NCBI GenBank assembly: GCA_009733575.1
Contig: ML769401.1
Coordinates: 340,730-404,729, forward strand
Reading direction: 5' to 3'
Length of the DNA stretch: 64,000 nt
Origin: Gymnopus androsaceus JB14
Taxonomy: Eukaryota; Basidiomycota; Agaricomycetes; Agaricales; Omphalotaceae
In this document: positions 1 through 64,000 of the stretch, piece by piece
Position numbering within the stretch: position 1 is the stretch's first letter
Layout: every line of letters starts with the position of its first letter
Notes under the pieces: model-generated
Databases searched by the model: none
Told to the model about the DNA's origin: nothing
The model's input: the letters and a program-made list of their open reading frames with translations, nothing else
Position numbers and translations under genes: made by a program

Positions 1-2225
1 CAATGCCCAAGGTCCAGATCTCGGTACGTTTGGTAGGGACTGAGGACGGATGTCGAAGGGAATGTGAAGACCAGCACTCTTAGGTCGCAGTTGAATCTAG
101 CACCAGATGGAGGTGGACGGGAATTCGCATTGAACGACAGCCTCGGCCTCGAGCGCTTCGAACTCAGGCTATCCGTATTCCCATTCCATCTTCCTGCCTG
201 ATGTCAAAAGGACGGGGAGATTTTGGTCGAGAAGGAGGAGAAGAATGGATGCAAGGAAGAAGAGGAGGAGGAAAGATCGTTCCCAGAACGCGTGCGTGAA
301 TTCGAACTGGGCTGCTCCGGGCTCCGATTCCTTTTATTGTCGGCGATGCCAGTACGCATGCACAAAAGTAACCCTTGATCCCAGTAAACAGGAGGTTCTC
401 GTTAGCACCAGCTACGCTTTGGGGAACTCTGAAGTCTCTGGGCATCGGACGGGATGGAGACAACGGAGGTAGGTGTGTATGGCCGGTAAGCGATGAAGAT
501 AATGCAGCTACGAAGGGGCCAGTGCAGAGGATGCTGTAGTCTTGGACATTGCTGTCGCGCTACTCACAGCTGAAGCATTACGCGTATTTCCACGCACGCG
601 TTTCGATGCAAATGCAAGGCTCGAGTTCAACGTTCCTACGCGCGATTCTAGAGCCTGGGATGACAGGACTGAAAATTATTGAGTTAGTCAGTTCAGTATA
701 CGAGTATTAATGCGTACTTACCTCAACCTGTCCGAGTTTTTTCTACCATTCCATTACTTCCCTTGTGTTCTCGGACTTGGAAGAGTTTGCAATTCCTGGA
801 AGGCAGAAGGAAGAAGAGCCCACAAGAAAAACTGAATAGACTCTGATTCCGACTCCGAAATGCTCGTCACCAAAGAGCTTGAAGACATTGTTGCAAAAAA
901 AGATCAGGTATGGCCGCCCGGCGAAATGGCTACGATTTGCCTTATCTGGTAATGTATCATCTGGCGTATCGATCAGGAGATTGCAGGTTCGACCCCTGTT
1001 CTGGTCAATGGAGAGGTGCTTTCTTATTTTCTTAGAATCCGTACAATTTGTTACATTGGCTACATACAGAATATCGATTTCAGCATTTTTGCCTTTCACT
1101 AGAATTCAGGCCTACCTAGTCATTTTATCTTTGCTCTTGCATTGCACGCACCATTTCCCATCTCCCAGCTTCCAGATGTGATACATACATATAAAATTTC
1201 CGCTTTCCATCCAAGGAGGAATCATCAGTGACAGTGGCTTTCATCCCCTGAAACTATGGCACCGACTACGTGCTACTACTATGAGCGATTTCGGTATAAT
1301 CTACTCAGGAGGCACGGCTCCTTCGTTCATATTCTTTTGTTCCCTCCCCTCCTCGCCCACTTCCCTGACTCTCATTTCCCTCCCTCCTCCGGTTTCCCCA
1401 TCCCCGCGCAGTACCTCAACCACAATTCCAGGTTGATGTTTCGCTATACTTGTATCAGCCGGTCAGCCCCTGAGTAGGTCGTTCAGCATCACAGGAGAGT
1501 GAAGAGCAATTTATTTCATTAACACGTACGTACCCTCCCTCTCGCAAGATTCCATAAACAATGTTATCCCTGTCCCTTTTCTCGTTGTTTACTTATCTCG
1601 TCCTGCTCCACTCGCCACCGATCCTGTAAATGCTGCCATACCCGCCAGGGTCAACAAAAGGGGCTGTTTATAGGGTTAGGATACGTGAAGCGGGTGCGCA
1701 CATAAGTGCAGGCCGATGCAACAACACCAAGTAGGGTCTTCAACCCCACCACATCTGCTAGTTTAAGCTCCGCAGGCTCGCTATACAGGGCACTGACACA
1801 TTTGAGAGGCGAATGGTACACATACGCGGTCGGAGATAGAAGAACGGAAGCCTAAAACCGCGCCATGGTCATAAAATGGCAATTCAGCCTCCTCTTCGTT
1901 CTCCGCTGAAAAGGCAAAAAAGAAACCCCCAGATGGAATTGGTCGGCTTGAGGTTTTGCAGATGCTGCCATCTGAGTTCCGTTGACAGATTCCTCAGAGT
2001 CGGAGTCGTTAAGCTCTCAGTTTCTTTCCTTCGACCGTAACGCACATTGTAAGTCCTAGTACTTGACATTTCAGCTACCTGAATTCTTGTTTGGTGGTCG
2101 CAAGATAGACTTGCTCAATGCTGGAAGGAGATGCACAAGCGCTAGAAACAAAGTCCGCTTGGGCGCTTAGTGCTTAGCCTTCAGCGACCGACCACGTCAT
2201 CGACGACTTCCTAAATTTCTGATCG
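1..2225. other. No gene called; intergenic or gene edge
   Basis: Short open frames occur on both strands, but none carries a recognisable motif or a convincing splice structure. The extreme left edge could hold the end of a gene lying outside the window. The only structured item is the tRNA-like element at 902-1006. The stretch just before the transcription factor gene holds no clear TATA box. Confidence 0.4.
902..1006 (+). tRNA. tRNA-like element, possible tRNA-Arg pseudogene
   Basis: Bases 83-99 beyond 900 form a good T arm: stem GCAGG, loop TTCGACC, stem CCTGT, matching the B box of RNA polymerase III promoters. The 7 bases after it (TCTGGTC) pair with GATCAGG at 902-908, allowing two wobbles, as an acceptor stem would. 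The segment ATCAGGAGATTGCAGG resembles the 3' half of eukaryotic tRNA-Arg. The middle is about 30 nt too long and I find no standard D arm or an anticodon loop with U33, so the anticodon is unresolved. It may be an intron-bearing tRNA, a decayed copy or a SINE head. Confidence 0.35.
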
Positions 2226-5200
2226 ATGGACGCAAGCACACTGAAGAAGAGACGAATGCAGAATTCTTGCGATACATGTAGATATTTGACCACGCGTTGT
2301 TTTTGAGCAGATTAATGATCCAGTGTTTTGGTCACAGGCAAACGAAGGAAAGTTCGTTGTAAGTTTTTGAATCTCCTTTAGTTCTGAGCTCTTCCGCTCC
2401 ACCTTTCTTCAGGCGACAGTGGGTCCATGCCCGACAACATATGTTCTGGTTGTTTGAATGCAGGTGTCGAATGCACACACAACAGAATGAAACGAGTCAG
2501 TAAACTTTCAACACTTCTCGGAGTATACCAACCACCTCTGTTTTCTAGAAACGCGGACCTAAACCAGCGTGAGGAATCCATTATCTTCCTTGGAAGGTTA
2601 TCCTTCAAGTTCTTTTTCTTTCTTCATCTAGCCCAAAGAGCACGACTGAAAATAGTTTCGAATCTGCCGAAACCTTGGTCTCATGCATCTTAGCAGAGCC
2701 AGAAACCTATCCGATACCAGGGGATCCGGATACCATTCGTGCATTACTAGTTGATATCTCCCGTTATGCCTATTCTCTCTCGAAGCAGAACTCACACCGT
2801 CCGTCACGGTCCGATTCTGTAGTCGTTCAGGCTATCCCCGCATCTCTCGAAGCCTCGCCTACCCCACCACTGGCAGATTCTCCTTTTACGACTGATCCAG
2901 TGGTCGATCCGGATGAAAACTCCAACGAAGACATTGATGCGAATACAATCTCAGAAAACCTCCAGAAGCTTTCGCTACAAAGTCACGATCAACCTCGACA
3001 TTTCGGCATGTCCAGCAATTATGTTCTCGTCCAGACGCTTTTGGATTTCAAGCAAGAAGCTACAGGACGCACGCAGGAAATACACGCTGAGACCGTGAAA
3101 AGACCCGAGTTTTGGAATATATCTCCGGTAAGTAATGGCCACGTATCAACATTTTTGATAAACACCACTTAAGAACGTTGTAACCTACAGTGGCAACGCG
3201 ATATTCAACTCCTCCATGCTGGTCCGCCTCTTGTATTTCCCGACGACGATCTCCTATGTGATCTCATTGAGATTTACTTCACCCATTTCGAGCCATACAT
3301 GCCTCTACTATACCGTAGTAGCTTCGAGCAATCAATCACTGAAGGCTTGCACTATATCGATATCGGATTTGGGCAGGTAGTTTTGGCGGTATGTGCGTTA
3401 GCATCAAGGTGCAGTGATGATCGAAGAAATATGCCCGAAGGAACAGATTCAGAACATGCGATGGGCTGGCGTTGGTATCGTCAAATTTCCGTCAAGCCAT
3501 CCTCATTCATTGAGGCACCTAGACTTTATGATCTTCAGCTGTGTGTTGTGCGTATTGAAGCCGCTAGCAGTCTCAAATGTCAACTTACGTTGAATTTAGC
3601 TAATGATCACATATCTACAAGCTTCATCGATCTCAGAGTCTAGTTGGGTCCTACTCGGAGTCGGAATGCGTCTTGCACAAGCCATAGGTATACATCGAAA
3701 ACGACCAGGCCAACCTAGGACGATTGAAAGGGAACTTTGGATCCGAGCGTTCTGGTCTATTGTGACATTTGATACCTATGCAAGTATGTTTTTGGGACGG
3801 CCTCGTGTGACAACAATGGACGAGTGAGTACACTTTTTTTTAAATTACTACGTGTACATAGGACCTAATGTATTTCACGTAGCTTCGATGTCGAGTATCC
3901 AGCGGATTGCGATCCGGAGTTTTGGATCAATCCAGAGTGTCCCGAAAAAAACTTTATTCAGCCTCCAGAAATACCTTCGAAAGCAGCATTCTGGTTACAC
4001 TTCATCAAGCTTCTGGAGATTGCTGGTCTCGTTCATAGATTGATAGTAAGAAATAAATATTGCGCTTTGACCAAAAAATGTTGATATTGTCTAGTATCCT
4101 ATTCGGAAATCTGAACACTGGAGAAGATTGGGTGTTCAAGGAAAATCATGGAACCAGAAAGCAGTGATAGAGCTGGACTCAGCTTTGAATGAGTGGGCGA
4201 GTGCCGTTCCTGATCAAGGCAAATACTATCCTTTTCCTCTTGTTTCCTACGATTAATGTCGCCTTCTGCTGACTACAGTAAAATGGGACCCCAACCGTGC
4301 TGACTTGATCTTCTTCCACCAATCAGTCATGTTATATACCTCATATTACTGTAAGTCTCATTCTCGGTAATTCAAGCTGCATCTTTCTGGTTTATTCAAC
4401 TAACACTTTGCTTTCCAAGGGGTGCAAATACAAGGTATGTTTCAAGTGAACCGTTATCATTTTATTGATCTTACAAGTGCACTCAAGTTCATAAGCCTTG
4501 GATTCCAAGGCCAGATCAAGATAGGATTCTATCTGGGTTTCCCTCATTGGCGATTTGTGCAAATGCCTCCCGAACAATAATTCACGTAGCAGAGACGCAA
4601 CGTAAGAGGCAGACGTTGGAATATCCTATTCCCATTCCGCTAGTGAGCAAATTGCAATAGATTTTACTGCATTCAGATTCTCAGAGAATGTCCAGCCATC
4701 TGTGTTTGTCTCCGCCATTATGCTTCTCATAAACTACTGGAGAGGAAAGAGGTTAAATTCATCGTTAGATGCTCGAAAAGAGATGTGCGATGTGTACAGA
4801 TGCTTTGGGATACTCAGACCGTACGAGAGGCGGTAGGTGCCCGGCCTTTCATTGGATATTTTCATTCTAATGTTGGGTTAGATTCCAGGGAGCAGGTCGA
4901 ATGATGTAAGTCGTCTCGTTCTGCTATTACTTAAATGTGGGCTATATCAATAATATCTTTTTAGCGATGTTCTCAAGGGGATCATTTCTATCGGTCAATT
5001 AAACACTCACCCGACCTCTCCACCTTTGGCTAACCCAGCTCACAATTGGATTACAAATTCCAGTATTAGCATTTCAAATGAACTGGCCGGGTACCCAAGC
5101 TCAAGCTCCTCACGGATAAAGAATATTGAAAGTGCTACTGGTAATAGCCCGGATCCTCAGTATTCTACCAACCACGGACATATTAATGACAGTGCTCCCC

Positions 5201-5734
5201 AAATTGACCCTTCTCCTTCGTCCCATCTACCATTCTATACCAATGAGCTTGGAACACTTCCACTCTTTTCTTCCGGATTGGATACATCTCCCCCAGCTCA
5301 GGCTGACAATACTCCCGCCAGAAGCGACTGGTCCTCAGCTTTCAATGTCTGCACTTTGACAGATTTGAGCGCTCCTCAAATAGCCTTCGATCCAAGGGAT
5401 AGCATCCCGGAATTTTATTCTGCAACAAGCAATCAGCTACAACATGGTAAGGACGAATTAAGATAGCTTTACTGGTAGTTGATATTATTTTACAGTTGTA
5501 GACGAGACTAGCAACTCTGCAGCTTGGGGATTGAGTCCTGATGATAACAACTCCCGGTGCGTTCTATATCTTGAATACATACTCAGAGTGTGAGTTTTCA
5601 TTCTGACGGTTCTGCCATCGTAAAGCGACGGACCTGGGGATTGGAATCTATTCCTACACAATGTGGACGAGCTTTTTCAGTCAGCGTCTGTCGATTTTCG
5701 GATGCATGTGGATGAGGCGACAAAGCAGAATTGA
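2226..5734 (+). CDS. Zn2Cys6 fungal-specific transcription factor (17 exons)
   Basis: A nuclear DNA-binding regulator of the xylanase-regulator-like, fungal_trans-domain type. Splicing the first three exons gives a complete binuclear zinc cluster: CDTCKRRKVRCD, then CSGCLNAGVECTH, followed by a basic KRGPKP linker. The central part holds the family landmarks FDVEYPADCD, FPSLAICANASRTIIHV and a region like LLINYWRGKR. The C-terminus ends in DWNLFLHNVDELFQ, usual for this basidiomycete family. Exons: 2226-2277, 2338-2358, 2413-2495, 2549-2568, 2632-3127, 3191-3544, 3600-3823, 3883-4045, 4095-4218, 4279-4350, 4420-4434, 4488-4601, 4661-4832, 4882-4905, 4965-5446, 5496-5556, 5626-5734. These sum to 2586 nt, exactly 861 codons plus stop. 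An in-frame TGA two codons before the ATG fixes the start. Exon 9 ends at a GC-AG intron and exon 11 is only 15 nt. Target genes are unknown. Confidence 0.9.
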
Positions 5735-8700
5735 AGGAGAAAGGAAGGAAGTGAAGTGATAGTAGATGTAAAACCGACATTTTAGGCTCGCATATACACT
5801 CCTGCAAAGAAGACCCATGCTAACCCTAGTGGGAAATGAATGGTTTAGAGAAGAAAATCTGAGTTTGGTACTTTTTTTTGATCAAAGAGATAGGTTATCG
5901 TGCGATCCTTGCTACTGTTGTTTAGCAATGTTTACCTAGGTTTCTACCGTCGCTCTTGACTGGGTGATCGGTCTTTCTTGATGTTTTCTTTCAGCCTGTT
6001 CCGATCTCCTGAATCACAGCAATGATGGTTTTTCATTTTGTAAGTGCAAATCCCACTCAAGGCGGGGCATCATGTAATTCCGCTCTCCTCGTCTAAAAAA
6101 TGACTCACTTGTGCTCATCGCTATCACAATATATCAGACATGTTTCTCCTCAATGAAATCTTTCGACAGAGTGCCTGTTTCGATGGCTATGTTTGCGAAG
6201 GAAGGACTAGACTACCAAGTATCCATACGAGACGATCCCTAATCAGAATGTGTGGCGTTAGATGGACTTGGACGTTCCCCTCTTAGGAAACTCCGACAAA
6301 TGATGAAATGATGGCATCATACTAGATTTTGGGTCGCGGAAGGCCTTGTCCATGATTGCCTGCTAAATATAAGCTGTAGGCGGAGGTTGAGGCTCAAAAT
6401 GGACAATCGTTCTTATAGACTCTACACATAGCTCTCATGCCACTGAATTGAGCTGAGGTGACAATGACTATAGGAGGTACTGGTCTTTTTTCCGATGGAC
6501 AAGAAACGAAAAGAGACCACTGTTGGTAGTAATGATAGGGTAACTTCGGCCAAACAAGATATGGTGATGTTCGACGTCCCTTCACCACGCTGCTCCCCAT
6601 ATCCCCAACTGGTTTGATCTACAACCTTTCACATAACCATCGTGCTGGAAGCATGGAAATATTGATAAATCAGTGGTTCAGATGTAGCCCATGTACCTCT
6701 ATTTTCTATGTCTCCAAGATCACTTTCACCTTCTAGTTCTACTTCGGTGAAAGTGTGAAGGTTTACTGCGTGGAAGGAAAGTTTAACAGCATAGGGTGAC
6801 CCATGAACATTCACCGTTCAGACGTCCAAAGCCTGATTAACATGATGTGATTGAGCTCGAATGGCTGAATAGAAAGATTTACAATGAAGGTTGTGGAGTG
6901 GGATTCAAGAAGAATGGCAGAGAGGAGCCAAGCAGAAGACGACTAGTATTAGCGACTAAGACCAGGTAGGTGTACGAGGTCTTTCGCTAAAGTCTCGATT
7001 CATGATTCCATGTTCTGATTGTTGAAGGCGCAAAGGTGACGGGAGTCCGGTCATCCACATCTGTATCGCGCCTTTTTCCAACCTGCCAACTCAAATTTGT
7101 GGCTGAAAAAACTTCCATGCTACGCAGGGCAGGACGGCGGGCAATTCTACTCCTTGACTCGGCTGTTAGACTATTAACATGCGACTAAAACTACCTTTGA
7201 GTGTCTATCAGTAAGTACTACTACCACAGAGTCTATGAGTAACAATTTGGACGTGATACCATTTGGGCATAGCTATAGTTGGAGGCATGATCAATCGAAG
7301 ACAGGATCGGGCAATGCATTCCTTTTCTCCAGAGACACAACCATCGCATAACATGAGCAACCAAAAAATGGGCGATACTAAAGGCACCGACGAACTTACA
7401 TATCGATTTTAGCATTCAGCGGTTTGCTCGTGGTTCGATTTTAAAATATCATCATTCAACTACATGTTAACCACTTGCATCCTTAAGCCCCCGCTGGTTC
7501 GTAATTTACCATTTTTGTCGACGATCCTAGTAGTTGTATAGGTCTAGACCGTACGTGCGCTCATCGCAGTTCACTTCAAGTATTTTCTGTGAGTCTTCTG
7601 ATCAAATCTTCTCCCTCTAGACCGCCCTCTACTACCAGCGAACTTGACTGGACGTGAGGATATCGCGCGGGGGAGCTGCCAGCTTCAAGTGCGTAAAGGT
7701 GATCCTCCGATGTCGTATGTGGTTTCGATGCGGTTTCCATTTTCTGGACTTATCCTCAATCTACGTTCGATCTCCACGCTATAGATTGGTCTTTTCTGAT
7801 TTCAAAGTCTAAGATCCTCGGAGCTCAATCCTCAGAAATATCGAAGCTCTACACATGCAGGGTGTGAAGCCGCCCCGCTTTTTTGGAGTCGCGACGCTAA
7901 GGCATACTGATTAAATTCGACCCTTCGCACCACCCAGGAACACTGTAAAACCTCCTTCATCATCGCGTGGCTGAGTTAGGAGGATAGGGTCCATTCAATA
8001 CAGTTTTTTTTACAGCTAAGCGTCGGGACTGCCGACACGGAAAGTCTAGTGAACCATTTTTACAAGTCAAACGAGGTCAAACGCCGCTTTTTGCTCCTAT
8101 GATTATACTAACAAATTTATGATCTTTTCCACTCCATGCATTCCGAGTCTCTTGGATCCGAATGCCACCAGAGTGTCTATGAGTCAATGCAGTGAAGACG
8201 AAGTGCATCATGGATGCAAGCACCTACTGTAAGGATTGGCACCAATAAATAGAACTTTGCAGGCACATCCCGCATACGTCGGTTAAGTGCTCCTGGTGAA
8301 CTGCTTCTTGTTTTTCTCTCCACGCCAAGTTCGCACTGCAACAAAGCATTTGTGTATCTGCAATGTGTACCCCACATGTATGTTCTCGATAGCATCTATC
8401 GGGAAGCGCTTGCACCGACTCATTGATCCGTTGAGGTCGAACTGAAATCCATTGAAAATGGCTTAACCATCGATAAGGACAGAAGATATGAAATCGTCAG
8501 AGACTGGATGCCTTACTTGTCGACTGGTGACCGCAAAAGTACATGTATGCGAGCAACCGAGGGTCATTCAACGATCTATAGATTCGTGTAGGATACCGAT
8601 TACGTTTGATTCTAACGACGAAAGAATCAGCGCCAATCCATGCAAGACGTCAGTCAGTGTACTTATGTCGTCGGGTAAGGCCGTCTATGTAAACAATCGG

Positions 8701-10066
8701 TGCGCATGCCGGACCGCCTTAAATAATTGATTCTATCGTTAGACGTGAACGCTAGAGTCCTTGAACTGCCAAATACGAAGGTTCGCGTCATATTTGTCGC
8801 TCCCGAACTTTAACTATGTGGAGAAAAACTAAACAGAAGTAATTTAAATGTAGAACTCTTACGCACAGATGTCTGGCAGTCCTAAGGGTTCTATATGCAG
8901 GCTCGCGATAGAACGTTCACTTTGTAATTATATTCAGACGAAAGTTGTTTTTAGAGCACCGATAAGCAAGGCAGAGATAGAGTAGGAAGCAAGTTAATGT
9001 AAGGACCCCAGAAAGATTATATTGATATGTCGTTGGTGATGTTTTCTCCGAGTCCGTCACCTGGTGTTCATTTATACAGGGACTGGGCAGGAAACTGCAG
9101 GAATGTGAAGGTTGGCCAATAAGGAGGTTAACATTACCGTTACTTCATGCTCGTTCCGTCGGCGGAATCTTCTCGAGAGGAGGAAATGAAACGGTCTTGT
9201 GGCTAGGGTAACTGATTTCGATTTGCGTTGAAAAATATGCTCTGAAGGCTCGAGACTTGCTCGAGACGCCTGAGTCACTGTCCCCACATTTAGCCAGGCT
9301 ACCGGTTAGACTTAGTAGTCAGTGGAGCAAATTCTTGTTTAGATTATTATAAGACGAATTCAAGGAAAATCAAGAATGAGTGGAGTGGCACGCTGCATTA
9401 ATATAAAAGAATATGGCCCACTATGTAGAACGCTGCAAGCTCGAACACTTAAGGTTCAATAGCCGTTGGATAAAGTTGCGGTAAAAGAATCGGACACCGT
9501 GAGTATGATGGCGGCAAGTTTCAATTAATTTGATCAACGTTTGATAATTAATTGATTGATGACGATGAATCGTGAGCCTCTCTTGACAATTTTGGAGGAA
9601 ACAGTGAGTTTAGTATTTACTGCAGTTTCCCTCCATTTAAACACAAGTTGACAAGTTGTAGAATCGTTGGCTGTGTCGTGTCATTGTAAAGAAGACTTAT
9701 TTTATCTCGAAAAGTACCCAGCCGCTGTCAATGCAGATGAGTGGACGCTTAGCGAAGCCTGGCTGCCGATACCCGTCCCGAAAATGGCGTCAGCGCGGCC
9801 AGCTCGAAGAGCATATATTTTATATATATATCATCAGCTTACATGCGATTCATAGGTCGAACAAAAAATCGCACAGATTGCTTATTCCCTAATGGGCAAT
9901 CGAAGTCTGGCCGGGTGAACCTTAGCTGGAAGTAGATTGTTTTCTTTCGCTGCGGAGCTAACGTTCCTGCTTGGGGTCTCGTTGACGACTATCGTGCAGG
10001 ACCAGCTGACAGTATTGTGAGTGAATTAACTAGCACACCCTCCTGCTAATACAAGACATTCCTTAG
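5735..10066. other. Unassigned 4.3 kb
   Basis: Short frames only, all below 75 codons, with no motif I recognise and no chain of splice sites that joins them. AT- and GC-content looks like the rest of the window. It could hold decayed genes or non-coding RNA; I see no terminal repeats. Confidence 0.4.
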
Positions 10067-10290
10067 TTATCTCGAAGCGCACGACATGATCCGTGGAATT
10101 ACCGGGCCTGGGGGGTAATCCACGATGACTTTATCGGCGTTAAATGCTGGGCAGACTCGCAATCGGGCTTTCTCCCTGTCTGTGATCTTATCATGCTCGA
10201 CCCAAGCTTGCAATGCATCCCGTAGGATTTCGGATTTCGGAGTCACTATTGCTTGGGAATTCTCCTGCGCGTACAGCCACAGTGGCCTCT
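10067..10290 (-). pseudogene. Coding fragment of unknown family
   Basis: The minus strand reads through about 65 codons with a natural, charged composition, including LRDALQAWVEHDKITD and VCPAFNADKVIVDY, and stops at 10067-10069. I do not recognise the family. No start codon or upstream exon could be joined with confidence; the open stretch at 10462-10668 on the same strand could belong to it. It may be the last exon of a gene or a relic. Confidence 0.3.
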
Positions 10291-11077
10291 ACATGTGTGT
10301 GTGATGGGGAGCTCAATCAGCTATTGAAGCAACTGCAGCCCTTGAGAAAATGCATCGACGTAGAATGAGACGGTCGAGGTGCGTTTTGTGAATATTATCT
10401 TGGACCGAGCTGATCTCATGGCGTTTGCCTTCGTTAGCATGGACGCGAGGCTATCGCGAAGTCATTGATTGGTCACCAACTGAGTTGAGCCTCCCCTCTG
10501 GTCATACAAACTTGGTTTAGAGAGACCGACCTCGAATGGTGACGGGTGCCTTTTCGACTTGACAGACGGGATACCGGTACCATTGTCGTAACAGCCAGGG
10601 CGGCAAATACCTTCCTGTGTGGATATCGAATGTTCCAACGGCAGAGATGCCACTGACACTCCTTCCAACTTATCTGCCGCGGTGAGTAGTGCTCTCGATA
10701 TCTGGACCGAGATCCACCAATCTCAACGATATGTTACTGGAATACTTTTCACCAGCAAAAGAAAAGTATAAGAGATGAATGATACGACCCTTCCGACACC
10801 ACAAGTATCCCTACGGCAATTGCAGGCTGCATCTACCCTGGTTCCCAAAATGCCCTTACAGGCTCTGCTTCTATCGCTACTAATTCGGCAAATACTATTC
10901 TTTCGCGATCCACACTTTATCTTTCGCTTTCACCACATTCGCTTAATTTTTATTGCTCCTGCTCTTGGACTGTTCCAACTATGATTCCCTATCTCTGCTC
11001 GTTCCCCTTTATTTCATTGTAAACTGTACCATGTGTATAGTGCAACATCTCCCGAGCTATGCTAATATAACCTAAAC

Positions 11078-11628
11078 CTACAAACCGCGATTTCGCATAC
11101 CTGAGTCACAAGAAGACCTCGGGCGTTTCGGGGATGTCATTCCTCCGTCCCCTTCGTCCCCTGACCCTTGTCCTTGTTTCGTTGCTCCCCCTCTCACTTT
11201 CTGTTCATATGCCATGAGTTCCATCGATCTAATGATACTGATCTTCCGCACCAACTGGGAATCCTTCCAAGTCAGATGGCTCTCGACATATCTTTGTACC
11301 TTCAAGGTAGATGGCGAGACGGAACCATGGTGAGCATCACGACCTGCTACTATCATTGTGGCTCAGCGTGCTCAACCTCAGAAGCAAGGTGATATCTCAA
11401 GGGTCTGCAATCAGTACCTTTGTCAGTGCTCTTTCCAGTCGGAGGAACGACCTTTTTTAAGAATGCCGCGGCCGTGCCAGTTGGAAAAGATAAGGTATCT
11501 AATTCGCGGGTGCAAATGGTGATCGTACTTTGGTCGAGTATTGATATATTGGGCTCGAGGCTCTGATAATACAACTGCTCGAGTACTGAGTCTGGAGGCG
11601 TTCGTTGATTTGATTGTGGCAGCCGCAT
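11078..11628 (-). CDS. Hypothetical protein, possible two-exon gene
   Basis: Two overlapping minus-strand frames can be joined by a putative intron around 11350-11415 (GTACTG donor, ATGATAG acceptor). The downstream part contains HHGSVSPSTLKVQRYVESH and LVRKISIIRSMELMAYEQK, which looks like real protein, and ends in a Gly/Ser/Pro-rich basic tail. No domain is recognised. Splicing and start are uncertain; the upstream part could be chance. Confidence 0.3.
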
Positions 11629-13571
11629 TTTGCCACAGGTACTTCGACATTCCTATACTCCGGGAGTAGCTTATTCTTCCAGATCAAGCGGAGTCGTCCA
11701 AGCGCTTGAGAACGAAGGTATACATGCTTAAGCGCTATGTAGTTGCCAATATGTGGTACTGCTGCCTATCGTTCATTGGCGTCTATCGAGTGAGGCGCAG
11801 TTGAATTTCATCTCGGTGAATACTCGCGCAGCCTTTGTTCTAGATGCACTCAGGTCAGGCACCACAGTGAATCTGTGTGTACATTCGCGACAGCAGGGTG
11901 GACTTGTAGAACAAGGATGCACTGCAAACTCAGTTGTTTCAATTAGACCAGGAACGAGGATATTTCGACCGCAATGTTAATGTTAGAGAGTCATGTCCCA
12001 AGGTTTCAACTAGGGCCGAAGACATCTTTAATTGGCACTTCACACATCGCCCCTTGGTAAACAGGGCGGGATGGCAGAGAACTGGGAATTAAGAACTGAG
12101 AAACAAACGATAATGCAAATCATCAAGCTCAGGAGCGCATGGATCTTGAAACTCTTCCCTGCTGAAAAGAGATTCGACTTGTCTTCACTCTTGACCTCAC
12201 TCCTACTGTATCCGATGCGGGGAGAGAGTTGGGAGAGAGTCGACACTCCTGAGTTGGTCTTGAGGATCACTAGAGGAAGGTGACGAGCTCCACTAAATCC
12301 CAAATCCAGGATGTATCCAGTATATTGATTTTGCGGAACTTCTCGGACGAACCGGCGGCATATCCGAAGGCGGACGCCGGAGGTGAATTTCTCGATCACG
12401 TGAAGTGCTCTACGCTCAACACGGAAGAATTCTAAGGAGCTTCCCGCGCGCTTTTGTTCGTGCTCGTCGCCTTGAATCCGCGTGTTTCTTGTAATTCCGA
12501 TTGCATCGACAGCTTCAGCTCCACGAAAGTACCGTCAATTCTTGGAATCCGAACTATCTTGTCCATACCCTTGCCGAATCTATTCATATCCGAACAAAGA
12601 GCTGCATTCATGTTACGGAAATTTGCGGTACTTAGTACAATTGTTTGAAGCGCTTTTTCTTACACCAATTTCGGATACTTGGTTTTCGACGAAGATCCTC
12701 CAATTTCAATCAGAGAGCCTCCCCACCTGACCTGGCAAGTGCCAGCCATGCTTATGGCTCTTGACGATGCCGCGTCTGATAGTTCCGACATCTCTGGATT
12801 TTCTGAACCTTATCTCTGCCTCCTGCCAACCTAATGCCAGCGCTTCTTCTAGTTTTCTCCATATGTGCACATCATTTTCACGCGCAGCGTATAGTCACAT
12901 TTAATTCATGTCAGTTTCTCTCCTGACTTGCTTGGTTAAACGGTTTGTATCACTAGTTCAAGCAAACTTGGCTCATGACAGGACGTTTCTACTTCTTGAA
13001 TCAACAGTGCATTGCCTGACCTACATTTCATCCAATCAAGGCAATGTCGACATTTGCATTTGTACGCTTCTTCCGAGTCCCCGTGTCGGCCAAAGCAGAT
13101 TCCGACAATGTGGCGGTGTCACAACTGGCATGAGAACTAACAGTTGAGAATATACATGCAGGTACGATTTTCGCTGAAAGCGCTGGAGATTGTATTCCAT
13201 GTCCACTTAGATCACATCGATTTGCATATCATACGAGGATATCGCAGGAATCATCATCACCTATTCGAAAATACACCTGAGAATATGAGTCTTCCCTTCA
13301 TCGCCCCATTCGGCTATTATTGTTTTCGAAGAGCTTGTCACACTTTCGATAGAAGCTCTACGCTCGGCGTTTGAATGAGGTTCTTGCATCTTACGGCCCT
13401 TGAATTCTTACGACAAGATGCAATCTGAACGTGCATTTTTATCTACCTTCCGAGAAGCATAGGCTTATTTAGTTCTTATCATCAAAGCTAGTCTCGGCAC
13501 CTCTCTTATTTAAAAGGATCGGCGTTACCATCTCTGTTTTGTCAAGCCTCTACCTCTCCTCCTCTACCAAT
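11629..13571. other. No gene called
   Basis: Only short frames on both strands. Near the right end, TATTTAAAAGG at about 13507-13517 and a CT-rich tract just precede the TEA gene start and could be its core promoter. Confidence 0.35.
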
Positions 13572-15246
13572 ATGGCATACTACCCTAGTCTGTCTACCTC
13601 ACAATATGCGTTCGATAGTGACGCATCGAGCTCTTCATCATCTTCACCTACTCTTGATAACTGTTCCGTAATGCCTAGTTCTACGATCTGCGTATACTGC
13701 AGATCCGGGAACAGAGGACGTCTTCCGGGAGATCGTCAAATGTCGCAAAAGTTGGAAAACACTCAAAGGTGGTAAAGTTGTGTGGCCCCTACATTTGGAA
13801 AGGGCATTACTCGAAGGTCAGTGCACATCATGCGGTCTCAGCGTCTCTACTGACGTTGACTGTATAGGCCTCTCACGATACAAACCGGATAACTCTAGAG
13901 AAACGCTTGTTACTTGGTCGGTGCGTAGCAATCGCGGCGGACGCCATTTATTGATGCTAATTCTCATCATTATCAAGATTCCCGATGCGCAATAGGTTCA
14001 TCTCCGAACATATTTTCCGAACAACAGGAGAGAGGCGTAGCGCAAAACAGGTCGGGAGTCGTTTGCAGCAACTTAGAGATACTTGCGGAGGTGGAAGGAA
14101 ACGTAAGGATGCTATCTTTTCTCCTTGGTGTTAAGGCGCTTACCTCAGGATAGTGCAGAGACTGCTATCCCCGTGTCTTGATTCTCAAGCCCCTATCTCC
14201 CATCGGTCGCGCAATACACTTGGCCGTTATGGTTCCCGCTCGAATGGTGGCTCCTTCTCGGCTCCAGGATCCCCCGTATCTGAGGAGCTCGAACTTCCCT
14301 GGAAGTCAACACCCTCACCACCCACGGTGTTCTATATCAATATTGAAGCTGGCAATAGTGGTGCAAGGGAATGCTCTACCGACGTAGACTATTTCATCAA
14401 TTCCAGCGATGCTACTATAGGTTTATCGGCCTGAACCTCGACCCATAAAAGCCATCAAACCATGTCTAGCGTTTGTGTCGCCTTTTAACTCTGCCATAAG
14501 AGCGCACTCGCTATTCATGGTTTATCACGGCGACGCAGTATACCATGATCAGTCTCCGCTCACGGTTGTTGATCCTCGCTCTGCGACTGCTCATGAAGGA
14601 GGAGGAGCTTTGTATACATGCGATCTCGTCCCCAAATACTGGAATATGATTTGTGAGAGCTCAAGTGGGTAGCTTCGATAGCTTTCATTCGGTACATAAG
14701 CTTAAATCTTTGACAGACCCCACCGAGTTCATCATCCAGCATAACGTTGTCTGCTACTCATCATCCGAATCTTCTGATATGTCGCCCCCCCTCTTTTCTG
14801 CGACCTATAGATTCCGTTACATGCCAGAAAAAGTACATTCTCCGCAACCTTCATTCGCTACCGTAAATTCAGACATCAGCACATTCCAGGAGTCCGATGT
14901 CGCCAACGTTCGGGAGTATAGCGGTTTGAGCTGTTTCAATACCGGGGAAATTTCGGAGATTTCGTCAAGTTATGACATGGATAACAAAAATTGGCAAGAT
15001 TGTTTAACTTTCGATACCCTTTCGCTCACGGAACAGCGAGGGTATGCTTCTCTACCTGCCACACCGGGTTGCCAGTGGAATGACTACCGCCGTCCCAGCA
15101 TTGGTGGTAGTTCTTCAAGTTCTGCTTCGCCAACCACATCGACCTTTCCTCCACATTCTCAGTTTGTGAGTGACCTTCATACCGTCATGTCAAAGTATTA
15201 TGCTCATTGGGCTTCAGTACCCGTCGCACCACATGTAACGCGGTGA
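13572..15246 (+). CDS. TEA/ATTS-domain transcription factor with a frame break
   Basis: A nuclear regulator of the AbaA/Tec1/TEF-1 class. The TEA domain reads VVWPLHLERALLEGLSRYKP, then LLLGRFPMRNRFISEHIF, then AKQVGSRLQQLRDTC, which spans all three DNA-binding helices. The rest is Ser/Pro-rich, as is usual in the family. Likely exons: 13572-13662, 13703-13816, 13868-13920, 13978-14102, 14154-14383, 14421-14664, 14717-15246. The sum is 1387 nt, one more than a multiple of three. The break lies in exon 3: the frame that enters as GLSRYKPDNSRET leaves as LLLGR only if one base near 13909-13911 is removed. Two introns (40 and 37 nt) are unusually short. The start ATG at 13572 is the first in frame. 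It is either a recent pseudogene, a base-calling error, or my exon 3 is wrong. Confidence 0.75.
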
Positions 15247-18200
15247 TAGAGAATCTAAAGCTCATTAATTTATCTGTATATTTATTGTACGTGTACTTTG
15301 TAGACAAGCTCAAGATACCCCTGGTATACCTGCTGGCATAGTTCATAATTGAATACTTATTTTGAAAGCAATTGGCTTCACTGTAGAATCTAATCAACTT
15401 CGAACCCTCAGCTTCAGACTCAATCTCGTCCTCCGTTTGTGTCTTTTCCGGTGCCATGAATGTTTAGGAAACTAATGAAGAAAAATCACTTTCAAAAATC
15501 ACGCCGATAAATCATGATCTTCAGACAAGATATGATCTATGTTATCCCTCGCATATTAATTATGATGTCCTTCTTCAGACTCTGAGGGATTTTTGTCCAC
15601 CCATGTACGCATACTAGCCATTCCCTTCTCGCTTGCTCATTTACAGAACCATGTTTGTAATTCCGCCGGCCCTTCTAGTTCTGTCAGTCCTATGACTTCC
15701 AATAAGCTGAACAGTTGTTGGATTGTACAACTACTCCGTCCCCTGTGGCCAATCCAGTTTGCATTGGTCCACCTCAGTATATATCGACTTTTACTCGGCT
15801 TAGGTTTTAGTCTGATGTACGATGTATTGGGGGTCAAGGAGACAGGTCAAGTAACGTATTCGTAGCACCTGAGCGCAAACATTGCGGGAGAACCCAGAGA
15901 AGCCATCGCGGCAGCGATGGTCGTTGAAATGGGCTTTGGCCTTACTGACACGGCGTGAATTGCGCGAAGGATAGAAGATGTTCATTTCAACGAAATAATA
16001 CAGTGAACTGTTACGTTTGGCCTCGAAAGATACCCCAGAATATGCCACGGTGAAGCAGAAAGACTCGCGAGGGAAAAAAAGTGAGCTAGTAAATAAAGCG
16101 ATATGTCCCAGCTGCGAAGATGGACATGGTAAACTTGCAGCCAAGTAGTATGAGCAGTGAGCGAGCTTACACGGTTTTATGTTGTCCCTTTTCCTAAAGG
16201 CAAGATAATTAGTCACGGATAGTGAGGTTAGAAGCGTCGGAAAACGACCAACCTTGCTTGTTTCCAAGAATCTAGTGGGCACGGTCAATCTATGTGTACT
16301 CTCATGAAGGTTTTACAAGAATCACCGAACCCGAATTTGTAGTGGAGGGATGAGAGTCTTCTGTATGTCACATATGCGCCGTCAACAAGTTGGTCGGCAC
16401 TCAACAATGTACCCGCTGGCCGAGGATTGTTCTGAAACGCAAAAACTTTTTGAGCGACCAAAGAATGTAAGGAAAAGTAGCAGCGACAACAGGGGCGACA
16501 GTGCAACCGACTCCGTACCGACGAATGTCACAAACAGCGTTTGCACATCGCCATAAGCCTCTAGATTGGAGCCACGTAGAACATAACAGGAAGCTAAAGA
16601 TGCAGATGTAAAATATTTTCAATCACCATTCCGGAATAGATAGATGAAATCGAATTATACCTGAAGAGAAATGACCACGGAAGTCTGCTCGGCAGAGCAG
16701 CAACAGAAGCTGGGGTACTCGTAACTGTATCCGCAAAATACCAGACCGAATAAGAGGGTATCTGATTTAGAAGAAGAAGTCACTCCTCCTCCAAAGGGAT
16801 GCCAGATACAATGACCATAGATCGAAGATGCGCCTCCAAGTATCTTCGAGAGTAGCGACATAGGTGAGAGTAGGTATTAACAAATCCATTGATTAAGACA
16901 TGTGTCGAGAATTCCCGAGGACATCAATTCAGATAGATATGATCCGGGAGAAAGACCTCGTGAGCTAGAAACCTCCGTCTATAATTAACGGAACAAAACT
17001 AAGTAATTCTTCTCCCATGGGTATCAGTTCACCTGAGAAGAATGTTGGAAGACACAAACTCACGCCTGGGATAACAATAACGACTAGTTGCCCTAGGAGG
17101 AACATCCGATTACCAGAGACTACACATATCCCGAGATTCGACTGTAAGACGAGGAGTGCGAAAGAAGATAAGAAACGCGATTGAAGCGCGGAAACATACC
17201 GTATGTTTAGGAGAATAGGTTTAGGATATTGACAAGCTATCTGAGCTTCTGAAGGGGCCAAAAAGACATTAAAAAACCGACATATGAGGACGCCACTTGG
17301 AGCTTATATTGAAACATAGACAAACCTTTCACCATTTCCCGGATCTATCATTCATAAAAAAAGATGAGGAGTTGAACGTTATTCGGAGCAGCAGGGTTTA
17401 CTGAGGCTCTCAAGAGTTATTTCCCTGGACGAAGTCGAATGCATCCGGGCAATCGCTACAAAGGATCCGGAACAGGGAACTTACCCCATAGCAGAGTGTA
17501 TAGTTCCGTACGGTAAAGTTATCCCTAAAAGGCTCAATGACTTTCTATAAACATAAAACATATGTCAAAAGATCATATTAATAGCATGTCCATGTAAACG
17601 TGTATGTACGCTCACAGAACCGCTGACACCTGCATAACCCTTATTTGAAGTTGTCCATCTGAGGCAAAAACTGAGATGAGGAACCCGGGACCGCTGGCGG
17701 CTGAAGGGTTATTTAATAGTAATTAGACTTTTTTTCGTAGGACATACTCGAAACAACTAACACGTCCAGAACCCGTGTATTAGGAGTGGTATATATCGAA
17801 AAAGTTGGCCAGAATTTGAGGCGCGATATGTGAGTGAGAGATGAATCTAACACATGAAAACAGCGAACCTTGCGACAAAACTGGTATTTCCCGGCATGGC
17901 ATATGGCTCTATCATACCGAACCAGGCCCAATGTGTTTAGGAGAACGATATTCTCACTCTCATACAGATATGCCGCTTTTATCTCCACCAACTAGTTGTA
18001 TTGAAGTTCTGTATCAGAAAAACAATCGTTACCTCAGAAGTCAGAAGCTGAGAGATCGTTAAATCTCAAGAAAGACATTTCCTTATCAGTATTCCGCTCC
18101 TCTGTGGGATTCACCAAATACACAGAAGGCGATCGGCTGATGTTAACGTCGACGACACTGGTGTGTTTGCAAACTCAAGCTTTCGGATGGCATTTTTGCA

Positions 18201-18661
18201 TAGGCTCTGAACAGCAAGGATAGTGCCTTCAATAATTGCGTCGGCCGTTGCAGCGCCGGGTGTAGCCTAGCAAGGGAATCTGGTTATAAAGTCTTCCAGG
18301 TACCCGCCACCAACGGATTGTTGATATGTACTTCCTAGCGCAATATGTCGGGATACGTAGCGGTTAGGTTTGCGACGATTGAGCGGTGAACACCGGGCAT
18401 CTCCTATAGCGATATCCGACAAAAACGTCGATTAGCATCTGGGTCCAGCAAACCAATGAGAGCAGTCTATATCCATGTATCTCGGCGAGATAATTGAACC
18501 ACGAAATTCCATGGAGTGGGGGAGGAGTGGATTGAAGGAACCAAGAAGGAACAGTCGGAGGTTGAACTTCGGAGGTTGAACGATAGGTTAATTACAGTAC
18601 TCGACTTTGACAATTTCATGAGAAAGCTAAATTTCCGCAATTGGTAGAGGAGTAGCGCTAT
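15247..18661. other. Poorly resolved; possible intron-rich minus-strand gene or relic
   Basis: From 17261 down to 15800 the minus strand has several short hydrophobic frames bordered by plausible GT and AG sites, the longest 162 codons. They suggest a multi-exon membrane protein, but no continuous model could be built. A similar TTCTCCTAAACA segment occurs twice on this strand (about 17220 and 17940), hinting at an internal duplication. Near 18556-18585 the 12-mer CGGAGGTTGAAC is directly repeated. Confidence 0.25.
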
Positions 18662-19069
18662 ATGGTTTCAGAAGTAAGCTCGGTCAATCCTTCAGCATTT
18701 GAAGCACCGCAATGGCAAATGCATACCTCTGTCCTCTCCGAGTTCACGCCGCCACAATACACCCGATCCCCAATTGGCCAATCTAAATCCCTCCCTTGTC
18801 AGGTATTCCGGGTGCGCAAGTGCAGCTATAGCCTAAATAAGGCCGAGGTTTCCCAGTCCGATGAATTTAGAGTGAAGAGTGCTGCAGAGATTCGAATCCG
18901 AGAGGAGGGGATATGTACGAGTTGGACATCTGAGTTTGAGCGGTGTTCATCATGTCAGCAGAGGTGGCCAAGACCCCACGGCGTATCAGCTATTAAATCA
19001 TGTTGGGAAGGGAAGATAAAAGGCAAGACTGTCCAATTGGTAGACGGCGGAGATGGTGACGCTTTGTGA
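18662..19069 (+). CDS. Hypothetical protein, single open frame of 135 codons
   Basis: An uninterrupted frame with a mixed composition, four cysteines spread over the C-terminal half (including CSSCQQRW) and no recognised domain. Spliced genes are the rule here, so an unspliced 135-codon frame could be chance. Nothing in the flanks argues for or against expression. Confidence 0.25.
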   Translation: MVSEVSSVNPSAFEAPQWQMHTSVLSEFTPPQYTRSPIGQSKSLPCQVFRVRKCSYSLNKAEVSQSDEFRVKSAAEIRIREEGICTSWTSEFERCSSCQQRWPRPHGVSAIKSCWEGKIKGKTVQLVDGGDGDAL

Positions 19070-19404
19070 CGCTTCGAGCTCTCGAGCTCGAGAGAATCAA
19101 CCTAGTTACCCAAAATGCGACTGTGATTGTGAGCTTGAGTCCTCTGTGGCTCGTGAAAGAGATGTAGTAGGTTAATATCGTGCAGGGAAACTGTAGATAA
19201 TTTCAGAATGAGTAGCATGACTGAAAACAGAACATTACCTTTACGCCTATTTACTGTAGCCCCCTACATAGTCTGGGCTACTAAAACATCTCAATTGGAC
19301 TGGATTTGACAAATGCTTGACACTAGTTCGTTGGTTTGGTAAACCAAGCCACTACGAGCATGTCAAGAGGAGAAGAGCAAGGCTGGGCCGCTCTGGGCCT
19401 GTCC

Positions 19405-19431
19405 GACACGTGTCGTCATTGCGCAACGCGC
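19405..19431. repeat. 27-bp dispersed repeat, copy 1
   Basis: The palindrome GACACGTGTC, then a short spacer and TTGCGCAACGCGC. The same 27 bases with one mismatch recur at 24092-24118. Copy 1 lies about 290 bp upstream of the ATG at 19722. CACGTG cores are bHLH-type binding sites in fungi, so a shared promoter element is possible, as is an old segmental duplication. Confidence 0.6.
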
Positions 19432-19721
19432 GCTTGCTTTGACTCCTTACCTTTGCTTTTGCTATAGACACCCTTGGGAGAACCGTCTTTCGGAGATATA
19501 TCCCAAAAATTGGGACAACGACTCGGACTAATCACTAGATCTGAGCTCGAAGAACTGGTCAAACTCCGAAATTGTTTCCCGCCAAATTTGCTTCCTCTTC
19601 CTCTCAGATTCTAATTGTGTTGAAAAAGCTTGATCCTATGCTGCTGGGCGCCCTTGTTCGCTGCCATTCGAAGATATCAGCTTTTTTGAAGATTCTGGTT
19701 CGGGACCTTTCGGACTAGGAT

Positions 19722-20071
19722 ATGTCTACGAAAAAAGCCAATAAAATTGGTCTACGCGGTGCTCCCTCTCTCGCTCACCCCGATTTTTTACATTCTACCG
19801 AAGGAGCATGGACTCGATCCAAACACACTGTGTTGGAGAAGGAAACTGTCTCTTCGATGGAAATTTGGATGTGAGTGTGAGATTCCTACTTCGACTCATA
19901 ATCTAGAACAGTCCTGGGAAAGTTATGTTCCTTACACGCTGGTGCTAACTCTCCAGATGGGTTCATTCATTTTCGTTCATTGATGATTCGTTTGAGCGGA
20001 GAGCCCGGAGATTCCGACGTAGTCCTGATTTCTTTCCGTTGACTTGCTTTTCAAGAGCTTCAAGTCACTAG
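19722..20071 (+). CDS. Hypothetical small protein, two exons
   Basis: Exons 19722-19870 and 19957-20071 sum to 264 nt, 87 codons plus stop, joined through a GTGAGT...CTCCAG intron. The product begins MSTKKANKIGLRGAPSLAHP and has a basic C-terminal part with FERRARRFRRSPDFF. No family is recognised. Further exon-like stretches follow at about 20117-20310 and 20440-20640 (the latter reads VERHALHSITASLDELPEL), and may belong to this or another gene. Confidence 0.35.
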
Positions 20072-20955
20072 TCGCGGTCTTTTCGTTAGGTTCGGTCTTT
20101 GCTCACTAATATTATCATGCTTCAGCGTCGGAATATACGAGGACCTTCGGTTAACGGTAAGAGCTTTCACCTGATTGTCCCAGACCTTAATGGCTCACAA
20201 CAATCTACCTGCTAGACAGCTCCGTTCGTTGGCTTTCTTGTTTGTTCATGCGCACTATGCTTAGATCCTTGTTTTGACGTTTTTGGTATGTCTTCAGCTC
20301 TATACTACGCTCCCTAAGTGAAAGACTAGCAGGACGTGCAGCCTAACTTCCTCCTCCTTTACCCTTATTCTTCACAACAGTCTCTGTGAATGTTGCAACT
20401 CGGAACCAAAAGACTAGCTGGAGGAAATAGTTCGTCAGAACGCGTGGTCATTGAAACGCTGCTGGTCGTCATGGGGCAAAGAAATCAGTGGAAGCTCGTC
20501 TACGAGTGGAGAGACATGCTCTGCACTCCATCACAGCCTCTTTGGATGAACTCCCTGAACTCGTGCAAGACAAGATTTACTATCGGACGAATATGATTGG
20601 ATTATTTTGGCGCTTATTTAGGGCGCATCATCGCAGATTTAATGATGGCCTATTGCCCTTTGCATGTTGTTCTACTGGTCCAATGATTTTTGCACTTGTG
20701 TATTCGGGCTTCGAAATAATGAAGGGCTATGCAAAGCTGCATTCATTTCAGCCTGGGCCTTTCGTATGTAACAACAAAACAAGTTCAAAAAACTGTCGAC
20801 CTGTAGAATAATATGCAAAGGGCAGTACATACTAATAAGATGACATCAATCAGAATCATGATAGAGCTCCAAGGGCTGTAGTACAGCAAGGATTTGGCAA
20901 AGAAGCATATAAATAGCAGTACCACCTCTACAAAGTTCCAACACGACTTCTCATC

Positions 20956-22608
20956 ATGTCCCAAGAACAGATGAAACTTGAGATAGCAGCTCTTGGCTTT
21001 GCAACCTTTGAGAACATTTACACTCTAATATTCGTGGGTGTACTCAATGGTATGGTGCATATTGCACAATATGTACTTGGGGCAATTCTCACATTCGCTT
21101 TTTAGGATTGTATCTGTTGGCATTTGGCATTTGCATGCATATTGTTCTGTAGGTGGCATATCCAAGTCCTAACCTATGCTTTTACGTTTCCAATAAATGT
21201 GTTCTCACTCATGCTTCAGCACTACAAAGAGGAATGGGAAAGCAAATCAACTCATGATTGCACTTCTTGTGGCTTCCTTTCTCATGACAGTCCTCTTCTT
21301 CATTGGCTATCTAATGCTACCTCTGGTCCTTGTGGAGTTTGAACTAATGAAGGTACTCTCTGGAGGCATCCTGGCTCAAGAAATAGCTGCTAGCACACAA
21401 TCAATGTTGGTGGGGGCAGCCATTTCCGAGACATGGAGTGTCAATCTGAGTGTAAGCTCTAACTATCTACAAATTGCAACAATGCTCATGCATACTTTAG
21501 GTTCTCATTGCTGATGCATTTGTTGTTTGGGTAGCTTGGGTGATTTGGCCAGGAAATAGGGGCTTTCATTGGACTTTGGCTGTTTTGATGTTGGTAGACA
21601 TAGGTAAGACTCTCTTTGGTTAAGATTTCTTTTGCAAAGATTGGAATTGACATAATTCAGGTGTCAGCCTTGCGGTTGCTATTTCCAGCAGTGAAAATGC
21701 TCTCGCAGTACTGTATAATTACAACCTAAAGTGCCTGGGTTTTACGCGTTACGTTGAGAACTTCAAAAAGTGGAGTTCTTGGGCCAAAAATTAGCGTTAT
21801 GGAAGAAAATTCTGGTGTTTTTTGGGCATTTTGGCGCAATTTTTGGAATTTTGAGTTACTATTTTGCAAAATTCAAAGTTCCTTGAACCCTGTTATGCGT
21901 TACAATTTTCAAAATGACCAAGTTCCCAGGGACCGTGTTACAGTTGCGGGAACTTTAGGTTGTAATTATACAGTATTGGAGGCTATGACCAACACCCTGG
22001 ATTGGGTTCAAATATTGTGTTCCTTGCTAGTGAATACTGTAGCAACACTTTCAATAGGTTATCGGGGAAGGTAAGTGTTGTCTTAAACTTCAACTCCTAC
22101 AGTGATATACAGTGTAGATTAATTTAGGAAACATCATCAAACAACGCAAATCGTCTCATTCCGCAACCAGAGAACACAAGTGGTAGCAATTCTTCTACTT
22201 CTTGTTGAGTCTGGAGCACTTTTTGGGTTTTATCCAGGTTTGTCATTTCCAAGGCTCTTTGAAGCACAAAAAACCGAGAGTATATCATATATGCAAGCTG
22301 TGAATGTCATTCTGAGATTATGCCCATGCTGTCACAGGCTCACCGCTTGATAAAGCCACCAATTTCCTGGTTATTGTCTATGTATACGCGGCTGTAAGTC
22401 AAGTTACATTCTATCTTCAGAAAGAAACATCCTTTGCTCATCTATGGACCACTTGAAGGGTTTGAATCCAGTAGCAATCGCTGTCTTGGTTCGATTAAGA
22501 AAGAATTACGAGCAGAGCTTTCACCTTCAAGAAAATATGCACGCTATTGAACATCCAACAAATGCGGCTTCGCTGTGGCCGGAGCAGCGAACTTCATCTA
22601 CTACATAG
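20956..22608 (+). pseudogene. Seven-TM family protein gene interrupted by a MITE
   Basis: An agaricomycete orphan membrane-protein gene of the DUF6533/DUF6534 kind; function unknown, presumably in a cell membrane. Successive hydrophobic segments and the family-typical VVWVAWVIWPGNR, LLVNTVATLSIGYRG and LLLLVESGALF are present. Exons: 20956-21049, 21106-21148, 21220-21451, 21501-21603, 21661-21710 joined to 21976-22070, 22128-22237, 22338-22393, 22459-22608. When the 263-bp element at 21711-21973 and one TA are left out, the exons total 933 nt, exactly 310 codons plus stop. With the element in place the frame is broken. The region between the sixth and seventh exons (22238-22337) may hide a further exon, since the product is slightly short. 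Confidence 0.8.
21711..21973. mobile_element. 263-bp MITE with TA target duplication
   Basis: Terminal inverted repeats start CTGTATAATTACAACC and match perfectly for 22 bp. The element is flanked by TA at 21709-21710 and 21974-21975, as expected for Tc1/mariner-type insertion. It encodes nothing. The termini carry GTATAA at the left and ATACAG at the right, so each end looks like a splice site. It sits inside an exon of the 7TM gene. No second copy is visible in this window. Confidence 0.9.
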
Positions 22609-23271
22609 CGTTCGAATAAAGTGATCTCCCACTCTAAATATTATTATATTTCATTGATGGAACCTAACCTAACCTCGAGTGACCTCTGCGCAGTAAGTAC
22701 AGCCAACTTCATCCGACTCAAACAAAAGACAGCACAGCACCTAAATTCATGAAGTCACACAAGATAAAACCCAAGAAACCCAAGGCTCTGAAACATTAGA
22801 CTAACCAAGCAAAGTGTGAAAGCAAGGGCGGTGGGTGAGGTTACGAAAGAAGAAAAAAAAACAAAGACGATCGACAACAAATCAGTCTACTAACTTGCCT
22901 GGATTTGAGCGTGGAACCCCCAAGATTGGTTCGGTACGGTAGACTCCGCATTACAGTCTCGTAGTACCTTCTAGCTAAGCAGTACGAGTTGGCTATTACT
23001 ATTCCTTGACCAAGGTCATTCCAGTTAAAGGTTCCCGTGAAACTCCCAGCGAGTCCTATTCCCCGACTCCCTTTTAGCTCGGCTATCAAGTTCGGGTCCA
23101 TCGTCGAAGAGACAACTATAACTTGAGTATAAGGAGTACGATGAAGAGGAGAATGTTCGAGTTACCATCATCAGAAGAAATAATGTTGATCTGGCAGCGG
23201 AAGACGACGTCGAGTGAAGCATGAGTCCACCTCAGGCTGGAGCATCATTATCGCCACCAGTCGGGTGAAAT
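22609..23271. other. No gene called
   Basis: Minus-strand frames of 86 and 65 codons overlap here (22841-23222), with a Ser-rich start MLHSTSSSAARSTLFLL, but I could not join them through a convincing intron or see a domain. They could be chance. Confidence 0.3.
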
Positions 23272-23421
23272 TAGGCTCGGTCCCAGCTTGTCTATGAGCT
23301 CAGTGCCCTTGGCGGGAGCTGTCGATAGAACAACAGCTCCCGCCAAGGGCAGTGAACTCATAGACAGTCGACAGCTCCCGCCAAGGGCACTGAGCTCATA
23401 GATAGGCTGGGACCGAGCCTA
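23272..23421. repeat. 150-bp hairpin with a third partial arm
   Basis: The left arm 23272-23325 (starts TAGGCTCGGTCCCAGC) is the inverse complement of the right arm 23368-23421, nearly perfect over 54 bp. Part of the same unit, ACAGCTCCCGCCAAGGGC, also sits in the loop at about 23333-23367. It has the form of a small fold-back element or a structured transcript. No target duplication was found. Confidence 0.85.
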
Positions 23422-24091
23422 GGGTGAGATGGCATTGATCCTGGACGTATGAAGCGCGGACTGAACTGGACTCGATTATCACCGGTGTACGAAAACCGGA
23501 GATAGGATCTGAGGTGACGCGAGATGTTGGTAGTTGATGTTGCCAGGAATAGCGGGAAGTGGGAAGGTTGAAGGAGGAGTTAATCTGTAGACGATATGAT
23601 CAGCGATGTAGATTGACCGCTGAGGCTGAAGCTGTGCAAGCAACAGCAAGTTCAAGTCGTGTGATTGCAATTGGTTAAGCTGCTGTTCAGCGTTCAGTAT
23701 TAGGGAAATGGCCATCCATTATGCTGCAGGATCATCCGTCCCTCAGACCTCAAGCACTATATCATGCCCCTTTAATCTCCATCTCTTGAGTCCTTTCCTT
23801 GAAGTTCTTTGTCTTTCTCTCCAAGTTCGCCAAGGTCGCGACTCATCTTTGATCGTCATCGTCCACATGCCATCCATCCAATCTATCCTTTTCCTTCTAT
23901 ACCATCTATCTCATACGCTCGCTGGGGCAGCTGATATTGCATCCACGGCTGCGAGGCTGTGAACCGTGAACAAGCGAATCGAAAGTGTTGGATCCAATTG
24001 GGAAAGGCGTTGAGTCGAGTGGAGGGCGTTTGAATCGACGAGTTTAAGGTGTGAGTCAAGAGGAGATGAGCGGAAAAAGAGAAAGCCGCCT
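23422..24091. other. No gene called
   Basis: Short frames on both strands, with no motif or splice chain that I can support. Confidence 0.35.
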
Positions 24092-24118
24092 GACACGTGT
24101 CATCATTGCGCAACGCGC
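24092..24118. repeat. 27-bp dispersed repeat, copy 2
   Basis: GACACGTGTC plus TTGCGCAACGCGC, one mismatch from the copy at 19405-19431. Downstream of both copies the phrase CGCCCTTGTTC is followed by a similar TTGAAGAT-type stretch (near 19650 and 24208), so more than the 27 bp may be duplicated. Confidence 0.6.
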
Positions 24119-25500
24119 AATCTTATGCGCTTTTCTCTGAACCTTCAAGCACTTCAACTGCATTGACAAGAATATTGGCCGCTTTAGCTCAACATCAAGC
24201 GCTCTGGACGCCCTTGTTCAAGCTGTTGAAGATCTGAAGAATCGCTTTTCGCCGCTCTCCAAGCCAATTCGAATACGAGAGTGTAGCTGAGGTGTTAGAA
24301 CGACAGCAGGTGCGTTACTCTTAGTTTAGTTTAGTATTGTGTTCGATTCCCTAAATGCTTTATTTTGCAGGCTCAATCGCGTCTTCATCGCAGCTACGAC
24401 CTCATTCTCTTACTTCGTCATCACAAACACGTATCCTATGCTACCGGGCTTCAGGGATTTTGGGATCAAGCGAAGAGTGGCATGGGACGAGGCATGGGCA
24501 TCCAGGACACAGGATATACTATACCACAACCGTCGATGTCTAAAGCTACGCCTAACGCTCATTTGACAAGAAAGAGTAACACCTACAACTCCATCTGCAT
24601 TGTTATCTACCGATACCGCGCCTATTCGTCTTGCCAATCCCAATCCCATCACCAAATCCATGAATCCCTAACTGTCCAATGCGACACAATGAACTAAGAG
24701 CAAGAAACACCTCGGAGATGGAATCCAAGTGTAGAGCAGTTCAGCGCGAATAGGACGAGCTCTAATTCACATCCACTCGCTTGTTCGTTACGCTGATTCC
24801 CTGCCCCTGCGTAGGGAGAGAAAGGCAGCACACCTAAGTCAAGACCTCGAGGTCTGACCAGAATCTGACCTCCTGTCTTTAAATTCTGAAGAACTGGTTG
24901 ATAGATAAAGACGTCAAGTGGAAGAGGCTAGGGAGCTATGCAAGAGGAGGTGAGATGAACGGAAGGGCTCAAGCAGGAGGGAAGTGGGAGGCGTAAGGTG
25001 GGAACGAAAGGTGAAGTGGAAATTTGGTACACTGGTAAGTGCAGCGTCTTATATACAGTATTTGCTTTTTCATTTGGTTCAATCTTTCTCACTCCTCCCT
25101 TTTTTTCCACTACAGACGACGCTGACGACGCTTCAGGCTCCGACAACGCAGACGTAGACCCGGAGAGACATAGCGCTATAGACGGCCGCAAAGTAAACGC
25201 ACTCAATGCCATGATGCGATTTAGACGACAAGGAAGACTGGCTCCTACTTCTCAGTCTCAACCTCGCGCTCAAACTCGGAACAGGAATCTCATATGGCTA
25301 CGAATTTAAGACCAACGAGAATCCTGTACTCTCGCTTCATATGCCATCCTTCGTTACACTCTCTCTTCACGCCATCTATCAATCCAAACCCTACCTATCT
25401 GCTCAAGTCTCCTGACGGCGGACGCAGCCCAAACGAGATCTCGGCAGACCTTGAACTCAGAGCTGAGAGCCAAGCCTCCGGAGGACTCCGTCTTTGAAAG
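24119..25500 (+). other. Probable but unresolved plus-strand gene region
   Basis: Several stretches have protein-like composition: ESVAEVLERQQ joined by a GTGCGT...TTGCAG intron (about 24311-24370) to AQSRLHRSYDLILLLRHHKH, and further on ADDASGSDNADVDPERHSAI after a CACTACAG acceptor near 25117. In the region 24400-25500 more than one frame stays open, and the minus strand at 24410-24661 is open too. I could not build one consistent model and cannot name the product. Confidence 0.25.
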
Positions 25501-26964
25501 CAGAAGATACGTCAAGCGTCAAGACATTAGACAAACCCGGAAAATACGGCCAAGACAAATGTGAATGCAAGCGGTTTAAGCAGGGAGGAACGAGTCACGA
25601 CATGGGCGTGGATGCCTTTTATTCAACTGCTTGACTGGGTTTCTCACAAGCTTTTATTGTCCTCTAACTCCAGCCTTGTCCTGAACCGCATCCTCAGTTC
25701 AATCCAGGCCCCAGAAATACTGCTTGGATGAAGTGAGAGACAGAACATCCACGCCAACCCTCCATCACTGTCGCTGTCGCAGCCATAGAAGGATTCATTG
25801 GCTCTTTGAAACTCAATTTGCAATTTGTACGCAAATCCACCTCATTATAATTTATGCAAGTCCCTTCCCTCCGCTGGCGTTGACGAATCGCAGGACGATT
25901 TTATGGAGGAGAGTAACGTGTTACGCTGGAATTCGAGAGAGGAGGATGGCCTAGGAGAGTTGTAGAGTGTTTGTTTGTGGTCAAAAAGACAAACATGATC
26001 ACGCGTCCAAACGGGCTGGCCATTGCGATTCGCCTCGAAAAATTTGTGGTCATCTGGTGAAATGGCATCGTCGATTGGGGGTACTACGGAGGAGTCATAG
26101 AGGAGACGGCAGCTTCGATCCCTGTCGTGGTACTGGATCGACGTCTTCCGACTCCGCGATTTGAAGTTATTCAGCTTTTTCGTTATATGCTTTCGATTTT
26201 GTTTCAATCCTCTCTTAAACTTCTCCAGTAATACTTAGCACTTGAATAGTCATGTACATATATGTAAGTGCCGGGTATCGAAAGTTTGACCGTTTGATTG
26301 AGATACCCAGTCCGTTTGCACTGGAGCAGCAATCTACGTGTACAGGCAGTCCCTTCAACCTTCTTTTCTCCCCCTCGCATCCCTCCTCCCTCCTTTTCTT
26401 GCGTGTCGTTGAACCTCATAACTCCTACAGTGGTCATAATGAAGGACAATGTATGTTCGATCCCTAAGGTGGAAATAACGCTAGCGAGAAGATACTGTAT
26501 TTTTTTCTTTCATGCTTTTAATTTTGTTTTAATTGAAGCAATGGCATTTCTCTAACATCCTTCCTGTACTACATGGCATACTTTGAATAGTCACTTACAT
26601 CGAAGTTACCGAGTTGTGTTGGAGTGGGACGGAGAATCTGGGGATGCAAGATAAGGACATAAGAAAGAAAGTTCATGACTTGGAGATGACTACTAAGCAC
26701 TCCAACGACTTGAAGAAGAGGACCCTGCGAGGCGGAGGAGAGAAGAAAATGTTGGGGATCAGGAGGGACATTGCTCTACCGACTATACAATTTGAATCAT
26801 CTCTACGTATACGTCTCTTCGTAGCCCTACTGCCTTCAACGCTGCAGTCAATAGCTATACTGATTGTATGAGGCAAATCAAGTACAACTTGAGTATATGG
26901 TATCCTTCCTACATCCCTAAATCCACATCCACCACCCGGGACACCCTCGACCCTAGCCCGTTTA
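25501..26964. other. No gene called
   Basis: Short frames only. About 26050-26140 has a tRNA-like look that I rejected. CT-rich tracts occur near 26350-26400. Confidence 0.35.
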
Positions 26965-27528
26965 CTAGCACTTTGGTTTAGACCTCAGGCTTGTAGCCTC
27001 AATCACCTTCTCCAAGATCGTACTACTGATACGTACTGAGTTCTCCGGTTCCTGGCTCTTACGCTCCATTGACTCCAAAAACATATCGCTGGCGTCCATG
27101 ATTCTAATTTGAACGTGTCTCCTTGAAGGCCCAGGCGCAAACATGTCGTCCAGGATCTATTAGTACTAGTGTATGTGGCGATGAGCAGGGAACGAGGAGG
27201 AGAATCGTGTCCTTACTGCTGGTGGCACGATCCGAATCCCAGTGGTTTGCTTCTTTTAAACACTCGCTGATAATGATTCATAGGTCCCAACATTGGCATT
27301 GAATGACCCGTCGTATTATAGTCCTTCTCGCAATGGTCAAAGGACGTCCAGTTCATACAGGTTAAAGCGACATCTTTCGCGCTCTCTTCCAAAGTTTCCG
27401 CTGTCCGACTCGCTTCCGAGGCTCTCATCCTTGAGGAATACGACTTATTGACCCAGTCATCATCGTCACTGTTTCTCAGCCAGAAATGAGAGTCGGATTT
27501 TGTCACTCGGTTTAGCAGATCAGATACG
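26965..27528 (-). CDS. Hypothetical protein, at least two exons, 5' end unknown
   Basis: The last exon, 26965-27156, reads LDDMFAPGPSRRHVQIRIMD and LEKVIEATSLRSKPKC before its stop. The preceding exon, from about 27528, includes NSDDDDWVNKSYSSRM and MNWTSFDHCEKDYNTTG. The obvious donor (GTAAGG near 27215) gives a phase mismatch; a weaker GTGTTT donor near 27262 keeps the frame. No ATG start is visible, so the first exon must lie upstream, between here and the neighbouring secreted-protein gene, or be shared with it. No domain is recognised. Confidence 0.4.
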
Positions 27529-27617
27529 AACTACATCTCGAGGAATGAAAGATCAGGCCTCTTTGGCATGAAGAGTATGTTTTACAATTATTGGTGCAGC
27601 GCTTCTGTATCTAGTAT

Positions 27618-28284
27618 CTAGCTGCTCGCACTACCCGGCTCGGAGTCTGTAGTACTACCTGATTGAACGGGTTTTTTCAATACTGAAGGGGGTGGAATCA
27701 GCCCGATCGAAAAATCGTCACATGAAAAAAACACTGACCCTGCTTCGTTGGGTGAATGATGGCCCCAGTTCCATCCTCAATCATATTCTTCGACAATTTC
27801 GCCTTACATTTACCATTACAATTTGGTGGCCCCGAAAAAGTAATGTCGGGCCAGGCGATCGATTCTTGGAAGAAAGGAAACGTGGGATCCTTGGCATCCT
27901 TCGAATAGGCGAACACCATCACTCCTTTGGTTGGTAGGCCCAAACCTGGCCTAGCTGCGCCTACTAGTTTCTCGAAGGCATAGGCAGCGGGTGTTTTCAC
28001 TTTCTCCATCACTTGTTTTTTCTTCTTTATAACAGGCTTTTCTGAAAACTCCTGGACGTCGACTTCAATAGAGATACCGCGTGCAGCGAGAGTGGGATGA
28101 CTTTCTCGAGTATCGAGCATGGCGAGAGACCTGGGTTCAGCGTCCCGTTGCAGCTGCGTAGACAGGAGAGGTCAATTTTATGGATTGAATAATACGATGT
28201 GTATCTTACCGGTTGAAATGGCGCCGCGCATGCGACAGAAACATAACCGAGAATGAGACAAGCGGCAGAATGGCTGAATCGCAT
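27618..28284 (-). CDS. Small secreted protein, 184 aa
   Basis: Exons 28210-28284, 27739-28153 and 27618-27682 total 555 nt, 184 codons plus stop. The product starts with a clear signal peptide, MRFSHSAACLILGYVSVACA, probably cut before APFQP. A Lys-rich segment (KKKKQVMEKVK) and a Cys-pair loop (NCNGKCKAKL) follow, and the tail is Ser/Gly-rich. The first intron is GTAAGA...CGCAG, and the second is GTCAGT...TTCAG; reading through the second intron would stop after 12 codons. Family unknown. Size, secretion and lack of known domains are typical of fungal small secreted proteins, but an effector role is only a guess. Confidence 0.65.
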
Positions 28285-29314
28285 AGTTATCTGATGGTGG
28301 GCCTACGTCGGTCAATGGAGCGTAAAAAAGTCGGTAGGCTTTCTTTGACCAGCAAAGAGTAGGAAATGGACTCGACCAGCAAGTTGATTTAATTTTTGGA
28401 CTCGACGACGACGTGTCGTGCCTTTATAGGCGTTTCTTCAAAGGATGACGTTTAGCCTGTAAGGAGTGAAACGTCCGTCTCTTCGGCAACATGTAGCAAG
28501 CAGAAAACTATAAGCAAATCGGAGAACGGGTGGGGATGAGCCTAATATATTAATAGATCGATCCAGAAAGATCCAAACGACTCCACTGCTAACTTCCACC
28601 CAGCCTGCCGCTCCAACAGATCCTATTTGTGAGCATATCGCACTCTCGTGGATTTGAATTTCGGACGTGTTTAGGCTGTTTGTTAGATGAACCTGATTCG
28701 AACCTGAAGATTGAATCTGGATTGTGACTCAAATTTACAAAGTCCAACGTCGACAATGGCTGAGGGAGAAGGCTGAGGAATGTGAACTTCAGCTTCTTTG
28801 CTGGACAAGTAACAATGCATGAAGAACGGTGGTCAAACAACAGCCAGCTGAGCTTGTTTGGACAGATGATGACTGAGCTGAAGATCTAGCCTAGGCCCCG
28901 AGTGAGAGATGTACCGTCTGTGAACAAAGAATCGAGGCCGCGTGTAGGGTGGCCCGGAAGTGCAATTTTTTTTTTGAGAAATTTGAATGAAGGAAGAAAG
29001 GTTGGAAGATTTATTACACGGTCCACAAACAGCCTCGATTGCTCTTCCACATCACGGCCCACGGGTGGCTGGCACCGAGAATCATCAACTTTATTCGAAA
29101 AAGCTTCTATAAGCTATCAGCCATAGATTTTCGTCTAGTGGATGAGTACTCGGAAGATAGAATAGAACACTTGAAGAAACGAGTGAAGTGGGCGAAAGAG
29201 CGGTGTGATTAAGACAGAAGTAACCTGTAAATTATAGATTTTTATTCGTCTTTCCCCAATGTCCATCATCCATCCATCCGCAGTCCCTAGTCGATCCTTG
29301 CTCTAGCCCCAAAA
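28285..29314. other. No gene called; contains the promoter side of the secreted-protein gene
   Basis: No supported frame. A poly-A/T tract lies at 28969-28976. Confidence 0.35.
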
Positions 29315-30060
29315 ATGAGACGCTCTGAATCCAATATGACCAAGAACACCCGAGCGTCAGCACAACTACGTGCTGTACCAGTACATGGCACCGTTAATGC
29401 CAGCACCATCCACCATTATCTAGCACTGGTAGCGCAACTCGAGTCTTCCGTATATCCACCAGCCTCCGGCGGCCAGCAAACTTCTGCCTCATGTACGAGC
29501 CATCGCTTCAAGAAGGGTCTCGTCTGGTGAGTCCGATGGATTTTGAGATTAGCCTGCAGATAGGAGGGTAAGAACGGGAAAGGCAATGGAAATCGATATG
29601 AATGATTGAAAAAGAAGTAGTTGTGGGACGACGAAGATTGAAGGGAGGATGGATGGAGACGTTTACCGGTAATGAACAGCGTTGAACAACTACAGGATGT
29701 TGAGAACTGGCGGATGCAATGTTGACAATTCGGATAGTGGGGAGAGATGAAGTGGGCTTGAACGTCGGAAATAAATGCTGATTTCGAAGGACGCAGAGCT
29801 CAGATACCAAGGCCATCGCAATACCGCTGATTCGTGGTTGAAGAGAAGCTTGCTGCTTGAGCGCTTTCCTTTTGAATCTCATTGGATCAATCATCATCCA
29901 ATAGCATCCAAAGCTTTCTTCGTAATCTCGACGGTCTTCAACTCCTTCAGACAGTCCTAGAGCCAGGATCATGACGCCGCTAATGCACTTTAGCTTCGCT
30001 CTCCTTGCCGCTACCGATGGACGTGGTGTTGACGTTGTTCAGTCTATAGTAAACTTTTGA
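29315..30060 (+). CDS. Possible hypothetical gene, exons uncertain
   Basis: A first exon could run from the ATG at 29315 (context AAAAATGA after a CT-rich leader) to a GTGAGTCC donor at 29528. A last exon could end at 30060 with SRRSSTPSDSPRARIMTPLM and ATDGRGVDVVQSIVNF. The middle is not resolved. On the other strand, DCLKELKTVEITKKALDAIG can be read at about 29905-29965 behind a CTCTAG acceptor, so a minus-strand gene is an alternative. I do not recognise a family. Confidence 0.25.
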
Positions 30061-30933
30061 AACGACCGGAGGGACTAATCTGGAATTGCACTGAAAGGAA
30101 TTTAGGAATAATGCAATTAGACGGTGATTATAACGATAATTATCATGCCTCAGGTCTTTTTACAACTTCTAACTGACGTTCTTGAGCGTGCTTGACGATC
30201 TTATCTCAGTTACAAGTTGAACGTTCGACCAACAACATTCAAATGTTACAGCCAGCCGTGAATCTTGAATCTTGCTCTCAGTGTCTGATGGATCGCTCAC
30301 ATTCATTTGGCTACTACCGATGCCAGTTCTTCCAAATTATCTGGACTCCATTGTGCTTCTCTGCTTCTCTAAACTTACGCGAGCACTTTCAGCTTCCCAA
30401 TTCTCGTTCTCGTGGAATTGACTCCGAGGATAACAAAGTCGACAAGACTTTTCTGCCGCTTCGTGCATTGGATTTGTGAAGTGTATAAAGGTTCATATTC
30501 CACAGGGTACTTTATTATAATCGCTGTCTATTTTTTTTTTCGCTTTCCTACCCTTTGAAGATGCACTGCAACATCCCTTTATCTACAACGCAGCTTTCCT
30601 TTTGGTTTCGGTTTCGTGTCCATTTCTTCCTCCCATTTGTTCGTTCACTAATCCTAAACTTCAGGTTTACGAGTCAGACCACATCAAATCGATGCCTAAA
30701 GTTCGTCCAAACCATCCTATTCAGTTTATCAACTGTGCAAAAAAAGGTCATTTGTATAAATAAGATCTATTTGTGATATCGTAAAATCGTCTCCCGAGGT
30801 AGCTAATACAATAAGAGGAGTATTCGTTACACTACTGCGCAGCAGTTTCGAATGAAAGTAATAATTTACTAAATAAATATTTATTCCGATTCCAAAATGC
30901 CTTGAGATTTGAACTGCATGGATATTCGCAGTT
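30061..30933. other. No gene called
   Basis: AT-rich, with T-runs and short frames only; contains the 3' flank of the Zn2Cys6 gene on the minus strand. Confidence 0.35.
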
Positions 30934-32148
30934 TTAACATTGTCTACGAGGATCCCAGGACATTAGCGAGTCGCTTTCTGCATTATGCAGGTTGCTAACC
31001 CCGCTAGCACGAGAAGCCGAATGTGCAAAGGTGTGAGATGATGTAGAGAACGGCGAGGGTATAGACATGTGGTTATGGGATGGAACCCTGTCATGGAGCG
31101 AATTAACAGACCAGAGTGTATCCCTAATATTCAATGTATAAGTAGGGCAAGCTTAAAGTCAGCTTCTGAACTCACGTTAGTCAGGTTATCCAGCTCCATA
31201 AGAGTTTGATTAAGGAGACAGTACCTCCCGACTCCTTGATGGAGAGGATATTGTCCCAAGACCCCAATCGCTTTACGAAGCCGCAAGGACAGCTCGAGCA
31301 TTGCCTGGTAATTGGAGGCATCCTGTACGCAGGTGCACGGTTGTATTGTATTGTGGCAGGGAGTGTTCATTGCTGTTCCGCTACTGAACTGCTGGCGCAT
31401 CTCCATATTATCATCGTATCCGATGGAACGTGGACTCTGTGCAAGGATGCTAATGAGATCGACAGAAGCATCGTTAATCCCAACGTGCGACGATGGTCCC
31501 ATAGGGAAAGTCGATAGATCCAAGGAAGGCGTCGGAGAGCTTGGAAAGGAGGAAAGAGGAGTATTCAATATATTTGCATCGTCACTATACTGTCCAAAAT
31601 TTGAAAACTCGGATGGCCAATGCGAATGACGTCTGTTCAACTAAAGGATACGTCAGTTATATATAATAAAGCCCTGCGGTGCATACCTCTCCTTCTAGCT
31701 CTGCTACTCTTTTGCGCAGGCTTGAGCATTGGTCGAGATCTTGGCTACTGAGACGTTGACAATATTCATCAACTTCATACACACATTGACCAGTCTAACG
31801 CGGAGTATATCAGCTTCAGTGCCAAACTAAGGAGATCTGAAAGAAATTAACCATTCCTAGTTCGATGCAACGTGTGCAAGCAGGTCGTTTCCTATCACAC
31901 TATCCAAAAATGGCGTTAGATCTTCAGGTGATGATACTGCGCCGCTCTTGAAAGACCTACCATTCGCTTTGATGTGTGGCAGCTAAGACAAGATAGAATC
32001 GCTCTATTTCTTCGCCTAGAACAAGCAATGAGCACAACGTCGCAGCACTGTGAATATGATGCTACTTTTTGCAATCATTGCCTCCGGTTAGAGGTTCAAG
32101 TTCGGAGGGAGACTGAGATTTCCTTCGGCTGGTAGTAGTTGCAGGCAT
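30934..32148 (-). CDS. Zn2Cys6 transcription factor with a short zipper-like segment
   Basis: A nuclear regulator distinct from the gene at 2.2 kb. Exons 32066-32148, 31961-32015, 31852-31899, 31687-31794 and 31176-31640 read in frame. The product starts MPATTTSRRKSQSPSE, then KKRRNRAILSCLSCH leads into the zinc cluster, with all six cysteines: CLSCHTSKRMC, then CTRCIELGMTGQC and VYEVD. A short heptad-like stretch, SSLRKRVAELEGE, follows. There is no large fungal_trans domain. The 3' end is ambiguous. Using the GTGAGT donor at 31175 gives a stop at about 31103. Using an upstream GTACTG donor near 31218 keeps the frame that ends SLMSWDPRRQC at 30934, which resembles the usual end of this family. 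The target genes are unknown. Confidence 0.8.
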
Positions 32149-35100
32149 GATGTCGACGTAGGTTAAAGGCTTGAAGCTCGGGTATTTGTATCGATTGGAT
32201 GTCCGGTCAGATCGCAAAGCAGATGGCAAAGCATCGCTTTTGAGCTCGAATTGAAGGGAAAGATATGTTCCCCATTTGGCACGCAATACTCCGAGGATAA
32301 GAAGCATGAAGACTGACGCTTTCGCCAACAATACTCTTCAATTGTTGAGCATCCAGTGCAGAGTCAATTAAATAGCAGAAGCGTGGAATTGATAATGGAA
32401 AATCATCTAAAAAGTAGGGCCGTGAACAAGATGGAATAGAATATTTACTACACGCACTTGTGTTCGTTCCTGCCAGAACGTGAGTTTGCAAGGATGGACA
32501 AAAAGTGTTCATGCATACTACTTTGCTCTCGAAGAAATAGCGGGTAGTTTGTGATCTACAGGCATAAGGGTTCCACGTCCTGAGATTTTCTGTAGTTCAT
32601 CAAAGAAGTCGATCTATCTATCTTATAACGCTCCCAGCTAATGTGTTTCACCCCTCGAGAAGTGCCCAGACCAGAATAATGACACGCGAACGCTAATTCA
32701 GTCAAGAACACATGTTATTAAGTTCTTGAGAGGAAGGCAAGAGGATGATTTGAGGATGATTATCAGATTACAAGATGTCGAGAAGATGATTCTCACCAAC
32801 GAACCAGTCTCTCTGAGACCTCATAGGACTATCAACCGCGGGATGCACAAGGCGTATGGCTAGAAGGTCATGTGGCAAGAGGATCCATCCCAGCTATCAA
32901 AAATATGTCTTACAACATTCCGAATATCCCGCCGGATTCAATCAAGATCATTCGCAGTTATATAGGAGATGGAAGGACAACGTACCGTGAGCAATGTAGT
33001 ACATTCTGTGTGCGAAAAACAGGGAAGGCTGTGGAGAGAGCAGGATGGTGAACACGATGAACTTGTAGCTTGTCATCTTACCGGAGTTGGAGAAGAATCC
33101 CCGTCTACACTGCTTCGGTGATCACCGCCAGTAGCGCGTTCGAGGTCCCGCTATTCCATTGAAACGAATCCTCATTCGAGTTGAGCGTGTTTACGGATGT
33201 ATTGAGGTGACAGCAGCCTTTTGAATCCAGTCTTGAAGTAGCACTGGCAGAGCGAAAGCTTCAGACGAAGGAGAACCAGAAGGAGATTTCCATTTCACAC
33301 TATTGCGTGCTGATGAGATAGCTAAGTCCTTGAGATTTCGCAAGTAGGTATAGATTAGAGTCAAAAAGGTGGAAGAAATGTCGAAACAAAGAAAAAGCCA
33401 AAGCCGATGAAGGAAAGGACAAGCGCTAATCAGATTGCTCGGGTCCGCTCAAGGTCCGCTCTTGCCGATCTTGCCTTGACCTCGAACCAACATGTAGTCA
33501 GGTCATCTTCGAAGACGAATTGCAGGGTCCGAAAGAGACTGTCCACCTAATGCGCCGCTCCTGCAAACTCTCCACCACCTCACGCATAGACTAAGACTGC
33601 ATGTCCTAGGAGCATGGTTGTCAGGTTCCTTTGCTTTCACAGTGCAGCTGCGTCTCAAATCCAACACATTCGAAATCCCAAATCGGCTCCAAACTGCCCA
33701 AACCAAGACACTCACACTCCTGCCAACTTGAGCTCCTGGCAACAAGGGGGATTCGGCATTGAAATGGCAGACATATGACCTATCTTGCCTAGTTAGGAAA
33801 GACCCTGCGTGAGACTTTGATTGACACTCTGAGCGCTACTAACATTCCGCTACGCCCTGCAGATTTCCACCACGAATAGAGAACGAATCAACTTTCTTTT
33901 GTTCTTCTAACCTTGGGCTATACCAAGGTTTGAGCTAGCACCAAATTCAAGCCTTTTCTGATGCTCTCCTGCGTTCTTGAGCATTTACAGCGCTTATTTC
34001 GCCTGACAGGTCATGTTGTGAGCTTATACGTTTGCCGTTTCAATGCCGAAATCCCCCTTGCCTGGCAAGGCCCATCACTGTGGAAACGATTAATGGGATA
34101 TTGGGATATGTCAATTAATTTGGTCATTGATTTTGTGCAGAAAAACTACCACTATACGGCTTGCTTTTGGGAAGGCTACTCAAGCTCATGTTTGGGCGGA
34201 ACTGAATCTGTCTGATACTTGCACTTCTACTAAGGCCGTGTGTAACTTCACAAAGATTGTTGTAGCGTATTGGAATACTTACTACGATTCCTGTACAAAT
34301 GAGGCTTGTGCCATTGGGGCGGCATGGATTGTTCGGATAGTGGATCCATACTCATTCTTTTCCAGCATCACCAGGACTACAACCACCACTGGGTAAATTG
34401 ACTGGAAGATCAGGAATTGGACTTAGAGGAGGCTGCTAAAGAGAGAGGGAGGTACACATACAGTGACATAGGGTAAGCTTCTCATAATAGCTGCTGTAGC
34501 TATGGGCGATGTTACATTTCCTAATGTTGCGAGTATTGCAAGAACCTAGCTTGGTGACCTGCCTTCTATGAGGTTGGTGAAAGTGTTGAACCTCGATAGA
34601 AGGCTTGGTAAAACGGAAGCAAAAGTTGGCGGAGAGTTTAAGCGCCCTGAATGTAGAAATCTAAAACCTTCCTAATCGGGCCTATCGGTGGGCGGAATGT
34701 AGAAACTCCGATGTGGCGATGCTCCTTATCTCTGCACCACAGTACCAATTAGGCAAGTTTTAAAAATATATATAAGGCTAATCAAATGACTGATTAGCTA
34801 TAATAAGTCATCGGAAAGTCTCTGCCAGCTTTTGCTTCCATTTTCCAGGCCCCTCTACGAAGGTTTCTAGTTTTCAACCGTCAACCTCTAGAGGGGACTG
34901 CTTTAGGCCTAGCAAGAACCTAGTGAAAATACAATCAGCAAGATGAAACCAGTGTTGCGTTTGAGCCTTGGGGTTCTGCATTTTCATTGAAAGATGCCAC
35001 TCACCCAAAATATACAGTACAGGGTGCTGCTTTCCAAGAAAATAAGAAGAATCTTGTTCATGTTTGAGCCAGATAGCTCGTTCATACTTCCGCAATATTC

Positions 35101-35463
35101 CCTTTCAAAGAACATAAAGCTTAGACCGGGTATGTGTGCTTGAATTTAATTCGACAGAGCTCACCATATCCGGACCCCCATGAAGATCGTGGCGCAAAGG
35201 TTTGTGATTAAGAGGGGAAGCATGAAACTTAAGGTGCTAGGTCTGGATCCTGGAATGATGTCTTGTACGGTAAGAGCTCCTTGAATGAAGGTTGCAGCTT
35301 GAAGATACAGAAGAGAAAGTAAGTCACAAACTATCCATGATCTTCCAACAACATACTAATAGTTCCCAAGAGACAGCTCACAAGCATTACTTTCATGAAT
35401 ACATTGCGGCTCCATAGTAGCCATGCTCTCCATACAGCAATTGAGTCACTAATGAAGTACTAT
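32149..35463. other. Unassigned 3.3 kb left of the retrotransposon
   Basis: Scattered short frames, for example 34127-34396 (KTTTIRLAFGKATQAHVWAE), have a transposase-relic feel but no diagnostic motif. No terminal repeats or intact genes were found. Confidence 0.3.
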
Positions 35464-35468
35464 GAGCC

Positions 35469-35911
35469 TGTTATGAATGTTCTTATCTTATCAGACACAT
35501 GGTATTATTCCTTATCATTTTCCTTTATTTACTCTTGTATATCTACATAAGCACGCAGCTGTACTAATTAAGTTCTGTTGATCAGAGTATGATTGTTTTC
35601 CAATCATAACACATGCTAGCATGTCCATACTTGTATGATCGACCTATCATTACTTCATTGTCGTTTACTTGTTGTCTTTTATCGTTTCATGCATTGTTAC
35701 CGCACGGTCAGGGTATAGGGTATAGGGCTTAGGGTTTGTACTTTAGTATATAAGTAATTGTAACCATAGCTTAGTCCTTAGCTTCAATCTCGTCAATATC
35801 TCCTAGTCCTCAATACATTCTTCTTCTCTTTTCCTCATTGTTCTTCGTCTCTGCCTAAGTCTGAAGTCATGACGCCTGGTACCTCGTGTTGTGAGGAACT
35901 AGTCGCTGACA
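35469..35911 (+). repeat. Left LTR
   Basis: Starts TGTTATGAA and ends GCTGACA, with the usual TG...CA ends. It contains a TATA box, a likely transcription start and a TAGGG-rich stretch. It lacks a 14-bp segment (around CGCGCTTGTTTAGA) present in the right LTR. Confidence 0.95.
35747..35753 (+). promoter_or_regulatory. LTR TATA box (TATATAA)
   Basis: TATATAA lies about 30 bp before AGCTTCAATCT at 35780, which would be the start of the R region. Position and the priming-site match described below support each other. The right LTR carries the same arrangement. Confidence 0.6.
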
Positions 35912-35913
35912 GA

Positions 35914-35924
35914 AGATTGAAGCT
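35914..35924 (+). promoter_or_regulatory. Primer-binding site of the self-priming type
   Basis: AGATTGAAGCT, two bases after the left LTR, is the exact complement of AGCTTCAATCT at 35780-35790 inside the LTR. In the Tf1/sushi group of chromoviruses the 5' end of the transcript folds back and primes reverse transcription in this way. No match to a common tRNA 3' end (which would begin TGG) is present here. Confidence 0.65.
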
Positions 35925-36513
35925 CCTCTCTTCCACTCGTCACGGATCGTTGCTCTTCATTGATAACTGATCGACAGTATTCTTTGACATTGTTGTGATT
36001 TCTTGCTACTCAAGATTTCACATTTTGTATTCCATGCTACGCAATCATAATCCTCTCATCCCACACACTACGCTCACCATTCTACCAACCTTTTACCTTA
36101 CAGATCTTTGCACCCAATTAGACTTATAGACACCTATAGTACAACACGAGTAACGTTGAGTCTGACTCGTAGTACTGGTAGTCGAAAGCTTTTGACTGAT
36201 AACCAATCTTCGGAGAGGGGTCATAGCGCACGGAATGTTGCTCCATTCCTAGTAGGAGAGCCGTGTTAAGTCAGCAAGACAAGTGCAAGGACTGTTCATG
36301 AACACTCTTCACACGACCTTTACACATTTGTGTTATATTCATTTTATCATATTCCCATTCCTTCACCTTTCTATTTTCTTTTATTTTCCTTTTTTCATCA
36401 TTCTACATTCCAAGAGTTGTTGATCACATTCACCTCTCACCATTCTGGATCGTACAACCTATCGAGCTCGTAACTCCAGACCTCCTACCCCATCTGACCA
36501 AACCACAACTCCT

Positions 36514-37455
36514 ATGCTCACATCCACTATGTCTGAACCACAATCCAACACTCCTGTTCCTACTGTACCAACCAACTCAAATGAGGTTCCCATCCCGGAA
36601 CAACTCGCCGCATTCCTTATACGAGAAGGATGGACCGTGACACGTCCAGGAACAGAAACTACGACTTCCACTAATGGAAAGTCTCTCTTGAAGGAACCTC
36701 CAATGTTTAAAGGAGATAAAGAGAGCTTCCGAGAATGGAAACGAAAACTAATCACCTGGGTTAATGACCCAAAAAACAAGATTCAATCAGACAATGAACG
36801 AATCAACATCACAATCTCCTATATGGAAGGAGAGAAAGTACGAGACTGGGTTGAGAACCAGTATCATGTCTTCTATTCAGAAGACGAAGGAACATGGAAT
36901 ACAACTTGGACATATTTCATGAAGAAACTTGACAACCAATATCTGGATACGGCAAGGCATGCCGATGCCAGAGAAAGATTTGAAAGAATTTGTCAAGGAA
37001 AAGACAAAACAGCAGCAGCATTCTTTGAACGCTTCGATGTGCTAGTTAGCACTGCAGAATACGGAGAGGACGATGTGCACGTCCTGCAAAAAATAATGCG
37101 TGCAGTCAATAAATCCATTATTGACAGTATCTATAGTGTCGGAATCCTACCCGATACTTTTAGCGAATGGAAGAAGAGGTGTGTCGACCTCGATGACCTT
37201 TGGAGAAGGAGGAACAATGAGACAAAGCAATGGGGCTTTGGAAATCAGTGGTATTCCACTCAGAAAAACACTCCCCAGGTGCAGGCACCTAAGACAACTC
37301 CACAGACATCGCAACCTCATCGACAGGATGGCACCAGTGTTACCTATGGAGGAAGTAGTCAACCAATGGAGTTAGATTCGAGGCAGGGCATGAGGCCCAT
37401 TCAAGTGTTTCGGATGTGGACAACCCGGACACATGAAAAGGGATTGCCCGAATAA
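36514..37455 (+). CDS. Retrotransposon gag (capsid) frame
   Basis: An open frame of 313 codons that would form the particle core. It has the charged, Trp-containing capsid core typical of Ty3 gag (around FREWKRKLITWV and ADARERFERICQG). An alternative ATG lies five codons downstream. The CCHC zinc knuckle (CFGCGQPGHMKRDC) lies at the end in the +1 frame, at about 37408-37452, so gag as read here lacks its nucleic-acid-binding motif. This could be a 1-nt mutation near 37400 or a programmed shift into pol; the first is more likely since the knuckle normally belongs to gag. Confidence 0.85.
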   Translation: MLTSTMSEPQSNTPVPTVPTNSNEVPIPEQLAAFLIREGWTVTRPGTETTTSTNGKSLLKEPPMFKGDKESFREWKRKLITWVNDPKNKIQSDNERINITISYMEGEKVRDWVENQYHVFYSEDEGTWNTTWTYFMKKLDNQYLDTARHADARERFERICQGKDKTAAAFFERFDVLVSTAEYGEDDVHVLQKIMRAVNKSIIDSIYSVGILPDTFSEWKKRCVDLDDLWRRRNNETKQWGFGNQWYSTQKNTPQVQAPKTTPQTSQPHRQDGTSVTYGGSSQPMELDSRQGMRPIQVFRMWTTRTHEKGLPE

Positions 37456-40400
37456 GAGGGAAACGATATCGTCAGGCATTTACAGCATTAAACGAGGAAG
37501 ATCAGGCAGAGCTCGGGAAGCTCTGGGGTTTTGTGAAATCTCAACAGTGAACACAGGTCCTGTTGAGTCTCAGTCAATTTCGGACATGGACAGTTCTATA
37601 TATGTAGATAGTGGTATTTCATACACAATAAATACACCTGAATCTACCCCTATTTTGCCATCTCCAAAAAAAACTGAAAACCCTGTAAAGTTTGCTCTGA
37701 ATTCTTCAGAATGGCTGGTTAACTGTATTCGGACATCGAACGACTCTCGAGCAATCGGGGAATTACGGACTTGGGTCCCTAATAACCGACAACGAGAAAT
37801 AACGGATCAAACGGTAACGGAAATAAGGAAATTGTCAGTACCTGATGCAGTTGAAGCAGTCAATAACTTCAAACGTAAACGTTTCGTAAGAGGAACAAAA
37901 GGCAAGGACCTTAAACTATCAGTCATAATCGAAGACATCACGAAAGGCAATCAAGTAGAAGCAGATGCACTTCTAGATTGTGGAGCAACCGGATCGTGTA
38001 TCAATAAAGAATTTGTTGAGAAACATAACATTCTGATCTGAAAACTTCCAATCAAAATTGCCGTATACAATGCTGATGGTACTTTAAATGCCAGCGGATC
38101 AATCGAAGCAATGGCAGAAGTCCGTTTAGTCATCGGAGACCATGTGGAAAGAATAGAATTTGGAGTTACCAATCTTGGAAACACCGATATCTTCATTGGT
38201 CTTGATTGGCTTAGAGAACGTAACCCTAGCATAGATTGGACAAATTCTACCGTTACATTTGACCATTGTCCCACTCGTTGCGGCTATATTCCTTGGTGGC
38301 TAAATCCAGAAGAAGGAACCTCCCTCAATCACCTAGAAGAAGGAGAGAGACTTTTCATATTTGATTGGGAAGGCTATGTCAAAGATCATGGACACATACA
38401 CGCCATGTCAGAATCCTCTACAGCAGATCAATACTGTTAAAGAACACCCTGCTGTATTCAATAAACAAGGATTTGACGAACTTCCTAAACGATGAACATG
38501 GGATCATGCCATTGAACTCACACCCGGTTCCAACCCTGTAGACTGTAAAGTGTATCCTCTGAATCTTGATGAACAAAAGGCACTAGATGAATTCTTAGAA
38601 GAAAATCTACGATCAGGACACATTTGTCCATCAAATTCTTCAATGGCTTCACCATTCTTCTTTGTCAAGAAGAAAGATGGTACTTTACGACCAGTTCAGG
38701 ATTATCGGAAACTCAATGACATGACGATTAAAAACCGTTATCCACTTCCTCTAATCCAAGAACTAATCGATAAGCTTAAAGATGCCAAGGTCTTTACAAA
38801 AATGGACATTCAATGGGGATACAACAATATTTGGATCAAGGATGGTGATGAATGGAAAGCCGCATTTAGGACAAATCGAGGGTTGTTCGAACCAATGGTT
38901 ATGTTCTTTGGTCTTACAAACTCTCCTGCAACGTTCCAAGCATTCATGAATCACTTCCTGAAACGTCTCATTGACGAAGGACACGTAATTTTATATATAT
39001 GGACGATATTCTTGTATTCACAAACACTACTGAAGAACATCGTTGCATTGTACATGAAGTCCTTCAAATCCTTGAAGAAAACAGTCTTTATCTCAAACCA
39101 GAGAAATGTACATTTGAATCACCACATGTTGATTATCTTGGAATCATTGTCGGAAACGGACAGGTGAAAATGGACCCAAAGAAAGTCGAAGCCGTCAAAG
39201 ACTGGCCAGTCCCAAAGAAGAAACGCAACATACAATCCTTTTTAGGATTCTGTAACTTCTTTAGACTCTTCATTCGAGAGTTCAGTTACGTTGCCAGACC
39301 ACTTAGCAAACTCACTGGAAATGCGGAATGGTCATGAGGTCCTGAAGAGTTTCAAGCCTTCGAAACTCTAAAGACAAGAATTACCGAAGACGTTACACTA
39401 GTGATCCCCTTAGATAATGGGAAATTCCGAGTAGAAGCCAATTCATCTGACTTTGCCAATGGTGCTGTACTATCCCAACAGGTTGGTGGAAAATGGAGAC
39501 CAGTAGCCTTTAGATCTCGTTCCCTCAATGACGTTGAACGTAACTATGAGATTTACAATAAAGAAATGATGGCTATTATGGATTCACTATCGGAATGGTG
39601 CCAGTACCTTATGGGCGCTCGAGAACCATTTGAAATATGGACTGATCATCAGAATCTCCAATATTTCCGTAAACCTCAGAAACTTAATCGACGACAAGCA
39701 TGTTGGGTTACAGAACTATCCGAGTACGAATTTGTTCTTCATCACAAACCAGGGACTTCTATGGGAAAAGTGGATGCTTTGTCAAGGATGACAAACCTTG
39801 AAATGGGGGTGAATGACAATAAAGACATTGTTGTTCTTAAACCAGAATTTTTCATCAATATAATCCGTGAAACTGAGAGTCCAGAAGACGCCATAATTGA
39901 CAAAATCAAAAAATATGTCAATAACATGGACAAAGCGGTAGTTGAAGCTCTAAACAGAAAAGACAAATACTGGGTTAATGAACACGGTGGAATTGTTACA
40001 TGGAAAAATTGCATCTACGTACCAAAGAACCAGGAATTACGAGGAGAAATCATACAAAAACACCACGACTCAATCCTTGGAGGACATCCGGGTCAATATA
40101 AAACATGGGAGTTAGTTACTCGATGACTACTGGTGGCCGGGAATGGGAAATGACATCTGAATGTACATAAAAGGATGTGAGAAATGCCAAGCCACAAAAA
40201 TCCATCGAAATAAACCTGTCGGACATCTTAATCCCATAATGTACCATCCGGACCATGGGAATTCGTAGGAGTAGATCTGATTGGGAAGTTACCGGAAGCA
40301 GGAGGATTCGATCGCCATTGCTGTATTCGCCGATCACTATACAAAGCGAATTAGACTTCTTCCCACTCATATGTCATTAACATCAGAAGGCATGGCACGC

Positions 40401-41462
40401 ATGTATAGAGAAAAGATCTTTCCTATTCATGGACTCTTCCGAAAGATTGTACACAATCGAGGTCCACAATTCCATTTGGGTTTCATGAAGGAACTCTACA
40501 AACAACTTGGAATCGAAGCAAACTTCACAATGGCATACCATCCACAAACTAACGGACAAACTGAACAAACAAACCAAGAAACCGAACATTATCTTCGTTT
40601 GTTTATCAATTACCACCAGTCAGACTGGCACGAATGGTTACCTACAGCCAAATTTGCATATAACGATCAAGTACATTCCGCTACGAAAGTTACCCCATTC
40701 TTTGCTGATATGGGTCATCACCCCTATAAAGGCACTGCACAAAAAGAGAAGTCCTCTAATCCCTCAGCCCAAGAGTTTGCCAACAGTATGAAGAAAGTAC
40801 AAGACGAAGTAGGATCAGCGCTAAAGAAAGCGGCTGAAGACATGACTCGCTACTATGACAAAAAACATAGCGAATCAAGAGAATACAAAGTTGGAGACAA
40901 GGTGTGGCTCGAAGGAATAAACATTACGACAAGTCGTCCAATGAAAAAGTTGGATGACAAATGTTTTGGACCTTTTGAAGTACTAGAGAAAGTTGGTCGT
41001 AGCTCGTACAAACTCAAAATCCCAAAAACATGGAGGAACGTTCATAATGTTTTCAATGAAGTCCTCCTCACGCCATATCATCCTCCACAATTCCCAAACC
41101 AACCCCAAAATACCAATCCACCTCCCGTAGAGATCGAAGGAGAAGAACCGGAGTATGAAGTTGAAGAAATAGTCGATTCGAAGGAAAATAAAAGAAGTAA
41201 GGTGTCATACAAAGTCAAATGGAAAGGGTATGGACCACATGAAATGACATGGGAACCAGTATCAAATCTCAACAAAGCAAAGGATGCTATTAAGGATTTC
41301 CATAATAAAAATCCTTCCAAACCACGCTCAAAGGATATCCGGAAACTCGGAATACCCATGTCATTATTTCCCAAACATCTTTTTTGTCCCATTCCTGAAT
41401 CATTAACAACACCTGTCCCAACTTCTATACCAACCGAATCCATGACTGCAAAGCTTGCGTGA
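37408..41462 (+). pseudogene. Retrotransposon pol (protease, RT, RNase H, integrase, chromodomain), broken
   Basis: Protease: LLDCGATGSC near 37973-38005. Reverse transcriptase spans about 38550-39336; its catalytic YMDD motif is split by a frameshift in a TATATATA run near 38990. RNase H follows the stop at 39336. Integrase has the zinc-binding H/C region with a frame break near 40120, then a DDE core where the second Asp position reads HNRGPQF instead of the usual DRGPQF. The chromodomain (YKVKWKGYGPHEMTWEP) lies near 41200-41260. In-frame TGA codons occur at about 38039, 38491 and 39334. The protein cannot be made as one unit from this copy. Confidence 0.9.
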
Positions 41463-41479
41463 TGTGGAAATTGCGTCCT

Positions 41480-41489
41480 AAAGAGGGGG
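41480..41489 (+). other. Polypurine tract
   Basis: AAAGAGGGGG lies three bases before the right LTR, where plus-strand DNA synthesis of an LTR element is primed. Confidence 0.7.
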
Positions 41490-41492
41490 TAA

Positions 41493-41948
41493 TGTTATGA
41501 ACATTCTTATCTTATCAGACACATGGTATTATTCCTTATCATTTTCCTTTATTTACTCTTGTATATCTACATAAGCACGCGCTTGTTTAGACGCGTGGCT
41601 GTACTAATTAAGTTCTGTCGATCAGTATGATTGTTTTCCGATCATAACACATGCTAGCATGTCCATACTTGTATGATCAACCTATCATTACTTATTGTCG
41701 TTTACTTGTTGTCTTTTATTGTTTCATGCATTGTTACCGCATGGTCAGGGTATAGGGTATAGGGCTTAGGGTTTGTACTTTAGTATATAAGTAATTGTAA
41801 CCGTAGCTTAGTCCTTAGCTTCAATCTCGTCAATATCTCCTAGTCCTCAATACATTCTTCTTCTCTTTTCCTCATTGTTCTTGTCTCTGCCTAAGTCTGA
41901 AGTCGTGACACCTGGTACCTCAGTGTTGTGAGGAACTAGTCGCTGACA
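41493..41948 (+). repeat. Right LTR
   Basis: Near-identical to the left LTR, with a 14-bp insertion around 41580 and scattered transitions. Same TG...CA ends and TATA box. Confidence 0.95.
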
Positions 41949-41953
41949 GAGCC

Positions 41954-44900
41954 TGAAGCATCAGCTAACAGCGACCAAACTCGCAACTAACTCACTCAGG
42001 GCAAGACTCCATTGCAAAACCATCGCAATGATTCGAGGCTTCACTTGATAACACCCACCGCATCGGATGTTCCACCAAGTTGGGCCATATAGAGCCAGAT
42101 ACTCATTGATAAGGAGCAAGCAGACAAACTAAATACTAGTAAGAGGATAATCCCAACAAGAAACTTGATCCCGAAAGATGTTCGTAGACTGCCAGATTTG
42201 AGAGTACTTGAAGAGAATCAAGGTAAGATCAAGGGGTTTAGAACTTTAAAAAATAAATGTATCAAAGGACGTATATCCCAACAATGGTCACTGCTCCTTG
42301 CATGCCTAAGAAGACAATTTACAGTAGATAGGCAAATTGAAAAGGAAGATACAATTTCTCCGACTCACCGCAAAACAAAGCTTCGCATAAAACATCAGTC
42401 AAAATCATCTTGAAGATGATTTTGAGTTGCAATGTGCTGATTGTCGGAGATAGGAGTGCAGAAGGACTGGTGGAAATATCCGAGTCTTGCGTGCCCCAGG
42501 GTGTCTGTCGATGGTGAGCGACTCAGTCGCAAGGAAAGGAGGATACTTTGGAGTGAAGAGTACATGGGAGACCATAGATTTGATGGTTGAATAAATATGC
42601 TATCTAGTGCATGCCACTGCAGCTCAGAGTGCTCAAAGAATAGCTAGCGTTATGTCCCGACGTTGAGGAAATATACCCTGGCTACTACTATAGCGTGGCA
42701 GTGGATTTCCCATAGAGATAGATGTCGAAGACAACAGGTACCTGGTATTGTCAGTACCACCATTTGAGCTAATTTTGAAGGCCTCCTCATTAAACTCGGG
42801 TGGGACGGAGGAGGAGATCCAATAATAGAGTTTGTCAGACTACCGTGAAAATGATGATCTAGCGATAACACTTACACTCCTGGATACACGGCAGGATGAT
42901 AAATTTTACCATTATATGGATAGATGAAATTCAGCATTAAGCAATGATAGGCAGCACCCTGAGTGGCAAGACACGCAACGCAGCACACAAAAAAGTGACC
43001 AGATTTTTACCTACATGACTATTACCTTGGAAAACACACTATTGCACTGGGTCAAAGGTCAAGGGGGTCCGAAAAAAATATTTAATTACACCATGCCGAA
43101 AAATATTTTAAGGGCCTCGGAGGGCAACCACCCACCCACGCAACACCCACGTGATGTCTGATATACCATATATGGTAATAATCTTATCTATAACTTTACA
43201 AATCTTGATGACATATGAAGATGACCTCATAGATATCTCCCACTGATGCCTATTTCTAGGCTTAATATTTCTATTTGGCATATATCAACTACAGATGAAT
43301 ACCTATAACAATTACCAATAGCATATTTAACCCTTCAAAGCTCTCAGAGCCTCTGAAAGATAGGTTTGAAAAAAAAATTTAGTGGCCTCTCAGCAGCAAC
43401 CAACCACCCACCATAGTGTAATGGACTGTAATTCCGGTACCCCCTTGTCAAAGGTACCTGTTCAATACTTTTAGATCTCCTCTTCAGCCTCCATTGCAAG
43501 ACTAAGCTGCTATATACATACCCTCAAAATTTGACAACAATTTGCGGAAACGAATGAAAAGGCAGGGCATTATGCAAGAGGAGACGAATATAGTCTCGCG
43601 GTAGGGGTACCAAAAAGGAAGGAGTCCAGAGCAAGGTCTTTCGGCATCTGGCAACCGACACGCTGTTTCAGAGCGCTAAAGCCCCTTAGCGCCGATGGCC
43701 TTGTCTAGACTCCTACCCCCCTTCGTCTCCTCTTGGCATTATGAGCGCCTATCCGAAACTTGATTCTGTTCCCCGACACAATGACTGGATCGCAAGCTGC
43801 AGCAGACAACACAAAAGATTTTTCGCTTCAGTCTATTTTAGAGGTTATCTAGAAAGCTCGAAGCATGAGCTGAGAAGAATTTGACCACCCAGGTGAGCAT
43901 AGCCTATTAACCATCGCGTTAATTCACTTACCCATATGGCTCATTCGCAGCTCGAATGGTCGTCTCATATCATTCATTTGCGCTGGTCAATTCGCGAGAG
44001 CTCCTATCGCTAACTCACAACTCATTCCCGAAGGAACAACCTCTAGCCAAATCATGCAGTCGATAGAGACATAGATACCAGTAACCATGTCGTACCTGCT
44101 GAAGCTGGCTAGTGGTCCTGGGCCCGAACGCCTACCCTTTCCACACACGCCAGCTCCAGACGTAGCGTCCCAAGCGTACATCATAGCAAACGATAGAGGA
44201 TTCAAGGGCGGAGAGCGGTAATTTGTAGGCCGTATCTGTATCTGGCGGCGAGCATGTTACTACCATCTGTCTCTTATTCTGAATGCGTTTCGGCACTCAT
44301 AGACGAATCGGACCCGTAATTATATCAGCTCACCTTCAATGGCAATGTTTTCAGATGCGCTATCACCCACGGACACTCCTTTCGAACATCGATGTCGACA
44401 GGAAGTTTGAAACAGGACCTGCAGGATTGAAGAGCGTTTTTGTGCTTACATACAGAACGTCTTCGTTTACGCATCGACATCCGCTCTGGCTCAAACAATT
44501 TCCCCTTTGAATGAACGCTTTCCCGCTCTGCATCCCAAGTCGCCACTCCTTTCGCAATCCCAACACACCCGAGTAAACGTGTACCTATACATCCGAAAGC
44601 TGCACCAGTGCTAGTGCTAGGCAAATATGTGGACGGTGTACATATGCAAGAGGTGCTGGTGGTGCCCGTAATCTCCCCGCGATCCCGACGCCGCAGAAAG
44701 AGTCATGCCAAATGGATCCCCACTTTCAATCCAAATCCGTATCACGCAGTTCCATCTGCATCGCTCGTGGTCCTCCCGCGACTGTTGGACCCTCGAAACC
44801 AAACGACTCAGCCTTCTGTTGAACGCTCACGGTGTTTGTAGCATCTTCCAATAGCAGGTTCCCGTATTGGTGCTATTCGAATAATTTTCTCCGCTATTGC

Positions 44901-45548
44901 TGCTAGTTATGGTTCTACCTTGGTTCAGACCAAGAAATAGGAATAAAAGATAAGATCGGGACAGATAATCGTCACAGAAATATTGCCACTTTCGCTAGCT
45001 CCGAGCCAAGATTACCATCAGCTGGCGATCCTGCTTCCAATCCCAATCTTCAAGTCAACACGGTCATTATGATCATTTTAGCGAAATATTTTGCTTGAAT
45101 GAATTCAGCCACCTTTATTCACCAAACATACGGAAGAGCTTCTCATGTTAAACAGTCGATGCAGGTGATAAGTCGAGATTGGATACCACTTTCATTTGGC
45201 GCACTGACATCAATGGACACGCTTGCTTTCTGCCTTCGTCCATCACGCCCTGGAACTTTTACTGCTACTAATTCGACTTTAAAAAGTTATCCAATATTGT
45301 ATAAAGGTACAAACTGCGCTCTAATTCTCGCAAGGTACTCGTCCGAAATGTTCGACAACATCGTGGGTCCTCGACGCCTCCAGTGATCCACCAACTTACG
45401 CTGGTTCCCTTGCTGTTTGGAAGGAAGGTCTATTAGTATTACAAAGGGAGCGGATTGTCTTTTTCATTTTCAATTGGTATTGCTGCCTCAGTAACAGCTT
45501 AATGGAAGATAGGGGGCTTGAGTGAATCCAGAACTGACAGGGGTTGCT
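41954..45548. other. Unassigned 3.6 kb right of the retrotransposon
   Basis: No supported gene. A ~30-bp phrase with GGCCTC and GCAACCACCCACC recurs at about 43115 and 43390. Minus-strand frames at 43987-44205 and 44325-44624 and plus-strand frames at 44608-44841 look partly protein-like but could not be joined. The first ~400 bp (42165-42413) may be a transposase relic. Confidence 0.3.
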
Positions 45549-45749
45549 TCAATACCATCTACTCATCGTCAAGACTTCACGGCATACATCACAATAACGA
45601 CTGTTCGCATCGTCAAGTGGCTTGATACGGCGTGCAAACACTAGATCAGTGGCTCCGTCCTTCACTCTATGTAGTATTTCGCGGAATCGACCGTTTGTAT
45701 TCCTTGTTGGAGATAATTCGGCAAGTACTACTAAGAACCATTCCTCCAC
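45549..45749 (-). CDS. Possible last exon of an unknown gene
   Basis: 66 codons with natural composition (FREILHRVKDGATDLVFARR and YCDVCREVL) ending at 45549. No ATG-bearing upstream exon could be joined with confidence. The Cys pair CDVC might bind metal. Could be a relic. Confidence 0.3.
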   Translation of the reverse strand: MEEWFLVVLAELSPTRNTNGRFREILHRVKDGATDLVFARRIKPLDDANSRYCDVCREVLTMSRWY

Positions 45750-45944
45750 TGCGTTCTCGTGCTTATTCCTATTATAACTATTTCTCTATATTCTAGTGTG
45801 GCAAGTTGCATCTTCCCGCTTCTCAGACCGGGATAGACATTCCTTACTCAAGCGACGGTGGTATGTGTGTAGTACACTTTGCGAATATAAGATAGTGCCG
45901 TGAACTCCAGACTTTTGCCCAGTTTCTTTTCTACTAATATTCCA

Positions 45945-46690
45945 ATGCTAACCACCAATAACGCTTCCCAGTTAGCCGCCGAGCTACTGGCGTGTTCACC
46001 TCCCATTCCACCGTTGGACGATCTCCTCGGTGCAGGCCTTATTGGTATCATGATATCAACTGCGTAAGTGTTTCACGGTCAATCTTGAGAACTTTCGTAG
46101 TTCGCTAAGAACCGTTCGTTATTTTAGGATTTATGGCGTGACCTGCTTTTAAGTTTATCACTGACACTATTTCATGCATCACTCCAATCAAAGATAGTTT
46201 GTTCTTGAAGGGTTTTGTGCGTAATGTTTCCTTCTGAGTATCCCCTTGTTTGCTAGTGCCCTTTCGCCTGGATCATTACTATAGGTTGCCATTGTTTGGT
46301 GAGAATCACTAGCTCATACCGATACTCCGAGCAGGAAATGCTCATGGTCTAGGGCCATTAATACCTTCCATATCGCACTTTTGGGAACATTTTGCTACTG
46401 TTACACAGTCACCAACTTTGGTAATGCTGTCTTTCTGCTTGAGATTAACTGGTGATTTCTATAACTAAATTCATGAATGGACCTGGCCCTAACCATCATC
46501 TTCAATGAATCAAGGGTTCTCTCGGTAAGTCTGTATTTCCCGAATATTTTCTACATGGAATGCTCGCTGATACTCCTATCCCATAGATGCAGACAATTGT
46601 CGGCGTGAGTTTCTGTCAACTTCAAGTCGATGCACGTCAGTCCCGTCGATCAAGGAAGTATGGCCCATTCCTCTCACTCATATGAAGTAC
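45945..46690 (+). pseudogene. DUF6534-like membrane protein relic
   Basis: A first exon starts at 45945 and reads PPLDDLLGAGLIGIMIST up to a GTAAGT donor, the usual N-terminus of this agaricomycete 7TM family. Further on, TFHIALLGTFCYCYTVTNFG (about 46358-46417) and MQTIVGV (about 46588) match later parts of the family pattern. Stops interrupt the stretches between (near 46150 and 46180), so I call it a pseudogene. It lies about 1.1 kb upstream of an apparently intact 7TM gene and may be a decayed tandem relative. Confidence 0.6.
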
Positions 46691-47043
46691 ATTTACATTC
46701 CTCAAAAATGCTAAGTACTTAAGCCGATATTCTCGGGCGTGAATTATCCTCGCGTTTGCCTATCAAGTTGTGAGATTTAACAGCACCCGGACCTCGTCTC
46801 AAGTGGATCCCTTTTGTAAGCATATGTATGTGATATCTACTGATAGGTATCTGGTTTCATATCCGATCTTTCCCTGAAAATTTCATTGTAATTTGTTGTA
46901 CGGCACGTACCAGGGTGAACGTAATTAACTGATTACAATTCATATATATATAATATAAGGCTCAAGTATAAGGCTTGACCACGTATTTTCTGCCTCTTAA
47001 CTCCCTCGCACCATTTTCCTTGTAATTTCAAATTTTCACCACC

Positions 47044-48404
47044 ATGACTCCTGCAGAAGTCCAATTCCTGGCACAATTGGGCACGTACACCTATTACGAT
47101 ATATGCCAATATATTACCATGTGGGTACTATATGGTGAGCTCTTGACTCATGAGTGCAGCAGAGACACAAGACCACTAATAAATATATCAGGAGTTTTCA
47201 TTATTCCAGCCACTATGGCAATTTATCTCTTCCTGTAGGTGTTTCTGTACAAGATTCTAATGGAGCTCACACTTTATTTGGAAATTAGATGCAAAAGTAT
47301 CAACGGCTACTCCAGAAAAATCTTACTTGGATGCATGATCATAGTGGTACTAATGAGCACATGGAACTACATTGTCAATACAGCGGGAGTTGCAATTGCA
47401 ATTCAATTTGAATTCATAAAACCATCAAATGAGGGTCTAGAAGGAGGGTTTATTGCTGCTAATGTGGCTACTAAACCTTGGGAAGCACAGAGCAGTTGGC
47501 CTGCAACCATAACGGTGTGTGTTGAGATATATAGACTCTTTTTTTAATTCTAAGTGGAGCCATAGCTCTTGATCAGTGATGCCATTGTTACATGGAGGGC
47601 TTGCGTTGTTTGGCCTACCACAAGGCTTGTTTGGTACATGCTCATTGCAATTATGATAGGCAATATTGGTGAAGATTATTTTAGCTTTCTGGTTTACAGA
47701 GTACAATACTGACCAAGCAGAGTCAAGGTGTAAACATTGCAGGTTGTATTGTTGAAGACATAGTGTTGGACTTCCTCAGCCCTATCAGCCTTGATCTAGC
47801 TTGTCTGTTTATCTCATTGGGTGTAAATTTCATAGCAACATTGGCTATTGGGCTCAAAGTCTGGTATGCAAGGATGGTATACCTAGACTTGACATACTAA
47901 ATGTAACTTTCAGGTATCATCATCATGCAACTCAGACACTATACTCAAACCGCAAACAGAAATTCTCACCAACAAGCAGAATTCTCCTACTTTTTGTTGA
48001 ATCAGGAGCATTGTTCTGCATTCTTCAAGTAAGTACTTGAAATCTGTTCAAAATCTGCTGAGTCCTGACTAAGTTTGTTCTTTAATCAAAATCAAAATCA
48101 AAACAACCAGCTCTTGATTGCCATACTCACTGTTCTTGGAACTAATGCTCCCTTATTATCACCATTGGAGAGTACCTTTCGCATCATAACTGAATTTTTC
48201 ACTGGAATGACTGTGAGCTTTCTTGATCTTCTGTATCCCAGACATAGTGATCTTATTTTCATCCAGTCAATATATCCTATGGCAATAATTATCATGTTGA
48301 ATTTCAATCAGTTGCCACTTCAAGAAACATTTCACCATGATTCTGATGATGGCCTCTCCAATTCTCATACTGTCCAAGCAACAGCCACAATAGCTACAAC
48401 ATAG
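47044..48404 (+). CDS. Seven-TM family orphan membrane protein
   Basis: The first ATG, 47044, follows a CT-rich leader with the context CACCATGA. Exons run from 47044 through introns at about 47131-47190, 47236-47288, 47516-47573, 47658-47730, 47862-47913, 48030-48110 and 48212-48265 to the stop at 48404. The product begins MTPAEVQFLAQLGTYTYYDI, has seven hydrophobic segments, and carries the family landmarks LLISDAIVTWRACVVWP, FIATLAIGLKVWYHH, RILLLFVESGALFCILQ and SIYPMAIIIMLNFNQ. It is related to the MITE-split gene at 20956-22608. Function and ligand are unknown; location is presumably a membrane. No frame break was seen. Confidence 0.85.
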
Positions 48405-49313
48405 CTCCAACAATATTCCATAGTAAGTGCCATGCATCAGTTTTGATAAGATGATTCTCACTTTACTTGATAGGCATTCTAGCAGTGTCTCACCCTTCTA
48501 CAATGTTTTTATACTATGCCTTTCTCTTATTTAGCATATACTATGGTACTTCAAGTTGAAGTCATGCTTAGTTTTTGGGCTCATTGCAAAGGCTTCACCT
48601 CTAGCCATTCTCTGTAGTTTTGTCCTTTCTCCTTTCCAATTTAAGCCAAGATTGGATTGTCAGCTCTAACCTTCGAGGAGCCCATGTGTGTAAGGCTGCA
48701 TCCCAAACAGAAAAAAAGCTCAGCAACAATACATAGGCAGCGCCAGTGCCGAGACAAAACGTACTCTACATTCACCCTTTGCAAAGCCACTTGATGCCAA
48801 CAACAACGCTTCTTTCGGATTTGTCTGGTACGGACTTCTCATTAACTAGTTAATGGTTATCTGGACTCGATCCGCAAGCGCAAGCGCAAACTAATACCCG
48901 GGTTACAATTGATTCAAACTATCACCACCCACGCAAGAAAGGGAGAGTGAATCCGCATTCATTATGGGAGGTGAAGGTGAATGGAAAAAATTAACGGAGC
49001 AATGAAGTCGTGGGGAAGAGAGCAGCAGCAATACAGGCAGTGCAGGTGTTTGAAGGACTTGAGAGAAGGAATCGAGGACTCGGCGATTGACTCGTTGGTC
49101 GAGAATATCGAAGATGTCAGTGGTTAGGTCAAGCGCCCACGCCGATCGTGGTTAAAGTAGTGGACCACGCTCTTTTATAATTACTTATGTAAGATAGCAC
49201 TATTTTGCTGCTCAAGAGCGCGTCCATTACTTCTGGAATATACGGCTTCCCTGAAGTGAACGGGAAAAGAAATAACAGTAAAAGAAATAGAAGCAAACGA
49301 CTCGCACAAAAAG
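48405..49313. other. No gene called
   Basis: Short frames only. The right part lies just downstream of the minus-strand tRNA gene and includes its likely T-run terminator (CTTTTT on the minus strand, about 49307-49312). Confidence 0.4.
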
Positions 49314-49414
49314 CGTCACCTGTGCGATTCGAACACACACGGGCAAAGCCCAACCGCTGGATGCTTACGTAACGTATAGCAGGCGATCCCGTTAGACCAC
49401 TCCGGCAAAGTGAC
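49314..49414 (-). tRNA. tRNA-Ser(GCT) with an 18-nt intron
   Basis: The minus strand folds into a complete tRNA. The acceptor stem is GTCACTT with AGGTGAC and discriminator G at 49314. The T arm is GTGTG TTCGAAT CGCAC. The anticodon stem is ATCGC with GCGGT, and the loop reads CTGCTA then A38, giving anticodon GCT (reads AGC/AGU codons). An 18-nt intron sits at the canonical place after base 37. A long variable arm (TGGGCTTTGCCC) is typical of tRNA-Ser. A CTTTTT terminator follows. Confidence 0.9.
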
Positions 49415-49539
49415 CATAGTCGGCATGGGAAAGATTCAGGTCATCTCGATTTTCAGACGTATGAAGCCGCTGGCGCGGTCAACCGGTTCGTAGAATACAG
49501 TGGGAATCTGATCAGGAATCCAGTTGCCGTTTGCCGAAC

Positions 49540-49780
49540 TGACTCTAAATTCAGGTCGTTTTAGACGCTTACACATTGAATCCAACCAAAACAGGGTCAC
49601 GGCAGAAAAACGACCTAAATTCAGGTCGTTTTGGACGCCGAAACATTGGTTGAACGACAACGACCTAAATTCAGGTCGCTTTGGACGCTTAAACATTGGT
49701 TGGTAGCCTCGCTTCGCGAAAAACACATCCGCGGTTCTTCGCATTGGTTGGTAGCCTCGCTTCGCGAAAAACACATCCGA
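49540..49780. repeat. Palindromic and direct repeat block
   Basis: The near-palindrome CGACCTAAATTCAGGTCG occurs at about 49611-49628 and 49660-49677, with a partial copy at about 49547-49559, each followed by a TTTTGGACGC-type phrase. A perfect 38-bp unit starting CATTGGTTGGTAGCCTCGCT occurs at 49694-49731 and 49742-49779. The block lies between the tRNA gene and the duplicated piece of it. Confidence 0.8.
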
Positions 49781-49806
49781 GGGTCAAACGGTTCATGGCG
49801 AACAAC

Positions 49807-49844
49807 GCAGGCGATCCCGTTAACCACTCCGGCAAAGTGACCAT
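49807..49844 (-). pseudogene. Duplicated 5' fragment of the tRNA-Ser gene
   Basis: About 38 bp match the 5' part of the tRNA-Ser(GCT) gene and 3 bp of its upstream flank (ATGGTCACTTTGCCGGAGTG on the minus strand), with one base missing. It covers the A box but has no anticodon or T arm. Confidence 0.8.
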
Positions 49845-50085
49845 GCCTTCGGAAGTCAATGATCATATGTTAGATAGCTTTGCGCCACTTGCTTGTAAAA
49901 TATTCAGCCTCTCATGAACCAACCTCCCCAGCAAAGTCACAAGTGACTATATTTACTTGTGCACAGTGCCAGAAACACTCATGTATTTCTAAGTCTTTCT
50001 ATCTCAGCCTCTGTCTTTCAGGCATCTGAGTATGTTGAGTCCCTGGCATTGAATGTTCTTTGTCCAAATGCCTTGCTCTAGCCTA

Positions 50086-50577
50086 CACACCAAAAGTGCA
50101 GAAAAATCCACTCGAATGAAATACTAATTGATTTGCCAGCTTTCGTGTAAAAAATCACTTATGAGTGAAATTTTGAGCAAAAAAGACCATTCAGTCAGGC
50201 TATCTATCTTAATGAAAATACACTTATCAGTTGAGCATTCAGTTAAAACTGAAAAAAAGACTGAAATATCAGCTACACTAGCAGCCAGAACTGATGGGCC
50301 CCCAGCAACCTAGTGAAGGACCAGATCTTATTTGGCTGTGATTCAATACCTGACTTGGGGGGCCCATCTGTTTTTGCTACTAGTGTAGCACATATTTCAG
50401 TCATTTTTTCAGTTTTAACTGAATACACAACTGATAAGTTTATTTTCATTAAGATAGATAGCTCAACTGAATAACTATTTTTTGCTCAAAGTTTCACTCA
50501 TAAGCGATTTTTTACATGAAAATTGGCAAATCAATTAATATTTCATTCGAGCGGATTTTTTTTGCACTTTTGGTGTG
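50086..50577. mobile_element. 492-bp fold-back (long inverted repeat) element
   Basis: Arms of about 218 bp (50086-50303 and 50358-50577) are inverse complements with scattered mismatches; the outer end starts CACACCAAAAGTGC and the inner end is GATGGGCCCCC. The loop is only about 54 bp. CTA flanks both sides (50083-50085 and 50578-50580), a possible 3-bp target duplication. No coding capacity. It looks like a non-autonomous DNA transposon; the superfamily is uncertain, PIF/Harbinger being one option. Confidence 0.85.
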
Positions 50578-50589
50578 CTACTTTCCTTG

Positions 50590-51720
50590 GAAAATAAATA
50601 TCAGCAAAACCTGGGTGTTTGCTACTGGCATATAAGACCAATACATTTGGAGCATCTGGAGCAAGGGTACCCATTCCAGAGACCTCCAGGGAATTTTGAC
50701 AGCTTTTTGGCAGCTTGCAGGGCTCTGGAGATCTCTCAAGACCACCCAGGCTTTGCTTATGAAGATCTACTCTTCCTAGCTAAACCCACTGACTGATCCA
50801 ATATATCTATTGATGGGATTTAGACCATGAGCATGACCATGAAACTCTTGTATAGGTGGGATCTGAAGTATGAAATACATCAGCAACATCAGTAGACCAT
50901 GTATTGTGCAGCTAGTGCCCAAAAGTGCTGGCCAACACTTCATCAGCAAAACCTGGGTGAACTGGATAGCACTGGATAGTGCTATCCAGCACTCATAGCA
51001 CCCATAGCACCCATAGCAAGATCCCCATCTATCCAAGCATCTCACAGGTTTTGCTGATGAGAGCTATGGGCTGCTATGGATTACTATAGAGCATGACATC
51101 TGTCAACAGGCAATGAAATTTGGGAAGTCCATAGTAACTCATAGCTACCCATAGCAATTCATAGCAGTTCATAGTTCTATGGCTGCTATGGCTTGCTATG
51201 GCTTGCTATGGCTTGCTATAACAGCTATGCAATTATCCAGATTTTGCTGATGCTTCCAGTGCCCCAGCACTTGAATGGTCTGGGCAGCACCAGCCAGAGC
51301 TCCCCATCAGCAAAACCTGTACCATCACAATACATTTCTTTCATCTCTGGAGCAAGGATAGTAGTTCCAGAGATCTCCAGAGACCTCCAGAGATGTCTGG
51401 AGAAGTTTGGCAGCTTTTTGACAGCTGTCAGAGCTCTGGAGATCTTTGGAGACCTCTGGAGACCAACCAGGTTTTGCTGATGCCAGCAGGCCAGAACTTG
51501 CCCTACATCAGCAAAACCTGGTTGTTTGCTGGAGCTCTCAGAGCATTGAATTGAGCTCTGGAGACCTCTGGAGACCTCTGGCTGCTCTGGCTGCTCTGAA
51601 GCTGCCATCAGCCAAACCCGGATATCTGCTGGAGCAGCCAGAGCATTGAATTGCGCTCTGGAGAGCTCTGGAGATCTCTGACTGCTCTGGTTGATCCAAG
51701 CAGACAACAGCTGTCAGACT
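50590..51720. repeat. Dispersed short-repeat cluster, left part
   Basis: At least seven copies of CAGGTTTTGCTGATG or its inverse CATCAGCAAAACCTG occur in both orientations, mixed with many GGAGACCTCTGGAGA-type 8-9-bp units and, at about 51050-51220, a run of CTATGGCTTG units. The same phrases reappear at 54440-54780, beyond the hAT-like element. Confidence 0.8.
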
Positions 51721-51813
51721 TGAATGTCGGTTAAGTGACATAAAAGGAAACGGTTGCCAGGCCCTTCTTTTTACATCACATAACCGACAGAACGGTCACC
51801 CAATGCTGTAAAC

Positions 51814-54058
51814 TAGTGTTGCCGCAGCTCGGCTAGCCGGTAGCCAGCTCGTCAAGCTGCGGCTCGGACAGCTAGCCGGCTCTTGAGCTGAAGTAAGCCG
51901 GCTCTCCAGCTGGTGGCTTGGCTGCGGGGCCAGCTTACAGCCGGCTCCCTGTCATACTTGAACCACCTCACGTCCATTCATACTTTGGACCTTCTTGTTG
52001 AAGCGGTGACCTGTCTCGACATAACGATGAGCTTATGACTGCCAAGGACTCGGACCTAGTGGTAATACAAGACATGGAAAATGCAAGTACGATAGACCAT
52101 GGAACGTTGTGAAAGGACCCCGGAAACTACACCCAAGGTTTGTCCGGAATAGTGTATTTTAGGGGGCGATTTTGGCGAACTCCCTGTCCTATTATAACGT
52201 ATTTTAGGGCAGAAGCTCAGATTCCCTGTCCTAGAATAGCATACTTTAGGCTGGCGCGTCAGCGCCAAGCCAAAATTTTTACTTTCAACAAATCCGTAGC
52301 GCGAAGTTGATCAATAAATATTGCGCACGCAGTGAATAAAAAACAAAATAACAATTCATTCCAATCCATTGACTAAACATTACATGTGTAAGAACAATAC
52401 TGTAACAAAACCCTGTATAAATTTGAACAATTTCAAACAATTATTGTACTGAAAGTCCTTGAATGAATGCACAAACAAAGGTTAGGTAGTGCCCAGTCCC
52501 CACCAAGAGAAGTACGAATCATATTTGAGGGCCAATGGTGATTTTGTCAAGACCAAACATAAGAATAAGGAGTACTTACAAGACTCTGCAGTGTATGTGC
52601 TTGGCAAAAGATGCAGGCTTGTCCAAAGCCTATCCAGAAGCAAGGGGGCGATGCTTAACCATAGACTAGGACAGAGTGGAGAAGGGCAGTCTCGAAGAAA
52701 ACCCTAATTCCTCGATGATGAGATTCAAAAATTTAGTGCAAAGATCTTCTTCGAGGCCACGTGGGAGAACACTGAGCAGTTGCGGAGAGCTTGGGCCTTC
52801 ATATGCTCCTACATTGACAGTCAGAAGAATATATTGTATATGAGCACAACAGAAAAGTTACTAACCATGTTTGTCGACTAACCTAATTGACCAGTGATGA
52901 GAGCACAAGGATAGTTGGCAGAAGTTGAAATACTCGGGGATGATGTCCTCACAGTCATCGATGATGAGGACACCACAAAGGTAGAGGTTGCTTCTTTTTC
53001 GACTCGAAGAGATTGAAAGGCACACTAGAGAAAATGATTAGCAACGCAAGTCAGTAGCAATGTGAAAGTAGTACACACCATTTGAGAATTAAGAACATAA
53101 CTTTGAACGTTGTTAGTTAAGCTCTTGTATAACGCGGCATACTCTTTGATAGTAATGTTTTTGGGGTTACATGCCCAGATGGGTTTCATCTTGTTGGTGG
53201 TTTCAACCAACCTTGATCTTCATTGTCATCTTGTCCTTGGAGTTGTTGTCCTTCTCGGCCTCCGTATTCTTGAGCGTCGGCATCAGCGTCCCTCAATGTC
53301 CTTGATCTTCTTCTCTGTAAGATATTCGAGCCGGTCTTCCTTGAGATAAAGTTGGTATCACAACGAAGAGGAGGTTTGTGTGATCATGAAGGTACCACCA
53401 GCAACTGACTCACAGATGTACTGCTCGTCGTGGTTGCGCTTGGAGATAATTTGCACACACGGCGACAAGATAGGCATAGTAAAGACCAACACCAAATTGA
53501 CTGATCAGAGAGATCAGCACTGGGTTTTGGGAAGGGGAGGCCAGAAAAGTCTTCTGGGGATGCATCAGAGAAGTAATTCGGTGCTGGAAAAGGTCTCAGA
53601 GACGTTGGGGAAGGAGAGGTTGAGACGGATGGGTTGAACTAGAAATCCTTTATTATTATTATTATAAAAAACAAAATAGATAATATACATACATCAACAG
53701 AATCTTCCTTGTCATTGCCTCCATTCAGAACACGGCTAAGCATAGGTCCTTTGGAAACAAAAAGTAATAATGGAGAAGACTTTCGCGTTCTTGTTGGGAT
53801 CGAGGGGCAGAGAGGGCGAGAGAATGACCATGTACTCTCCAGTTTCAAGCACAGAATGGTTGGTCAAAGAAGCGTATTGGATTTTGTCGGATTTTGTCGA
53901 GAGCATCGAGGAAAGGAAGCGAAAAAAAAACCCTGAAGCCGGCGCTTGAGCCTGTGAAGCTGGCCCATGCGATTCTTTGTGGCTTCAGCTCGGCTCAGCT
54001 TGAAAACCAGCTCGTAGCCAGCTACGAGCTGGTTTTTCCTCAAGCCGCGGCAACACTA
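51814..54058. mobile_element. 2.2-kb non-autonomous hAT-like element
   Basis: The ends are inverted TAGTGTTGCCGC (12 bp, continuing RGCT). CTGTAAAC flanks both sides (51806-51813 and 54059-54066), an 8-bp target duplication typical of hAT elements. Subterminal parts are full of AGCTCG/GGCTAGCC motifs, including a perfect palindrome CCAGCTCGTAGC...GCTACGAGCTGG at 54007-54032. I see no hAT transposase. The interior is mostly a piece of an HSP90 gene. Confidence 0.85.
52581..53915 (-). pseudogene. HSP90 pseudogene fragment inside the hAT-like element
   Basis: HSP90 is the cytosolic ATP-dependent chaperone; here only a broken piece remains. Colinear matches to the family on the minus strand: LDALDKIR and YASLTNHSVLETG near 53850-53910, SQFGVG near 53490-53505, ISKRNHDEQYICES and AGGTFMIT near 53400-53460, LYLKEDRLEYLTEKKIKDIE near 53290-53350, KPIWACNPKNITIKEYAA near 53135-53190, FNLFESKKK near 53010, DDCEDIIPEYFNF near 52940-52975, KAQALRNCS near 52785-52810, FFETALL near 52690, SFAKHIHCRVL near 52583-52613. 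Frame breaks and stops are frequent, and roughly 200 residues are missing after EYFNF. Three intron-like stretches with splice sites remain, so genomic DNA, not cDNA, was captured. Confidence 0.85.
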
Positions 54059-54439
54059 CTGTAAACTGTCAGGACATCATATAAAGGTGTCGCTGTTCAA
54101 CTCAAAGTTGAATGTTGACTTGTACTTTTTTTTTCTTCCTTCCCCGAGCCTCCATTGTTGCAACTTGGTCCCACTTTCCCTCCTCTTACTGTAAGCTCGT
54201 ATCCCTTTTGAGCATCAATTCACTGATATTTTGGAAAACCAATAGCTGTAGGGTAGAGGCTGGCTTGGTGAACGGGTTTCTAAGTTTATCATGTAGTACT
54301 ATAGTAGTATGTTGTCTGACTCCCCTCGGAAGTGTATGATACATAACAATAAAATGCTTACTTTTTCTATTATTATTGCATGTGAAAAATTTGATATGTA
54401 AATTTTCAATTGAATGGGGCTCAGTAACCTGAATCGTTG

Positions 54440-54780
54440 AATGATGGGTGGTCTCCAGAAAGCTCCAGAGAACTCAATAGTCCTCCAGAGCTTCCTGGAA
54501 TTACTATCCTTGCTACAGCAGCTCCAAAAGCTATGGGTGCTCTGGAGCTCTCTGGAGATCTCTGGAGACCACCCAGGTTTTGCTGATGTATTTGGAAATA
54601 AAAAAGGTAACTTGTATGACTTTTTATTAAAATTTATTCTGGGAAGCACTGGGAAGTCTCAGCAATGCTGTGGGAAAAAATATCTAAAATACAGGTTTTG
54701 CTGATGAAAACCTGTATGTTCTCCAGAGCACTCCAGAGCATCCAGAGTAGCCAGCGCAAAGGTAGTAGTTCCAGAGAGCT
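54440..54780. repeat. Dispersed short-repeat cluster, right part
   Basis: Two plus-strand copies of CAGGTTTTGCTGATG (about 54573 and 54692) with CTCCAGAG/CTCTGGAG units, of the same kind as 50590-51720. Together they suggest that the hAT-like element landed in, or next to, an older repeat array. Confidence 0.75.
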
Positions 54781-56363
54781 TCAGAGAGCTGTGAAACCCA
54801 ATCAAAGATCCATATCTCTCAGACCAATGTACAAGATATGCAGCTGCGCAAGCAAGACACAACACACCAAGACATTAAAATGCACTAAGAAGAACAATGT
54901 CACATACACTTTGTATCTGCACATAACTCTACATGTGCACCAAAAATCTTCGAGTTCCATGCCATCACCGCTGTCAGTGACAAGGGAAGGTTCAGCATCC
55001 GGTGACATCCTGCCAAACCATCCTTCATGAGAAATGAGACACTCCAGATTTCCTCCTCCTATGAACCATTCGACTAGCGTTTAGCTCTGGATTGGACCAA
55101 ACAGTCAAGTAGTCAATGATCAAGCTGAAGGAGAAAATAATAGATACGAGGTAGAAAGCCATGGGAGGTGAGCGTAGCCATCATGGTTAATAACAGTGGA
55201 TTTCTTCGTGGAAGCTAGAAGTAAAGGTAGGGAGGTCACGGAAATGCCAACCAAACCTGATCACCAAATGACGGCTTTGCGAGTGCTTGTGATAGGTGCG
55301 TGATGTTCCGTACTCTAACCGGGGATAAGAGTAGGAGGTCTCTTCTGTTGCCAAATGTGGTTGGATTCCGAGTCAAGATTCATGTACTATAATTTGTGAA
55401 TTCTGTACAAAAAAAGAATCAGTCAAAGGTTCAGGCCATAGCAATGCCAAAACTAACCAAAGCTACTGCGAATGCAATCCAAGAGATTCTCTCTTCTCCT
55501 TCAATAGCCTCTGGCTATATAGTTATGGTTATCCAATCTCGAATTGCAAGACAGCTCAGTGCAATAACAATTGGTGGGAACTTGGTGAGCATGTATAAGA
55601 CTGCAATGCATAATGAATTATAGATTCTGAACTTGGGATTTCAGATGTACCTTGCCGAATGGAGAGAGCACTGAAGGCAAAGGAGAAAGAGCTGGCAAAG
55701 AAGTATTTCCCGTGAGTCCGGATTCCGAGTATTAGCGCTTAACCACCGCGAACTCAATTCTTCCTCGATGCACATCTGCCTGAATAGCTGTAGTTTAGGA
55801 ATTAGAGGAATTGGACTGTGAGAATGATGACGATTTGGTGGTTCAAGTTGTTACGGTCAAAGCTGGAATTACGAAACACGTGCTCTTAATCTTATCATTT
55901 TTTTCCCAAACCGCCATGTTCTTTGCATGTTCTCTCGTTTCTCACATAAAGGCTTGGCCGAATTATGCCTTCCAACCTTTGTTTCAGCCGGAAATCCATT
56001 TCGGTTAAATCTGTCAGTGCTCTCACGACTTTCACTCTACGCAACTCACTCTTGTAGAACGCAGACCTATCAACACTAATTAATGCAGCATTCAGCTCTC
56101 TTGAAAGGTTAGGATACTCTGAGTTGGGTTTGTGCAGATTATTTTGAGCTCTTCGGACAAAATATCTCAAGGTAAGTTATTAAATTCGGCTTTCAATGCA
56201 CAAGCTTCTATCCAAGCCATGTCTTGATAGAATCAGGGTACATCGATCATTAGACACTATATTGTTCAAACTTCAGGAGAAAAGATCCTCTATTTCAAGA
56301 TTTATATGCTTTATGGTACATCCAACAACTTACTAGGTACAGCGGTGCAATGACCAAGATCGT
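54781..56363. other. No gene called
   Basis: Short frames only. 55396-55623 (+) reads AIAMPKLTKATANAIQEILS and 55895-56170 (-) reads VRALTDLTEMDFRLKQRLEG; both are protein-like but unconnected and unrecognised. Confidence 0.3.
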
Positions 56364-57142
56364 CTATCGCATCAGGATTTCTTCCAACTTCTTCTTTCCT
56401 CCTTCTTCCCACTCGTCCCAACATATTGCCAGCCACGCCGTATCGCCCCCGCATTGTCCCCCCCTTGGATCTCCCTGCCTTGTCGAATGCCCATTACTCC
56501 CATCCTCCTTCCCAGGCTGAAGAACCCCTGCCCATCGCTTCAAACCCTCCATCCTCATACCCATCTTCATCGCCAGCCCAATGCTACTCTTGTTATTCAC
56601 ATATGCTTCCCATTGCACCCTCCGAAGACCTAACCCTTTTCCGAGTCCGTTGGAAGATTCAGGGCATACCGCAAGAGAAGGCCGATCATATGTGATGCCA
56701 CATGTGTGTGCTGGAATTGTGGCAACACCAACACCATGAGCTCGGTACACAGCTCATCTCGGCTGGTGTGTATGTACCCCGTCATCCCTGCTATGATTGG
56801 ATCGCCGTTCGAACTCAGCCTTGTCTTGTCGAGGCCAACAAAGACAGTATAGCCATTGTTGGGGTGTACACGGGCCTCGTAGTATTGTTCGATGAAGTCC
56901 TGTGTAGACGTGTAGGGACCAAAGCGGAGGTAGCGCCAGGTGTTCGTGTCTGCTGCATTGGTTATGTCGTCTGCGTGGAGGGACGGCTGCGAATCGGAAT
57001 CGAGATGCGGTTGGTATGCTTCCTCAAGAGGTCAAAGAGTCAAGTTTCACTCAACGATAAATGGAACCAATTTTAGCTTTTCAGTTTCGAGCACATCAGG
57101 GATTGGGAAGCAAAAATTATCGTCCTTGACCGAGGAAAACAT
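56364..57142 (-). CDS. GNAT-family N-acetyltransferase with a 1-nt frame break
   Basis: A GCN5-related acyltransferase that would move an acetyl group from acetyl-CoA to an amine; substrate unknown. The ATG at 57142 starts MFSSVKDDNFCFPIPDVLET, followed by EKLKLVPFI and a GTTGAG...TCGCAG intron (56987-57055). Exon 2 gives PSLHADDITN, WRYLRFGPY, the beta4 region TELMVLVLPQFQHTHV, then GLGLRRVQWEAYVNN and ICWDEWEEGG. Exon 1 is 87 nt; exon 2 is 623 nt, one short of a whole number of codons. The break is at the AAAAGGG run near 56635-56645, where one more G would restore the frame. It may be a pseudogene or a homopolymer error. Confidence 0.8.
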
Positions 57143-58282
57143 TTGGCAGGTGCAAGCTGGGCTGAGCGTCCCGTTCTCCGATTTGATCCGTGTCAGCACG
57201 TTAGCCGTCTCCGCTGATTTCAAATTGGCGGATACCGAACGGAACTGGCGCCCGCACAGGTGCAAGCCCCCCAATCCTTATAACTTATAACTTCAGTGAT
57301 TATTATCCCGGATAAAGAGTACCCACCTGGGCTTGACAGTCAATGTCAAAGAAACATGATAAGCCTACCCATTTTGTGTTGAAATCCTCAAAGTGTAGAC
57401 TTTGGTAGGGCTAGTAGCCAATCATCGATTTGGCAATAGCCTAGCCGTAAGTGAGCATTCTCTTGTCTTTACTCTACTTCTTACTGACTAGCGTGAGTTT
57501 ACAGGCCCTCAACGATATATTATGAAGTATCCAAGGAGGTACGTACAATCAGCTACGCACTTTTCTTTGAATATCTTATCAAGCTTCCTTTTTCCTAGGC
57601 GACTTGATCAACCAGTCTCCAAAAATATGACCTGCATTCTGGTATAAACAATATTCCCTCTGCTACACGCAGATGTTCCAAGTGGTTTATGTGCGAAGAT
57701 TCTACTTCCAGGATGGTTGTACGCCCCTACCAAGTTTTATTGTATTTTCCAGCTCGCTGCCTGCTCAATCTCAGATTCCTCAATGAATTAACGTGGTTCG
57801 CAGCAGTCTCTTGCTCGATATGAATCCGAATGGCGGTCAACTGGTGAGGGATTGTAATCATGCGATAACTTGTTTTCGATGGGTTCTTTTCACTTACTAT
57901 TCGAAATGTGTGTGTGTCTGGCTGATAAAGAATGCGGATATCATCTACGTATCGTTTGTCATTGTCAGCGGCTGAAAAAATCGTTGGAAAATTGCATGGA
58001 CAACCGGCCTATTTCTCAACTGGGAATCGAGTCTGAGGTGACATAGGTATGGAGAACCGGCGGACCCTGCAGGGATTTAATCATTGTGGGCGCGCTTGTG
58101 CCCCATCACCCGCTCAAACTCAGCTCCAATCATATTTATTATTTGCTCTCCCATACAAATAACACGTCCAATTTTACTTCGTCGCGTCTCTTTCCTTCCT
58201 CTTCTTTCTCGTCCCATATTTGCAGTGGATATCTCCTATATACTGTTCTCCTCTCCTATTCTCGCTCGCGTTTTTGGATATC
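57143..58282. other. No gene called
   Basis: Several GT and AG sites and short exon-like stretches between 57380 and 57960 hint at a decayed spliced gene, but I cannot name or join it. The last 200 bp are CT-rich and lead into the next gene. Confidence 0.3.
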
Positions 58283-60350
58283 ATGGAAGATTACAATTTG
58301 GTCCCGTACATGCCCAGTGCCACTCCCGAAGAACAATTGTCCGAGATTAAAAAACTGCTTCGCCCCATTCCATCGTCGTCGAGCTGGGTTCGTTCCGTTT
58401 GCAACATCTGTCTTTTGCTCAGAGTAACTGACTCGTTATGTATTTTTTCATAGAGCCCCGATTGCAAAGTACCACTTTCCCGCCCTTTTACGCGTAGAAC
58501 TGGATATTCATTACGCTTCTGGTGGACCTTACAGGTCGAGAACGTACTCACTCACATGGCCGGGGCCAGTCCGGAGGAAGAGCTCGCTGAGTTGAAAAGG
58601 TTGATTAGCCTCGACCCTGCGTCGAACTGGATTATGCAGGTAAGAAGTACCCTCCGCGATTTTATGTCCTTTCCTATAATGATCTTTTCGTTTTAGAACT
58701 ATCAACGCGAGGCAAATGTACGTGGAGTCTTTCCTCTTCCCTCGGGATTTTTATGCGTCGTTATTTGTACTAGGCAAAACGCGAAAAACAGGAGAAAATG
58801 GCCAGCAAAGAATCCGAGCGATCTAAGCGATCCAAACCGAAACCAGAATCAAATACTGCTATGATATTAACGAAGCCAATTTCTCGGCCTCCCAATCGAT
58901 TGTACTTGCCCCCATCGCGACCTCCGGCTCCGACTTCTCTTGAAGTTGCTCCTCCCACCCTACAACAGAAAGCTCATGCACGTATCTAAATAATTATAGG
59001 CTGTTCAGTGTTAATCTTACGCATTTTTGGCAGCCGCATATTGTAGCCTCGAAGAAACCTACGCAGGACAGATTCAACCCTTCGGTAATCTTACAAGTTC
59101 CCAAGTCATGATGTACCTCAATGCTGATTATGAAACTTTATAGGCTCACTGCGAATCGGAAGATGATACGAGTACCGAATACGATAGTGCTAGTGAGGCT
59201 CCGAGCTACTCTCGGCAATCTAGCTTCAGTAGTACCACTAGCAGTGGATCGTCGATGTCAATGGAAGTATGTAAAGTATTACCACCGTCCACTAGAGCGG
59301 CGAGTATTGATTGGTTCGTTCGTAGACCCGACGAATTACTCCTCGCACATTACCCTCGTCCTCCTTCAATGGTCTTGAGCGATATCAAGGAATATGTGGC
59401 TCCGACAACGTGAGCTTTTCCCCTTCCCATTCTATCGCTCGTCTCTCTCAGCTACTTATTAGACAACTTTGATCAATCGTTTCCGGAAAATTCTCGCCGA
59501 TTTCCCCCACAAGAACATTCACAATCTCGACCTGATGCGGAACTTTAAATTTACCGTAAACGAGGATGGGATATACGAGCATTTAAAGATGGTGGTATGT
59601 CTTTTTACATGAGGCTTTGTGCATCTTTCGGTGTCCTACTGACGCTTTTATCTGTCTGCTTTGATTCAGATCCCTCAACGAATGTGGTACGAAAAGCTAT
59701 TATCAGGACTGAACCTTACACTCATTTATTGCATTAGGGACTATGAACAAATATTTTACTTCCCGGGCTGCACCCACAAGACGGTCACGGGTGCTCAGCA
59801 TCTGCTAGCGTTTGGACCACTTGCACAAGCAATCCCGAATTCCACTCATAGAGTTTGCTCGCGATTTGTACCGTTCTACGGAGCAACGAGAGAGCTGTTT
59901 CTTAAACGGAAGAATGGGTTGGTCTATGCAGGACGGTACAAGATGCATTCGTTGCTGCATTTGGCTCCACAGGGTCTGGACCTTCCACTGTATGTGGTGA
60001 GGACATTTTCATTGCTCTCTGATTCCACTTGACTTTCTTTTTATCAGTCTGCCGAGAATATATCGTTCATCGCCACGCCTCCCATCCAACCTCGAGGATT
60101 CCCATTTCACGACCAGCTTTGTAACATGTATAAGTCTGGAATGTTGCGGGTCGAATGTGTGGCACTTCAAATGGTGGATTACGACGAGAACATCTATCGA
60201 GCACTGAAGAGGGCGCAGATGGAGAAGGTACCTCCCAAACCGGAGAAAGTGAGGAAAGTTTTGGAGGGCAGAATCGAGAAGGCCGGTAAGCCTGGAACTA
60301 GTCAAGGTAGAGGGCTTCGAAGAGAAGGGGCGGTTAATCAAATATATTAA
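58283..60350 (+). CDS. Multi-exon protein of unknown function (DUF6697-like C-terminal part)
   Basis: Starts MEDYNLVPYMPSATPEEQLS, then ASPEEELAELKRLISLDPAS, an internal similarity to the first exon (EEQLSEIKKLLRP). A Lys/Pro/Ser-rich middle follows, then IDWFVRRPDELLLAHYPRPP. The conserved C-terminal region includes MWYEKLLSGLNLTLIYCIRD, QHLLAFGPLAQAIP and YAGRYKMHSLL, ending GLRREGAVNQIY at 60350. From memory this resembles the agaricomycete DUF6697 domain; that is unverified. About nine exons; intron boundaries near 59000-59050 and 59390-59460 are uncertain, the latter needing a weaker GTGGCT donor to stay in frame. An upstream in-frame Met at 58220 is an alternative start. Confidence 0.7.
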
Positions 60351-61204
60351 TTCTACATAAGCTTCAGCGCCTTCAGTCCCGAGATCTTACATCCCAATAT
60401 CTACTATAATTGTATATAGCAGCAATCGTAGCACGTAGTTATGTTTTTGAACAATCCTTGCAACCTGTTTGAAAATGGAAATAATTGGCAGTGGCCAACA
60501 GTTTCTCGCTGTTTCTCGTTAGCATCATTTGATTCCAGAACGCATTTTGAAAATGTAACGAAAATGAACTGCACAATAGGGCCTCATGAAGAGGTGCTGT
60601 AGGGTGCCGAACGACCACAAAGGATGGCTTTGGGAGGATACTTGAAGCTTCGTTCAATGTCGGCGTTTCTTCCTCATCCTCCTTATACAGTGGAGAATGT
60701 CTGTGTTTCAAGAAGAACTTGCCCAACAACTGTTGAACAACAACGCTTTTGCGAAGAGATTTTATATTCTCCAGATTGCAAGGCCACTGCATCATTAGCA
60801 GTCGGTGAGTCCCCATTTTACATCTTCGTTTGATTTAAATTTCAGACTCCCTTATTTACCGAACCGAAATATTTCGGATGTTTCGGTTTTCGGCTTTAGG
60901 CGTGGTGCTCGGAATCATCGGATTAATCAGAAGTACGATCAACTGGCGGCGGCGCCTAACTAGACGCCCATTTCCGTCTTGCAGCCTGCAGCGGCTATCC
61001 TCCGATTCGTGAATTGGACGCGACTGAATTTATGAATCGGTTAGCGCAGCGTAGAATTCGGCTTGGATATTGCATCCGGAAGTTCTTCTGTTCCTAAAAG
61101 GAGCGATTTCTGTCTTTGTCGTAGAAGGTATAAAGGATGTGGCATCTCCCTCTATTTTTCCCAACAATCCTTTCACCTAAAGTTCCAAATCCAACAACTT
61201 CATA
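60351..61204. other. No gene called
   Basis: Frames at 60439-60816 (-) and 60624-60833 (+) overlap antisense; neither has a domain. The palindromic phrase CCGAAATATTTCGG occurs at about 60863. The last 60 bp are a CT-rich leader to the next gene. Confidence 0.35.
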
Positions 61205-62579
<1,375 letters not shown>

Positions 62580-63036
62580 AGTAGATCATTGACTCTGGCT
62601 AGAAACAAGCTATCAATTAATTAATGTTTTAGAAATAACATAGAGACCTTTTGAATCTTATTAATATGTTTGAATTCTGCATGTTGGATACTATTTTCAG
62701 AGGCCAGACAGTAGTCAGCGTAACTGGCGGAAAAATCAAACTTGGAACTGAGTATCCCGACAGATCATTCGATCTCGACGGTGCTGATATCGTTGTCATC
62801 TCGCTTTTCGTAAGATTAATCTCTCCAAGATCTTTCCATCTTTGTGATCATCAGGAGTTCACTGTAGCGCTAACGCTGTTACAGTACAACCTATCTTATT
62901 TATTATTCATCGACAGAAACCACAATTCTACTCTACTCTACTTTAAAATAAATTTAGTACGCACAACGCTTTGAGCTATTTCAACACTACGCTTCTTCGC
63001 TCCTCCGAGCATTATAAACAATTACCACCGCGAGTT
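62580..63036. other. Intergenic
   Basis: AT-rich spacer between two converging genes. A 107-codon plus-strand frame (62651-62974) has no start context or motif and is probably chance. Confidence 0.45.
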
Positions 63037-64000
63037 CTACCTAGTAGCACTACGCAATATCAGCTCAATGGATCTCGTCAGAGAGTCCAAACGACTCTCG
63101 GGAACTGAACTCGAACCAGAAGGTTCATTCCATCCCTGTTCACCGAGACCTACGTCCTTTTTGGATTTTGTGGGCGAGGACCGTTTGAAGACGGGAGAAG
63201 ACGAAGATTTGAGTTTGAGAGACGTCGCCGAGCTCCCAGTCCGAACTACTAGTATGTCACGTCCGCGCAGCTGATTCTGCTTCAATCTCCTCTCCTTCCA
63301 CTCCGGAACCTCATCAGACTCGGAACCATCTGCGTCATTATTCCCGCTATCGGACGGTGAGAAAGAGAGCACCGGAAAACTCCTGGTCGGCCTTGGCCGT
63401 GGTGCAGACAAGAAGGCTCGAGTTGCCATCCTCGGAGATGAAAATTCCCGATCTTCAAAGGACGCAGGTGCTACACTCTGGGAGCGGGTGAGCTTGCGCT
63501 TGGGAGTAGCTGATGGTTTAGGTGGAGCGCCGGGAAATGAATCTCTCGGAGAATGGGGGATCTTTGAATTTGTCAGTGAGGCTTCTGCTGGACGGGATAA
63601 TTTGGACAGAATTCGTCTAGTCTTTTCCAAGTCCTCTAGTTCGCTATAAACACCAGAAACATCATTCACAGATAACCCGAATTCATCTGCTAGAGCCTTG
63701 AAAATTGCCTGCTGTCCGGCGCGAAGGAACGTCGTACCATCATCTTTAGTTGCCGTAGGGCTGGAAATGAGAGTAGGTGCCTCTGCGCTGATGGATCTTG
63801 AAGGAGACTTGAGTGACATGTCAAGCGTAGACGGGCTGGATTTAATTCTGCGATAACTGGTCCCTTCCTCAGAATCCCGCGTTATATTCTTCGTCGAGAA
63901 CCTGGCCATCAAGGCGGATGACGAGGATCTCGATACAAGGGGAGTAGACAGCGCTCTCGAAAACCTTTCACATTTAGGTTTCGAGGTAGGACGTACTATG
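63037..64000 (-). CDS. C-terminal part of a Ser/Pro-rich protein, cut by the window edge
   Basis: The frame is open from the right edge to a stop at 63037, more than 310 codons. An internal Met at 63912 is probably not the start, since the frame continues upstream through PTSKPKCERFSRALSTPLVS. The sequence is rich in Ser, Pro and basic residues with TRSQSVAP-type motifs. One folded-looking helical segment, QQAIFKALADEFGLSVNDVS plus YSELEDLEKTRRILSKL, may be a protein-interaction module. No family is recognised; likely a nuclear or signalling scaffold, as a guess. Confidence 0.65.
   Translation of the reverse strand, partial: IVRPTSKPKCERFSRALSTPLVSRSSSSALMARFSTKNITRDSEEGTSYRRIKSSPSTLDMSLKSPSRSISAEAPTLISSPTATKDDGTTFLRAGQQAIFKALADEFGLSVNDVSGVYSELEDLEKTRRILSKLSRPAEASLTNSKIPHSPRDSFPGAPPKPSATPKRKLTRSQSVAPASFEDREFSSPRMATRAFLSAPRPRPTRSFPVLSFSPSDSGNNDADGSESDEVPEWKERRLKQNQLRGRDILVVRTGSSATSLKLKSSSSPVFKRSSPTKSKKDVGLGEQGWNEPSGSSSVPESRLDSLTRSIELILRSATR

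Follow-up and report, generated by a model that had tools for sequence, protein, structure and literature searches.

A Non-autonomous hAT-Type Element in Gymnopus androsaceus Carrying Intron-Containing Pieces of HSP90 and a WHI2-like Gene

The window analyzed here is a 64,000-nucleotide stretch of Gymnopus androsaceus JB14 (contig ML769401.1, corresponding to C19:340730-404729 of the 83.3-Mb genome; the window copy is called C19). It contains a complete element with 12-bp terminal inverted repeats (TIRs) and an 8-bp target site duplication (TSD), within which remnants of an HSP90 gene and part of a gene for a WHI2-like (phosphatase activator) protein are read on the minus strand (Table 1). The original prediction, that inverted ends and a duplication frame 2.2 kb with no visible transposase, agrees with the data on both counts. 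Among 187 perfect 12-bp inverted pairs in the window (200-10,000 bp spacing), only the pair at 51814/54058 has a perfect 8-bp duplication, and none of 145 matches to the hAT dimerisation domain (PF05699; 150 of 237 candidates scored) or, in a second search, of 40 matches to the hAT transposase C-terminus fell inside the element.

The TIRs of the hAT superfamily are short and of the TAGTGTT type. Such ends, matching at 12/12 bp, and the 8-bp TSD are present in the window element; it has no hAT transposase of its own, and its assignment to hAT is based on the ends that it has in common with the transposase-bearing relative C126, described below. The element is inserted as a unit. A resemblance to its subterminal palindrome is seen in other aligned hAT ends. 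The surrounding DNA has CTCCAGAGACCTCCAGAG-type repeats, which share a ...CAGGTTTTGCTGATG motif, to the left and right of the element (window 51300-51700 and 54450-54590), as if it were seated among copies of another repeat. A 25-bp inverted repeat at 51725-51789 (84% complementary, 15-nt spacer), 16 bases before the target duplication, is possibly a tiny foldback element.

Table 1. Features of the window element (window positions).
Feature	Position	Strand	Basis or remark
Complete non-autonomous hAT-type element	51814..54058	.	2245 bp; TIR and TSD pair, related copies
Target site duplication, 8 bp, left copy, CTGTAAAC	51806..51813	.	perfect
TIR, 12 bp, left, TAGTGTTGCCGC	51814..51825	+	perfect inverted match to right end
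Left subterminal region common to C126, C32, and C105	51814..51962	+	about 85% identity, element positions 1-149
HSP90 exon 7 remnant	52579..52805	-	alignment to C71
HSP90 intron 6, retained	52806..52865	-	41/56 aligned bases shared with intron 6 of C71
HSP90 exon 6 end fused to exon 5 start (remainder of both deleted)	52866..53023	-	alignment to C71
HSP90 intron 4, retained	53024..53077	-	identity to C71, 38/52 aligned bases
HSP90 exon 4 remnant; window copy without intron 3	53078..53295	-	profile and alignment
HSP90 exon 3 remnant	53295..53514	-	tblastn and alignment
WHI2-like gene piece, replacing the HSP90 exon 2/exon 3 region	53577..53759	-	match to C353 gene
Intron of WHI2-like piece, retained (GTATGT...TTTCTAG)	53639..53692	-	
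HSP90 exon 2 remnant (ATPase domain), with 15-nt insertion common to hAT copies	53766..53927	-	
Subterminal palindrome	54003..54036	.	perfect 16-bp arms, 2-nt spacer
TIR, 12 bp, right, GCGGCAACACTA	54047..54058	-	inverted match 12/12 bp
Target site duplication, 8 bp, right copy, CTGTAAAC	54059..54066	.	perfect

The host HSP90 gene lies on C71 at about 40270-42760, with open exon frames; the best match of its spliced product is at 94%, and the best named one, from Collybiopsis luxurians (Omphalotaceae, Agaricales), at 93%, among the best 120 of 8000 matches. When the C71 exons were compared with a small database of selected loci, colinear tblastn matches were obtained on the window minus strand (best E = 3.5e-18, exon 3), and in a genome-wide six-frame Pfam search the exon 4 stretch C19:393823-393948 scored 30.2 bits as HSP90, with a cut-off of 24.4. 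Exons 3, 4, 5, and 6 of the window copy are 78-84% identical to C71 (196/250, 170/216, 90/109, and 41/49 aligned bases, respectively), and identity is weaker in exon 2 (133/226) and exon 7 (148/227), in part through poor alignment and, in exon 2, replacement of the tail. Pfam analysis of five separate window pieces returned HSP90 for exon 4, barely above threshold (24.8 bits versus the 24.4 cut-off), and for exon 7 at no better than E = 0.13, an unrelated family alone for exon 3 (E = 0.12), and nothing for the exon 2 or WHI2-like pieces; the HSP90 assignment rests chiefly on the host-gene tblastn matches and the whole-genome HSP90 profile.

The predicted colinear series of HSP90 motifs, from the ATPase domain to the C-terminal region, is borne out insofar as parts of exons 2-7 occur in order. 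It requires amendment at 53577-53759, which is WHI2-like, and in that most of exons 5 and 6 are missing and exon 8 is absent as far as it can be aligned. Stop codons and frame changes occur in the aligned HSP90 frames; the cargo is decayed and cannot specify a working chaperone.

The WHI2-like piece is identical to a host gene on C353 at 148 of 212 positions (70%, E = 1e-22; the window copy alone was compared directly). The name derives from homologs, since proteins called WHI2-like or phosphatase activator are among the best 120 of 1556 matches to the C353 protein, which in Pfam gives a weak match to BTB_2 (E = 0.021). The WHI2-like stretch can also be aligned in C448, C69, C527, C148:66.6-67.7 kb, and C441, which with the window copy makes six of nine hAT rows. 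On C353 itself, WHI2-like stretches are found at 38.2 kb and 55.8 kb (L086 and L087, 17.6 kb apart) and are near-identical where the element matches, reflecting a duplication or an assembly effect. C199 was considered as the source and rejected, having a weak protein match (42%, E = 0.0019) and no DNA match to the element, whereas C353 has one. A further candidate gene piece at about 52486-52620 (+, EKYESYLRANGDFVKTK...) has three genome matches, C19, C448, and C69, none of which is a host source, and it is therefore not counted as a captured gene.

The ends of the element are repeated in the genome, as had been anticipated: the 16-base end TAGTGTTGCCGCNGCT has 42 exact matches, both ends of the window element included, versus 0 for a reversed control. 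In the regions examined, C19, C448, C32, C126, C148:158139-164474, and seven elements of 477-536 bp have both ends together with an 8-bp duplication, which among these 12 members is perfect in 8 and has one mismatch in 4. At ten loci, HSP90 pieces adjoin hAT-type ends or the sequence next to such ends: C19, C448, C69, C32, C527, C441, C126, C793, C148:66.6-67.7 kb, and C205. In C126 and C793 they were recognized by DNA alignment to other copies alone, with 0 tblastn exon matches. Two ends with a duplication frame four of the ten (C19, C448, C32, and C126) and are unconfirmed in the other six, where C69 has two end-like sequences (two mismatches each) without a matching duplication, C527, C441, C793, and the C148:66.6-67.7 kb copy have a single end each, and C205 has an end-like start with one base absent. 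In C448, C32, and C126, relatives with two ends, HSP90 is enclosed between those ends. Copies with and without HSP90 exist, a possibility that the original prediction had raised, and no outcome at odds with it was encountered at this level, because HSP90 is matched, lies within the ends, and the ends are repeated.

The left end at C105:100359 (L007, L075) is 99.4% identical to C126 over 155 bp; the sequence beyond it has no match among the loci compared, 8 kb around it contain no partner end, and it is possibly a further composite or broken copy. Inside the 3.7-kb HSP90-bearing relative on C448, an inverted duplication of the left subterminal region occurs at C448:41686-43228 (L003, L010; 393 columns, 93.9%).

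Two relatives with a putative transposase were found, hAT transposase sequence being present with the same ends in C126 and in C148:158139-164474. C126:122251-130439 (8189 bp) has the perfect duplication TGGCCGAG on each side and, at the C-terminus, an unbroken frame of 113 aa that contains the hAT dimerisation domain (PF05699, E = 3.8e-9), plus further frames. An approximate spliced C126 query gave a best hAT protein match of 41% over 94% (E = 1e-140; 15 matches from 7999 scored candidates) and a best named match in Amanita muscaria (38% over 99%), and mushroom homologs of the C126 transposase carry PF05699. The transposase C-terminus of C148:158139-164474 is 84% identical to that of C126; among 40 matches, C126, C148, and C545 (86%) are closest, and the next is at 56%. 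On C545, where the family left end lies at 4616, the C-terminus is split, with domain pieces at 1895-2113 and 3679-3801 that are 86-93% identical to C126.

Both of these relatives carry gene pieces. Upstream of the C126 transposase and in the same orientation lie pieces of HSP90 exon 2 and of CLASP (PF12348, CLASP_N, E = 6.2e-9). The latter corresponds to about 1.74 kb of the host gene C236, the genome's best CLASP_N match (E = 1.7e-41; one TAG within the matched stretch, introns disregarded), with an identity of 95.1% over 1747 columns in C126 and 92.5% in C441; per 100 bases, the C126 piece is 94-99% identical to C236 except in the first 100 (77/100). C441, whose contig stops short of the expected far end, is 93.5% identical to C126 over 2792 columns and retains more HSP90. 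A Pfam run on C441 alone identified an FMN-oxidoreductase piece (Oxidored_FMN, PF00724, E = 1.7e-6), and the last part of this stretch is also in C126 by DNA alignment. C148:158139-164474 contains a C-terminal piece of ribosomal uL2 (PF03947, E = 1.3e-27), to which a 297-bp C441 stretch is 76% identical. HSP90 was considered in C148:158139-164474 and rejected, the match to the HSP90-side end of C126 being limited to the terminal ~240 bp. Relative to C126, C441 also has a 1.76-kb insert at 43585-45346 (L076), with parts that recur at 94.7% identity in C9 and at 98.6% in C406; judged by these matches, it is another repeat within the transposon.

The overlap between the window copy and C126 is confined to the ends and the exon 2 area, and the window copy is therefore no simple deletion of C126. 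Comparison of these sequences makes it most plausibly a non-autonomous element from a hAT lineage that captures genes.

HSP90 is also carried by a second repeat. Parts of its N-terminal half occur in C296 (L032), C449 (L021/L033), C387 (L036), C188 (L020), and C398 (L019), which have a common tail ending ...TTACAGGTG or a close variant; C346 is a further locus by coordinates only. Exon 3 of C296, C449, C188, C398, and C406 (L025) is 89-93% identical to C71. The 77-nt end of this repeat is present at 31 genome places and can fold into a hairpin of 15 bp; a search for an inverted partner of the tail gave none, and a Helitron-like nature is a guess. Since no hAT-type end pair was found at its HSP90 loci, HSP90 has probably been mobilized at least two times in this genome.

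Based on these comparisons, we hold with considerable confidence that the window copy belongs, as a non-autonomous member, to a mushroom hAT lineage that captures host genes as DNA, introns included, and that HSP90 was most likely captured once. A lineage of Omphalotaceae or nearby would take up stretches of host genes with their introns, presumably during repair of transposon-excision breaks by template switching to other genes. HSP90 would most likely have been acquired a single time, early, and have spread with the lineage; copies would later have lost parts of it, the WHI2-like piece replacing the exon 2/3 region in six of nine aligned hAT copies. In C126 and C148:158139-164474, which have transposase sequence, the captured pieces sit upstream of the transposase in its orientation. 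The window copy, with both ends kept and no transposase of its own, was presumably mobilized in trans by a related putative transposase. A broader reading, which we regard as possible though somewhat short of probable, is that of a habitual gene-capturing hAT lineage, transposase-bearing members included, with its pieces in one orientation (HSP90, WHI2-like, uL2, FMN oxidoreductase, and CLASP), and with HSP90 as a capture hotspot taken independently by a second, unrelated repeat family.

Introns 4 and 6 of the window copy are homologous to those of the host HSP90 gene, indicating that genomic DNA, and not a transcript, was copied, as originally proposed; intron 4 is recognizable in all eight hAT copies displayed. 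Capture of a transcript or retrocopy is the route reported for ascomycete histone H3 (PMC6710886), yet for HSP90 it is contradicted by these introns, and also by intron 3 in C448 (33/45) and C69 (31/45), the intron in the WHI2-like piece, and the CLASP piece, a single continuous genomic stretch; we consider it most improbable. Equally hard to credit is an old HSP90 pseudogene that owes its flanks to chance or to a pair of separate small elements. The 477-536 bp elements with the same ends would offer material for such an arrangement, but the two ends are bordered by a single matching target duplication and the end-HSP90 arrangement is repeated at other loci. In an exon-3 tree the seven hAT-borne copies do not form one clade, so that more than one acquisition, or gene conversion, is possible; C527, C205, and C32 lie without resolution near the host gene, C32 is without exon 2 (and without the WHI2-like piece), and the unrelated repeat carries HSP90 too. 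Several independent entries from HSP90 as a frequent donor are nevertheless unlikely, for an identical 15-nt exon 2 insertion is present in all eight aligned hAT copies that hold the region (C32 is without it and C793 is unaligned), and in most of these eight the sequence can be aligned from the element end into exon 2. The common insertion makes one capture likely.

A functional role of the HSP90 and WHI2-like pieces, for instance as an antisense or small-RNA source against HSP90, fares poorly; antisense RNA to HSP90 had been raised as a possibility in the original prediction. The pieces have been retained in several copies, and exact matches to C71 reach 29-30 nt in C527, C205, and C148:66.6-67.7 kb, which have 10-28 21-mers in common with it (the range among the other eight hAT copies tested being 0-28). 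Against this, the window copy has just two 21-mers in common with C71, its longest exact match is 22 nt, and its reading frames contain stops and frame changes. The cargo is CpG-depleted in five of seven copies examined (observed/expected 0.24 in C448, 0.35 in C69, 0.53 in C441, 0.54 in C32, and 0.67 in C19) and little depleted in C126 (0.86) and C205 (0.94), compared to 0.99 for the host HSP90 gene. Between C448 and C19, transitions make up 119 of 137 differences, 90 of them in a CpG-like context. Such CpG-biased change would fit methylation-linked decay, but C205 and C126 are little depleted. A functional cargo is thus very unlikely overall; antisense control of HSP90 by the window copy appears unlikely, and other hAT copies may have a weak effect of this kind.

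More generally, DNA-level capture of several genes by hAT elements, well known in plants, would now extend to a mushroom. The relatives offer a natural series, with an old HSP90 piece, a young CLASP piece (95% to its likely source), and transposase-bearing and short forms, whose junctions could reveal the capture mechanism, the order of events, and decay. Genome annotators should bear in mind that an HSP90-like match in such genomes can represent the cargo of a transposon. Plant Pack-TYPE elements are known to include multi-gene mosaics. Such elements (Pack-hAT, Pack-MULE, and Pack-CACTA) are described in plants as non-autonomous (PMC8903248), and the window element resembles them, as had been suggested, in being non-autonomous and carrying captured host coding fragments of HSP90 and the WHI2-like gene between TIRs, with a TSD and no transposase match. 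The lineage as a whole departs from that description (PMC8903248), because C126 and C148:158139-164474 combine gene pieces with transposase sequence.

Among fungi, Helitrons with captured genes have been reported in Pleurotus ostreatus (PMC4289320), as has transduplication of the histone H3 gene by hAT elements in Pyrenophora tritici-repentis (PMC3538342) and in Pseudocercospora fijiensis and relatives (PMC6710886). The notion that hAT capture is little described in mushrooms fits the open-access searches, in whose titles and abstract openings no mushroom hAT element that had captured several genes with introns was found; for fungi at large it must yield to these ascomycete cases. To that extent, intron-bearing multi-gene hAT capture in a mushroom is new, and intronless H3 capture by hAT elements was already known. 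The H3 element of P. tritici-repentis is 5.6 kb long where it bears a transposase and 2.3 kb in a shortened form (PMC3538342), and a TSD of 8 bp is reported in P. fijiensis, where the captured H3 is described as an intronless transcript or retrocopy, with one identified host gene (PMC6710886). Like these H3 elements, the mushroom elements carry a housekeeping gene between the TIRs of a hAT element; unlike them, they retain introns (4 and 6 in the window copy), string together pieces of several genes, and decay mostly at CpG. TET/JBP genes are carried by hAT7 and other fungal DNA transposons, lying upstream of the transposase and in the same orientation in three hAT7 families (PMC12730594). The mushroom lineage likewise consists of fungal DNA transposons with acquired genes, but whereas the hAT7 gene is presumed useful to the element and the TSDs are of 7 bp (PMC12730594), here broken housekeeping pieces are combined with 8-bp TSDs.
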